The notes below the pieces were generated by a model that saw only the letters and a program-made list of their open reading frames with translations, did not search any database and was not told the DNA's origin. From positions 1 through 64,000 of the forward strand of contig JAJTUQ010000007.1 of assembly GCA_021399445.1 (NCBI GenBank): a stretch of 64,000 nt of DNA, written 5' to 3'. Position numbers and translations under genes: made by a program. The DNA comes from Xylogone sp. PMI_703. Its lineage: Eukaryota > Ascomycota > Leotiomycetes. Shown here one piece after another: positions 1-64,000 of this stretch; within the stretch, counting starts at the first letter, position 1, and every line of letters starts with the position of its first letter.

Positions 1-2330
1 GACTTTCGTCTCTGGGTTCTTTATATATTACCTCTGAATACTGAGCTTTAGGCCTGTACAGGCTAGTTTATGTATTCCTGGTTACACGATTCGTAACATA
101 AGTAAGTTTAGTAATCTTATTATAATTTTATTATTATGTCCTAAATATACAAATATATTATCTATTTTCTTAACTTACTTTGTTTGATATAATTTTTTTG
201 AGTAAATCTTTATTGTTAAATATTTAAATATTTTCATATTAACTAAATTAAGTTTTTTTCCGTAGAAAGTTTTGTATAAAGTTTTAATTATAGAATTAAG
301 TCCAAAAACTAAGATTATAGTTAATACTTTATTCTTAATCTATACAATATATTTAATAACATAATATTATATAATATATATCATTTGAACATAGAATAGT
401 ATAGACTAAGTATAATTATTAATTAATTTAATTATATGTTTTATTACTTTATTCAGAAAATACTTATATAATAAAAATAACTCTAATTTTATACTATAAT
501 CGGTCAAATATTGTTAAAAATATTCTTAAATTTATTTTGTCCGTTGTTAACTTATATTATTTTTATTCTTTTGTTTATACTCTTTTTTAGAAATAAATAT
601 AATTCTCTGAATATTATTCTGACTTCTTGAGTTTTTTTAGTCTTTAAATATTAGATTTAAATATATTAAGTAATATCGTTTATTATTAATAAGAAATATT
701 TATACTTTCTTATGCTTAAAATCTGTATTCTTAATAAATCATAATAAAGACAGTTAAAAATCTCTGAAAATCATTTATTAGTCTTCTTACTAAAAGATTT
801 TTTCATTTTCCTAATTAAATAGCTTTTATATACTTTCTCTTTAGGTAATTAATCTTATAGTTTTAAATTAAGAAAACTTATATTAATCATATAATGTTTT
901 GTAACTGTAATATTCTTGTAATTAATATAATCTAAACAGTAATATTATAGTTCTTTAGTTATATATAAATTCTCAGAAATCGTTGTTTTTATTATAAGAT
1001 TAGTCAGTTTTACAGATTAATCAATATAACATAAATCATCAACTTTATTAAAGCTTTCGAATAAATGTTTTTGTACTCTAAACATAATTATCTTATAATT
1101 CTTAAATATTATTATAACACTGACATCATTAAACATATTAATAAATATAAGCTTATAATTAAAATCAAGAATAAATTATATATTGTTGAAGTTCACAAAA
1201 CTAAATATAATTTGTATTTTTATAACTTTATAGCCTAAAGTATAAAATGATTCATTATTAATAACTCTTACAACTTTGGACATATACTAACATTTAAAAC
1301 TCTTAAAATTATCTCTGAAATTGTTAAAATATTTTGTGGCCCCTGAATTAACTATTTAGTTTGTATTTGTACTTGTAGTAAAAACTGACTTTTTTTGATT
1401 TAATATAATTTCATTATAATCTATATAAAGAGTATTATTGTTATCTATATTCTGAATAAAAATAAAGATAACTATATTTATATATTTTTCTATTTTATTA
1501 AACTCTATGTTTTTAACTTTCTTTTTGTTCTTCTCTCTGAGTTTTTTATATTTCTTACAATTAATAATAAAGTAGTTTTTCTTATAACAAAACTTGTACT
1601 TATTATACTTTTAGGCTTTGTCGTTATTATCTTTACTAAAGTCTTTACTTTAGTAATTTTCATGACTTCTTGATTTATTACTATATTTTTTCTTTCGGTT
1701 TCGGCTTTTACTTTTATTTTTGCTAAAGCTTGAAGATCTTATTATATTAACTATAATTATAATTATTGTATTACTGGACTTATTTGATCGTTTATATATC
1801 AACAGATATATTATTATATTCTCGAAATCTTTATTGTTCGTTATACAAAAATGTTTAATTACTTGTCAGTACTAATTTTCAGGAAAAGTATATAATAGAC
1901 TAATTAATAATTAATCTTCTGATATGATTTTATAAATTCCGGAAAACTTTACTTTATAAAAGTTCAGCTTATTAATAAAGACTGATAAAGTCTTATCCTT
2001 AGAATTCTAAGCCTTTTTGCCGAATGTTGCTGAAAGATTATCTTGATATATTAGGTCAATAGAGTAGTTATGATTTGTTAACTTTGTCTAAATACTAATT
2101 ATATTTTTTTATTTAACTAAAGATTCTATGGCTTCTTGAATATACTCGTCCACTGAGTTATTCAAGATCATGAGCACTGAATCAGCTCTCTTGTCCTAAC
2201 TTTCTTGGGCAGCTTGAATATGCTGTAGATCAATATTGTATTGATCTAAATCTTCTTGTTGTACATGACAGCCATTAAGGTAATCAGGGAGTTGTGGTCT
2301 TTCTGAAGTGCTAATAGCTATTTCCCAAGC
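1..2330 (-). mobile_element. RIP-degraded Ty1/Copia retrotransposon relic (gag-protease part)
   Basis: The stretch is overwhelmingly A/T with stops in all frames, unlike the flank that begins near 2330. Read on the minus strand, a worn gag zinc knuckle is visible near 1557-1600: the last Cys and one inner Cys remain, while the His and first Cys positions read Tyr and the Asp reads Asn. A Copia protease core follows near 1327-1356, where the active-site motif reads N-S-G-A-T instead of D-S-G-A-T. Cys/His-to-Tyr and Asp-to-Asn changes are what G:C-to-A:T transitions produce, so RIP is the natural explanation. The gag/protease order implies that integrase and reverse transcriptase lie beyond the left edge. 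No functional product is expected. Confidence 0.72.
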
Positions 2331-3797
2331 ATGAGTTCCCATAAGTACAGCTCTACAGGTTCTCTTGAATTGGGCGTAGTTATCATCATTCAGTATAGTT
2401 ATCTTACCTCACCGGCAGGTAAAGTAACTAGCGTTGACCTGGCCATCCGCGGTTGTGCTTACAGCTTTTGTTGTACTCGAATTGCTTACTATCTTGTACT
2501 ATCCGGGCTCATAACCTGTCAGAGGTTATGGCGCAATGGTTAGGCAAGCACGCATACAATTACTATAGGAGAGAGCCTATGATAATTGCTATGATCAATG
2601 AACTCCACTGGAGGTGGGGTAATCCAATATATACAGGCAAATATGAAACACCTAAATCACGTGTGTATGCCTCCGTATCTCCCAATTACGTAAGCATATT
2701 CTGACATTTGTATAATGGGACCACTGAGGCGTGCTTTCCTGGTGAAGAATATATTATCGGTTGCTCCCTCCATGTCGATGTTGTAATATTCCGTGTAACC
2801 TCGCACAATTCTCATTCAACCTTCAATGCTTATCAGTTATTGCCATAGGATTAAAGTTACGAAAGCTATAAGATTTAAGGGCCTTTTGATAGGAGTTCTC
2901 GATGAAATTCCAGTGTAGCGACAGTAAATGAACCTCTCTGATTCTTGCTCCTATATCAACTCTTGTCAATTGTTTAGGGGCAAGATATAGTTATCTTCGC
3001 TAAATTGGAGGCCTAGTGTTATAGCATTAATTGAGATCTACCTAAAGCCTCAAGCCTGCAATTAGACTTCCCAGACTTGTTATTTTAGATAGTAAACCGA
3101 ATATTTTGCCAAAGAAAACAACTCGGCTTTTTTCTAACTATTAATGTGCCTTTTGCCTTATAAATACCCTCTCTATAAAGGTAAGCATATACGCATTATT
3201 CGATGATCTGCCTGTGTTATGTCTACCAGTGTAGAAAATCATTAACGTAAAGGTATAGCGTAGCCGCAGTCGATTCGTGGCTGCATCAGAACAGCCCGTT
3301 CTACTCCTTGAGCCAGACATTTGGCATAAATGAACATAGCGCATGGGGATGGTAGGAACTACTGATCTAATCTGGTAAAAACCTTGTATACTGTGGAGGA
3401 AAGGATTAACAAGTGTGTATGAGGCGTGAATGCTTGCGGCACAGTTGTATTCATGACACTAGCTCCAAGAGTGGCTAGTGGAAGCGCAGTCAAATCACGC
3501 TAATGACCCTTGCCAGCCAATCATACTCCTCTTTTGTCCTCCTCCTTTCCTCCCTTTATTTGCAATCACTATTACAATCACTGCGGCAAACGCTTGGTCA
3601 GATTATTTGCTGGGGTTATAAATTATTATGCACATCTGAGAGTGAATAATCAAGCCACCAATATCTAGGAAAAGGAACATGAAGGTGTGCTTGAACTTCG
3701 TAATTTTGTGCCGCAATTCTGCTCACGTTCACTTATAATCCCCTTTGATATCTAAGTCCACTCACTTCAACTTGAACTTCATTCATTACTTTCTTCG
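2331..3797. other. Intergenic, no gene seen
   Basis: Ordinary base composition resumes after the AT-rich relic. Only short ORFs without start context, splice sites or recognisable motifs occur. Nothing could be supported here. Confidence 0.5.
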
Positions 3798-3804
3798 TAT
3801 AAAA
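3798..3804 (+). promoter_or_regulatory. TATA box of the SMP-30-like gene
   Basis: A TATAAAA sequence lies about 40 nt before the ATG at 3841. Such a short leader would be unusual if transcription starts 30 nt downstream, so the true start may be slightly further upstream. Assigned by motif only. Confidence 0.35.
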
Positions 3805-3840
3805 GAATCTCCATTCTGAGCTATTGGAATATTTAATATT

Positions 3841-4800
3841 ATGGCACAAGTTAGCATCCTTGATCCACCGCTTCCATCTCGTACGGTCCACCAGTTCCCT
3901 GTACCTACTTGGATTGAGAATCTTGCTGTGCGGTCCAATGGCCAACTACTTGTCACTTTAATTTCAGCTCCTGAGCTCTTTCTCGTTGATCCTACCGATG
4001 CCTCTAAAACGGTCTTGATTCACCGTTTCCCAGAAGTTTCGGGTCTGTCAGGTGTTATAGAAGTTGAACATGACATATTCTACGTTACTGGCGGTGTATT
4101 TGACCTCAAATCTTTCTCTAACGAATCAGGTTCCTACGTGCTATGGGAAATTGACATGACCAATTTTGACAAGACTTCAAAAGCGATTGTCAAAAAGGTC
4201 ATGAATCTCACTAAAACAGGACTTTTAAACGGAATGGAATTACTTTCAAAACAAAATCGCACGATTCTTACTGCAGACTCAGAGAAGGGTGTTGTATTCA
4301 AGATTGATATTGGTAGCCGGGAGCATGAGATTGCTATTGATATAGATGAAATGAAGAATTCTGAAGCCCCACAGGTCCCTATTGCCATCAACGGGATAAA
4401 GATCCGTGCAGGATACCTATACTGGACCTGCACCTCGAAAGCATTGTTTTGTCGAATTAAGATTGACGAAGATGGCACTGTTGCTGGTGATGTTGAAATT
4501 TTGGAACAAGGTCTAGTTGGCGATGACTTCTGTTTTGATCATGCAGGAAACGTTTGGCTTACTCAAAATTCCCTGAATACTCTTACGGTCATAAACGCTC
4601 AGGGTGGTACTGTGACTGTTGCTGGCAGACTAGACCAATTGACTATTGCCGGAGGAACTGCATGCCAGTTTGATAGGAAGAGTGGGAATGAACACATTCT
4701 TTACCTTGTGACTACTGGGGGGTTAGGCGGACCTGTTAACGGGACCGATGTCGAGGGTGGGAAAGTTGTAGCTATTGATACATCACAGTTTACATATTGA
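3841..4800 (+). CDS. SMP-30/gluconolactonase-like beta-propeller protein
   Basis: Intronless 319-residue protein starting at ATG 3841. It has no signal peptide and no membrane segment, so a cytosolic location is likely. Its blade-like repeats have an SMP-30/gluconolaconase/LRE-like character: an N-terminal 'W-I-E-N-L-A-V-R-S-N-G' stretch (about residues 24-34), a central 'G-I-K-I-R-A-G-Y-L-Y-W-T' strand (about 183-194) and 'G-D-D-F-C-F-D-H-A-G-N-V-W-L' (about 226-239). Family members are six-bladed propellers that hydrolyse lactones or related esters with a bound divalent metal, and fungal relatives often sit beside secondary-metabolite or oxidoreductase genes. No such partner is seen here. 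Substrate unknown. Confidence 0.75.
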   Translation: MAQVSILDPPLPSRTVHQFPVPTWIENLAVRSNGQLLVTLISAPELFLVDPTDASKTVLIHRFPEVSGLSGVIEVEHDIFYVTGGVFDLKSFSNESGSYVLWEIDMTNFDKTSKAIVKKVMNLTKTGLLNGMELLSKQNRTILTADSEKGVVFKIDIGSREHEIAIDIDEMKNSEAPQVPIAINGIKIRAGYLYWTCTSKALFCRIKIDEDGTVAGDVEILEQGLVGDDFCFDHAGNVWLTQNSLNTLTVINAQGGTVTVAGRLDQLTIAGGTACQFDRKSGNEHILYLVTTGGLGGPVNGTDVEGGKVVAIDTSQFTY

Positions 4801-5307
4801 TGACGCAACACCTTCCTTTGCTTATCTTATTTCTCGGAAATATCTAAGCAATTCAGTTGAGAGTTCTATGCGAAGGGCGAATCGAATTGAGCTAAATCCT
4901 ACACCATCTATTGATTGAATATAAAGTTTGTATTTTAACGTTCTAAGGGTACTCATTGAAATAATTACTTGATCTCTTTGAGTCGGTTAATATAGTCTAC
5001 CGGTTTTTACTAAATACATCTACATCCTTTTGAGCACCTTGCTATCACACACACAAGGCCTCCCATATATCCCTTCATACTTCAGCATACTCAGTCCCGA
5101 TTAAGTGAATATTTCCCACCGGCTTGCCCACTCTCAGTTCGAGTTGAAGATTTAGAAGCTAACGTATATATAGTTTATAGAGTTTCAAAGCTTAAGATCT
5201 ATAATATCCGCCACAACTGTATTATTATTAAATAAGGGCGGCAGTCAGAATTATCTACTCTTTTGTTTTCATATTATTTTTACATTGTTGGTCTATAACT
5301 ATAAAAG
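4801..5307. other. Intergenic between convergent genes
   Basis: This is the shared 3' space of the plus-strand propeller gene and the minus-strand small gene. It is moderately AT-rich and no ORF or motif was recognised. Confidence 0.4.
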
Positions 5308-5922
5308 TTATTCAACTAAGGGTATCTCTACCAGCCCGAATTTATGCAGTAACCATAATATCGTTACTATTACTACCCAGAGCATAGATTTAGAGAATGG
5401 GTCCCATTTGTCCAATATATCTGCCTCGGTCTTTTGGCTAGCTGTCTCTAATTCATCCACTATTCTAATTAGTGATATATGCAAAGTTCATGATCGAATA
5501 TTCACCTCTTGCTGCAAGCTTAGTTACATCATCCGCCGTCCCAGCTAGATTGGCGACGCCGATTAGTTTCTCAGCAATATCCTTTACTTGATACACCAGA
5601 TCCGCATTAGAGACATCTACCGATTGCAGAGCGGGGTCTGTTGCTATCTGTTCAGTTACAAGATAGAGGCTTTGGCGAGTAATCAATGAGATAAGGATAA
5701 CATACAGGTTTGCATTAGCCCCCCTATTGCTTCTAAACTCTTGTCATTAGCTCCTTGGATTAGGGATGGAAGCTTTGTCTTTGCGAGGTTAATTTGGCCT
5801 TGCGATAAAGGGCCAAACATAACGTGGTACGCTTCTCGAGCTCGATAGCAATCTTCCGCAGCCTCTTTAATGGAGCCGTCATAGATCCATCCTGGCGTGT
5901 TGATTTGAGAGTGTGTAGCCAT
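5308..5922 (-). CDS. Small three-exon protein with C-terminal membrane anchor
   Basis: Built by splicing on the minus strand: exons 5922-5706, 5637-5506 and 5447-5308, giving 162 residues with every junction in frame. Intron 1 (68 nt) has a GTATGT donor. Intron 2 (58 nt) has a GTGAAT donor and an internal CACTAAT. Residues 1-120 look helical and soluble. The C-terminus has one hydrophobic segment (about residues 139-153, S-M-L-W-V-V-I-V-T-I-L-W-L-L) followed by a short charged/hydrophobic tail, so a tail-anchored protein with a cytosolic N-terminus is likely. I do not recognise the family. It lies about 1 kb past the 3' end of the NLR gene on the same strand. It carries no copy of the NLR motif. 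A membrane-acting partner of the NLR is possible but unproven. Confidence 0.6.
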
Positions 5923-6916
5923 TGTGCTCGAAGAGTTGCTGACAAGCTGTCCCGTTGTTTGCTTAGGTGGATGCGGCCGTGTTTAATTAGTGAAGCTGAT
6001 ATCCTCGGGACCGGGATTTGGCAGGAAGTAAGAAGTAACTACATCTTGTGTTATCGGTTCCGGCCCATTAAAATTCTTTGAGGCTTAGAATTAGCTTCAT
6101 CAGAGTGAGACAAGTATCTTAGCTTGTGTATTAGGCAGTAATACACGTCTCATTGCGATGTCAACAAAGAGAGTGTCACATCTACGTGTTGCGCAGCTAC
6201 TTGATCAGGCCTATAAATCGCACTGACCGCATGTTCGAACGGTAACCACAGAACCAATGTAATGCAGGATCGATGCTGGAGAATGCAGTTTGGAGAAATT
6301 CAGCCTCATCTCGGGAGAAATCATGGGTGTGCCACGTCAGACAGCACATCGTACAGCACCGTACATTGCCGTGCAGCTCAATGATGGGAAGTTGCCCAAC
6401 CGATAAGAAGAACATTCCCAAATTGAGGACACATCGTGTAGATTGGGACTGATGATTTGTAAATGCGCGATTGTTGGTTTTGAGGCCAAGAATAGGACCC
6501 CAATTCTGTACATGGATTCCAAATCATAGTCTCTCTTGAGGAGAGTGCAATGGCGTCATTTATTTTCCTACAATACCATTGCTGGAGATCGAATAAAACA
6601 GTGATAGAGCAGTAGACACTCGAATAACCAATACTAACTGCGTACTATTTAGCTTTACTTAGAATAGATCATAATAATACACAGCTGTTATGAACCTTCA
6701 TAATTCTCCTTTTTCGACTTTGCGCATATCCCGCCAAGTATACTTGTAAAAGGAGCATGGATAAGAAGTGATATAGACGCGAACCAGATAAACTTATTTA
6801 TTCAAGAGACAATATACAGAGTACACAATAACAAAGAATAGAAAAAGTGTATATATATTAAGTTTCAGCAATTTATACAAAAATTAGTGGCTATACTATT
6901 GCATGTGCTCCTCTTC
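5923..6916. other. Intergenic, promoter of the small gene and 3' region of the NLR
   Basis: No ORF with coding character was seen. The part near 6790-6900 is AT-rich and probably serves as the NLR 3' UTR. Confidence 0.4.
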
Positions 6917-9900
6917 TTAGGAATGACCTGTCGTAACTAGTCTGATGAGATTAATGAGGACTTTGATGATTGCTTGCCTCGAGCTATTCCTCCATGTAGA
7001 TTTTGCTTTCCACCAGTAACACACGAAATCAACCAAGTGGCCTCGCATGAGCAACGCCTTTGCTAGACCTTTCATTACGCTTATTGTCAGGGGATGATTC
7101 TCACCGAGCTTCATCTGGCATCCTTCTAAGGCGCGTTTGTAGTAATCGCATGCCTCTTCATAGGAGCCTTTCTTCCTATATGCATGTCCAACATCACCCA
7201 GAGCCTGAAACACCAAAGGATGGTCTTTGCCAGCAACCATTTTACGCCGCTTTGTTACTTCTTGAAGCTGTTCGAGGCCTTCATTACATTTCCTTTTGCG
7301 TACTAAAGTCCTCCCTATTCCTTGAGTGGCATCAAGCATTATTGAATGATCTTTCATGTTTCCTCCTTCGAGTTTCTCCACCACGTGCCGATATTGTTTT
7401 AAGGCTCCATCGCAATCTCCAGATTTCTCTGAAACAAGCGCAAGGCCATTCACAGCCATAAGGGTCGATGGGTGGTTTTCTCCGACTGCTTTCTTTTGTC
7501 CGGCTGCGACTTCTTCATATAACTCTCTAGCATTTTGGTATTTTCCTTGTTTGCAGTAGATACTCGCAATGTAGCACTTCGTCGTGAGGAGGTAAGTGTC
7601 ATCCGCTCCTGCTTCTCTATCCCCTATAAGGACTTGGTTGTACAATTCCAGTGCCTTTTCGTATTCCCCGAGAAGCTCCAGTACTGTGGCTTTGCCGAAC
7701 TTTGCGGCGAGAACAGCCGAATTATCTTTTTTTGGTCCACTTAGTTCGAGTCCTAGATGCGATTTCTCGAACCATTGTAGTGCTTCACCATATTTGCCTT
7801 GTTCGCGCAAGACCCTTCCTAGATTGGTCGCTGTCGGGAGCTCGCCACGGGTCTTCGAATGAATTCTCCTGTATCCGGTATACACATTTTGGTATATTTC
7901 CTCAGCTTCACGATATCTTCCCAAGCGGGCCAATACATCTGCTTTGCCTGATGATGCGGAAAGAATAAAAGGATGATCATCAGTTTCACCAAATATGTCG
8001 TTGAGTTTATTCAAGACTTCACTGTACCCTTCTAATGCCTCATTGTATTTTCCCATCCTTTCAAACACACTAGCAATGCTATCCATCGTATTAAGTGTTG
8101 AATAATGGGTTTTACCCAAGGATGTTTCTTGGAGTTTCAAAACTCGACGATATAGCTCCAGAGCATCTTCGTATTGACCCAGGTACTCTAGCGTTATTGC
8201 TTTATCATGTTCAGTTTCTAGAGTCAAAGCGTGACTTGGTCCCAATGATTCCACTCTTTCTAAGTATATTTCATGAAATTCTGCCAGAGCCTTGGGGTAT
8301 AGGTTAATGTTTCTGTACAACACCGCGAGGCTCTGTCGAGTTTTGAGGGTTGATGGGTTGCTCTTCCCGAATTTGGACTTCTTCGCTTCCAATACAACCG
8401 CGTATTCTTCCTGAGCGCTTTCGTACTCTCCCTTCTCAAAGTACACATCAGCGATATGATGGCGTGCATCAAGAGCCATAGGGCTATCGTTAGACTCAAA
8501 TCTATCCAGCGCCTTTCTGCACCAGATGAGCGCTTCCTCGTACCTTCCACGGAGGCATAAATTCATTCCAAACGAATTCATGAATTGTAGATCCAGATCT
8601 TGGAGGTCGTCTACATTTTCAATATCGCACAGACCTCGCTCATACAGGAATGTCGCTTTCTTCACATCTCCAAGATATTCGTACGCTCTCACAAGATTGT
8701 ATGCAACATCTCGCATCTGCCGGTTGAGAAAACCAGTCTCTGGGATTGATTCAGAGAAGATCTTGTAACAGCAGTCAATATGTGGCAAAATAGAGCGAAT
8801 ATACAGTCGATTACCAGTGGTATTGTGGAGTTTGTTCTCAATTGTCGAAGTCACAATACCTATAACGTGACTCTGATAATCGGTCATTTCAATAGAAGGG
8901 AAGGCTTGAGTTCGGGCCCACTGGTGAAGCAGATGGTGCATGTAATACTTTCCAGTTTCGTCCTTGCGTAGGAAAGAAAGGGAAAGGAGTTCTCCAATCG
9001 CAGCTCCGATGGCCTCGTCGTCATCTCGAGTTACATGTTAGCTTTACGTTATATAGAAATCGGCTAAGCATGGGAATGGAGGAAGGTAGACATACTCATC
9101 CAGCCTGCACGCCCCTTTTTGCTTTGCAGTAGCGTAAGAGGAATATCTTTATTCCCAATCCATGAAAGCAAATGAAGAAGTTCCCGTGGGTTCTGACGAA
9201 GTTTATTCAGTGATAGCTCCCACACTGCATAAACATGATCCAGATGTGGTTTTATCTTATCATTTAGGCTTTTCTCATATTGTGAAATTGGTATTTGAGT
9301 TTTTTTCAAGTAGGCTCCGATTTGATCAAGAGCAAGTGGGAGGCAACCAATGGACCTGGCGACTGCTAGAGCAGCGTTTCTTGTATCTAAAATAATATTT
9401 CAGTAACATATTTGGAGCATATTGATGAGTCTAGAAAAGAATAACAAGCAGAGACGAACCTGGTGTGAATTTCTCCCCAGAAGCCTTCTTCAATAACTCT
9501 ATACTCTCTTCCTCTCCGATACTTTCTGGTACTTGTATTGGGTGGGATGCTCCCCGGACATTGTTTTTGCGACTAGTCACAAGGATGTGGCCTACATCTC
9601 GGGCCAGAATGTCAAGATAGCATGCGGCTGGGTCGTCGAAATTATCCAATATGAGTAGCCACCCGGGTTTGAACTCCTGATCTAGCCAATAACTAAGGCT
9701 CTTGGTATATGTAACTTCGCCTAAAGCCTCAATTAACTCATCGTGATCTTTGATCGGCTCAACAATATTGAATGTACGAGCGATATGGTAGTGGAGATTT
9801 TTCGAGATCCAAGTTCTTTCGTAATGCTGGACAATTGTCAATACTGCATCTTGGGCGCTGACTTCCAACTCTGCACTACTATCGGCGTTCATCCAGAAAA

Positions 9901-10349
9901 CTGCCGAGTATCTCTCCTCATGTATACATTTATTTGCATACTCCAAAGCAATCTGCGATTTCCCGGCTCCTGGGAGACCATAGAGGATTATTTCCTTGCG
10001 ACGCAACGATTTGTCGGTCACAACACCTTCAGGCCAGAATTCCAGGATGATTCCTTCGATTATTTCTTTTCTGCCTGTGAAATGACTACTTGGCAAATAT
10101 GGTAGCTGGGCCGGAATAGGATACTTCTTATCTACTTCACATAGCGGTCAGAGCAAATATCAGGAACAAAGGCTCAATACAACGTACCTTCTCCAGGGTT
10201 GTTTCGGCTTATGTTAATCGTAAGTAGAGATACTGTATCTTATTCATTTATAGTACTACTTACTATATGTGTACATCTCCAAACTTCTGTTCGTAACCTT
10301 GGATCCCGACATCGTTGTGATTATTAAAAGTTATATCCTTGGTGGACAT
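6917..10349 (-). CDS. NB-ARC/TPR NLR with N-terminal amyloid-like motif
   Basis: Five exons on the minus strand: 10349-10264, 10207-10188 (20 nt), 10131-9460, 9386-9096 and 9024-6917, encoding 1058 residues. All introns (56, 56, 73 and 71 nt) close in frame. Residues 6-28 form a short Asn/Gln/Gly motif (T-F-N-N at 7-10, V-G at 14-15, Q17, Q21, F23-G24, V26). The NB-ARC domain follows: P-loop G-L-P-G-A-G-K-S near 87-94, Walker B L-L-I-L-D-N-F-D-D near 194-202, sensor L-V-T-S-R near 219-223 and G-C-L-P-L-A-L near 273-279. From about residue 470 to 1025 run roughly a dozen ~42-residue kinesin-light-chain-type TPRs. Fungal NLRs of this type sense non-self through the repeats, oligomerise through NB-ARC and template an effector through the N-terminal motif. 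The PNP_UDP gene at 14089 carries the matching motif. The micro-exon and the AAG acceptor of intron 1 are the least certain parts. Confidence 0.85.
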
Positions 10350-11694
10350 TGGGGTAAAAGAAGAGCAACGGAATCCTTAGGATTTCCAATTGTAGAGGGA
10401 TGCAATGATACTCAACAGAAATGAAATAGGAATGAAGGCTAGTGTTTATGAACCTAAAACAACCTTAAACGGTGTTATTCCTCTACTTTATATTATTGGA
10501 AAAAGAAAGATAAGTATGAAGAGTTGGTTGGAACTGAAAGGAAAGTGCTGCTTCAATCATTATGCTGCTCCTCAACGAAAGGCAGCGAATAAAATTAAGA
10601 CTGTACTGTATACCGTGTAATACAGCCCCAGAATGTCTCCCCTGAAAGCTGAGTGATGTGTACGGGCTTAACAGTTATTAGCTGAACAGTTTGAAGGCAG
10701 CCTTACCATTGTGGCTATTTGTGTCTTACATTTCTAGGCCAATAGCGTCAGCCTAATAGACTAGCTAATCACCTTCACATGTCTATGTCGGTCTTCCCGT
10801 TGGAACGAACATGTTGGCAAGGCTAAGATTCTGCGGGTTTGTCGCTTGTGTACGTGTACTGTTCTAGACGAATGAAAAAAGCCGCCTACTTTGCCTTAAA
10901 ATTCATATTAGTTTTACAATTGTAAGTAAAATTATTATTTGTTGTAATTAATATTTTCGTGTATTTGAGAAGATCATCCTTCGAAGTGGGGGAATTTCGG
11001 TGTATAAATTTCTGCCACTTAAGTCTTTTCTGTCTGTCTACTGCACAAGGCTATCACAAGCAATATGTAGCTAGTGGTGAGTCAGGATTTAGCCCGTTGC
11101 AAGAGAATCGATTGTTTCAGGTAGCGATCATTTGGACTTATCAAAATCATCAAAAGATCCATATAGTTGCCTTTGTACAACCTAGTGCAACTGAACTTTT
11201 AGGATGGAGTACGCAGCCAGTTTGTATATGTCGTCTCATAGTTGATCTGATATGACCGAATATTGATTCCAGCAGAACACATTCACATTCTGTGAGGTTC
11301 CAGAAAAGAACGAATAGTATTTATCAAACTGGGATAGTGACACTCGTGAAGGCATTCTTGAAACAAAGAGATAAAGAAAGAAAGCATGTAGATTTCAGGA
11401 TTCAAGCATCCTGCAACATTCCACAGTATTTAATTATTGAAGATCAAGCAGCTAAGACAGAATCTCTATTCTGGTAATCCTTTCAACTTGGTGATTAGAG
11501 GGAGGATACCCTCAATAATTACTAATATCATTGAATTAAAATTTGTTATCTTAATAGTTTTGAGTGTTTTACCGCCTAATAGTGAAACTATACCTAGCAC
11601 CAAATCGTAAAAGGTAAGCATACAATCTCAGAGGGGAATAGTCCAGAGCATTTTTAGCTCGCATTCCCCGAAGGCTAAAACATGGCTTTCCAGA
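10350..11694. other. Intergenic, NLR upstream region
   Basis: Only short ORFs without coding character occur, and no repeats were recognised. It holds the NLR promoter on the minus strand, but no clear TATA box could be assigned. Confidence 0.4.
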
Positions 11695-13146
11695 TTATCT
11701 ACTGGATTTAACTGTATTGAAGTTATAAAGGGGAATAGCATCCTTCTTTGCATGCTGCCCTTTAAATTCCGGAAATACCAATCGACCTGCGCTGTTGTGA
11801 ATAGTTTCTGTATGCTTGAGAAACGGTAATCCAATTAATGCGTCATACTTGTAGTTTTCAACAACAACAAATTCCACATCAGTCCAGACCTTCTTTCTAC
11901 CATCAAAACTCCACCTAACGCTAATACACGGACACTTTTTGGATGTTGATCCATCCGCCATTAGGAGCGATTGGAAGCGATCTGAATTTGGATCCACAGA
12001 TATTCCGTGCGTTTCTAGCCATTCTGCTTTGATAAGATTGCAGCCGCCTCCTGTGTCAATTAGTGGTTTGATAGATTTGTTGTCCAATTTGCCCGGAAAG
12101 GTCAGAAAATCATCGTTGGCATTCTCATCAATCTTGCCGGAAACAACTTCTTCATCCTGGGCGCAGACTGAACACTGTGGTTCGGATCCGGAAAAGAGGT
12201 CCGGCTGATCACACTGTTAACAGTACTGCTAACTTAGAAGTTTAGAACAGATTATGCTCTTACCCGTAATTCTAAATTCTTTGCTCGGAGATTTGCATCA
12301 TCACCAAGGCCTAATCCAATCGCATGTTCGCTATTAGGTATCCGATCTAGCACAGCCGGATCACGGAACGCTGGCGAAGCCAGAAAATACTCTCTTATTA
12401 AATCTTTTAAAGTGGAATTTCCATTATGTATGATTTTTAACAACGTACTCAGCGCACGATCATGATCTACAAGTTTAATCTCGGAGAGAGCTTCAAGGAG
12501 ACGGTCCCACTCAGATGAGCCCGCCTCTAGAATAGCTGCCCGCCCAAGTGGGGAGAGTTGAAGGTAGACTGAAGTGGACAACTCTAAATGGCTATCATGG
12601 AAAAGAAATTGGTAGGTATTGCTTATTAGCTTGCTCTCCTGGAAAAAATTGTTTACGATCTTGGTTTGGCTTTAGTTAGCTTCTGGGAGGCTTTGCGCGG
12701 ATTTGCAACATCCTTACATCGCTATCGTATCGGAAATCTGCATCCAGAGGCATAGCCTCCGCAACCATTGCCGCATATCGCGCAGCAGCTGCTGCGCGAT
12801 ATGCGGCTTCTGCTGCTCTGAATGCAGCAACAACAGCCCTTTCTGCTGCGGTGTTACCCGTAGCAGAAGGTATAGACTGCACTATTGCATCTTCTGCGCT
12901 TGCTGCTGCATTCGCAGAGCCTGCTGCTGCTCCCATCGCTCTCGCAGCGTAACTAGGTTCCAGATCTCTAATCGGCACATCCCTGGCCACCTTGGATTCT
13001 ACTTCCTTTACAGCATGAAAGATACCCGCAATGAGTGTCGCCAGCTTCCCAAAACCGGCCTCAGGCGTTTGAAACGTGGTATCAGAAGAAGCCTCATCAT
13101 TAGAAAGAGGTGATAATGCATTAATAAGGGGATCGGCCGGATCCAT
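11695..13146 (-). CDS. Retropepsin-like aspartic protease with Ala-rich N-terminus
   Basis: Three exons on the minus strand: 13146-12718, 12638-12264 and 12213-11695, encoding 440 residues. Introns of 79 nt (GTAAGG donor, GCTAAC branch) and 50 nt (GTAAGA donor) are both phase 0. Residues 80-135 are an alanine/glutamate-rich helical segment. Residues about 150-265 form a helical domain of unknown type. The C-terminal part is a single-lobe retropepsin-like fold: the active-site L-I-D-T-G-G-G begins near residue 319, and a Y-D-A-L-I-G-L-P-F-L strand later in the domain corresponds to the conserved hydrophobic-hydrophobic-Gly motif. One lobe implies that it dimerises to be active, as in Ddi1-type or retroviral proteases. 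No RT or integrase lies next to it, so it is a host gene. It lies between the NLR and the PNP_UDP gene. A cysteine pair near residues 282-285 could bind metal. Confidence 0.78.
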
Positions 13147-14088
13147 TTTGTCTCTGGTGACGGAGGTGCTGGGAGTCTAAGATAATTGCCCAGCAAAACA
13201 GTCAAGGGGGGGCAAAGCAACATTTATCTCTCAAGTTTACTCTCCCGCTTAGGCTTTCATTGATATCAAAAACGGTTTTGCTTTTGGTAACTCGTTGAAC
13301 TTATCTCCGAATACGCTGCTGCGTTCCCTGTCGACAAGCTACAGCCCGCTCAGTAGACATACTCCTTCAAAGGTAGGATTTACTTTCGTTCGGTGTGCCC
13401 AACTCAAAATAAGGCTACGTTTTTGAAACTGAACCCGTAAATTATGCGGTGTTCTGTGATCATTGGTCTATGAATTAGCATTATTCCTCCCACGCATCTC
13501 GGTGGCTGCTAAGTATTCGCGGAGAGGTATGCATGGGTGCCCAATGTCGCCGACATATGGAGGTAATGAGCCGCAGGTTCCTTCTTTCACCTCCTTTTCA
13601 CCAAGCTAGTAACAAACCGTTTGCCTCTATTTTTCTCTGCGTTTGCTGTAAATAATATTGTCCCGGAAAGTTCGGTTTCTCGTTTTCCCTAGCATGTTTA
13701 GCATCGTATTTGAAAAGAGTCGAGTGTAATTCTATAATTACTGTACTACACTTCAGCAGCACAACAGAGAGGACTTTGAATGGCCTCATCGCAGAGGCCC
13801 CCGGTGATATTTCAAGATGCGTGCCGTGCCGACCCCCAGCCGATTTTCCATAGACTATCAGCATGCTACGTGGTTGACATCTCACGGCAAACATCCTAAG
13901 CCCTGCTCTTCCAGTCACTCTACAACAAATATATTTCTTTGGTACATCCCACTATGGATTCGTGATACGGGCTATTTCCTAGAGAGAATAGAACATGATT
14001 GAACAGCGACATAGCTGGCACAAACTGGCTCCAATTCATCTAAGGCCTTATTAAAGAATCTCTTACTTATACTGTATGACTTTGAAGT
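13147..14088. other. Divergent intergenic region
   Basis: Shared upstream region of the retropepsin-like gene (minus) and the PNP_UDP gene (plus). The short ORFs here lack coding character. No defined promoter element was found. Confidence 0.4.
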
Positions 14089-15376
14089 ATGTCATCCGCA
14101 CGGCCAATCGATCGAAGAGTCTTCGAGATTGCCATCATTTGTACCTTACGCATTGAGTCTGATGCCGTCGAGGCAACATTTGATGAGTTTTTGGAGGAAG
14201 GAGATCAGCCTCACTACGGTAAAGTGGAGGGTGATCCCAACTCTTACACGTTAGGCAAAATCGGCCAGCATTATGTTGTCCTGGCATATATGTCTAACAT
14301 GGGCAAAGTGAGCTCTGCTAGTGTTGCAGCTAGTTTTCGTGCTAGCTTCCCTAATATACGACTGGGGTTGGTGGTGGGCATTTGCGGTGGAGTGCCTCAG
14401 CCTACCCATGAGAGGGTAGAAATTTTTCTTGGGGATGTCATCATCAGCACAGGAGTTGTTCAGTTTGATCTTGGGCGGCAGTTTGCAGATAAAGTCATCC
14501 GTAGAGATACCCTCGAAGACAATCTCGGGCGTCCCAATTCTGAAATTCGCAGGTTTTTGCACCAAGTCCAAGGATGGAGAGGACGCACAAAACTTCAAAA
14601 GAGTATTTCTACAAGTATCGCACAGATTTGCAGTATGGATGGATTCGACGATTGGACATGCCCGCCGCTAAAGGAAGATAAGCTGTACCAGGCCAATTAC
14701 TATCACAAGCATCATGACCCGACAGCCTGTGCTGTCTGCGCGAAAGGTACTGGTGAGGATGGTGCAGCCTGCAATTCAGCCCTTACACTCTCTTGCGAAC
14801 AGCTGCAGTGTGATGAAAGCCAGCTGATATCCCGGAAACGGAAACATGGTTTGTCACTAGCCTCTGATTGTGCAAATCCCTCTTCAGGAATATCCGCTCC
14901 AGCGATACATTTTGGCCGTATTGGTTCAAGTGACTTAGTCATGAAATCTTCATTACATCGAGATCGAATTGCAACGCAAGAGAAACTGTTGGGCTATGAG
15001 ATGGAAGGTGCTGGCGTATGGGACAACTTCCCGACTATTGTTGTAAAAGGGGTATGCGACTATGCGGACAGTCACAAGAATAAGAAATGGCAAAAATTTG
15101 CCTCAGTTACCGCAGCAGCTTGTGCTAAAGCCTTGCTTTGTGAGTGGCGAGCGATTGATAGAGCGACAACAACTCCAGTATATTTGGACAAGAGTATGGA
15201 TGAATATCAACGGAGAAGCGCACTGGACTCCAGTTCTGTAAGCATTCTAAAACCATACACCAGCCTGATACATACTAACAAGCATGAAATAGGATGAAAG
15301 GGTTACATTCAACAACTATGGCAAGGTTGGGAACCAGGCGGTTAATCAGACCTTTTACGGAAGTGTGACCTTCTAG
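14089..15376 (+). CDS. PNP_UDP-domain effector with C-terminal amyloid-like motif
   Basis: Two exons, 14089-15237 and 15293-15376, encode 410 residues. The 55-nt intron is textbook: GTAAGC donor, TACTAAC branch, TAG acceptor, phase 0. Without splicing the ORF would end at 15297. Residues about 10-360 are a purine/uridine phosphorylase-like (PNP_UDP_1) domain, seen in F-E-I-A-I-I-C-T-L near the start, V-V-G-I-C-G-G-V-P near residues 101-109, Y-E-M-E-G-A-G-V near 302-309 and a late K-G-V-C-D-Y-A-D-S. In fungi this domain commonly sits at the N-terminus of NLRs as the effector, but here it stands alone. The last exon encodes 27 residues with T-F-N-N at 388-391, V-G at 395-396, Q398, Q402, F404, G406 and V408, matching the N-terminus of the NLR at 6917-10349. 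Likely activity: nucleoside or nucleotide glycosidic-bond cleavage once templated by the NLR (inference). Confidence 0.85.
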
Positions 15377-16781
15377 TAAACTAGTTTCTGATTCTATTTC
15401 GAGCCACATGTTAGGTAGTTAATCTGTCCTTTAGTGATGGACCACAATCTTATCTATCTCGTACAACAAGGGGCAAAACATTTAGGAAAAGAAACTCAGA
15501 TCCAGAGTTGAGAACAGGCGATGAGCTCCAGGTTATCCAAGCGTGCCTAAATAAAACCAATAAATTTAATGCAGCACGTCCTCCCAACTTGTAATACTCT
15601 TCTAGATATATTGATACTTTATTCTGTAGACGGGTTGCCGCTCCTAGTAATTTAGGATCCTCGGGAAATATTGAACTCTAATTATATTAAGTGTAATATG
15701 CTCGTTAAATGAACGTCACATTTAACCTTAGAACATTCTAAACTCAGCGATCGACTGCAGTAGTGACTGCAGAATAACAGACTATTGGATCTCAAGTTGC
15801 AGTAACCATTACCAAAACATGAGATCTTATGGTCCCGGTGAACGGCGGTCCAGTGATCAGTAGTGGGTCAATATCTATGGTAGTTATTTAAATATTTTAC
15901 AAATCTCATCCACTGGACGATAGAAATTTTATATAGGGATAATTATATATGCCTTTGATAAGTAGACTTGTGAGCACTTAATTCTGACAATACAAATAAA
16001 TGTCTCACAGTAAATATGATTTGCTGGCGTGGTAGTATTCACGTTCGGCTTTCGTGTTTCTTTTAGCCAATTTCGAATTTATCGTATCTACTCCGTCAAA
16101 AACGCGAATATACTTGCATTCCTAAAACCTTACGGGAACATTGTACTCTGATTACCTAATAATGAGCTGAAAGCAACTCAATGTTCCCCTTTTTGGAGTG
16201 CCCCCTGGACTGTTGGGTTTTTGGATAGTAGCACATAGATTTGTAACGAACTCAGCAGCGGTAATCGAGGATGGGATTCAGAAGGTAATACTAGAAAGTT
16301 TTATTTTAAATATATGGACTAACTCTCACCAATATTACAGTATGGCCCAGAAGGGAAATCGTTTAAAATATCGACGCCTTCAGGATGAATTGTGGTTGCC
16401 ACGCAGAAAAGTGTCCAACAGGAGTCGGCAAACACAGATGAGTGCTCTTTATATGGAAGTCGTTCTTATCGGTGAATCCTACGATCACCTCTGACGGAAT
16501 ACGGCGGGCTTCCAAGTGAAAAGCCGCAGACTCTGGCCACTTTAGAAGGTCTCTTAACCTACTCATGGGATTATGCTAGCCTTGCCCGGAACGAGTGAAG
16601 AGAATTACGTATCTTCCAGACCCGGGGCCAACCATAGCATGAGCTTCTAGGTTATCCTATAACACATAGCAAATATAAAAAGCGGGAAGTTCATTGGAAG
16701 TAGATCTTCAGACTGAGCGAACTTTCATGGCTACAGGGTCACAGAATTCGAGTCAAACTTCTATACCTAGCATCTAGTTAT
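15377..16781. other. Intergenic, no gene seen
   Basis: AT-rich stretch with scattered short ORFs and no recognisable domain. It may contain older PKS debris too decayed to read. Confidence 0.35.
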
Positions 16782-17240
16782 TTGGCAATAACATATGAGG
16801 TTACCATGCGACTAGTTGATGACTCGCAGTCAGTGCGGCTTGTGGAGATATACAATGTTGATATTGTGCGTGTTATATGCCTGGAAGAATATTCTTCGGG
16901 TTTCGAAGTCCTATTTACCGTTCGCATTACGAAACAGTCTGATATTTACATTGACGCGGATGTGACCTGTTATAGTGGTACCGTCGATGCAGCTCAGCCT
17001 TTGGGCACTCCTAAAGCTAGACTCACGGCCCATTTCGGCGGACATGTCCAACTATGGTTAGGCCAGCCCATAAGGATGCATTACCTCAACAGTCCGAATC
17101 TTTATTGCCAATGGACAATAAACATCACCATTAGGAACCGCCGTTCTGCCAAAGAAAATACGCCCACAGTAGACGCCTGGACTAGAAACCTTCATGGAGT
17201 TGGTCCCACTATGGGCGGTAGTGCTATCAAAACCAACTAA
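16782..17240 (+). pseudogene. Fragment of a highly reducing PKS dehydratase domain
   Basis: The 152 codons open in the middle of a domain and have no credible start (the frame continues upstream only as far as Y-L-A). The sequence L-V-D-D-S-Q-S-V-R-L-V-E-I-Y-N-V-D-I, then a strand ending E-V-L-F-T-V-R-I, C-Y-S-G-T-V-D-A-A and H-V-Q-L-W-L-G-Q-P matches the product-template side of the dehydratase double hotdog of fungal highly reducing polyketide synthases. The last ~50 codons are no longer PKS-like, so the fragment ends in scrambled sequence. No ketosynthase, acyltransferase or carrier domain was found nearby. It is a remnant of a lost or rearranged polyketide gene and not expected to be functional. 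Confidence 0.65.
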
Positions 17241-17420
17241 GCCGCCCTATTCGTCGAATTAGCCCCCCATATAGCACGGTTGCTTTGAGAGAAAGGCTCT
17301 CGTGTTTTCAGAGCTGAAGTCTGCAGACTGTTGGGCTGGCTTTAATCGTCCTCTTCTCTGGGCAATATTCTTTCGAGACTGTTAATCCAGGCATGGACAT
17401 CGATAATATAAGTCTAGCAG

Positions 17421-18581
17421 TTACATCCTCGTCGAGTTTGTTCCTCTTATATCCAAATCGCTATTGCTTGGGTTGCTACTGGCTGCATTCATTATCTCGA
17501 TTGCAGACTCACTCGCTGCGGGACATTTATTGACTCGGAGCCGATCGGACGGTATTCTGGCCGTGTTCAACATCTCTGACTCAAGAGCAATTGCTCCAGA
17601 TTGGTTGTAAGGCCACGCTCTTTGCATAACAGCGGGACTCTCGTTGCTTAAACTGCGTAGTCTATGTCCGAGGAAGGTCTTAAATGGTGGTAAACATCCT
17701 ACAATGACAGCTTCATGAATTAGCATGGAATGGAAGCAGCAAGAATTTCATGATACATACAGACAGAAGACTCGATTGTGCTCCAAACTGCAAGAAAGAC
17801 AAGCTCGCGCTCATTATTAATTGCCTGCACACACCGAACGATGGCAATGGCAATGGTGATAAAAGCCAGACTGAAGACCCCAATCAAGCCTAGTCTCTGT
17901 GCCCCGCTGATCCGGATCTTTGTCACGATTAATAGAGGAATTGCCATGATCATTAAATCAGTCAGTACGTCCACGAATGTACTATAGGATATAGCAATTG
18001 TAGCGCGACGTTGGTCTCCGGGGGAGTTGCATTTTCCTACGCCAGATTATCGAGTCAGTAGATGCTACCAAATCAAAGAAAGTTCACATACCGAACTTCC
18101 AATAATCGGTCACCGGAAGGCAGTTGAGCAGCGATGCAATCCAGCAGCCAATATAGGCCAAGAAGGTGAAGATACTGACGCCATACCAAATCCTGCGGTA
18201 TTCACGCAAGCTTTCTAGCAGTTGCCAGTAGAACGTCAGGAATGAGGCCTTGACGAGCCATGTAACGGTCCAGAACAGGCCGATGGAAACAAACTCGTAC
18301 CGGACGTAGATATTTCCCTGTGTGACGAACTCCTGATCCGCTGGGACAAGCCCCTGGAAACCGAGGCTAATGATATATGTGGAATGATTTTGGAGAGTTT
18401 GCAGGATTGTATTGATTAGCAGGACTGTCCACGCCGCATAGATGAAGTAGTCGTCCAGGCTGAGTCGTCTGCGCACAGAAAGATGAATGTAGGTTCGGCC
18501 CAGGACGAAGAGCAATGCGACACCGCAGAAGGACCAGTGTATAGCTAGAAGACCAGTTTCAGGGAGCTTGTTGACGAGCAT
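17421..18581 (-). CDS. Fungal rhodopsin-like integral membrane protein
   Basis: Three exons on the minus strand: 18581-18092, 18036-17761 and 17710-17421, encoding 351 residues. Both introns (55 and 50 nt) have GTATGT donors and phase 1. The product has seven hydrophobic segments and the hallmarks of the fungal rhodopsin-domain (SAT4/PTH11-like) family: R-R-L-S-L-D-D-Y near residues 33-40, the extracellular C-N-S-P-G-D-Q after the first junction, and D-V-L-T-D-L-M-I-M-A-I-P near 189-200. The last transmembrane helix ends at V-I-V-G-C-L-P-P-F-K and is followed by a Ser/Asn-rich cytosolic tail. Start chosen at ATG 18581 because the frame upstream has no ATG and the first helix follows directly. 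Function in this family is mostly unknown, with receptor-like roles proposed. No ligand can be inferred. Confidence 0.8.
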
Positions 18582-19352
18582 GGTACTCAGAGTGTAGATG
18601 GTGCCGCCAGAGCGACTGCGCTCTTCATCTTGGATGGAGCGCGCTCTGCAGTCGCAAGAGAGAATGAGAAAGGTGAAGCAGATCGCAAGGAAGAGGAGTG
18701 CAGAACATGTCGGTAAGCAGGGATAGCAAGAATGAGTGCGATCATTGGCAACGGGCAGTGTTGTTCGCAAGTATTAAACACCTCGGGGAACAATGCCACC
18801 TAACAAATGCGACTCTGTCATCACACGTATCCGGACTCGGTACGGGGTACATATTAATGTCTGAGAATCCTTCAGGGGGTTGTCCAAAGTGCCGAGAGGG
18901 TGATCGTTGTGAGGAGCAGCTTACGGGCGACGGGCCATCATACACTGTGCTTGAAATCCTGATGGAATGCTCCATGATGAAGTCAACGGAGGTGTTTATA
19001 TAGTGTATATAACCTCTCACGCCCATGACCCATCGCCTCGTGCATCCTGCTGGACCGTGTGATTTGGGGATCGCACAGTGGCCGGTTTCAAGGCCCCTTT
19101 AGTGCCCGCGGACCGCTGCGGGAGTCCGGCCTGGGCCTTCCGCCACCAAATTGGAATGTGCAGGGGCCTAGAGGGGTTTTCGTTTTCGTCTCCACCTTCC
19201 TTTCTGTCTCTCTCCGCTTGTTTGATTACCATTAATGTTTAATTTATCCATTTTTTACTTCCCCATATTCTTTGCTCATCAAATTCGTTAAAGTGTGTAT
19301 TACTTTTCTCAATTGGCTTCAATTAACTCTATATTTATTATTGCTTGCTACA
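18582..19352. other. Divergent promoter region
   Basis: Lies between the rhodopsin-like gene and the secreted-protein gene. A pyrimidine-rich run near 19190-19215 could serve plus-strand transcription. The ORFs here are spurious. Confidence 0.4.
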
Positions 19353-19963
19353 ATGCACCTCTCCAGTTTCTCTCTATTGTCTTTCCTGGCACTCGCCTTG
19401 GCTGTTGAGGCTAAGCTCCACGGAATTGAGTATGCCACCGCTCCTCCCCCTCGACAGTTGATCGACAGCGATGCCTTATCCAAGCGAGCCAGCAGTCAGG
19501 TATGCTCAATCAGCCCTGTTCCTCTTTTAGTACAAACTTTGAAACTTCGTCTCAATAGGCACTGGGTACAACCGGTCCAAATTGGGTGGGTTACAGTGCA
19601 AGCTTCGACGTGAAAAGCCATCCGAACCAATGCCTGGTTCTCCAAGGACCACCGTATGTTAGATCCGCCGTAACAAAGCGATTATCCTGGCTGATTCGTT
19701 TCCCTCGTCTCTAGACTTACTGTCGGCCTACGTTCATTCACACCCCCATCAGGTGTACAATGCGTGCTATATAAGTAAGTAAACTAGAACGGCGGCAAAG
19801 AGAATGCCTAATTTTAGACATATTGTTATGCTGGATGCCAATATACTGACTGATCCTGATCAGTGATTTCCACTGTACTGAAAAACTAGATATACCTGCA
19901 ATAGAGTTTCCCGGCGTGACAAGCCTTGGTGGCGCTAAAGTTGTTTCCATGAAATGTGCATGA
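19353..19963 (+). CDS. Small secreted four-cysteine protein
   Basis: Four exons, 19353-19499, 19559-19653, 19715-19774 and 19864-19963, give 133 residues. Introns are 59, 61 and 89 nt and all junctions keep frame. Residues 1-20 are a typical signal peptide ending V-E-A. A dibasic site (S-K-R-A) near residue 46 could be a Kex2 cut, leaving a mature chain of about 87 residues. The mature part has four cysteines (N-Q-C, V-Q-C, F-H-C and the penultimate-residue K-C-A), enough for two disulfides, in a beta-rich pattern resembling small secreted beta/gamma-crystallin-like or effector-like fungal proteins (weak resemblance). No homologue recognised with certainty. Stopping at the in-frame TAA after exon 3 would lose two cysteines, and the donor GTAAGT there supports the fourth exon. 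Confidence 0.72.
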
Positions 19964-20414
19964 GGAGGAAGGAACGGTATATATTGTACAATGATTTTTA
20001 GGAAGCATATTCAAATGACATAGTATGGAGGGGGCCTATCTATTCAATCAAGGGTCCAACTAGAGGCCACATGAATGTCTTTCCACAGCTTATAGATTTT
20101 GTAGAAGGCAGTTATAGGTAGTGCTACCAAATATTCTCGCAAGGGAAACATGACTTGAAAGCACCAGTTCATGGGTTCTCAAGTAGCTTCATAAGCCTAA
20201 CCTTTTATTGCAGCAGATTACCGCGGGACAGAGTTTCTTCCCAGCTAATACACATTTGTATGGACCAAAACATCAAGCGCAATCCTCCAACCTTAATTCG
20301 TCAACTATAAGCAAGCACTAATCAGTTGGGTGGCCCCATATATAGCTTTATAACACTAATTCATTCAATTATTTGAATCTAGGAACCGAAGTGTACGGCA
20401 AAATATGTCTCTTC
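19964..20414. other. Intergenic between convergent genes
   Basis: 3' space of the secreted-protein gene and the ADP-ribosylglycohydrolase-like gene. Nothing else recognised. Confidence 0.4.
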
Positions 20415-22583
20415 TTATTCCGGAGGAGCTATATCAAACTGATCTATAGTGACACTACCGTCAAGTATAACCGCCCCTATTCCTCCACCAGCATACTCGC
20501 TATCCTGCGCCTCGATGACTTTTTCGCCATCAATAAACCCCGTCAGCTTATCCCCTTCCACAAGCACGGTGATGTTGTAGCTTTTGTCTAATTCCCAACT
20601 ATAACTAGCACTAGCTAGCGGCGTTCTCGCTTCATCTTTAGCTTTGATTATAACTATATTCTTCCTATCCGAGCCAAATATGAGTCCGTAATATCGATTA
20701 AGGCCCCGCGCTCGCACTAAGACTCCAGCACCGCCAAGATTGATCCTAAACTTGGGAATTGTTACTCTATAGTCAATCCACTCTCTAGTACCGGTAATAA
20801 AGACGCCTTCTCCATGATCCTGCGCCAGATAAAATGATGAGCCAGGAAATTTCGTATGGAATGTGCTGACACTGTCAATCCATGCACGTCTCCAGAAATC
20901 ACAAGGTTTTCCAGGCTGAGGAGGTTGGAAGGGATCATTCTGTGCTGCAGTAGGCCGTTTGAGGACCATACGAGGTGTTCCGGAGTAGGATAGGGAGTCT
21001 AGCCAAATGGTTCCATTGACGTGACCACTGGGAGAAGTGAGGGCGAGACCAACTTGTTGAATTGGTTGGCTGTCGAAGGCATCGGGTATGGTCCAGGTGA
21101 TTGCTTGTTCTTGACCAGGAGAAATGGAGACACTGGGACCATCAAATGGAGAGACCGTATCAGCATCGGTATAGTGTTTCAATCTGAGCGCTACTGAAAC
21201 TACTCCGGTGTTAGCTTTGTCTCCATATACCACAGCCTTGACTGTTTGTCCGGGTGAGACAAGAGGGGCAGCCATGAGATCATATGTTTTCATTTTGACA
21301 ATCTCGGGTGGTGTGAATGTTTGTGTGAGAACTTCAACTGGTTCAAATGCGTTCGTCAATCCGTTGAGAGATATCGCGAGTCCGGGGCGGTCTCGCTCGT
21401 CTACGGATTGCTGGATTTTGGCAATATTGGGGAGTAGAGGATTATGGCTCACTACAAATCCTTGCACACTACCCGGGAGTGTGAAATGGAACTGTGCTCC
21501 ATCTTTGGGCGCCGGAGGAGGCTGCTTTCCAGCAAGTTTATAACCGAGAGATGCGATATCCAAGGCAATCCTCGCGGCATTGTTCAAAGAATATCCTCCA
21601 TCAGCACTGGAAATCAAAGCCCTATCAGCCAAAGGGCTGCGCCAGTCTGGCCCTTTATCGAAGGCCGATAAACCGTTGATGAGAGCGACCAGGCAACCCA
21701 AGTTTCCAGAATTGCAGTCTGTATCCCAGCCGCTCGTATTGATAATATGCATCGCCGAATGAAAGTCATGAGCAGCATAAAGCAGTGCACAAATCATAAG
21801 GCCATGATTTGGGACCACATGACAAACACCACAGAATTTGTCGTAGCCGTAAGTATTCTCAATGCGCTGGCGCGTTTTCTCCCAGTCTTGATCTTCCCGA
21901 ACCCATGCACGAACGTCACTGATCAATTTTGCAATTTGAGAGTCTGCAGGAACGTAAGATAAACCTACGTCTAGAAGATGATTGACATCCTTCGACACAA
22001 ACGCCTCAGCTTCCATAGCCGCCCATAGCTTGGCTGCGTGAACAGACTCTCCGTCATGACTGACTGACCCTGCCGCCTCAGCTAGCTTTGCCGCCAGTGA
22101 TGGGTTTCCTGGCGCAACCATCGCCCAGCCATCAATAAAGATTTGCGCCCCAATCTGCTCTGCAACTGTTCGACCATTTGTTTGGATGGAGCCGCTTTTG
22201 GGAGCCTTGATACCATGCTTGAGGTTCAAAAATGCAGTATGCTCTGTTGAAACCCCTCGTCCGCCCCACCAGAAGATAGATTTCTTCTCTACCGTATTGT
22301 TGAGCCATGTCTGGCCGATCTGTTCAGACGATAGATTAGGCGTGACACTATGCTCCTCCAGCGCCCTCACAAATACAAAAGTACCGGAGACATCGTCGTC
22401 TGTTACCACGAGGGGAGCTCCGACACGGTCGTGAACATAGTAACGCACTGGGCCGAGCTCTTTGAGAATACGCTGGTATGTCCATCCTTCAAAAGGGCGG
22501 CCGAGGTAAACCCCGATAAGCTTTCCCAGTACACCAGCATAGACTCTTTCTATATAGTCGGGGGGGATATCTTGCGCAGCCAT
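20415..22583 (-). CDS. ADP-ribosylglycohydrolase-like enzyme with C-terminal beta-sandwich
   Basis: Intronless 722-residue protein from ATG 22583. Residues about 10-360 are an ADP-ribosylglycohydrolase (DraG/ARH, PF03747-type) domain: G-V-L-G-K-L-I-G near residues 17-24, metal-binding T-D-D-D at 61-64, and a second acidic motif S-G-W-D-T-D-C-N-S-G-N near residue 290. Members remove ADP-ribose from proteins or small molecules using two metal ions. The other half (about 370-720) is predicted beta-rich and its last ~170 residues look like a LamG/concanavalin-type module ('R-A-R-G-L-N-R-Y-Y-G-L-I', 'V-I-I-K-A-K-D'), seen in carbohydrate-acting proteins. It has no signal peptide. It is transcribed divergently from an MFS sugar permease and may belong to a sugar-utilisation unit, so a nucleoside or glycoside substrate other than ADP-ribosyl protein is possible (inference). 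Confidence 0.82.
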   Translation of the reverse strand: MAAQDIPPDYIERVYAGVLGKLIGVYLGRPFEGWTYQRILKELGPVRYYVHDRVGAPLVVTDDDVSGTFVFVRALEEHSVTPNLSSEQIGQTWLNNTVEKKSIFWWGGRGVSTEHTAFLNLKHGIKAPKSGSIQTNGRTVAEQIGAQIFIDGWAMVAPGNPSLAAKLAEAAGSVSHDGESVHAAKLWAAMEAEAFVSKDVNHLLDVGLSYVPADSQIAKLISDVRAWVREDQDWEKTRQRIENTYGYDKFCGVCHVVPNHGLMICALLYAAHDFHSAMHIINTSGWDTDCNSGNLGCLVALINGLSAFDKGPDWRSPLADRALISSADGGYSLNNAARIALDIASLGYKLAGKQPPPAPKDGAQFHFTLPGSVQGFVVSHNPLLPNIAKIQQSVDERDRPGLAISLNGLTNAFEPVEVLTQTFTPPEIVKMKTYDLMAAPLVSPGQTVKAVVYGDKANTGVVSVALRLKHYTDADTVSPFDGPSVSISPGQEQAITWTIPDAFDSQPIQQVGLALTSPSGHVNGTIWLDSLSYSGTPRMVLKRPTAAQNDPFQPPQPGKPCDFWRRAWIDSVSTFHTKFPGSSFYLAQDHGEGVFITGTREWIDYRVTIPKFRINLGGAGVLVRARGLNRYYGLIFGSDRKNIVIIKAKDEARTPLASASYSWELDKSYNITVLVEGDKLTGFIDGEKVIEAQDSEYAGGGIGAVILDGSVTIDQFDIAPPE

Positions 22584-23337
22584 GATGAGAGCAATGGAGC
22601 GGCCGTATCCACAGCGTATTTACGAGGTTGGTTGTGCTGTTATACGTAATGAGTCCGAGTTCGGGATACCGTTTACGGCAACCTTTCTCCTCCCACTTCT
22701 TTGCATCACGAGCTTAAATGTGGGCTCGTCGCCGAACTACCGAGTAACGACCGTCTATTGGGCACACAGAAATCCGGGAAGGCATTGCTTGATAGTGCCA
22801 CAACTGTATTGGTCCTTGCCATGAGTACCAATAGAATCTACTCAGACGCATCTCGCACTTCTCGCACAAAGATGGGGAAATCTGGGGAAACCCCGCAACC
22901 TGACCAGTTCAGGCATGTAACTGCAGCGCCAGAGTCATTGAATAGTCAACATCCCCCATGATATCTCTTTCATGGCCGTTTATTCCCCGGAGAGCACCAG
23001 CCTAGGCTTGTTGGAGTTGTATATTTGCATATCATCGAGTCTGTGCCTTCTTTATTGGATCATTTCACCACTTCACAACTCGCTATTGGATGAATTGTCT
23101 TAACCAACGCATGCTAATGGCGCATAATCAACACTATCCCAGTTCAAGGCCGTCTCTTGGAGCTAATATCAACAAGGTCCATTCTTACGATTTCAAGCAA
23201 TGGTTGACCGAGAATTTGTCCCTCATTTCCAGGAAGTTTGCTCCGGTCCGGAGCTATAAAATCATGTCTGGCGAACTCACTTGATATCCAGCTCGTGCAG
23301 GGTTACGTTCATCCCCTGAGAGACAACTCCAGCGAAC
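22584..23337. promoter_or_regulatory. Divergent promoter with paired CreA-type sites
   Basis: The 754-nt region separates the divergent ADP-ribosylglycohydrolase-like and sugar-permease genes. CTGGGG at 22882-22887 and GCGGGG on the minus strand at 22891-22896 both fit the SYGGRG consensus of the carbon catabolite repressor CreA and lie 3 nt apart, the paired arrangement CreA is known to need. This suggests glucose repression of both genes. Binding not shown. Confidence 0.45.
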
Positions 23338-24984
23338 ATGGCACCGCCACAGAATCAATTTGTCGATACCATCGACCTACAGGAGATCGAGCAGTCACAT
23401 GGCTTTGACGCTGCTGCTCAGATCGCAACAGAAAATGAACACAACCTAAGCGTCCGCGAAGCGTTTCGGCGCCATCCAGCGGCGACTTTCTGGGCCATTG
23501 CCATTTCTTTCACCATTGTCATGGAAGGATATGACACTATTCTACTTTCCAACTTCTTCGCCTATCCTCAATTCGCGCAGAAGTATGGCGACTATTACCC
23601 CGATTTGAACCAGTATGTCGTCTCCGCTACCTGGCAAGTGGCCCTGAGTGTTGCACCTACCTGTGGATCAGTTATTGGATTGATGATCAACGGCTATGTG
23701 ACGGAGAAGTTTGGCCATCGCCGCGTTATTATGGCCGGGCTTGTGATCCTGTCTGGATTCATCTTCATCCCATTTTTTGCCCCTAATGTCCAGATCTTAC
23801 TTCTAGGCATGATCTTATGCGGTATTCCTTGGGGAACCTTTGGTATCATGGGCTCTTCATACGCGTCTGAGGTCTGTCCCCTAGCACTTCGTGGCTTACT
23901 GACATCCTTCGTCAACATCTGCTGGGTCATTGGTCAGCTGGTGGCCGGAGGTGTGTTGCAAGGCCTTGTGAGCAATAAGACTCAATGGGCATATCGTATC
24001 CCCTTTGCAATTCAATGGTTCTGGCCCATTCCACTCTTTATTCTGGCTTGGTTAGCACCGGACTCTCCGTGGTGGCTCGTTCGCCAAGGCCGATTAGCTG
24101 ATGCTGAACATTCGCTGAAGAGACTCTCTTCTAGCATGACTCCCGCCGAGATTCGAATGAAACTTGCCATGATGGTACATACGAACAGTTTGGAGAAAGC
24201 TATGAAAACAGAATCGAGTTACTTGGATTGCTTCCGCTCGACAAACCTGCGACGAACCGAGATTGCCTGCATGGTGCTCTCTGCTCAAAGCCTTGCCGGA
24301 GAAGCATTTGCATATGGAAGCACTTACTTCTTCACTCAGGCTGGGTTCAGTTCCTCGGACTCATACAAATTGAATTTTGGTGGATATGCGGTAGCATTCG
24401 TGGCGACATGTGGCTCATGGGTACTGATGTCCTGGTTCGGTCGTCGTACCATGATTATTTCCGGCATGACGGTGATGACTCTTATTCTCCTGGTTATTGG
24501 TGTGCTTTCATATCCAGCAGTTCACAGTAACAGTGCAACTTGGGCACAGGCTGTTTTAACCTTAGTCTGGCTTGGTGTCTATTCCCTTACGCTCGGTCCA
24601 CAGTCGTTTGCACTCGCTGCTGAGGTCTCGGCCACGAGGGTCCGCTCTCAAACGATATCCATAGCTCGGAACGCCTATAACGTAGTTCAGATCGTGACTA
24701 GCACAGTCGAACCATACCTCATCAACCCCACTAAAGCCAATCTAAAAGGGAAAACCGCATTTGTTTGGATGGCAACTTCCACTTTGACTGTTATCTGGTG
24801 CATCTTTCGTCTTCCAGAGACCAAGGGTCTGACTTACGAAGAGTTAGATATTCTCTTCGAGAAGAAGACGCCAGCTTGGAAGTTCAAGGCAACTCAAATT
24901 GATCTGATCCGGGAATCGAACAGAATCGGGGGCACTGGAGATGAAAAGGTTGCCGTGATTGATGAGCGAGAATATGCGGTTTGA
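23338..24984 (+). CDS. MFS sugar permease, alpha-glucoside type
   Basis: Intronless 548-residue transporter from ATG 23338. Twelve hydrophobic segments run from about residue 50 to 500, with a long soluble N-terminus. Major facilitator sugar-porter signatures are visible: V-M-E-G-Y-D-T in helix 1, G-H-R-R after helix 2, P-D-S-P-W-W-L after helix 6, G-R-R-T-M-I-I after helix 8, and P-E-T-K-G-L-T-Y-E-E-L-D after helix 12. The pattern resembles the maltose/alpha-glucoside permease branch (Mal-type) that co-transports sugar with protons at the plasma membrane. It shares a promoter with the ADP-ribosylglycohydrolase-like gene and converges on the GH43-like gene. The true substrate cannot be read from sequence. 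Confidence 0.88.
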   Translation: MAPPQNQFVDTIDLQEIEQSHGFDAAAQIATENEHNLSVREAFRRHPAATFWAIAISFTIVMEGYDTILLSNFFAYPQFAQKYGDYYPDLNQYVVSATWQVALSVAPTCGSVIGLMINGYVTEKFGHRRVIMAGLVILSGFIFIPFFAPNVQILLLGMILCGIPWGTFGIMGSSYASEVCPLALRGLLTSFVNICWVIGQLVAGGVLQGLVSNKTQWAYRIPFAIQWFWPIPLFILAWLAPDSPWWLVRQGRLADAEHSLKRLSSSMTPAEIRMKLAMMVHTNSLEKAMKTESSYLDCFRSTNLRRTEIACMVLSAQSLAGEAFAYGSTYFFTQAGFSSSDSYKLNFGGYAVAFVATCGSWVLMSWFGRRTMIISGMTVMTLILLVIGVLSYPAVHSNSATWAQAVLTLVWLGVYSLTLGPQSFALAAEVSATRVRSQTISIARNAYNVVQIVTSTVEPYLINPTKANLKGKTAFVWMATSTLTVIWCIFRLPETKGLTYEELDILFEKKTPAWKFKATQIDLIRESNRIGGTGDEKVAVIDEREYAV

Positions 24985-25188
24985 ACCTTACAAGCATGGC
25001 AGTATCAACGGAGCAGTATCACTAAACTGTTCCAAATGTCTACTGTGTTTACACGTACTTATCTCTGCTTTTCGAGGTATCACACAAAGAAGCATTGGGT
25101 ACTTTACTTCTATACATAATACTGTCAATTCAGCATATTGGTATAAGCTGTGTTTAAAATATGAAAAATATTCTATAGCTATAAACTA

Positions 25189-26352
25189 CTATGAACTGAT
25201 TGGCTGGATGACAGAGTAACTAATTTGTGAGCTTGACACCTCCTGCACCCCTGTTGTTAGATATAGAGGCCTCATCTCTCCGTCGTCGCTGAAGAACAGC
25301 TGTGGTCTCTCTCTCCGGTAAAAATCTATGGTTGTCCCATCGGTAAACTCAACGTTGGTAGAGAAGGCTAAAGTATTGCTATTGAATGTCCACTCTCCGT
25401 TAAATGTCCTAGCATAGGCGTGCCGACCAACCTTTGGTCCTGATCCAAAGCCCCCATCAGGTTCAATTGAGTGCAGAAGCATGTGGAAGTGGCCTCGTTT
25501 GTCTCTCCACACAAATGGATCCTCACTCGAGTTTTGAAAGACTGGGGACGCATGAAGTTTGCTATATGGACCCGTAAAGCGTGGTGCAGATGCAACATTA
25601 ATCTGCTCTGGGAAGTTCTCGCAATTATAACCACAGCCTCTATATACAAGGAGGATTTCAGCTGTCGGATGTTGTGGAGAGTATAATGGGAATGGCGATG
25701 GGTTTGTGAGATCTGCGTCCCACAAACTCTGGTTGTTCGAGCCCATCCAGACTTGTCCATGGGACGTCCATGTCTTCAAGTCTCGGGATGTCCGTACTGT
25801 AATACCACTTTCGCCATTGATGTCGTTTCCAGGTCCACAGGAGAAACTCGGTCCTTGACAGCTTGAAGGAAGATTTACGGGACAGCCAATATGATAGAGA
25901 AGGTACAATCTATCTGCTGGACTGTACACCACGGTTGGATTGTGTGCAAATGCACCTACCACCTCTTGTACAAACGTGTACGGGCCAGCGGGCCCAGTTC
26001 TCGACTCTGCCCTGATAATTCGACTAAATGGTGACCAATCGTCTAGACCACACCCGCCTTCAAACTCAGCAGCAAAGAGGTGGTATAGGTGCCTGTCCTT
26101 CGGATCTTGTATAATCTTCGATCCCCATGAAGATGTTCCTGACGCAGTGAGGTTATAACCAGTACCTCGAGTAGCAGGCAGAAGGTTGAGCTCGGAGCAG
26201 TCCGCTCCAGTCCAACCAGGGTCGCAGGTACATGTCTTGGAACGTCTACCACAGACACCGTTTAGACTGCAGTCATCATCGGTGGTACAAGCTTGTGCGA
26301 CTGATTGCAGCCCAAGGGCTGCACAGCACAGGTGCTTTATCGAGAACTTCAT
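25189..26352 (-). CDS. Secreted EGF/GH43-like beta-propeller protein
   Basis: Intronless 387-residue protein from ATG 26352. A signal peptide covers about residues 1-21 (ending A-Q-A). Residues 22-53 form an EGF-like module with six cysteines (C-T-T-D-D-D-C, G-V-C, then C-T-C-D-P-G-W-T-G-A-D-C). The rest resembles the five-bladed propeller of glycoside hydrolase family 43-like proteins: D-P-K-D-R-H-L-Y-H-L-F near residues 83-93, N-P-T-V-V-Y-S-P near 138-145, and S-E-D-P-F-V-W-R-D-K-R-G-H-F-H near 276-290. The expected acidic residues are present, but which are catalytic cannot be settled. It probably acts on plant-type polysaccharide outside the cell, with sugar taken up by the neighbouring permease (inference). 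A CreA-type site lies upstream. Confidence 0.8.
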   Translation of the reverse strand: MKFSIKHLCCAALGLQSVAQACTTDDDCSLNGVCGRRSKTCTCDPGWTGADCSELNLLPATRGTGYNLTASGTSSWGSKIIQDPKDRHLYHLFAAEFEGGCGLDDWSPFSRIIRAESRTGPAGPYTFVQEVVGAFAHNPTVVYSPADRLYLLYHIGCPVNLPSSCQGPSFSCGPGNDINGESGITVRTSRDLKTWTSHGQVWMGSNNQSLWDADLTNPSPFPLYSPQHPTAEILLVYRGCGYNCENFPEQINVASAPRFTGPYSKLHASPVFQNSSEDPFVWRDKRGHFHMLLHSIEPDGGFGSGPKVGRHAYARTFNGEWTFNSNTLAFSTNVEFTDGTTIDFYRRERPQLFFSDDGEMRPLYLTTGVQEVSSSQISYSVIQPISS

Positions 26353-27628
26353 GTTGTTAGCGCTCTATTGCCTTGAGATCTGAAGATATGGTATTGGCGT
26401 CCAACTTCATTTAAATAACTTATACCTTATCTACCCACTCTACTGACCGATTCTTTGGGTCGACCACTTCTTCGTCAGGTGTTGATCATTCCCCGCACTT
26501 TGCCCCGTAAATTCCACCGCTCCACTGCTATCCTGGCGAGCCCGGATATCAAGGGTTTAGTATAATTGATGGAGGTAGAAAGTTGCGAACAAAACTCGGC
26601 ATCATTTTCGGGAGGCGCCGGTTTTATGGTTGTATTTAACTTTAATGCAAGAACTTTAGAAGATTGTAACGTTGTTGTGGACCCTTTAAGGCCAATCTCC
26701 TGCCTATCTCTGCCTATCTCGTATTAAATAATCATGAATAACCTTGCAAATTGTGGAATGATTCCTAAACAACGAGACCGCGTGCGTAAGATAGTTTCAA
26801 TCGGTGTACAATATGGTAACAACTACTGGATTAGAGAGGCGATATATAAGTAGCTGCCTTTAAGAAATTAGCCTGAGATCTCCTCGGTGAATATTGTTGG
26901 TGGAAGTTTTCGAATCGCGCTTCTATAAGAGCGTTAGAAGCGTTCAAGGCGCGAGCCATCGTAGTCGAACGATCGAGGCGTATAGATGAATAATTTCCAT
27001 CAGAATGTGGCATGACTTGAAGGAAACATTTTCTATACAAATCCTCCAAGTTTCCTAACTATAATCTTTACAGATAGAGTGGGATGGGTCTAATTTATGA
27101 CGTTCTCAACTTGCAGAATCACATTCTTAGATATGGGCCTTTGCATTCTTGGCATAGCACCAATGCTCAGTTTAAATTGAGCTAAAACAAGTTCCCTTAC
27201 TGTTCTAGTTTGTTCATTAAACGCAAGGAATACTTGATATAATAGTAGAGGGAACCAATTTACACCAAAATTTATAACACTGCTGTCAGCGATCTATAAT
27301 AACGTTATTCAGATGCACAGTCCCTGATTTTACTATTTTTACTCTTTAAGAGGCACTTTTATACTCATTTTAGGAAACTATCCTCGTGGCCCCTCTAATG
27401 AGAATTAGTTCAGACTACTATCACTGATTACAAATGCATCAATTCATCTTGTTTGGTAATAAGGTCAGATTGTTCAGTTCCGGCAGTAATATTCTGAAGT
27501 TATTCTGTGAAGATGGAAATTCCCAATCCAAGCTCTGCTTTTTATATCGTTAAGCCTTTCCGGCTTACTCCTAAATAATAGGTGAGCCGTCGCGTAACCA
27601 AGTATGTCTCCTTATAGATCCCGAAGAT
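26353..27628. other. Intergenic, GH43-like upstream region and beyond
   Basis: Holds the minus-strand promoter of the GH43-like gene next to 26353 and then about 1 kb with only spurious ORFs. Confidence 0.4.
26491..26496 (-). promoter_or_regulatory. CreA-type site upstream of the GH43-like gene
   Basis: CCCCGC on the plus strand reads GCGGGG on the minus strand and fits SYGGRG. It is 139 nt before the GH43-like start codon. A single site is weaker evidence than the pair at 22882-22896. Confidence 0.3.
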
Positions 27629-27979
27629 CTAATCGCACACAACAGCACAAATCTCAGCAATTGTCGAAGGAGGAATGAGGCATAGAGGTGTGCTGTAAGT
27701 TCTCCAACTACCATCCTCAAAATTAACATTGACACACATCGCTTCTGGTCCTGTAGGAGTCAACCCTACGGAACCTGCTCCGGCTCCCGTCTCGACACAG
27801 TCCCCAGCCGGGTACCAGGTGTTTGAACTACCATGTGCGCAGCCAGTGTCGGAGTAGTTTTCTATGTACATGCCGTCTTCAGTCTGTCTGGCCTGTAGGC
27901 TTCTAGCATTACAAACTGGCAATGCCAGGCCAAGAATAATGGCAGTGGTGGTAATAAGAGATCGAATGAAGATTGACAT
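27629..27979 (-). CDS. Small secreted cysteine-rich protein
   Basis: Single-exon 116-residue protein from ATG 27979. A signal peptide is clear (hydrophobic residues 6-21, cleavage probably after C-N-A or further at L-Q-A). A Q-A-R site near residue 31 could be a processing point. The mature chain carries six cysteines, including a terminal C-D and pairs in D-T-G-C, G-D-C, A-M-C, L-C-L and E-I-C-A-V-V-C, so about three disulfides can form. This fits the profile of small secreted effector-like or antimicrobial-like fungal proteins. No family recognised. Confidence 0.65.
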   Translation of the reverse strand: MSIFIRSLITTTAIILGLALPVCNARSLQARQTEDGMYIENYSDTGCAHGSSNTWYPAGDCVETGAGAGSVGLTPTGPEAMCVNVNFEDGSWRTYSTPLCLIPPSTIAEICAVVCD

Positions 27980-29209
27980 GCTGGCGTTAGATTTGAGAGC
28001 GTAAAATTGATTAATTGTGAAAAGACAAGGTATTCGGAGTGACTTTCAGTAGCTTTGGAGAGCCCGTTGGCCAAGTAGTTATCTGCTCCGTACTTATAGA
28101 AAATATACATACCATGGCCTCCACTCTTGTCTCACCGTTACACTGACATATCTCTCTTTAACACGTGTACTACTCATTCAAATGTCTGTATTTCCATTAT
28201 CCCTTCCAAATGGAAGCACGTGGGTAATCTTCTCAGATTTTCGTTGGTAAGATTCTGCTTCACCGCACTTGTGCATATGGAACCTCTCAATATGGATATT
28301 GAGTATAGACTTTGAGGTCAAATTGGAGGGTTTTACGTACTTGAGTACATACGGTTCTAACTATTATCCTACCCTGTTTTAGGAACAATGCCCCTCCGCA
28401 ATTTAACAAGAGACGAGTCGCATACAAGCAATTGCCGAGAATTAGACGATACAGCAGCTTCAACGTTTATAGAAGGCGCCAAATACACAGGAGTAGCTTC
28501 TAAAGGGGTCTCTATACCCCCAGCTAAAAAGGTTGATACACGTGCTAAAGCTTATGCAGTTGTCTGGTTCGGTCTTACAGGGAGCCCTTCTCTAGCCCAA
28601 AGCTGCGCCTTAGCTATGCATTTCGGCAACGAGTAACCATACCCGTACTCCGAAGGAAGAGTATATAGATATGTCAAAACTAGGCAAGGATATTTTCTCT
28701 GAAGGCCAATTCCTTAGTATACATACGGCATACAGGACCGCATCTGAAAGTTACAGGACTCAACCCCGTCCAAGGGCGCTACAGCTCGGCTTACGCCTTC
28801 CATTCTTGGATATACGCGTAAAGACGGACATCCTTGCATTAAGACTCTTTCAGCGCAATGATGTATGCGAATATATGTAGCTGTGACACTTGAATTAGTA
28901 GTGGTATTAGAATAGATCCGGTATATCGAGTCCGTATACGTGGGCAGAACACCCAGCTTCCATGTTCCTACATGTAGCAAGGCTTTAAAAAGAAGAGATC
29001 ACTTGCAAAATCAGGAGTTATCGTGAGACTACGAACGGAGAGAAAGATTGTCAGACCACTTTTGAATTCAGGCAAAATTGGGAGGAAACACTGATGCGTC
29101 GGGGCTCAACAGTATTACGGTCTTTATTCCTTACACTACCACGATCTCTATTATTTCATACCCCTCCAAGCCTGGAAAACATGTATATTGCAGCGGTCTC
29201 AAGCCTTTC
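27980..29209. other. Intergenic with one unconfirmed small ORF
   Basis: A plus-strand ATG frame at 28388-28636 encodes 82 residues including a V-V-W-F-G-L-T-G-S-P-S-L stretch. It could be the end of a decayed gene, but no splice partner or domain was found. The remainder looks non-coding. Confidence 0.3.
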
Positions 29210-29614
29210 CTAGAGGGCACTAGCAACAATGTAGCCTCCATAGTCTCGTTGTACGAGCCTGACACCCCGATACGTCCGGATTGCTGTCACCAAATCATTC
29301 TCCGCATCGTGAATTACGAATATGATTCCTAAGTCGTCGTCGTCGAACACAGTGCTCACGTATGGCTGGAGGTCGCGGCCGATGGCGGTGCTCACGTCCT
29401 GGACTGAGTTGCCAGGGTGAAGGCAGATAGCGAAGTGTTTCGGAATGAAAGGGAAATCGCTGGAAGGTTTCTCGTCCGGAAATGGCGCCTTCCATGGGCC
29501 AAAAAGCCTCTCACTGAATAAAACAAAACTTGTGTTCTCCTTCCAGCTCAAGAATGTAATGAGGAGGCAGCCGAGAAGCAGGAGGGTTGTGATCTGAAGG
29601 GTGAGTCTAGACAT
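29210..29614 (-). CDS. Small membrane-anchored protein, weakly I9-like
   Basis: Single-exon 134-residue protein from ATG 29614. Residues 5-23 form a strong hydrophobic segment (T-L-Q-I-T-T-L-L-L-L-G-C-L-L-I-T) that could be a signal peptide or, more likely given the lack of a cleavage site, a signal anchor. Residues 58-134 are compact and alpha/beta in pattern (P-K-H-F-A-I-C-L-H-P-G, then G-I-I-F-V-I-H-D, then G-V-R-L-V-Q-R-D-Y-G-G), loosely recalling the fold of the subtilase propeptide/inhibitor I9 family. That resemblance is a guess. Good codon usage and a clean ATG support it as a gene. Confidence 0.5.
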   Translation of the reverse strand: MSRLTLQITTLLLLGCLLITFLSWKENTSFVLFSERLFGPWKAPFPDEKPSSDFPFIPKHFAICLHPGNSVQDVSTAIGRDLQPYVSTVFDDDDLGIIFVIHDAENDLVTAIRTYRGVRLVQRDYGGYIVASAL

Positions 29615-29875
29615 TGGGAGAAAGACGAAGAAACGTGAGGGAAGTCGCGAGAAAATGAGAGGTGGAAATGTAGTCTCGGTATCGTAAATACTTAAAAGAA
29701 GTTGTACAAAAAACTAGCTGATCGAAGATGACCATCTATCTTGAGATACACTACATGTATGACGAGCAGGTCCGTGCCGCAGTAGCCACCCGTCCGACTC
29801 CGTCAAGGGCGCGGAACTGGTTGGTGCGGTTGCAGGATCCCGAAATGGTAATTTACTTGAAATCTCCGGTAGCAC

Positions 29876-31332
29876 CTAAATGCGCCTACCAATAATCCGT
29901 CGATTCGTAACCGATGGTTGTCGATATTTCTGTGCTCCTACTCCTTGGGCCAGGTGTGGTGGAGCCCTTGCATATTTCCTGGCTGTTACTGAATGTCCGT
30001 TACGTCCAGATACCCAATTTCCGCCCTGGCTCCCTTGTCTGGGAGGGAGTATTGAAGAAACTTGCCCTTGGTTGAATTGGAGGCTTTCCCCATATGCAGT
30101 TTGCGGGATTAGGGGTTGAGGAGCAGCCGCTGGGATGGGTGTGATGTAAGGTACCGCGTCTCTCAGAGCAACTCTTCGAGGTGCCAAGATTCGATATAAG
30201 TAGACTCTGTAATCTTGAAATTCGACCTTATATCGGTGTGGAAGCATCCTAACAACTTCCTCTATAATATCCTTGAACTCGGACTCGTTGCTCAGACTCA
30301 TGAGGCTCTTATCCGAGGAGAGCTTTAGGGCAGCAAATATGATATCTCACATATCCTTGTGTTGATGCTCACTAACTGTGCACGGATAGAGGTCGAGTCG
30401 ACTGATCCACTCGTGAAAAGTTGTCTTACCCCGTTTGTGATCCTGTCTCCATCTGACAAGGCGATACGCACACGAGCTAACAAGTATACAACTCGCCTCA
30501 TAAGCGTTAGGGAACGGGTGGACCGGTAGTTGAAAACTATAAGTATCGAGTTCTAAAAAAGAGGTTTCGAGGTCTTCCCAAAGTATTATCTTCGAGCCAC
30601 ACAACATCTGTATGCTTTTGGCAGACATTATTTCTGGCACGATCCAAACTCTACTGAACGGCTGCCAAACAAATTGGATAAGTCGCGAGAAGCTTTAATG
30701 AAAGAATCGTCAAGGAGCAGGTTATTATGTTCGTATTCTTGTGTTAAAGTCCATAGGTTCCCCCTGACTGTGCCGAAAAGTCTCTCTGCTGAAAAATCCC
30801 CGTTTACGTCTCCAAACTCGTTCAGTAGATCGGTGAGATATTCCATTGCAATGTCTGAACCGACAAAACTTGGAAGCGAAACAGTGACGTGTTCCGTTAA
30901 GGAATATATTCTTTGTGCTTGTCCTAACTGGATACCGACCTCTTTTTCATCCCGTTAATTTATGTAGATTTTATCTATCCAAATGTAGTGCAATATTTTC
31001 TAGTGCCGAAGAGTCTTAAGAAGTTGATACACATCCGCTCTTACAGCTAGCATTGGTTTATTGATGTAAATGTGTTGTTTCGGCGCCTCGGCCCAGGGTT
31101 GTAGCCTGTTTGATGGGATGTCTTCCGGTCCCCAGTTGTGGGAGATTGCTACGAATCTTTTCGGTTGATATAAAGGTTGATCTAGAGGTCTATTGTGGAG
31201 TGTGCACGTAATTGGCCCATCATCCAACATTAACTCCAAAACTCGGATTTGATTAACGGGATCAGTTAATTTCGGATAAGTGAAGGATGGTATAACAGGA
31301 CAATTTTAGAACTGCACAGACTTTGAATCCAT
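29876..31332 (-). pseudogene. HET-domain gene inactivated by nonsense changes and a frameshift
   Basis: Read on the minus strand from ATG 31332, a HET domain is evident: F-V-A-I-S-H-N-W-G near codon 60, Y-I-W-I-D-K-I-Y-I-N near codon 120, and F-S-R-V-W-I-V-P-E-I in the shifted frame. The frame is broken by TAA at 31306-31308, TAG at 31000-31002, TAA at 30955-30957 and TGA at 30347-30349, plus a one-base frame change near 30680. Each stop sits where homology predicts Gln or Arg (for example 'I-N-[Q]-R-D'), so each is explained by one C-to-T change (CAA/CAG/CGA to stop). Downstream of the domain the frame runs to 29876 with a Gln/Pro-rich tail. HET proteins trigger heterokaryon incompatibility cell death. 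This copy is dead, and an intact HET gene lies 0.8 kb away on the other strand. Confidence 0.78.
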
Positions 31333-32095
31333 TGTCATGCACTCAATCTTATGAAGAGGACCACCCTATTGCTAAGTTCTTTAGTACTGCCCAAACTACT
31401 TTGTCTACTCACTTCTCATTTTATAAGAAGACCATCAGTATCGCCGTATACCCATATGCTTTATTCTTCATTCAAATATTCAGTTTCAAACGGAGTACTT
31501 ACGCTGCACTAGCATGAAACCAGGGATGGAACGCACCACTGTTCTAATTGGTCCTTAGGAAGACCAAAGCTAGAACTCCTGTTTCAAACCCTGGTCACCA
31601 AAACACGTTTATCACAAAATCCGCAGCCTTGCGCTTCTTGTTAGTACTTTCATTAAGTCACACCTAGTAGTTCTAGGAGGCTGCCTGTTTACATATTATT
31701 GTTCCCTCTCTTTCTGTTTGGCTTCCTTAAAGTTTGCCACCAGAGCCCCGAGATTGCCTCAGAGAATTTCACAACAGATATCAAACCGGAGTGAGTGAAT
31801 TTTTCAGGCGAGCGCGAGAAAATTAAGATTTAGCTCTCATAAACTAACTCACCAGCCGATGAATCCCGATTTCGATACCCCAACGGTCCGAAGAATTCTA
31901 AGACGCCAAGAGCGTCCATATCGCGTCAGTTCATTAGCAAAAAGTTGGTTCCGGTGTAAAATCTTCTTGAACCTCAAGAGTATATTAGCAATTCTTTTAT
32001 CAAGGATACACTCCAACGACTGATCATATGCAGAAATATATCTTCAAGTTAGAACGCGCCCGTCAGCTCAATTATATCATACCCTCAGTGAAGGA
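31333..32095. other. Divergent region between dead and intact HET genes
   Basis: Contains the imperfect palindrome at 31519-31595 and the promoter of the plus-strand HET gene. No ORF with coding character. Confidence 0.4.
31519..31595. repeat. Imperfect inverted repeat, about 77 nt
   Basis: Outer arms ACCAGGG/CCCTGGT, middle arms GTTCTA/TAGAAC and inner arms TTGGTC/GACCAA are nested around a short loop near 31554-31561. The spacing is nearly symmetrical, so a long bulged hairpin could form in RNA or a cruciform in DNA. Could be a tiny non-autonomous element or a structured leader. No coding role. Confidence 0.45.
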
Positions 32096-34174
32096 ATGAT
32101 CCGTCTCCTCAGACTCCGTCCAGGCAATTCCTTAAGAACAATCGAATGTACTTTCACATACGCCGACCTTAATAATCTCAATTTGCTCGATCCTGACTGG
32201 CACCCGCACCGTTTAGAACCTGACCCTCTGGACTCACCCAGAGGCTATGTGGCTCTCTCGTACACTTGGGGACAACAGCTTCCATCCGTGCCCATTATCA
32301 TAAATGGACGTATTAAGATGGTATCTGAAAACTTATATTTGGCGTTGCTCCATCTTCGCCAAAGGCGGTATAAAACCATTTGGATTGATGCTCTCTGCAT
32401 TAACCAAGATGATCTCCAGGAGCGAGCGGCGCAGGTACAAAGAATGAAAGATATCTATGAACAAGCGTTCTTGGTTTATATTTGGCTCGGCGACAGTGAC
32501 CGTTTCACCACTCGAGGTTTTGACGAACTTTCCAGGATGTTAAGCTATGCCTCTATGGGGATCCAGCCGGAAAAGTTCTTTGATTCTGGTTCGCCAATTC
32601 CGCAAAGAACGGAAATATTTAGATCAATCAGCGATATCGTCTACCGTCCATGGTTCCGTCGCATGTGGGTTATACAAGAAGTTTTAGCCGCCAAAAGCTC
32701 AGTTATGGCTTGTGGAAATGACGTAATGTTTGTTACAGATTTTTTGGACGCTATAAAATTTATGGTCGACGCAGGCGCGTTACGAAAGGTTGTTTCTCGT
32801 CATCCTAATAGACCCGAACTCACAGATGGCGGACCATTGATGAGGGCTACGAAGCAATTGGAGTTTCTAATACAAGCTAAACTGGAAAACTTCAGGAATA
32901 GCGGTTTTAAGCGAAATCTTCTGGATTTCTTAGCTGCTTCAAGATGGGCGGAAGCCACTGATCCTCGAGACAAGGTATATGGTATCCTTAGCATAGCAGA
33001 GGATGCTGCAACTTTGGGTTATCGGAACGAGAAAAATGAATGGTTTCCGTTCAATGTTGACTACACTATATCTAAGGAAAGAGTATTTATCAACGCGACC
33101 AAATCAATACTTTACACGAGTCAATCGCTAGAAATTCTGCTTTTTGCTGGAAAGACGCAAATGGAAAGCAATGGCCCCTCCTCATGGGTCCCCAATTGGG
33201 CAAGCAAAAACCCTGAGCCTGTCACTAGATATACGCCCGATTCAGGCCCGGACCAACGCTATGAAATGAACTCGAAGCTCTGGAGACCTTATCATGAATG
33301 CTCGCGTTCTTCAGATTGCTTGTGCGAGATGAGACGGCAGATCACCCTATGCTGCCCAGCGTCGTTTACCCTGGGTGCCAGCGATACACTGGCTGTCAGA
33401 GGAATACATTATGACACAATCACCGACGTGTCAAGAGAGTCATGGCCTAGCAACTCCCTTATCTATAAGGTCAACTTGAATTCATATCATGATGCAGTAG
33501 CTGAGTTGAATGATCATCTTGGATCAATCCAGGAGTGGATCGAAGATTGCACGCAGATCTCCACAAAATGTTCACCATATCCCACAGGGGAGATTACCAG
33601 TGAGGTTCTCTGGAAACTCCTTCACCCCGGTCCCGTTTTAGAAGATCCTCCAGAATTATATCCTCATGATGGACACCTTGGCAATATCAACGCTGTCCGT
33701 GCCACATTTGCCTTCACACGAGCAAAATACCTCTCTACAGGCCCAAGCGAACCTGGATTACCTGATAAGCTAGATACTCCAGTTGATTTACTCACTGAGA
33801 AGGACTTAGAAAGACTCCTTCCTCAGGTTATGAACCTGTTACCCTCGGATTCAGTGAAGAAATTTGCCACGACAAAGAAGAAGTATATGGGCCTCGTACC
33901 ACCAAACGCACGAGCGGGAGATCTCATCTGCATCATGTATGGCTGTGAAACTCCATTCATACTACGAAGGTGCGGCAGAAGAAAGGTCTTTGAGTTAATA
34001 GGGCATAGCAGTTTCCATGGCATTAGCTTCGATAACGTTGTTGTAGAGTCTAGCTTCCCAGGATCGAAGCCTGGTGAAGCTGAGAGGCCTTATGACCTAA
34101 CGACGCGCAATTGCCGTACAAATCGAATAATGTATACTAAACTCAAGGAAACACAAATATTTATTCTCATATGA
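32096..34174 (+). CDS. HET-domain (heterokaryon incompatibility) protein
   Basis: Intronless 692-residue protein from ATG 32096. The HET domain covers about residues 49-210: G-Y-V-A-L-S-Y-T-W-G (50-59), T-I-W-I-D-A-L-C-I-N-Q-D-D (94-106), V-Y-I-W-L-G-D (127-133) and R-P-W-F-R-R-M-W-V-I-Q-E-V (186-198). These are the standard three blocks of the family, which is TIR-like and induces cell death when expressed in incompatible fusions. The following A-T-D-P-R-D-K-V-Y-G-I-L-S-I-A near residue 290 is the usual second conserved block. The C-terminal half (about 380-692) is variable and presumably regulatory. It has no signal peptide and is cytosolic. It is intact, unlike the neighbouring HET copy. 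Confidence 0.9.
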   Translation: MIRLLRLRPGNSLRTIECTFTYADLNNLNLLDPDWHPHRLEPDPLDSPRGYVALSYTWGQQLPSVPIIINGRIKMVSENLYLALLHLRQRRYKTIWIDALCINQDDLQERAAQVQRMKDIYEQAFLVYIWLGDSDRFTTRGFDELSRMLSYASMGIQPEKFFDSGSPIPQRTEIFRSISDIVYRPWFRRMWVIQEVLAAKSSVMACGNDVMFVTDFLDAIKFMVDAGALRKVVSRHPNRPELTDGGPLMRATKQLEFLIQAKLENFRNSGFKRNLLDFLAASRWAEATDPRDKVYGILSIAEDAATLGYRNEKNEWFPFNVDYTISKERVFINATKSILYTSQSLEILLFAGKTQMESNGPSSWVPNWASKNPEPVTRYTPDSGPDQRYEMNSKLWRPYHECSRSSDCLCEMRRQITLCCPASFTLGASDTLAVRGIHYDTITDVSRESWPSNSLIYKVNLNSYHDAVAELNDHLGSIQEWIEDCTQISTKCSPYPTGEITSEVLWKLLHPGPVLEDPPELYPHDGHLGNINAVRATFAFTRAKYLSTGPSEPGLPDKLDTPVDLLTEKDLERLLPQVMNLLPSDSVKKFATTKKKYMGLVPPNARAGDLICIMYGCETPFILRRCGRRKVFELIGHSSFHGISFDNVVVESSFPGSKPGEAERPYDLTTRNCRTNRIMYTKLKETQIFILI

Positions 34175-35099
34175 AATTTATCCTTATATATTATTGTCAA
34201 ACAGAATATTACTAGCCTTCATAGAGGGATCCTACTTAGAGATGAACGAGTAGATTCTGCAAGGCTATAAAAAAGCCCTTGCAGCAGAGGCGTGGGATTC
34301 GGCAGCCATTCGCACCTGAAACTTGCATTTGGGTGTATAGTTAATAGTATAGGTGAATCATAATTTTCCTCTTTTTTTTTGTTAGTAAATAATAAAGAAA
34401 AATATATAATTATAACATACAATAATTATTCAATTTCATTTAAATCCTATAATTTTTCTTTTTTTGCTTAGTCCATATCATTGTGTACAATTCTTGAGTT
34501 TGAGTTGAGTTGAACCTAACACTATGTCTATTTCAATTTAGCATATGATTAGTCATTATATTCAACCAATACAATTCTAAATTCATAATACTAGCTCGCT
34601 TTACCAGCCGCTCAAAGCTTACAGTTGAGGCTTTTGCCCAATTAGGTCTAACCTTCACGTGAATATCACGTGAACTAATATTTCTGTATTAGTATAGTTA
34701 TACATATGAGTTATTGAGTTGAGTTGAGTTACCAACTCCGCTTAACTCAAACTCAGTTACTTTTTGACGTATTCAAATTCAACTCACGTTTAACCTAAGT
34801 CGTTAAGTAATTTCTTCACACACTGGTCCATATAGTTAATATTACTAATATTTTTCTTAGATAATATTACTTCTTTATGATGAATACGAAGAAAACTAAG
34901 TATATGAGTATTCTTTATTTTATTTTGCGCCTAAGATATAATTAAAGCACGAATAGAAAAGTTTAGAGCTGTTATTTTGTGTGAAGTATAAGCTGTTGTA
35001 ACAGTAGATGTATCATAGTTATATGTAATAAGCTCAATAACCTGGAGTTTCTACTCTTCCATTCTTTGGAACTTGAGTATATTTATCTTATAGTTACAT
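34175..35099. other. AT-rich repeat-derived intergenic region
   Basis: Low-GC stretch with GAGTT/AACTC runs (near 34497-34515 and 34706-34755) that pair with each other as an imperfect inverted repeat. This looks like the end of a decayed DNA transposon that continues into the MULE relic at 35100-35275. No gene seen. Confidence 0.4.
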
Positions 35100-35275
35100 T
35101 TTTCAATTGTTTGGTTCACGTTTTTTAGAGGCATAAATTTCGACTTTCTGGCCATGCTAGCAATAATCTCCATACTTATCATAGTTATAAACAACTTTAT
35201 TGGCCTTGGCGGAGCGTGTAACAAATGCATATCCATTAGATTGCGCCTAAGCTTGAATTGCTTAGTATAAGACCT
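35100..35275 (-). pseudogene. MULE/FAR1-type transposase N-terminal relic
   Basis: On the minus strand one frame reads A-Q-S-N-G-Y-A-F-V-T-R-S-A-K-A-N-K, then Y-D-K-Y-G-D-Y-C, a stop, and H-G-Q-K-V. This matches the FAR1-like DNA-binding start of Mutator-like transposases found in fungi (W-A-x-x-N-G-Y-A-F-V...C-D-[KR]-x-G). Several stops interrupt it, at least some at codons expected to be Trp or Arg, consistent with transition mutations. Nothing of the DDE catalytic core is visible. Not functional. Confidence 0.45.
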
Positions 35276-35751
35276 CCGCCACAAGGAGAACGCATTAAAG
35301 ATGTAGAATCGGTAATAGGAGTGCAAAACGGTTAAAAATAACTTCAGTTACGAGAGCAAAATTTTTTACAACAAAATATCTTAGGATATGAGGCATTCTA
35401 ACGAATTACTACAGTAGGTAGAGCCCGGGACCATCTGATACCAGTAAGTGAGCCAGAAGTGTCTTTAACCCAGGCTTTTCAAAATATTCTGCTAAAAACC
35501 TACAGAGCACGATTACAGGAAGAGTGGTTATGCATGAAAATCATCTATTCCCAGCTACGTGAGAGGTGGTTGCTTCTGGTAAATTATCAATTATCAGCCG
35601 TTAGACGTTGACTTGATAACTTGAATTTTCTATATACACCTGAGATCTTCAACGACAATAGCAGGCCAAATTACATCACTGAATGGGTGGCCTATTTATT
35701 TCACACAACATTCTCCTGGACGCCCATGATGGATATTCTGTGGCTGATCTT

Positions 35752-36543
35752 CTAAAGAATACCAGGAAATAGTCTGTAAGGTACATTGGCTTTATACCGT
35801 GTCCACTGTTCTCCATATCTATCACTCATATAGTGGTCCATGCCACGAATTGAGTTGTTATAAAAGTCCTGCAAAAGGAAGCCCACAAGAACCGCTGCCG
35901 GAGTCCAACTCCCAGCTGTGAGCATGTAACCACCGCGCCACAGCGTATATGCACCATAATTAATATGTCGAACAAGCTGCCAGAGGCCTCCAGTGTAGAC
36001 TTTGCCCTTATTCTCCGGTTTTTCCTTGAACCACTTGCGCTGGATCTCCGCTAATGTCTCAACCGTAAGTCCGATGGTGAACATAACGGTTCCGACTATC
36101 ATAGGTATTGACAGTGATAAACTAGTACCGGGAATACAAAGCTGTGGGCGTAAAACAGCTGCCGATGTCTTAGAAGATAACAAGAGGAGTGAAGCAGTCG
36201 TATCAAACAGCAGGTTGAACGCCGCAACTTTGATTGCAAAAGATGGACCAAAGTACTCGCGGTTGACACCGAGGATCCAATAGACGTGCTTGGTCACGGC
36301 ACCGACAGACATTGCTAGAGGAAGGAATCGAAGCGCCGACGAGCTGGCATTCAGAGCAATGGAGGGCACACCAACCTGGGAGAGAAGTACCTGGCCCCAA
36401 CCACGAAAGAGGAGCTGGTACTGTATCACAGGGTCAACTGCGCGGAGACCTATCCAGGTCACCGTTCCAGCCCTGCTCAGTGTGTAATTGCCACGCTGAA
36501 CCCTATCGACTGAACCTTGGGAAGAGTTCGGATTGCTCGCCAT
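35752..36543 (-). CDS. Isoprenylcysteine-methyltransferase-like membrane protein
   Basis: Intronless 263-residue protein from ATG 36543. Four to five hydrophobic segments lie between about residues 40 and 230. The C-terminal half has the signature of the ICMT/DUF1295/NnrU-type membrane methyltransferase superfamily: Q-R-K-W-F-K-E-K-P-E-N-K-G-K (about 168-181), T-G-G-L-W-Q-L-V-R-H-I-N-Y-G (184-197) and a late D-R-Y-G-E-Q-W-T-R-Y-K. The R-H-x-N-Y block forms part of the S-adenosylmethionine or NAD(P)H site in the family. Known members methylate lipidated cysteines or reduce sterol-like substrates in the ER. Which of these applies here cannot be decided. Confidence 0.75.
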   Translation of the reverse strand: MASNPNSSQGSVDRVQRGNYTLSRAGTVTWIGLRAVDPVIQYQLLFRGWGQVLLSQVGVPSIALNASSSALRFLPLAMSVGAVTKHVYWILGVNREYFGPSFAIKVAAFNLLFDTTASLLLLSSKTSAAVLRPQLCIPGTSLSLSIPMIVGTVMFTIGLTVETLAEIQRKWFKEKPENKGKVYTGGLWQLVRHINYGAYTLWRGGYMLTAGSWTPAAVLVGFLLQDFYNNSIRGMDHYMSDRYGEQWTRYKANVPYRLFPGIL

Positions 36544-37509
36544 GTTTTCACCAGGTCGGATTGCACAAAAGAGAAAAATCTTCCGAATTTGGTGTTGCTA
36601 GTTAGTCCGAACCCCCTTGGAGTATGGTATCGGATTATAGGGGCTCTTTTATGATTTACTAGCGGTGGATAATCTGATATTTATAGCCAGCAAAGGGTTT
36701 GCCAAAGTAGCCCCTTTCGACCGATGACGTTAGAAGGAGATAGCTGAATCGAAGGGTTTGCGTGAACTTCAAAAAGCCGAATTACTAAATAAATGAAAAT
36801 GTCGGCTCCCGGACAGATTACGGTTGACCATTGGGACAAAAACTCGGAAACTGGCTACAATTAACCATTTACCGATTTATTTGCAGATCGTGTACTTAGC
36901 CATTTTCACTCAAAACTCTACTCATACAAACTTATAAAGCGATAACACTTAAATTTTAAGCCTTAATTAAATCAACATTGCGAATGCCCAATCGACATAT
37001 AACAACTAATATTAGCATTCACGGACCATGTAACTACACTCAAATTAATAAAGTACTATGAGTCCCTTTAATAGGCTTCACCATACAGTATGTCGCTAGC
37101 GCTGTTGACTCTTTCTTACATGCTTATAATGCCATGTCGGACATTCAAAGTTTGCAATCATAGTGGCTGCCCAGCCTGTCAGAGAGAAAGCCCGGCAAAA
37201 GAGATTCGGCTCTTACTTAGGGCAGTCTACTGATCATTATCGGAGTCTGGATAGAATGACACCTGCAACCGTAGTGGCTGACAGACTGCTAGAGAACAAG
37301 TCTGACAAAAGGATTCTGACTCTCATCTATGGCAATCTGCTGGTCTTCTTTCCTCCTTACTATGGAGCTAAGCTTAATAATATATATATATATACATATA
37401 CCTGGTTTTGGCTCTTGATATCCTAATATCACGGTGCCTTTTGTTTGTTACTAACCCAAATATAAACACACAAGCTAGAGACACTGATTCCATCCCTAAA
37501 CTCACCAAC
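36544..37509. other. Divergent intergenic region with worn tandem repeat
   Basis: Upstream region of the ICMT-like gene (minus) and the cupin gene (plus). It holds the repeat at 37161-37346 and a short TA-rich microsatellite at 37379-37399. No gene seen. Confidence 0.4.
37161..37346. repeat. Diverged two-copy tandem repeat
   Basis: Segments 37161-37235 and 37272-37346 are both 75 nt, begin TAGTGGCTG and end with a CTACTGATC/CTGCTGGTC block. They share most intervening words (for example AGAGA(A), CAAAAG, GATTC) with scattered substitutions. The period is 111 nt. Origin unknown. Confidence 0.45.
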
Positions 37510-38163
37510 ATGCCCGACAAAGTTGATACAGTTGAAAGTATCTCGGAGCTTCCTCCAGTCAAGACACACATCGCTTCTTTTGACGCCAATGGAAAAAGCA
37601 TTTACATCAGCTCACCACCTCAACAGTACTTTGTTTACCCCAACGTAGCTGGTGTCTCCCGCTCATATTCTGTCGAGTCTATTCCCGCCAAGCTAGCCAA
37701 AGAGGGGGATGCTAAGGGATACTTGAGCAATGACGGGCCTACCAGCTGGACGTTGCCACACATTGCCAGTCGAGAAGGAGCTAACCTTTTCGTCACCGAT
37801 ATCCTGCCTGGAGCAGTTAGTCAGATGCACCGGACAGTCTCGCTCGACTTTGCAATATGTATTGCTGGTGAGCTTGACCATGAACTCGATAGTGGGGAGA
37901 GAGTTCGATTGAATCCGGGGGTAAAGACGTGTCGCCTCTGAATTTGCAGAAAATAAAAAGCGCTAACAAAGGTATACGTCTAGGACCATATCATCCAACG
38001 TGGCACTTTCCATCGATGGATAAACCCCTCCAAGACCGAACCAGCTCGTTTTATAGCTACGACGCTCGCCTGTGAGCCATTTGAAATTGGGGGGAAAATG
38101 CTCCAGGAAGAATACCTTCCAGATGAGCCGACGGAGAAATTAGACGGGCACAGAGAGCAATAA
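37510..38163 (+). CDS. Cupin-domain protein
   Basis: Two exons, 37510-37920 and 37984-38163, give 196 residues. The 63-nt intron (GTAAAG donor, GCTAAC branch, TAG acceptor) is phase 0 and joins two halves of a single cupin barrel. The first cupin motif is worn but readable (G-A-V-S-Q-M-H-R-T-V-S-L-D-F-A-I-C-I-A-G-E-L-D-H-E split near residues 102-125) and the second follows the junction (P-G-D-H-I-I-Q-R-G-T-F-H-R-W). Histidines at these motifs normally hold a metal. The C-terminus E-E-Y-L-P-D-E-P is typical of this fungal single-cupin family, which often lies in metabolic clusters. Catalytic role unknown. No signal peptide. Start chosen at the ATG after the 5' intergenic AT run, since upstream in-frame residues are not conserved-looking. 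Confidence 0.8.
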
Positions 38164-39643
38164 ATCGAATGGTGTATTAAAATTCATAGTTATACACAGT
38201 ATTCTGGCTCGTTTACTCCTGAATAGGAACTAACTATTATTCAATACATCTCATGACGAGCTACGGCTGAGATCGATCCAGCGACCCACTAATAAAGTCA
38301 GTACCCCCCACTACCAGGAAATTTTGCTAACTAGCGTCCGTATCAATGGGTCCTTGGTCATTATAACGTCAATCATTCTTGTGCAATTGTCCTCCTAGAC
38401 TTAATTTCAATATCCCAACTCTGTTGAGTTCAGTGAACTCCGAACTTTAGTAGAGTCTTGCTTTGCTATTTCCTCAATGGATTCACTCCCGAATTGGGAA
38501 AAGCTCAATGCACTTCGTTCCAAGGTATGGGTTCCAAGTCATTGGAGTCTGGGTGAGCAAGGCCTTTATCTGCCCGGTCTTGATAGAAGTTTTCCAGATT
38601 AGGATCCACTTCTATTATCTTCGTATATTTAGGATGAGAGGTTATTTAATATAACGTTAGATTAAAAAACAAGAAGCCCCTCTAAAATAGAAGGGGGTAA
38701 CTTGATCCATCTCCAAATCTTTCCCCTGCATTTGTGGATTTGATGCTATCGGCGATTTGTATGGTACTTCTCTGCGGAAAAGGAAACAGCCAGGCGGTCT
38801 TCCGTGCGTCGTCCCGACATTTGTGATAAGCCTAATGGTTACCTATCGTTACAACTTACCCTAGAAGCATTTTTCCTTACGACATTTTAAGTTATATAAC
38901 TTTTACAAAATTACACATGATTTTAGTATTTTAGTGTTTTAATATACTAAGATATTAATTAATTTAGTATAATTACATCAAAACTTGTTCAGTTTCATGG
39001 TTAACAACTTTTCAAACTTAATATTAATATGATTTTATATTTCAGATATTTAACGAAGCTAATTTTTATTTAAATCGTGATAGACAATCTTGTTACTCGG
39101 GACAAATTGGTTCATTTTGAACCCTAGGAGTATACCAACAACGGTTCTTGAGAAATCGTGGATTGGTTACAAATTCGGTCGCTTTTATTCAGTTACCGGC
39201 ACCCACTAAAATTTCTGCCTGTTCAAATTTTTGATGTTCTGTTTATTGTCTGAGGCATGAATTCTAAAGTTGCCTCTGAGGCCCAGGGATAAAACATCAG
39301 TTGAACAGTTCCAAATTCGATGCTTCATGTATTCTTAGTTATATGAATATATGTTATTTGATGGATTTAAATTTACGAATGATCATCGAGTTCATTAAAC
39401 GCGATTTCACTCGATTTTGTTGTACAACGAGTCATCTACTGTCATATGACTAACCCTACAGGTTAGGCTTAGCGCGCAAAACGCGCTTCTTACATGCGCT
39501 ATCGCGTTGCCATTTCCTTTTCTTTTTTGCCTGTGTGCTCTGTCTCAAAGGACCCCGACGTGGACTCCTAACATACCTAGGCTTTATTGAAGCCTCCTAC
39601 GGTCAAGGTGAAATACGTTCTAGTTTCGGGAGGTTAGTTTCAG
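38164..39643. other. Intergenic, AT-rich centre
   Basis: No gene seen. The part at 38880-39110 is notably AT-rich and could be old repeat debris. A small GCGCG/CGCGC hairpin lies near 39473-39487. Confidence 0.35.
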
Positions 39644-42177
39644 TTGAAGCTTGTATATTCAACTGGGGAAAGGCTGATCAGGTGGCCGAAACCAGGTGTC
39701 ATATCTGGTGTAGGCAAGGGCATCATTGCCTCTAGTACCGGTCTACTCCTCAAGACAATTGGTCTCACGGTTACGAGTATAGGATGTGTCTTAGTATTGG
39801 AGTTTCTGTGGTTTCTGCTATATTCAAAGTCATTTCGTCAGATTAAAAACTTGTTACGCTCTTCGGTTATTTTGTTGCCTAAAAAAGTCTGTATCGAGCA
39901 GTCCGCTGACTCTAATTTTAATATATCTGGAAAATTGACCCGTACATTAACATTGATGTGGGTAAACCCAGAGCGTGGCCCACAAGCCCGGAAGTACCAT
40001 ATCAAGGTGCTAACCAACCGAGTACATTATAGGCTGGCACAATGTCACCTATTGAGTTCGTACCTAGCTCATGGCCTCTGCAGAGCATTTACTAATTTGC
40101 AATCACATTTTAGACATGGCGAAGTCTACGTAACAGATGGTATGTATCCTAGAGTAAAATTTATGCCTTAGAGATGCTAATCTTACCGGATATCAGACGG
40201 TGGTGGTAAGTGCCTCTTAACTGGTGCTGAATTCTTTTATTCAACTCTTTCAGAGACGGATCTTGATCTCGGCAATTATGAAAGATACCTCCTTACCACA
40301 CTCACCCAGATCATAATATTACAACCGGCAAGATCTATCAGCATGACATTGAAAAGGAACGCGTCGGGCACTATCTTGGCAAAACTGTTCAAGTGTAGGT
40401 GTATGATTGAATATTTTTAAAATATGAAGCTCACGAACAGACAGCGTACCTCATATTACCAATGCCATACAAGATTGGATTGAGCGAGTTGCGAGGATTC
40501 CCGTTGACGATTCCGGGGCCGAACCAGATATTTGCATCATCGAGTTAGGTAAGTTTTGACTTCTTTGAGCTGAATATGGCGACTCACACAAAGAAAAGGT
40601 CGTACCGTAGGAGGTATCGAGAGTGCTCCATTCATCCATGCAGTCAGCCAGCTTCAGAGACGGGCCGGTAAACTCAACTTTGCACAGATCTATGTCAGCT
40701 ATGTCCCCGCGTTGCCGTAAGACTTTCCACATGATGAAGAAACAATAACCAAGACTAATGACAAGTTAGGCCAGGGCCTGGTGGTGAGCAAAAGACAAAG
40801 CCAACACAGAAGGCGGTTAGCGGCGTCCGGTCCGCCGGCCTGAACCCAGACTTTGTAACTATCACTTTTCCTTTCCATGGGAGGCTAAAACTGAGGATTT
40901 GTTAAATTAGATTGCCTGCCGTTGTGAGCAGCCGCTGGAGGAAGCTACAATCAGCAAAATTGCCAACATGTGCCAAATGGAGCGGAACCAAATCGTGGCT
41001 GTGCATAATGTGTCGACAACCTACCATGTACCACTGCTTCTCGAAAAACAGAAGCTGCTTGGTACACTCAGTGAGCTCCTCGGCCTCTCATCCGTTCAGC
41101 GGCCAGTTGCAAGGGTGAGAATGGTGGTCGGATGTGGAAGGACTGGGTCGGCCTCGCCCATGGTCAAGTTCACATGCACGATACGGTATCAATCGCGTTG
41201 GTAGGAAAGTACACCTCGCTGCATGATGCTTATATCAGTCTCAGCAAGTCTTTTGAGCATTCATCCATGTGCTGCCGTAAGAAGCTCAAGCTCGTTTGGG
41301 TGGATGCCTCACACCTGGAAGATCAGACAATGGAGGTTTCCCCAGCCGATTTCCACAAGGCATGGCATGATGTCTGCACGGCTGATGGTGGTAAGTGGAT
41401 CAAAATACCCTATTTTCCATTTGATAATAATAACAAAAAAGAATATAGTCTACGTCCCTGGCGGTTTCGGTGAACGCGCTTCGCTGGGCATGATCAAAGC
41501 GATTACGTGGGCATATACTAAGAAAGTACCCTTCTTAGGAATCTGCCTCGGCATGCAACTCGCTGTTATCGAGTCGAAATGTTACAGGAATCGAGGATGC
41601 CGGCAGCGAGGAGCTACATCCAAATACCAAAAACCACGTTATTATCTACATGCCCGAGGTCAGTTTCCCTGTTCTTGCTACTCACAATATGAAACTTGTT
41701 GACTTGCGAGTTACTGACAAAACATCCTCAGGTTGACAAGACTAAACTCGGCGGTATAATGCGACTAGACAAGCATCCCTGTATTTTCCAGGAGGGCACT
41801 GAGTGGTCGAAGTTGCGTGCATTATACGGGTCTGCGCCCCAGATCTTAGAGCGCCATCGTCACCGGTACGAGGTCAATCCAACCATGGTAGACCAGCTCG
41901 AGAAGGCCGGACTCGCCTTTGTCGGCAAAGACGCCAAGGGCGAGCGTATGGAGATTATCGAGATCTGTAATCATCCCTGGTTCGTAGCCTCGCAATATCA
42001 TCCTGAATACCTGTCATGGGTTTTAAAGCCTTCCAAGGTTCGTTTCTCCTTCCCCCAATTCCTCCCAGCCTATCCAATGATTACTAACGTGGAGATATGC
42101 AGACGGTGCTAGAATTCTTCGGGGCTGCAGCGGGGTGCTTAGATGAAGTTACGAAAAGGTTGAAACAGGAAGCATAG
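39644..42177 (+). pseudogene. Decayed second copy of CTP synthase
   Basis: Pieces of CTP synthase (UTP + ATP + Gln to CTP) appear in order on the plus strand. The P-loop block G-V-I-S-G-V-G-K-G-I-I-A-S-S-T-G is near 39695. L-D-L-G-N-Y-E-R-Y follows near 40266 and I-T-T-G-K-I-Y-Q-H near 40320. A worn G-R-T-V-G-G-I-E-S stands where G-G-T-V-G-D-I-E-S is expected (about 40594), and N-V-S-T-T-Y-H-V-P-L-L-L-E-K is near 41015. The glutaminase nucleophile block [10 protein letters not shown] is near 41535 and Q-Y-H-P-E-Y-L-S near 41995. Several introns survive. However, the K-I-D-P-Y...D-A-G-T-M-S-P catalytic stretch is replaced by about 330 nt of unrelated sequence, no ATG starts the frame, and frame changes recur. 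It cannot make an active enzyme. The working housekeeping copy must be elsewhere. Confidence 0.8.
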
Positions 42178-45100
42178 AAAGCGGGTAGTCACAAGGGAAT
42201 CTAGTAGCTACTTGATGTGTGGCTTTTTAGATAAGACAGTTCCTAATTACAAATTAGAGGTTATAAGAGTAAAACTATTTTGTAAATGCCAAATAAAAAG
42301 GAGGGGGCTCTAAAACAAAAGGGAATAGATGGATAATTTAAAATAAATAATCGTTACAAGTTACTACTGCACCTCACAAATTGTCCTGCAGACGCACACG
42401 CACACGCTGCGCTACTTCGGTATCCACTGAGATTGTGCTGCTTGCAGCCCCTGATCGCCGTCAGGGGGGAGTAATCCCAGTTAGTATAACCGCCTTGTTT
42501 TATCTAAGATGAGTTCTCAAAGCGTTTATTTTCCTATGGTTGACTTGGACACTGCAAAGCATAGATAAAAAGGTTTTAACTTTGCAGATTCATCTGAGCA
42601 GAACCTCGTTTTACAGTGCGCTGGCTGCTATAGTGAAAGTTAATTGAAGAGAAATCATGGGTTGCTGATTAGTAGTACAATATAATCATCCATATATGCA
42701 ACTGTATTCATGCCTTTGTTTTCTTAACGGTCAAACTGAAAATCTTTTCGAAACTCAAACAATAAACATGACGTTAATCACGAGAACAACGTATACTTCA
42801 CCCGGTCTATTATTTGTATTTAGAAGCAATTTGAATATATACCCTTTTTGTATTTTGTTTATCGTCCATTTTTCGTCTTAGCTCCGTGTTTTCCTCACAG
42901 CTCTCGGTCAGCATACACTCCAGTCCAACCATTTTCAGAAAAGAAGTTTCCAGTGCATAATCATTCTAATAATTCTCCGTATCATTGCGGACAGGACATT
43001 TTATTGACTTGAAAGGAGCTCATATACTTGCCACATTTACGAGCATTGGCTCATTACGGATGTTCTTCTTAGCTTCGATTCTGGGAGTGTCACTGTCACG
43101 TTTTCTGAGTCCCTAGCTCTGGTAACTTGCTCCGTTTCCTTATTTGAAGTGGGCACGCTTTTACCTGCTCTTTACAGGAGAGTGGGAAATTTGCAAAGTA
43201 TTCTAATCATACTTTGAGTATCTGGTCCTGAGTCTAGGCCATATCGCTCTTCTCAGACATAGGTCACATGATTCCAGCCTCGGAAAGACCTCGGCACCCC
43301 AAAGCCCTACTGTCACCCAGCCTTGTTAGAACTTTCTGTTGCAGATCACACTCACGGTCACGATCACGTTAGGCAAAAGGCAGAAGGCAAGATCCTGCGC
43401 CTCGGCCGCGTATCCCCGGAAGTGCATCATGCCATGCGCGTGTCGCACGTGCAGTCTGCCCCGGACTGGTGCAAAAGGACGAGACTAAACTGTAATGCTT
43501 GGGTAGAATCCGAGCCCCAGAGTGTCGGGTGGTCGCGAGATTTGAGGTTGTACGATGCGATGTATGGGCGGCAAAGTAAAACGCGGGGAAAAGGAGGAGA
43601 AATGTTCGCAAGGGTGATGAAGGAAGGGGTAGAGAAATTGGTGGAGGAGAGATGAGAGATGGTCAGCGGAGTCCCGGATATACACCGGGCGCGGCAGAGG
43701 AGTGAAGGTTCTAGCCCTAAGGGGACAGAACACATAACCCGAGAAAAGGCCTTGGATCGGGACTAGTTTGGAGAGAGTCGTGAGGAGATGGTGATGGGAA
43801 AAGAAGAGTGACGGGGACCTACGCGTGTCATCCCCGTCGCTTCTAATTGTGGATCGTGGTGGCCGTGGAACTGGAGAGTAATTGATCGTGCATGATATTT
43901 CTCGAAATGTATAATTGATTGAAGATGTATGTAGCTATCTACAAGTACTTGCAGTACCTGGGTACAGACAGAGCATAATTGACACGGCCGTTATCCACGT
44001 GCAGCAGATCGTGGTTGGCGCCCGGGCAGAAGATCTGTTCTTGGGGTTCAGGTGTTGTGGGGCCCCGCAGCAGTGAGGTCTGGCAAGAGGCACAGTACTG
44101 TATGGCACTCAAGCAACGGCCATCTGCAGTACAGTAATAGTCTCTGGCGGAGGGCATTACTCCAATTGCTGCATCTCCCATCCAGCATCTAATAATACAC
44201 GACACCATGGCACGGCACCTAATTCTCCTTTGGGAATACTCTGTCCCCAACATTCTCCCTCTCGCTGTGATGCTCGCCCGCACTCTGCTTCTTTCTGCTG
44301 GTCGTGTGAACGCGTGCCGTCGTATTCTGGTGCCATGGACTGCCGACAGCTGCTGCTGGGCCCCGGCGCAGGGTGGCATTTGGGGCGCTGTGGCGGGAGG
44401 GCGCGAGGGGCCAGGCACAGGCTCTTCCCAGCCCGCCGCCTCAACCTGCTTCAGGCTGTTCAGGGCTGCTTGGGCTTTCCCCAGTCCGGGCGGTTCTAGG
44501 CGGCCAGTGCCCTGGAGCAGCACCAGTCGGACGCCCCCAAAATCTGACGCCCGCCACCATCCACAGCACCACTCTGGCCACTGCAACGCACTTGCAACCA
44601 CCATGGCTCCATTCCCACCCCGGCAGCCAGCACCAAGCATTTCTTCGTCGGCTCCAAGCTGCGAATGATTCCTAGACTACTTCTCCTCATTTTCCGTCCA
44701 CAAGCCACACACGCGCGCTTCTTAACGGCTGCTCTTCTCGGTCCGACGTGGATCGGCACGAGGGCTGGAGTCGTTTCTCACCGCGGAGTCGAGGAAGTGA
44801 GCAGCAGCTGGGGGCGGGTGTGCTTCTTGGCTTCTGCGACCAATTCACCGACTGCTCGGGAGCCCCTCCCGAACAAACCCTGCCCGCTGCGACTCGATCC
44901 GCTGCATCTGCCACTGCTGGAGGACCCGTAACTGCGCTGTACTCTGCTGTACTGCACTGTAACTGCACTGGCACTGGACCGCTACTCTTTCCTCTTCCCA
45001 GCAGCTGCTGCCACTCCAGCTTTGGAGCTCCTCTCGCCCTCTGCAACAGCAGCAGCAACCACCACCACCACCACAATTACCCCAGCCAGCAGCAGCAGAA

Positions 45101-45681
45101 AGGGAAAAGAAAAAAAAGAAGCTTCCTAGTCTGGGGATATGCTCACCGTCTCCAGCATCGGCGCTCTCCAATCACCACGCGCGGCTCCAGCCCTGGGTCC
45201 CCGTCCCAAGCCCAAAACCACACCCCGGACGGTGCTTTGCCGGCATAATATCTGGAGCGCGTCTGGGCTGCAAACGGAAAACGGGGACGGCTCCATCCTG
45301 TCCTGTCCTGGGCCATGCGCATCCACAATCAAACCATAAATCACTTTACCCATGATAACGCAAGAAGAAGAGCTGTTCACTTTCCATCCCCCTGGGTAAG
45401 ATCCAGCTCGTGCCTGCTCTCCGCGTTTCTCTACTTAAACCTCATCCCTTCCCCCCTCCCTGATCGTCCCCTTCTCCCCTTTCTCCACACCCTCCAGCCA
45501 ACCCACTTCTCTCTCCCCCAATCCAGCGGAAACTTTTTTTGCTCTGCTTGCTCTCCCAGTCACAGGGACAAGTATCCAGAAAAAGTGAGAGCCCATTTGC
45601 TCCCTCCCCCTTGTTGCTTCATTGAGCTCGGGGTTTGAGAATAACGAAACGAGAGTCAATTATTCTGACACGAACGCAACA
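42178..45681. other. Long, GC-rich upstream region of the sugar transporter
   Basis: Between 43300 and 45680 base composition rises sharply and long overlapping ORFs occur on both strands, but none has domain content or a consistent codon pattern, so they are probably by-products of high GC. Simple CCA and CAG runs lie near 45058-45100, and a C/T-rich tract at 45445-45535 precedes the transporter start, as is common at strongly transcribed Aspergillus-type promoters. Several CTGGGG-like CreA sites occur, for example 45131-45136. A non-coding transcript is possible. Confidence 0.45.
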
Positions 45682-47730
45682 ATGTCGGCACTCGAGGACG
45701 TCAAGCGGGAGACCGACGTCGCGGTCCACGATGAGTCCCTCAGTAAGCACAACGATGCTGCTGTGGCCGCTGCCGAGGAACACAGCATGTCCATCATGGA
45801 CGTGCTGCGCAACAACAAGCGCATCGTCTGGTGGTGTTTCTTCTTCAGTATGAGCGCCTGTGGTTGGTGAGTTGCCCTTTCTCTCTTTCTTACTTCTCTG
45901 CGCAGCTTCAATTGGCGCTCTGGAGCTTACTCCATGGCCCTTGCCTTACACGTGTGGGAAGCACGGTGGATGAATTATCCAATTTATCCAATATTGTGCA
46001 TGGACATGTGCACGGGCGGTGGCAATTGACGTGAGAGTCAGCAAGAATTGAAGATGGAGAAAAAGATAGAAATAAAGAGAAACTACAAAAAAAGCAGAAA
46101 GAAGCATAATGAGAAAGAATAATAGAAGAAACCTGGCTAACCATCTTGGAATCTAGGGGTTTCGATGCTCAAGTCAACGGTGCCATGATCTCGGTTCCTT
46201 CCTTCCGTCTCAAGTTTGGGTGAGTTGGGATTTTCTCTACTACAATCACGCGTGCCCCTTCAACAGCATTCTACCATGACAAAAAGAAAAGGCGAGTAGA
46301 AATGATTGAAAAAAAGAGGAAAATTGCAAAAAGAAATCCGCAAAAGGAGATATTCATACGACAGATCACGATTTGCTATAGTACCCTGATTAACAACATC
46401 ACTAACTCTTCTCAGCTTCCTCACCGCTGACGGCCCCGTCCTCGCTGCTCGTTGGCAATCAGCCTTCAACTCCTGCTCCTCCGTCGGCCAGTTCTTTGGT
46501 GGTTTCCTCTGCAGTTGGGTCTCGGATCGCATCGGCCGTAAATATGCCATGTTCATCGGTTTGGTCCTCGCCACGGGTGGTATCTTCGGCGAAGTCTTCT
46601 CCAACACCAACGCCCAGTTCCTCATCTCCAAGATCATCCTCGGTTTCGGTCTCGGCTTCTACCTGACCATTGGCCCGCTCTACGCATCTGAGATCTCCCC
46701 CGTCGTGCTTCGTGGTGTGACTACTGCCGGTGTTAACTTCGCTATTGTCATCGGCCAGCTCGTGTCCAACGCTGCCATCAAGGGCTTTGGTGATAGGACT
46801 GATACTTGGGCGTACAAGGGCCCATTCGCTATCCAGTGGCTCTTTGTCGCCTGGATCTTCGTCGGTCTGCCTTTCGTCCCCGAGTCCCCGTGGTACTACG
46901 TTCGTCACAACCGTCTCCAGGACGCTGAGAAGTCCCTGCAGAAGCTCTACGGTCCAGGTGTCGATGTGAGACCTAAGCTCGCCATCATCGTCAAGACTGT
47001 CGAGGAGGATATGGAACTCCAGGGATCTGCCACATGGCTACAATGTTTCCAGGGCACCAACCTCTCCCGAACGCTCGTCTCGTGTGGTGTGTTCGCCTGC
47101 CAGCACTTCACCGGTATCATCTTCGTGCTCGGTTTCTCCACCTACTTCTTCGAACTGGCCGGTCTCTCAGACAGCGATGCCTTCTCTCTCGGCGTTGGAG
47201 TTACTTCTACCGGTGTCGTGGGCAACTTGATCTCCTGGTACGTCCTGCAGCACTTCGGTCGCCGCAGCGGTTTCATCGCCGGCATGATCTCCCTTACCAC
47301 CGTCCTCTTCCTCATCGGTATCATGGACGTCATCCCCACTGGTGCCGCTAAATGGGTCCAAGCATCCCTTACCGTCGTCTACGCTCTCTTCTACCAGATG
47401 TCCATCGGTGCCATTGCCTTCTCCATTCTCGGCGAGACCTCGTCCTCCTCTCTCCGTGCCAAGACCATGGGTCTCGCAACTGCCACGCAATCCGTCTTCG
47501 GAACTGTGATCAACATCGTGGTCCCCTACCTCGTGAACCCAGATGAGGCGCACTTGAATGGAAAGGTCGGATTCATCTTCGGTGGACTGTCGTTACTCGC
47601 AACGATCGGGTGCTTCTTCTGGATCCCTGAGTTGAAGGGACGGACATTCGACGAGATCGACTATATGTATGCTCAGGGCATTAACCCGAGGAAGATGGGA
47701 TCCTATGTATTTAGCAATGGCGAGATCTAA
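45682..47730 (+). CDS. MFS sugar transporter with two unusually long introns
   Basis: Three exons, 45682-45866, 46157-46219 and 46416-47730, encode 520 residues. Introns are 290 and 196 nt, several times the local norm, both with GTGAGT donors and phase 2. Twelve membrane segments follow a ~45-residue soluble N-terminus. Sugar-porter signatures include D-R-I-G-R-K after helix 2, P-E-S-P-W-Y-Y-V after helix 6, F-G-R-R-S-G-F after helix 8, and P-E-L-K-G-R-T-F-D-E-I-D after helix 12. It is related to the permease at 23338 (shared P-Y-L-[IV]-N-P motif) and belongs near the maltose/alpha-glucoside branch. Codons end mostly in C, far more strictly than neighbouring genes, so it is probably highly expressed. 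It sits behind the GC-rich promoter region. Confidence 0.9.
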
Positions 47731-48933
47731 TGTGGATGGCGAATTTCATCCCTCTTTCCTCTTTTTTATTATTTTGATCTCTTCGAATAGGAGTGGATGG
47801 TAACACATCCATTCCTACCTGGAAAAGCTCAAAAATTACCAAAAGAGGACTACAGGGCTGAACTTTTCCCCATCCTTAATATATAAACTTCTCCATCATG
47901 TTTCCCTCCATAGCATAGGAAAAGAAATCAATGTATGAAATGAATATCATGGGAGTTTATTCTTTGTTTCCGACGCTTGTCTTGCATGATGTTTTTCACG
48001 TCTTAACCTCATGACTGAGATGATGAGATGAGAAAAAGCTTGATACCACTTAATTCTATATACTATTTTTGCGAAGAATATGAATCTTGACGTAGTAGTA
48101 GTTGTGAGATTGTAATGAGTAAAGCGAAGCCGTGCAATATGGACATTTCGCCCCTTATTGCACGCTGACTGGTAATACAACATAAGAAGGGCGCGGAGGC
48201 ATCTAATAATCACAGAGTGAGAAACTTCTCACTGTTTAAGTAAAAGATCTAACATGTACAGTACTAGCTTACAAATAATACCAGTCTCTCACTCAGGTGA
48301 CGAGATCTGATATGGTAGTAACAGTACCTCTCCAATCATTTCATATATTCACAAATCTTATGCTAATTAGCTTAACCGAAATAGGTGCCTCTGGATTACT
48401 AGATATAGATAAGTTTGTCTCGTTCGGGATGATATCCCCTGTCTAGTGCTGTGCGAATACTTGGCCACCGTACACTCCGTGAGGGGAGTGGCTCCTGCTT
48501 GTATATTAGGGGAGGTGAGGGAGGAGATCAATTTGTGTGTACTTACAGCAGTACTAGGTACCAATACACAATTTTCTTAGTGTAGATTCATAGTTGTGCT
48601 GTCCTAGCCGTATTTTTGGTTTCTTTTTGATCTGTGTACAACCAACTGTTTTGATAATTTACAGATGGGTCGTTCTCAGAGCAAAAGGAAACCTCCAGTT
48701 GCCTGGCTGCTTATACTGCTACATATCTGGGTTTTCTGGCAGTCGCATTGACGTATCGGCTAGAACAGATATCTTACAAATATTTTCAATATAATTTTCG
48801 AATTACTAATAAGACTGAATGTAAAGCTGTAATGCGTAGGGGTATCAGTATCAATATATCCCCTCGCTGATGGCTGTAGCTTTGTTGTAATCTGACACGC
48901 ATTAATTTATTATTATCCACTCTGAGTAGATGA
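47731..48933. other. Intergenic, no gene seen
   Basis: Sugar-transporter 3' region followed by AT-rich sequence. ORFs are short and unsupported. Confidence 0.4.
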
Positions 48934-49469
48934 CTAAACCCCAAGAGTTCCATTAGCAAGGTCAATAGCCTCCTGAACCAGTTTACGATCATCCTTGAAC
49001 GTCAGTCTTCGCAAAGCCTCATCATAACCATGAAATTCCACCTCAAATTTATCCTCCTCACATGGGCCAATCCCCTCTCCCTCATTGACAGCAGCCACCA
49101 ACCACCAAATGAATTTGACATCGCCCTCTCCGACGCGCCGCTGCTGCATTGCAATAGGCTCACAGATGCCCTTGTATGGCGCGCCTCGTCCGGCACATGC
49201 CCCGTTTCGACTGCAGGACAGACGCGGGAAAGCAAGTTCACGGGTAGCAAGCGGCAAGGGACGCCAGTCTCTTCGGTGGTTTCACGAATAGCAGTGGCCT
49301 GACGACACTCGCCCAGACTGCGGCGACCCTTGGGGAGAACATACTCGTCACGCTCGAACCGATGCAGGATGCAGATCTCGCGGGTTGAGAGTTGGAAAAA
49401 ATTGGTGCCTGCACTTTCGACGAACTGCTCTGATGTGTAAATCTTCGTGTCAAATCGTGAAGCTGCCAT
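48934..49469 (-). pseudogene. Nudix hydrolase gene with a single-base frameshift
   Basis: From ATG 49469 (M-A-A-S-R-F-D-T-K) the minus-strand frame gives a complete Nudix box G-R-R-S-L-G-E, seven residues, R-E-T-T-E-E-T-G-V, which matches GX5EX7REUXEEXGU and would bind the catalytic metal. After P-D-E-A-R near 49195 the homologous continuation, Y-K-G-I-C-E-P-I then V-K-F-I-W-W-L-V and F-H-G-Y-D-E-A, lies in another frame that runs to 48934. A one-base deletion in the local GCGCGCC run explains this. No splice signal fits. Unless this is a sequencing error, the product is truncated after the Nudix box. Nudix enzymes hydrolyse nucleoside diphosphates linked to other groups, and the target is unknown. 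Confidence 0.6.
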
Positions 49470-50852
49470 GATGACTTCGCTGCTTGATGCTGCGGATGTC
49501 ATTAGCAAGATCCATTTACTGATTGTGAAGCCTCACCCGGATCCTCACGAGCCCTATACTCGTATGTGGCGATTATGGTGGTTGAAGGAATTTTGAGTGC
49601 AATCGAGACAAAGAAAGTCGATTGTATGTGAATATTGGCTCCTAGGCGAGGTTCCAAGCGGCCTCGCTGTGTACCTGTAGAAAGCTTCAAGTAAAGTTAC
49701 CACGACATCCTCACAAGCATCTAACTCCATTGCAATTTCTACCTCATGCTTCTTGCTCTCTGGCACCTAACATGTCTCGTCCATATCGACTCCTTCTACA
49801 TCGGTGCTAGAACATTGAGCATGCGATTGCCTTCTTGCTCGACCGCCAAAAGCAACTATTACAAGACCAAGACACAAGGGTGGAGAGTTCATGGCTTTTA
49901 CACATGATCTAAGATGTGACCCTCTACGAAAAGGGCGACACAGTGAGCTTTCCCATGATTAGGTAAATAAAACCCGAGCTGCTAACTATCGGTGCTAGCC
50001 TCGCCCATCTTCTCCATTAAGCGCCAATCTTCCGACGCACCTTACAGTCAAAGCATCCTTAATCGCCATTATTTCCCATGCTTCCCTTAATTAGCATATT
50101 AGATATCGACTTGGCGAAGTGAAGTGGCACTGCTCCCTGATCGCTCGCTGCGGCTCGTTAGCAGATCAATTCCATAAACATGTCATCTAGCGAGCAGGGG
50201 TGTCTTAGCTGCATACCCGGTATATCATGTCTATGCGGCAAACGTTGTTCTTCATGGCCTTTGGCTCTGGATTTGCTGCGATTGGTGTGAAATGGGTTAA
50301 TTAGTTGACTTTGGCTTCGTAAAATAAGGGGTTAGCTAGTGCTGGGGTCCTGTGAGGGAGGATCGCCAACAATATGATGTTCGTTTGATAGGTTGATTTC
50401 ATATCCTGGTTGGTCAATTACGCTTCATTGTTCTTCACCGTACAACATCATAATAAAAGCTGAATCCTGAATCCTGAATCGAGGATGTGATCTACGTAGT
50501 GGACGCTGTGTTGTCGATGAAGCCATGGCTGTGGACTTGGTCAATTGCTCTGACTTCTGTTTCTGGCTATGAAACCGACGCTTTGAACAAGATTTCGCAA
50601 CATAATATGCTTTCTGATCCCGTCCGATGTCGTAACTATCAATTGAGCCTTGTAAGTGACGTGAGCAGAATGAGTTAGCATTTCTATATATAATGAGTTA
50701 CTTGTAGGATACTGCGTATAAGTATCGCCTCGAAGTCTTCGATTCTTCATCATCCTATACAACAAGATCACTTCATTTCAATCACATCAACATCCTTCTC
50801 ATTGATTACTACTCATAGATCAAACACTTCAGTGTGTCTCAGCGTGGACGCC
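49470..50852. other. Intergenic with a possible orphan exon
   Basis: A minus-strand stretch at about 49690-49900 reads K-K-H-E-V-E-I-A-M-E and D-V-V-V-T-L-L-E-A-F-Y, with an acceptor-like TTAG and donor-like GTACAC at its ends, which looks like an exon of a broken gene. An in-frame TAG interrupts it. No family recognised. The rest is non-coding. Confidence 0.3.
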
Positions 50853-52523
50853 ATGATTTTCCAAGGCAAATGCCACATTCTTCCGGCCGTGCTGCTTGCT
50901 GGCGTCACCACCATTGTGGCGTCTCCGGCTTCAGGCAATGGAAGCAGTACTCTCCACTGGAAGGACTGTCCCTCGTCTTATGGGTGGGCCCCCGGGCTTC
51001 AGTGTGCTGAGATGGAGGTTCCTCTTGACTGGGACAAGCCTTGTGGGCCGGGCATCACCTTGTTCATGAACAAAGCTCCAGCTAAAGACCCCAAGAAACG
51101 GATTGGGAGCCTAATTTTGAATCCAGGCGGGTAAGCAATGGATCTCGCACTATGAAACTTTGTTTTAGATCTACGTTTCTCATCACAGCACTGTATGATT
51201 GCTAAATGTTTGAAGACCCGGAGGCGCAGCTACCGAAACTGTTAATACATTCGTGGCTGATGAAATGGGATCTCCTGCTCTGCTGGAACATTTCGATTTG
51301 ATAGGCCCTAATCCGCGGGGTTGTCCAATAAGTACTCCGATTCGATGCAATCCGGATCTCTGGAACAAGCGCATGACGAGGTTCCCCAAGAATGAGACGA
51401 TATACAAGGAAGTGGTAGCACACTGGACACAGATCGGTCAAGATTGTATGGAGAGGACTGGGCCGAGTTTCAATTATTCCGATACCGTAAACGCTGCTCG
51501 CGATCTGGAAGCTATTCGCGTTGCGCTTGGTGGAGAGCCTCTTACCTACATGGGTTAGTGACCCAGTTTGTTGAGATTGATGGCCGATTGATATATCGAG
51601 GCCAACACCCCATATAAACGTTAAGATTGTTATTAACACTAAAACCAGGTTTCTCATATGGTACTGTGCTTGGATCTCACTACGCAGAGTTGTTTCCTGG
51701 CAATATTCGTGCGATGGTCCTTGACGCAAATGGTGATCACTCATACACAGGCACTCAATTCTCCATAGAAGAAATGAGAGATTACGAAATCGTTGTCGAC
51801 CATTTCACTGACTGGGCTGCTACAAACGAGACCTCGCCGTTGAAAGGCCAAGATGTCGGGAAATTGCTCGATGAGCTTTTCACAAACGCCGACAAGACAC
51901 CGGTCCCTGCTCCAGGTTGCAAACAAGACAACTCAACTACAAGTCCGTGTCGACCGGATGCGACTGGAGAAGAGATGAGGATGGCCATGCAATTTAAGAT
52001 TATTTTCCCTTTCAACTATCCAATACTCGCAGAGTACGTATATGAAGCGCTCAATGGCAACGCCACAGGTCTGTCTTGGGCCTGGTACACCGGACCTACT
52101 CACTCTGATTTCTCGCAAAACGCTATCTTCTGCCAGGACTGGCTGCATTCAAACACATGGACAGAGTGGGTTAACAGAGATAATCTTCTCCGCAGTGTGT
52201 CGCCTCATCTTCAAGGCGTTACGTGGTTTCCTTACGTGGAACTTATGTGTCAGGGTTGGCCTGCACCAATCACGACTCCTCAAAGGCCAACTAACATCTC
52301 CGGCACTTCTGCACCTATCTTACTGGTCAATGCACTCTATGATCCACAAAGTCCATATTCAATGGCAGTAACTCTGCAGAGAGGTATTGAAGGCTCGGTG
52401 CTCCTATCCCGGGATGGAGATGGACACAGCTCATACGCGGAGCATGGAGAAACGCAAAAGGCTGTGGATGATTACCTGATTAACCTGAAAGTACCAGCTG
52501 TGGGCACTGTGTATAAAACATAA
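50853..52523 (+). CDS. Secreted alpha/beta-hydrolase (TAP-like peptidase family)
   Basis: Three exons, 50853-51130, 51216-51553 and 51649-52523, encode 496 residues. Introns are 85 and 95 nt. A signal peptide spans about residues 1-24. The fold is the TAP/tripeptidyl-aminopeptidase branch of alpha/beta-hydrolases: oxyanion region N-P-G-G-P-G-G-A near residue 90, D-L-I-G-P-N-P-R-G-C near 120, nucleophile elbow G-F-S-Y-G near 206-210 (Ser208), acid in N-A-L-Y-D-P-Q, and the His in G-D-G-H-S-S near 465. The C-terminal TAP-like domain W-L-H-S-N...C-Q-G-W-P is present. It probably cleaves peptides or esters outside the cell. The second junction splits the nucleophile-elbow glycine codon. A scrap of a second copy of its 3' end lies at 53812-53906. 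Confidence 0.85.
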
Positions 52524-52892
52524 ATGGCAAGAGAATTAGGCGTGGGGGATAAATGACGAGAAGATAAGGAATGAATGAGAGCCAGGAGTGGGTGGAGATG
52601 ATTAGGGGGATGAGTCTTGAAATACACTTTATTCACTAATACTTCCCATTCAATCTACTACGTCATTAACTTAGAAAAACGAGTTCAACATACAAATAGC
52701 ATAAGGTATTCACTTACCACGCCTCTACTCGAAAGAGTTTTATATATTGGCTGATTGTCACGATTAAATCTACAACTCCTAACGTCTTCTGCCTACATCA
52801 ACCCGAGATGTATTCCTTCACTGGCCTAATTCAAACAGTTTTTACATGATGAAGAGCACGTCCATCGAGCCTAGCTCCTTACAAACAGGTAA
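52524..52892. other. Hydrolase 3' region
   Basis: Purine-rich 3' flank of the hydrolase gene. Similar words recur after 53906, consistent with a duplication. Confidence 0.4.
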
Positions 52893-53808
52893 ATGTTCAC
52901 GATTGACAACAAAAGTCGGCTAATGGGGCTAGAGGCATCGCAACTCCGAGGTCTAGAGAGATATCCGCAATTTCAATATTCTGGAAGTGCAGATCTAAAC
53001 CGCCGAATAGACGAGGAACTAGATATACTAGCAGATGGAACTCTTAATGATCAATTTCTGATTCTTCGAGATGTCCCGGTTACGGAGCTGGAGACAAAAA
53101 TTGACAAAGCGCGGGAAAGTGGCCACATTTCGAAAGCAACTAGAGTGACCTATTACGGAAACACTAAGCTATTGATCGTCAAATTAGTTAGTAATATCCA
53201 TGAGGAAGTTTGGCAAGATTTTGGGAATCTAATTTATGCTAAAAATATTTCCGATGAATATCGGTCGGGAACTCCACCCTACAGGATCGGCAACGCGCTA
53301 TGGTCACGCATCTAGTAGTGAAGCGGATGGTTCATATAGGCCGCGGACTCCCCGCCCTTGGAAAGGCGACTTGCCGACGGTAGTTGTAGAGGCCGGTGTG
53401 TCAGAGCCACTACCTGTTTTGCATAATAAAGCGCATTGGTGGCTAGAGAACTCAAATGGGGATGTTAGAGTTGCCATCATCATATCAGTCCAACAACGCG
53501 GCAGGATTATATCAATTGAAAAGTGGCGTCGGGTACAAGCAGCTGGGCCTGCTACAAGAGCTAGTTCCTGGCGCCATATGGCATTAGTTCCCCGAAATCT
53601 GCATACGGTAACAATTCGATCAAATCCACCCGATCCGGCACGAGGTCTAGTCCAAGACAATCCAACTCTTACTGCCACTGGAGTTCCTCTTACGATAGAA
53701 TTTGATAGTGTCTTTTTACGACAACCTGTCCCACCTCTTGAGTCCGATCTCATCTTTACGCAGCAGGAATTCATTGATTTCGCAAGTGATTTATGGGAAG
53801 GACGGTGA
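52893..53808 (+). pseudogene. Frameshifted PD-(D/E)XK-like protein gene
   Basis: The ATG at 52893 opens a frame of about 130 good codons ending at 53315, while the homologous continuation lies in another frame from about 53270 to 53808. Joining them needs one base removed near CCACCCTACAGG. No intron fits. The C-terminal part W-K-G-D-L-P-T-V-V-V-E-A-G-V-S-E then W-W-L-E-N-S-N-G-D-V-R-V-A-I-I-I-S has the strand-helix-strand look of the PD-(D/E)XK nuclease fold (Uma2-like spacing), a family widely duplicated in fungi with no settled role. The assignment is a weak inference. The gene lies between the intact hydrolase and a copied scrap of its 3' end, so it appears to have been inserted into, or moved with, a duplication. 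Confidence 0.5.
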
Positions 53809-53811
53809 CAT

Positions 53812-53906
53812 ATCATTATCCGGTTCATGGAGAGGTGTATAAGGTCGTGGATAACTACTTGATTAATCTGAACTTACCAGCCTTGATAGCCATGTATATC
53901 AAATAA
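53812..53906 (+). pseudogene. Duplicated 3' end of the TAP-like hydrolase
   Basis: Reads H-G-E-x-x-K-V-V-D-N-Y-L-I-N-L-N-L-P-A then a divergent tail and TAA at 53904-53906. This lines up with the last ~26 codons of the intact hydrolase gene (H-G-E-T-Q-K-A-V-D-D-Y-L-I-N-L-K-V-P-A). Flanking sequence after the stop also resembles the sequence after 52523. No upstream hydrolase exons remain, so it is a remnant of a duplicated copy. Confidence 0.65.
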
Positions 53907-54360
53907 ACAACAGGGAATCAAGCATGAGGGATAGATGGGATGCAGATGGGAAGCGAGTTACAATGGGTGGGGAAATTTAAGGAGATTTGACTTGAACTAT
54001 AAACTCTGATTAGACAGAATTGACATAGATTACATTCTACCTTTATATTGTATTATCCGTGTTGATAATCTGGCGCTACTCAGAACTGACTGTAAGTAGA
54101 CATCCTTAGATGAAATAGAACCTAATAGCTATGATCTGTAATAAGGCTGGCTAGTCACGCACTGTATACACGTACTAGGCGGTATGTTTTAGGCATCTTG
54201 CGAGGCAGAGAGTAGAATGTGGCGTCGAATAGCATCGCACCAACTGGCAGAGCAGCCTTGCGGGATTATCGCCTTCGTGTTTTTATTTTGTAGGTCAAGT
54301 TCTCCCCTTTCTATCTTGTAACTCGCAGTTTATGAAGTAGATCAATCTCATCTTCTAAAT
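53907..54360. other. Intergenic before the ankyrin NLR
   Basis: First part resembles the hydrolase 3' flank, then non-coding sequence up to the NLR start. No distinct promoter motif assigned. Confidence 0.4.
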
Positions 54361-57300
54361 ATGTCTATCGCGCTATCGCAGGCGTCACAGCTGAAGGCTG
54401 AAATTCGCCTAGCGCAAGCTGTCTCGCAGTTTGAGGCCGATCTATCTCGCGATCAGAAGGCTGCCTTTGGGACGTATAGAGCCCAAATGCTAAAATCACC
54501 TCCTACTATAAAAGACGTAATGCATCTTACAGCCGATATTGATCATCGCGCATGTAGAAATGTTGTCGGTCGCCGATGTTTTGGACCACGGTTGAGCAGT
54601 GTTTTACAAGCTGTCCAGCAATTTGCGGCTCTTGGTGATATTATAGTCGGTGGATCTCAAAACATGATAGCTTGTGGTGTCTGGTCATTGGTCCGGACGA
54701 CATTACTCGTTAGTATCTCTTAATTAGATCATATTTTAGTTGCTAACGTTTCTATAGCTAATCGTTACTGCCACTTCCTACCTAGACAAGTTGTCTAGTC
54801 TCTTTATGACTGTCGGACGTTCAGCGCCCCGTTACCAGATGATGGCCATACTTTATCCTCTATCTAAGAATCTGCAATCGAGTCTCTGTGAATATTTCAT
54901 AGTAGTGGTTGATATATGCCGTCAGCTGGTGAAGTTCACACGGATGTCCGCCTTAGGCTAGTTTGTATCGTCTATAAATGACGCCGAATTTAAGACTTAT
55001 CAATCAAAGCTCGACTTCTGGGCAAATTCGATAAAAGAAGAAGTAGGACTGTTAACTGCTCAGAGTATCGAGGAAATCTCACAAAGCAATGCTCGATTTC
55101 GATCCATTTTCACCAAGTCCTCTGAAGTGACGCTGCATTGCAAGAAGTTAAAGGCAAATATGCGCCTTCTCGATTCGTGTTCTACGTACGATTATGAAAC
55201 AGCGTGGAAGCAAACACGAAAAATTGGAAATGCAAATTTCTTTAGGGAAACTACGGCATACCAGAACTGGAGAGATCAGTCTTGTTCTTGCACATTAGTT
55301 TATACAGGCAAGCTAGGATCCGGAAAGTCTGTTTTACTAGCAAATATTGTGGACGACTTGAATCGCCTCACCAAAGATACAGATGTTACAGCCACATACT
55401 TTTTCTGTCGGTATGATATTACTGAAAGCTTGACAGCGAAAACAATTATCGGCTGTCTGGCTCGACAATTATTACAGTCAGTTCCTGATCTTTCTACTCT
55501 AGAAAGCTCCTCAGATGACGGCTTATCAATAATGAGTTTTGATGGAATATTTGATCTGCTTCAGCGTGCTCTCCCGCCTAAATTTAAAACTTACTTTGTT
55601 CTTGATGGCGTAGATGAGTGCAATGAGGTCGAAAGGCAAATACTGATTGAGCAAATTCATAAGCTGCAAGATAGATTTACGTTCCTACTCTGTATATCGG
55701 TTAGAATTGACACTGACAATGTCTTAAAAAAGAGCTTCGAAAAACTAGTTCGACCCGAAATTATATCGATTCCTGATGATAATCCTGATATTGAGGAATT
55801 CATTAGTACAGAACTAGAGAGTTGTATAATTTCTGGAAGGTTGGCGGTGGGTGACCCCCTTATCGTATTAGAAATACAAGACGCTCTGCTAGAAGGAGCT
55901 CAAGGGATGTTCCTCTGGGTTGCTCTTCAAATAGACTCTTTGTGTATCGAAAAAACGGATGAATCAATACGCAATGCTCTGGTGGATCTTCCGAAAGACC
56001 TCCCAAGCCTCTATACCCGCATTTTGCAACGATCAGAATATTTAGGTCAACGTTATCAGAGACGAATACTGGAGCTTATTACAGTAGCTCGTCGACAGTT
56101 GACAACAGATGAACTTCGAGAAGCTTTAAGTGTGGTTCCTGGAGATACTACTTGGAATCCCCAACGGCTTCTTAACAATATATATTCGGTTCTAGGCTGT
56201 TGCGGTGGCCTCGTTATTGTTGATGAAGAGGAATCAACAGTACGACTAGTGCACCACAGTTTCAGGCATTTCCTTCTCAGTGGATCCGAAGATTCCAAGT
56301 GCGTTCAATTCACTATAGACAGGGCACATAAAGAAATGGCGGATATTCTTGCTACCTACCTTAGTTATGGAGTGTTTGAAACAAAGATTTCCACATTCGT
56401 CACCCCTCAAATAATGGCCAAGTCAACGCCATCTCAAATCATAAGGTCAACTTTACAGCCTTCCACCGCTGCTCAGAGCATCGCGTTGAAGCTATTGAAA
56501 TCCAGAAAACAGCCTAATTATGACATTGGAAAAGTTCTAGCTGCGGCCGGTCCGCGTCCGAATTCCCCGGTAGATGAATTTCATCTTCTTTCTTACGCGA
56601 AGTTGAACTGTCTTTGGCACTCTTTGCAGGTCTCAAACCAAGACCTATTGATGGAAAAGCTTCTAGTAGAACTATTAGCGAAAAAATTAATCGAAGATTT
56701 CCCGAGTAATTACGATGGCCGGTTGATGCTTCCCTGGGCCGCTGCAAACGGGTGTTTAAGTATCGTCCGAATACTTGTCAAAAGGGAAGGAACTAATATA
56801 GACTGGAAGGATAATGACTACCGAACCCCGCTGATTTGGGCCACGATAAAGGGAAATGAATCTATTGTCAAATTGCTAGTAGATTATAGGGCAGATATTT
56901 TTGTAGTAGACAGGGGTGGATGGAATGCACTCCATTGGGCGGCTGCGAAAGGCTATGGAAACGTCGTCAACATGCTACTCAAGGGATATGATGATATTGA
57001 TCTTGATATTAAGACTGATTTGACGTTTGGTGGTGCAGTAACACCGCTAATGCTCTCGGCAAAGAATGGACATGAAGCTGTTGTAGAGGCGTTGTTAAAA
57101 ACGGGAGCTGATACCCGCAGAACTGACTCGAACGGATCGACGCCGCTACATCTAGCTATTAGTGGCAGGCATGATGGAGTAGCAGAAATATTAATTCGAC
57201 ATCACTCGCCCTTAGATGAAGCTAATAAGCTTGGGAATACCCCGCTGAAACTGGCAATTGACACGGGTAACCTAAAACTGGCAAGACTACTTATAGAGAG

Positions 57301-57844
57301 CGGAGCAAGTGTGGACTTTAAACCAGAGGGAGGAAAGGCGCCTCTATACTATGCCGTAAAATCAGGAAATACAGTTCTTGCAAAGTTGTTACTCTATGCT
57401 AGTGCCTCAATTGAGTGGATGGACGAAGAATACGCTTGGATCCAGAATGATCGAGATATGGCAAGGTTATTAGTGGAGCGAGGTACGGAAATCAACTGGA
57501 TGAGATGGGACGGTGCGGGAATAACAATACGAAATGGCTTTGACGCCAATACATTGACAATGCATATAAGGCAGATGGATGGGTCGTTGGTGAAGAACCG
57601 GATATTTGGACGTAAGCTGTTAAGGAAGCCACATTGGCACCGCCTTATATATGGTGATCCTGATGTTGATGATATGCTTCTTGATGCCCAATTGGAGCTC
57701 CGGTCTTCAATCAGAAATAAGAGGCCTTACAGAATTGACAGAGAAGCTCAGATACGTGACTACTTTTATTCTACTTCCGAGAGAGAGTTCACACTTCCTG
57801 TTATTATTGAAGAAGCCTCGGAAAGCCTCAAAATCACTTTGTAA
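54361..57844 (+). pseudogene. NACHT-ankyrin NLR with one in-frame stop
   Basis: Exon 1 is 54361-54708 and exon 2 is 54758-57844, separated by a 49-nt intron (GTTAGT donor, GCTAAC branch, TAG acceptor, phase 0). The joined frame would encode about 1144 residues but has one TAG at 54959-54961 (codon 184), in a conserved 'S-A-L-G-[Q]-F-V-S' context, so a single C-to-T change (CAG to TAG) explains it. The N-terminus is the DUF7708-type domain common in fungal NACHT proteins. A NACHT domain follows, with G-K-L-G-S-G-K-S near 300-307 and F-V-L-D-G-V-D-E near 397-404. At least six ankyrin repeats fill about 770-1030. The rest of the frame is intact, so the loss may be recent, or it may be a strain polymorphism or read error. 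Confidence 0.8.
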
Positions 57845-58362
57845 AAGAAATTGATATCACTACATTCAGTTATCACCTATTATTGATACAAGATTATATG
57901 CTATTACCAGGCTTATAATGATTTCAAAGGTAACTTGCGGGTGTTTCGGTGTTTAGCAGTGTGGATTTTATAGTGTTGTCGCTACTTGGATGTTGGACTC
58001 TGACCTAGAGCTACCCCAGCTAACTTCAATTAGATTGATTGTATTATATCCGAATAAGCTAGTTAGTTTGAAATTTTCGAGTCTGTAGCTCCTTGAGTAC
58101 CTAGTGACCTCTATGAAATACCTTGCTTAAGGAGTAATAAGCATTGGCAATTATTCCTTTTGTGAGCCTCGGCTAAATCAGAGAGTGCTTAACCTTACAG
58201 ACTCGGATTTAGGCCTTTGGAATCTGTTTCCTTCGGGACTTCGTATTAAAAACACTAACTGGGAACTCAAAAATATATTAAACTTGTAATATGTTGAAAC
58301 CACTATATGTTTAGATAACCATAAACTTATAGCTTCAGCAAAGGAGGTCTGGGAGGAAGCTT
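57845..58362. other. Intergenic between convergent genes
   Basis: 3' regions of the ankyrin NLR and the sugar transporter. Nothing recognised. Confidence 0.4.
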
Positions 58363-60274
58363 CTATACTACAGCAGCCTTGCTAAACTCTACGCCATTGA
58401 TGTTTGCGATTGTTCCGTCATCTCTAACCGTGATTTGCTTCTTTTCCAAGCTCCTCTTAACCGGATGCGCGGAGTGGAATAACTCTTCAATTTCTTCCAG
58501 ACTCCAACCTTTCGTTTCGATAAAAGTGAAATAGATGACCACAACGCCGAACGCATCCCAAACAACATAGAGAATGTAGAACTTCCAGCCTGAATTGGTG
58601 ATGGCAATTGGAGGTACATAAGTGTTGAGTACGTTCACGGCGTTGACGACAAGGTTCATGAACGCGAGGCCTTTGGCTCGAGTGTTGTATGCGAGTACTT
58701 CGCTGGGATAAAGTGACTGCATCGGTGTCTAAGGCCAGGATGAGATTATGTCAGTATCAACTAGCGTATGAGAGATAAGAGTTCTAATTTCTCTATTAAG
58801 AAACAACTTGCTTACCCAAGCAAACGCGAAAACAACAAGGAACACATAGAGGAACGCAACACCAGTGCCGCCGACAGCTGGATGTCCGGCTTGATTCGCG
58901 GTGCAAGCGGTAATGACAGCAACAGAAAGCGACATTCCGGTACTTGAGAACATAAGTAGCTTCCGTCTACCGAAGGTCTGAATGAATCGAAGTCCACAAA
59001 GTGCGGCGACCATCATGATAGGTGTTTGGATAGCATTCAGAAGTAACTGCGTTTGCACACTCGTTATTCCAGCAGTTTTAGCTATAAGTTCCACATTTTT
59101 ATCAGTAAACGACCTCTATACTAGCATCTATTTTATAATAGCGCCATAAATAACCTACCCATAAGTGGGAAGTAGTAACTTGTAGGCGGTAAATCCAGCT
59201 GTCCAAACCAGGCAATGCAGGTAATTAGGAAAGTGCGGTAGCGTGCAGCCCTTGAGTTAAAAAGTGAGCGGAAATCCCACCATCGTTTATCGGAGCCTTC
59301 TAGCTCAATCACTTCAAGCATCTCTTCTAGTTCAAGATTGACAACAAGGGAGTCAGGGTTGCCATCTCCATGGTACTTAATTAGAATAGCCTTGGCCTCT
59401 TCGATTTTTCCTTGGCCAATATACCTAAATTGTATGTTAGAATCGACATGATCTCTTTAGTGAAATAAAAATTGGATCAACTGCATATGTATCCACTTAC
59501 CATCTTGGAGTCTCAGGAATAAACCACACAAATACTAGAACAAGAATGGAAGGCAGTCCTTGCACGGCGAGGGGCAATCTCCATGGATAGGACTTGTCTG
59601 TGTGGATGAAGTTAAGGCCATATTCCAACCACGTCGACACAATGGTGCCGAGGAAGAAACAAGACTGAAAGCCACCGGTGAGTTGACCACGGTACTTCGG
59701 ATATGCCATTTCGACCACATAACTAGGCCCAGCGGTCTGCACAAGTACAGCACCCAGTCCAAGTATGAATCGCCCAGCCATCAGTATATGCAGGGACGTA
59801 GCTGCGGCTTGCAAAACGGCGCCAATGATACAAATGGATGAACCAATAGCCATGCCAACCTTACGCCCATACGTATCAGTACAAGGACCAGCAAAGAATG
59901 CGCCGGCGACATTGCCAATAACATAAAGTGCAGCAACAAGGCCTTGGTTCTCTGTTGTAATACCGAAGTAACTTATGAATGATGGGATGGCAGACAAACC
60001 ACCTGTTAGAGTTCAAAGTCGGTGAGCTTGAGTACAACAAGAGCTGACGAGAAAAAGAATCAAACCGACCAAAAGTATTAGCATCAAATCCATTAGTAGC
60101 AGAGCACAGGTACCCGACGAAAATGCAGGCATACATGCGAAGAAAGCTCTTCCTGAATGGACTCGGGTTTTCCCTCATAAGCGCGGCTTCCATTCTTGAT
60201 TCAACCATAGTGCTCTGGACCACGGTTCCTCCAACTGTGTCTTCCTCATGGTGGAAATCTACTTTTTGATCCAT
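58363..60274 (-). CDS. MFS sugar transporter, lactose-permease type
   Basis: Five exons on the minus strand: 60274-60070, 60002-59501, 59424-59159, 59081-58816 and 58728-58363, encoding 534 residues. Introns of 67, 76, 77 and 87 nt all keep frame. The third intron's acceptor was chosen at CTTATAG because it gives the expected helix sequence Y-F-P-L-M-A-K-T-A-G-I-T. Twelve transmembrane segments. Sugar-porter motifs include D-T-Y-G-R-K after helix 2, G-R-F-I-L-G-L-G before helix 5, P-E-T-P-R-W after helix 6, F-G-R-R-K after helix 8, and E-T-K-G-W-S-L-E-E-I after helix 12. The W-T-P-M-Q-S-L-Y-P-S-E-V block resembles fungal lactose/cellobiose permeases (Lac12/CDT type). Start chosen at ATG 60274. 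Located at the plasma membrane. Sugar unknown. Confidence 0.87.
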
Positions 60275-61315
60275 GATGAAGATCAATTTCTTGAACAAGA
60301 CGCTTATTGTTATTGTTCGGAAGTGTCAGTAGATGTAATATAGTAGACAAGTATATCTCTGAAAAACTACTTCTGTCATGGCAAACTCATAGCATGAAAG
60401 GGATCCTAGGCCCAGCTTTATATGCATGTATTTTACCGGTGGATGTATACTATCACCCCCGCAAAGGTGTTGTAGGGCCTGATCCCTGACCTGCAAGCAT
60501 GAATAGTAGATCCCTTATTTTACACATTCTTAGGTTGATTTCACAACAGAAGTGAGGACATGCTCTATTTGAAGGCCCGAATTAGACTATGGGCATCTAC
60601 TACTCTAGGAACACAATTTACTCAGTGCACATAAGATTGATTGCCTTCATCCTATCTACAATGGAATTGCTCCTAATTGTGCATGTTCTCCACGTTATTT
60701 ATACGCGGGGTAGAATTACCGATGAGCACCGGATGTAAACTATGAAGGATGTTGCGGAGATCAAGCTTTCAGCGCCCACTAATCCCACTTTTACTACATA
60801 CTAGTTTAATGGGGTTTAGTAGCACCACAAATGCGGCAAATCTGCTTGAGTGCCTATTGTGGTACGGAAATCTATCCTCCGGAGGCTGGGTTGGAACTAT
60901 GCCAGGTAATCCCTTCCAAATAAGCGCACCTTTATATTGCAGGATTAAAATCTGATAGCTTAGTGCCTGTCGGTACACTCCCATAACGCGTGGCACGACG
61001 TAATACTGTAATTACGGTATGCTAATTGCGTTATATTGGGAGATGGTTGTTGTTTTTACTACGTATGGCCGGAGGGGTTATATAGCTTACGGCTACGGCT
61101 CTCCTCCGGAATAGGTTTAGCTTACATGCACATGATAGGCACGTGCTGGTATGAACCAACACTGGAGCTACTCTAGAAATTGACATGTGACCGGCTCCAT
61201 ACCCCGCATTCCCGCAATTGCTATATTTTCCTGAAAAAGCTCAAAACCGAAGAGTTTTCTGAATCGCATACTAATTTCCTAATTAGGAATAGTGCGATCC
61301 CGTGATTTCCGGTTT
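60275..61315. other. Promoter region and possible Copia 3' LTR
   Basis: The half near 60275 holds the transporter promoter. Between roughly 60990 and 61190 the minus strand has a purine-rich tract, a TGT start and a TATA-like CTATATAAC (plus-strand 61080-61088), as expected just past a retroelement's RNase H, so a 3' LTR is likely. The second LTR lies outside the window, so the ends cannot be fixed. Confidence 0.35.
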
Positions 61316-64000
61316 CTATACTTCTGAACCACCGATTCCATTCCGTTCCACCCATTCCACCACTTCTAACCGTACGGTATTCGTATCGATCAATTGCTTC
61401 AGGGCGTTACAGCACTTGCCCTTCGTCATCGCGTCGGCCGGGTTTGTGCTTCCCTCGATCCACTTGACTTCAGCGATATCTCTACGTTCGTAGGCCTGGC
61501 GGAGGCACATCACATCGATCATCAATCGCTTCTCTTGTGTGGTTCCCAGCTTGACGAGACAGTCATAGAGTGACTTGGAATCGGTACAGATAACTAGTGG
61601 GAGATTAATCTTCAATATACGGTCGATAGTAGACTTGATTGCGGTTCCCATATCGAATCCATAGGCCATTCCGTATAACTCGGATGCTAATATGCTCCGG
61701 GTAACCCGTTTACACTTGATTGAAGACCAGTGAAGAATGTTCGCGTTGCCTTCCTTGTCAGTTAGTACTATAACGTAGCCAATTTGCGAAGATAGGTCTC
61801 TGTTGTTTGCAAAAGCGGCATCCGTAAACACTAATAGTTGTAGTGATTCCTTATTCAACTTGACGAACCGTATTCCTCTGGCAGCATTCTGTATTTGCCA
61901 TTCTAAGCGCTTATTGAGTGCCTTTACGTCGTTTTCGTCTGGGTTTACAGCTTGGGCGGCTGCTGACAGGTCGTATGTGGCTTCCGGTTGGCATACTGAA
62001 GCTATATATGCTCCCCTGGCGCGCTAAGCTACATATTGGTCTTTAGTTGAAAGGTTTTCGCGTACAATGCCTCGAGAACTTGTTGTATTGCTTGTTTCAG
62101 TCGTTACGGGCCGTAAATTAGCACATTGGCGTTCTTGGGACAGGGTGATCACGTCTTCCTTCAGTTGAATAATGCTCCCGTTGAACTTGATGGCTTTGGT
62201 GGGTGTCAGTACTTCCCGTTCCTTGGCTAGGAATCCCGCTTCCTGGAGCTGAAGTTGTTCGAGTTCAGCGAATTTATCGTCCGCAGCGAAGAGTGTATCG
62301 TCGGTTTGGAGGCCTACAACACCGAAAGATGAGTTGCTATATAAGAGGCATGGGTCGTAAGTTGATTGCTCCATCCCGAGATTCTTGGTGTGGTGCGTAT
62401 GGTATGTCTCAAACCAGTGGTTTCCGGCCTCCGGGACTCTGTACAGTGGTTTTACGACCTTTAATATACTCCCCTTCGGTAGGTTTAATCGCTGTAACAG
62501 TTCGATTGGAGGGTATATGTAAAAGAGTCAGTTCAGCTTGCTTAACAATTGAGTGTAGGCTTGTGATATATCTCGTAAATATAGCTTGGTTTTGCCGTCC
62601 ATAGATGTGATACACAGGATGATACGCTGGCTAACTCTTTGGATTGTTGGTGACTGAGTTAATACGGTTTTCTTTCCGTGGTCGTCGTAAGCCTGTATTA
62701 CAAGTCTTAATTTCTTGTAAGCTTTGTCCGTCCCTGGGTTTTTCTCCTCGTTTACGAATCTTGCGTTGAATATACGGACATCTTCCGGCACCTCTTCAAG
62801 TAATACTACTTTAAATACACCACTGTTTATTAGACCTGTCATTTCCGCTTGTTGAGATGTGTAGTATGGGTTCGCTTCGTCTGGTTCCAGGTCTTGGAGA
62901 AACGCCTCGATATTGGCTATATTCAGTTCAATTAGGTATTTTCGAGGTCTTCCAGGTCTACGCTTGACGGGTTGTATGGGTGTTTCCACTGTAATAATGT
63001 CCTCAGTTGAATCCATAGCGTCGATATGTTGGGGCATCCCATGCTCTCTGGTGTCTGATTTACCCTGCCGGGCAGGTGAAATCGTTTCAGATGGCGTATC
63101 TGTCTTAATATCGGTTACAGATCTGAAATATGGTTTTACGGAAGTTGATCAGAATGTTGTATTGCCGTGAGAAAGTGCTAATACACAGTTCTCTCCGTCC
63201 ATACTTATGAGCTTGTATGGCCCTTCCCAAGTTCCGGCTTGGCCTGTATTCCCTTCACGCCACACGAGAACGTCTGAATTAATCGGTAAGTCGTGTATAC
63301 GAGTCGTATTTGGGCCATTTCTAATATTCAGAGCATCTTCTACCTGTCGCTTGGCTCGTAATCTGTGAATTTCCTCCATAACCTTTCTAATTGCTTTAGC
63401 TCTGAGACTTACGGACGGGGCCAGAGTCTCATGTTCAGTCATTCGCAGGTACGCTCCGTAAACTAAAAGTGTAAGCACTAGGCCGTCAGGTCCCACTAAA
63501 TCGTTGATTACCTTGAAGGCCATTTGTAGAGCCATATCCTTGTCAAGATCAGTGATCTCTGTAGTGATAATCGTATAAGCTCGTCGAATTAGGCCATGGT
63601 AACGTTCGACCATTCCAATTGAGTTGTAAACTTCTACTAATATGGCTTTCAGTATGATCCCCATAGTACAAGCGTATTGATTAAGTTCCTTGCTAACGAA
63701 GTTCTTTCCAGCATCCGTAACGATCTGGTCAGGGGGCCCAAGGTAAATGTCGATCCAACATGCCCGTAAGACGTCCCAGGTGTACTTTACGCCTATATTC
63801 TGAAGCCATCTGCCGGCTTGGTAACGTATAACTTCGTCAACAACATACAAGACAAGTTTTCCGGTTATATAGAAAATATCAACGACCACAGTATGGTTAA
63901 ATTCCAGGTCGTCTTTGAGTATAAACCGGAATCAGTATAAGGATTTTCCATGACGTTAACACTGGTCACAATACTTAGAAAGATGTTCTAGCGCTTCTTT
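61316..64000 (-). mobile_element. Ty1/Copia retrotransposon pol region, nonsense-mutated
   Basis: A single minus-strand frame runs from the window's right edge to 61316. The integrase has its catalytic core around T-D-A-G-K-N-F and M-V-E-R-Y-H-G (63500-63720). The reverse transcriptase follows, with D-I-S-Q-A-Y-T-Q near 62550 and G-L-Q-T-D-D-T-L-F near 62290, the Copia form of the Y-x-D-D site. The RNase H is last: F-T-D-A-A-F-A, D-S-K-S-L-Y-D and S-T-N-P-A-D-A-M-T-K (61316-61858). The frame is broken by TGA at 63149-63151, TGA at 62528-62530 and TAG at 62024-62026, all in register and all explained by C-to-T at Arg or Gln codons. Order (integrase before RT) identifies Copia rather than Gypsy. 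Gag, protease and the 5' LTR are beyond the window. Confidence 0.88.

Follow-up and report, generated by a model that had tools for sequence, protein, structure and literature searches.

A short motif shared by a predicted NB-ARC/TPR receptor and a nearby PNP_UDP enzyme in Xylogone sp. PMI_703, a candidate amyloid-signalling pair

Within the window, the whole 64,000-nucleotide stretch of Xylogone sp. PMI_703 DNA that was analysed, a predicted NLR receptor and a predicted phosphorylase-superfamily (PNP_UDP) protein carry a similar short motif, at the N-terminus of the receptor and at the C-terminus of the enzyme. This raises the question of whether the two act as receptor and effector of one amyloid-signalling system, as a preliminary description of the locus had proposed, and whether the motif belongs to a described family. 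The splice models put forward in that description were rebuilt for both genes, with the same coordinates and residue numbers, and the region is laid out as follows:

10349-6917, minus strand: NLR, an NB-ARC/TPR receptor of 1059 aa in five exons (splice model from sequence)
10264..10349, minus strand: NLR exon 1, 86 nt, coding for MSTKDITFNNHNDVGIQGYEQKFGDVHI, with the entire N-terminal motif inside and donor GTAAGT
10188..10207, minus strand: NLR exon 2, 20 nt, a linker placed solely by reading frame and GT-AG ends
9460..10134, minus strand: NLR exon 3, NB-ARC; P-loop GLPGAGKS and LLILDNFDD identified by eye
9096..9386, minus strand: NLR exon 4, end of NB-ARC (GCLPLALDQ)
6917..9024, minus strand: NLR exon 5, TPR repeats up to the stop, preceded by an MHH motif (by eye)
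11695..13146, minus strand: intervening gene or genes, seen as three open stretches of approximate extent, the last carrying a gag-type aspartyl protease domain
14089-15376, plus strand: PNP_UDP protein of 410 aa in two exons (splice model from sequence)
14089..15237, plus strand: PNP exon 1, coding for 383 aa with the phosphorylase-superfamily domain, which has a Cys/His-rich insert
15238..15292, plus strand: PNP intron, 55 nt, GTAAGC...TACTAAC...TAG, with GT-AG ends and TACTAAC as branch-point sequence
15293..15376, plus strand: PNP exon 2, 84 nt, coding for DERVTFNNYGKVGNQAVNQTFYGSVTF, with the entire C-terminal motif inside

In the predicted receptor, Pfam detected NB-ARC (PF00931) at residues 84-305 with 32.7 bits against a cut-off of 23.5 and TPR_12 in ten stretches (E 9.9e-74), both domains being over cut-off, and no effector domain was found among the matches listed (25 of 35 Pfam families). 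The TPR part was found to contain no tandem DNA repeats. The receptor motif, ITFNNHNDVGIQGYEQKFGDVHI, occupies residues 6-28; HRAM and PP motifs are described as lying mostly at positions 5-9 (PMC9815663).

The enzyme matched PNP_UDP_1 (PF01048) with 34.0 bits against a cut-off of 25.1 and ends in the motif VTFNNYGKVGNQAVNQTFYGSVTF. Its residues E23, E304-M305-E306 and D324 are invariant in all four aligned paralogues. In alignment with the solved nucleosidase 4jos, EMEGA lies in register with the E stretch and SDTAD with the D stretch. The PADLOC models PDC-M60C (5.8e-18) and 'Effector, PN-superfamily' (1.1e-10) also matched, and single-sequence structure prediction gave a mean pLDDT of 31. 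With this active-site pattern kept, the protein is perhaps an ATP nucleosidase, the choice of substrate following a link to the ATP-cleaving phosphorylases of bacteria that is drawn in two reviews.

The presence of both motifs depends on the terminal exons being used. Retention of the PNP intron would give a different 19-residue tail without the motif, and the unspliced frame is open for 403 codons from stop to stop; a start further downstream would likewise remove the motif from the NLR, both splice models being predicted from sequence. That the proteins are made without the motif in this way is considered highly improbable, as the PNP intron combines GT-AG ends with TACTAAC, NLR intron 1 (56 nt) begins with GTAAGT, and the same motif is exposed by two independent gene models.

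Each motif fills its own terminal exon. As first described, the two motifs agree at nine of 17 ungapped positions, namely NLR T7-F8-N9-N10, V14-G15, Q17, Q21 and F23 with PNP T388-F389-N390-N391, V395-G396, Q398, Q402 and F404, and with a one-residue gap the count becomes 11 of 23 aligned residues (another count adds one serine before the motif). The pattern common to both is [IV]TFNN-x3-VG-x-Q-x3-Q-x-F-(x)-G-x-V-x-[IF], and by hand count N, Q and G make up 8/23 and 9/24 residues of the two motifs. Codons differ at seven of the 11 identical residues, so it is the protein sequence that is shared and not a recent DNA copy; a recent exon duplication was dropped as the source of the motif on this ground.

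The similarity was next set against chance. Alignment of the NLR exon 1 product with the PNP exon 2 product gave a score of 48, which none of 20,000 double shuffles reached (highest score 44, fitted P 4.5e-5). When the full-length proteins were aligned, the same motif alignment ranked top with a score of 50; without fixing the termini beforehand, 49 of 1,000 shuffled versions of the whole PNP reached this score, a borderline result. Among 6,019 six-frame tiles of the window, the best non-self match of each motif was the other motif; the best unrelated tile scored 33 with the NLR motif and 42 with the PNP motif, as against 48. A chance or convergent likeness of two N/G/Q-rich tails in genes without a functional link could draw on the full-length shuffles, on the unrelated tile scoring 42, on the coding sequence that separates the genes and on the finding having been picked from a reading of the whole window. 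It nevertheless appears quite improbable, as the termini are fixed beforehand by the known layout, in which case the shuffles yield nothing comparable, and the motifs are mutual best matches in proteins of the types expected in such pairs.

The two gene starts lie 3.74 kb apart, 20 kb being the proximity limit used in PMC9815663. Minus-strand open stretches separate the two genes, and the gene or genes at 11695..13146 do not, as far as can be seen, belong to the pair. When 39 records (the window and L001-L038; 330,050 bases including overlaps) were scanned with a profile, no place other than the two already known passed the threshold of the scan, and the suggestion that the motif is common in the region was rejected. 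The motif was also absent from the tails of the PNP proteins at the 20 other loci read in the genome (0/20). A genome search with each motif peptide found only the peptide itself; this search was too insensitive to find even the partner motif and thus says nothing on diverged copies.

The locus shows an NLR without recognisable effector domain that bears a short N-terminal motif, an effector-type protein bearing the matching C-terminal motif, and closely placed genes, which are features of the fungal amyloid-signalling kind. It is considered probable that the two genes form such an NLR/effector pair with the PNP_UDP enzyme as its output. The layout on which the preliminary description based this reading was borne out, with an effector-less NLR and a free-standing effector 3.74 kb apart; the phosphorylase-type output that it brought forward had already been described in 2012 and 2022. 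PNP_UDP proteins paired with NLRs are a known kind of amyloid-signalling pair, according to reports on sigma-type (PMC3321046) and PUASM (PMC9815663) pairs. By this model, a ligand would be bound by the TPR region and the receptor would oligomerise, the clustered N-terminal motifs would form a cross-beta seed, and the seed would template the same fold on the tail of the enzyme. Templating would concentrate and activate the PNP. Its substrate, most likely ATP, would be a purine nucleotide or nucleoside, whose cleavage would stop or kill the cell. If so, the output would be enzymatic rather than a pore and could be assayed directly, as a fall in ATP or another nucleotide.

A homotypic interaction motif could also join receptor and enzyme without an amyloid fold, as is thought for EAD2 and death-fold domains. 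The amyloid state of the window motif is itself putative, and in Actinoplanes italicus (L043) a PNP-EAD2 protein adjoins an EAD2/VMAP-M0/NB-ARC/TPR protein, so that the same pairing is made through another kind of domain. This explanation is judged unlikely; at 23-24 residues, with the N/Q/G content given above, the motif is short for a death-fold-type domain, and its length, position and composition resemble those of amyloid signalling motifs as described in PMC9815663 and PMC3321046.

To place the candidate amyloid motif among the described fungal families, of which PMC12261475 lists five sets plus GDQN, it was compared with PUASM, sigma, GDQN, PP and HET-s/HRAM, pattern fits being judged against shuffles with the NLR and PNP sides scored separately. 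It appears to fit none of these families; NLR12 and PF01048_015, both PNP_UDP-linked, lay outside the comparison. The PUASM pattern FxGxGxQxxGxGxF was matched by neither side (p 0.59 for NLR, 0.11 for PNP), while PUASM control peptides matched it (0/4,000 and p 0.0010), and the tested PUASM peptide pair showed no similarity to the two motifs beyond shuffles (p 0.31 to 0.78 in four comparisons). The GDQN pattern NxxxGxQYxxxGxGDQNxVSxxxxQxN was not found either (p 0.54 and 0.63). Neither of the sigma submotifs GxGxQFN and GGTQNINT fits the motif better than shuffles. A Pfam scan of both motif peptides detected no known amyloid motif, including NACHT_sigma and HET-s. Given as pieces of 49 and 52 residues, two sigma tails from this genome were recognised by the same scan. 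Against these tails the PNP motif gave p 0.013 (L040) and 0.15 (L039), and the NLR motif 0.65 and 0.64; a sigma identity was rejected, the resemblance of the PNP side to one sigma tail being too weak and one-sided.

The PP core NxGxQxGxN is absent on both sides (p 0.59 for NLR, 0.50 for PNP), and the full PP pattern (18/19 residues) has a weak fit on the NLR side (p 0.009) with p 0.42 on the PNP side. For HET-s/HRAM, the pattern in 2012 numbering was N1, hydrophobic 3/6/14/16, G10, positive 13, G17 and N18; the fit was weak on the PNP side (p 0.008) with p 0.77 on the NLR side. Together with the lack of a Pfam match, this agrees with the earlier remark that the motif does not look like HET-s, and on its sequence the pair as a whole is assigned outside HET-s/HRAM. 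It should also be noted that HRAM3 has H at position 3 according to PMC4518210, and that the PNP motif has N at position 3 in a hand count taking G406 as position 19; NLR12 is HRAM3-like and PNP_UDP-associated. A second PNP_UDP motif, PF01048_015, is described from four pairs (PMC9815663). When the Pfam models PF17046, PF17108 and PF17106 were run on the genome at E up to 1 (PF11558 was left out), PP (PF17046) and HET-S (PF17108) gave no matches and sigma (PF17106) gave two, one of them over cut-off.

The closest known systems are as follows. UDP-phosphorylase/STAND pairs with sigma-type extensions have been described in Aspergillus oryzae, A. terreus and Magnaporthe (Daskalov et al., 2012, PMC3321046); their extensions consist of three repeats (GxGxQFN, GGTQNINT) over about 40 residues, whereas here a single unit of 23-24 residues is present. 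PUASM pairs have peptides that form fibrils and an effector-side motif that acts as a prion in Podospora (Wojciechowski et al., 2022, PMC9815663). As here, the motif is C-terminal on PNP_UDP, N-terminal on the NLR and about 22 residues long, but the PUASM NLRs reported there are NACHT or NACHT-WD40 proteins rather than NB-ARC/TPR. The NLR side resembles the PP motif of PNT1/HELLP/SBP in its F-x6-G-x-Q-x6-G-x-hydrophobic spacing, although both sides lack the core described for PP (PMC3321046, PMC5485727). With the HET-s/HRAM system NWD2/HET-S the pair shares its architecture and a short terminal motif; the effector here is an enzyme with a single motif copy, unlike the pore-former described there (PMC3321046, PMC4518210). 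Should the motif prove to be a functional amyloid, it would add a candidate to the short list of fungal families.

The Actinoplanes italicus pair has the same enzyme superfamily, the same receptor type and matched terminal modules, its connector, an effector-associated domain, being about 80 residues long where the window has a short motif. What is new here is that the layout recurs among bacterial relatives of the enzyme, with EAD2 (L043) or another short motif (L046) as connector. Such relatives adjoining genes that share a domain or other short motif makes it a testable proposal that only proximity of the enzyme matters and that the connector is interchangeable. It is tentatively suggested, as a possibility of less than even probability, that an undescribed fungal amyloid motif family joins the NB-ARC/TPR receptor to a nucleotide-destroying PNP, and that it counts among several interchangeable connectors (sigma, PUASM and the window motif in fungi; EAD2 and Thermocrispum GIQG in bacteria) by which such pairs have been split and rejoined. 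At no fewer than eight of the 20 other PNP loci read in the genome, a same-strand P-loop pattern was found no more than 3 kb downstream, which suggests that joining of the enzyme to an NLR-type ATPase is frequent here and that the window holds a split form.

The two genes were modelled as follows:

Exons of the receptor and the enzyme
10349-10264, 10207-10188, 10134-9460, 9386-9096, 9024-6917, minus strand: NLR, five exons, 1059 residues read through
14089-15237, 15293-15376, plus strand: PNP, two exons, 410 residues

All five introns have GT-AG ends as read from the sequence, with a poor donor (GTTCGT) in the third NLR intron and TACTAAC upstream of the acceptor in the PNP intron. The terminal exons (NLR 86 nt, PNP 84 nt) hold the entire motif and little besides, and their differing intron phases (2 against 0) give no indication that the genes simply exchanged an exon. 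Between the genes lies coding sequence (11695-13146, minus strand) with a gag-type aspartyl protease domain (PF13975, 28.5 bits, cut-off 28.2), preceded by an alanine-rich stretch without a Pfam match.

The preliminary description had proposed that the same motif of about 23 residues opens the NLR and closes the PNP, and at the termini this was borne out. The terminal exon products align without gaps over 18 residues with a score of 48, which none of 20,000 shuffles reached (mean 18.3, maximum 44; fitted extreme-value P 4.5e-5). When the full proteins were compared, the top alignment was the same terminal one (score 50), which was matched by 49 of 1,000 PNP shuffles; the case for the match therefore rests on the termini having been named in advance by the known layout. 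When the window was cut into 6,019 six-frame tiles and searched, each motif ranked the other first at 48, the next tile scoring 33 for the NLR motif and 42, an unrelated tile, for the PNP motif. At codon level, 11 of the 23 aligned residues are identical, and seven of these 11 differ silently, which speaks against a recent DNA copy as the source of the likeness. The differences fall at codon positions 1, 2 and 3 in the numbers 9, 7 and 15, and selection on the protein, or convergence, accounts for this pattern. A profile scan of the window found no motif copies besides these two.

The domain calls made earlier also held, each protein scoring over its Pfam cut-off: NB-ARC at 32.7 bits (cut-off 23.5) together with TPR repeats in the NLR, and PNP_UDP_1 at 34.0 bits (cut-off 25.1) in the enzyme. 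No Pfam domain was found N-terminal to NB-ARC among the 25 families listed of 35. The closest solved relatives of the PNP by sequence are adenosylhomocysteine/methylthioadenosine nucleosidases, a weak match (best E 0.0024, three sequences at E<=0.1). E23, E304-M305-E306 and D324 do not vary when the enzyme is aligned with three of the genome's paralogues, and EMEGA and the D of SDTAD are in register with a solved nucleosidase; these E and D positions match catalytic residues of E. coli MTAN. A Cys/His-rich insert within the domain (residues ~204-241), with H206, H208, C217, C228, C236 and C241 invariant in the four paralogues, may be a metal site. Such motifs are already known on this type of receptor: prion-like N-terminal motifs on NB-ARC-TPR proteins are named in PMC4986451, and two counts given in PMC12258605 sum to 87 NB-ARC-type cases among 155 Sordariales NLRs with amyloid N-termini.

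For family placement, published consensus patterns were scored on each motif against 4,000 shuffles per test (14 tests on the window motifs). The p values for NLR and PNP, respectively, were 0.59 and 0.11 for PUASM, 0.59 and 0.50 for the PP core, 0.30 and 0.72 for sigma A, 0.90 and 0.20 for sigma B, and 0.54 and 0.63 for GDQN. The full PP pattern gave 0.009 and 0.42 and HET-s gave 0.77 and 0.008; with 14 tests and each low value one-sided, these do not indicate membership, in agreement with the earlier view that the motif is unlike HET-s. As controls, PUASM peptides matched their own pattern (0/4,000 and p 0.0010); both sigma tails of the genome matched sigma B (0.007, 0.0005) and, weakly, sigma A (0.09, 0.06). 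The patterns are not exclusive, since the sigma tails also fit GDQN (0/4,000; 0.007), one of them fits PUASM (0.011) and one PUASM peptide fits HET-s (0.0097). The element common to the window motifs, G-x-Q, is also part of the PP, sigma and PUASM patterns. Pfam gave no known amyloid motif for either window peptide, although its scan does detect short sequences: for NACHT_sigma, whose cut-off is 27.6, the two sigma tails score 42.0 and 26.4 bits. One PUASM peptide matched no Pfam family, as expected if Pfam holds no PUASM model. By these patterns the motif could not be placed in PUASM, PP, sigma, GDQN or HET-s. It is at most a candidate new family, mainly in view of NLR12 and PF01048_015, two further motifs that PMC9815663 links with PNP_UDP.

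The genome's 25 contigs total 50.1 Mb. The window is the opening 64 kb of contig C23, and a genome-wide profile search gave at least 30 matches to PF01048 and at least 23 to NB-ARC. Twenty-eight PNP loci were read (L001-L008, L017-L036), fewer than the PNP segments in the genome, of which 95 match at E<=1. A recognisable C-terminal block was present in 23 (20 after dropping three duplicates) and absent from L001, L004, L006, L021 and L033. None of the 20 tails carries the motif, nor does that of the closest paralogue (C20:2054063-2055148, 49 percent identity). In at least eight of the 20, a strict P-loop pattern, by itself no proof of an NLR, lies on the same strand within 3 kb downstream. In this genome, then, the enzyme is frequently joined to an NLR-type ATPase, and the window pair is a split version of that arrangement. 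Sigma motifs occur at two places (L039 on contig C10, L040 on C12), each closing an open frame (266 and 259 codons); a frame with a P-loop, identified by eye, lies downstream of the first, and a long tandem repeat in L040 can be read with GPTGS or ALQAQ as its period.

The four-sequence PNP alignment, run against bacterial and archaeal genomes, gave six loci (L041-L046), in which the window's motif was not found at the profile-scan threshold. Matched terminal modules occur in two of the six. In Actinoplanes italicus (L043:1138-6119) both partners are identified: a PNP ending in EAD2 lies beside an EAD2/VMAP-M0/NB-ARC/TPR protein, the same pairing as in the window but with another connector, the EAD2 domain. 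In Thermocrispum municipale (L046:4446-5696) the PNP tail GKLKVTNVAHGPAGIQGVHIDRSVVIQN aligns with GSREVHNEAHIAGIQGDHVEGSTSIVN, the N-terminal stretch of the protein encoded by the following gene (from L046 5696), with a score of 52 (0/4,000 shuffles) and a GIQG-centred motif whose likeness to the fungal motif is weak (p 0.016 to 0.79, four comparisons). At E<=0.01 Pfam gives no family for that protein, so it cannot be called an NLR; the locus is a candidate bacterial pair of the same layout. A. sandaracinus (L044), with a PNP-EAD2 and a 1144-codon frame upstream bearing a P-loop, probably has matched modules too. No such tail was seen by eye in L041, L042 and L045.

The architecture, domains, kept active-site pattern and terminal motifs paired beyond chance are directly observed in the window pair, which is credibly a case of a known kind, an amyloid-signalling NLR and effector, with an unplaced motif variant. 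In known pairs the NLR motif templates the effector (PMC4344463; PMC5485727), and PUASM is described as giving fibrils and prion behaviour (PMC9815663); the NLR motif here would template the PNP tail in the same way. In bacteria, one review treats PNP_UDP as an immune ATP nucleosidase (PMC10197012), and another gives hydrolase activity towards ATP (PMC12881547), and the window PNP may act likewise. An older suggestion for PNP domains of fungal NLRs is MTA/SAH nucleosidase activity (PMC4986451), so ATP is one candidate substrate of the window PNP. This pair architecture has been known since 2012 and would not surprise specialists; the interest is that the motif could not be placed and that counterparts turned up in bacteria.

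It should also be noted that the contig start (1-2000) has only 19 percent GC, and that the first 3 kb, with no CCCTAA and one TTAGGG, holds no telomere array. Elsewhere in the window are a HET-domain (heterokaryon incompatibility) protein (32024-34171, plus strand; PF06985, E 4.4e-34) and a second NLR-type frame, NACHT with ankyrin repeats (54962-57841, plus strand). Given the HET-domain protein and the two NLRs, this end of the contig may be a region of allorecognition or immunity.
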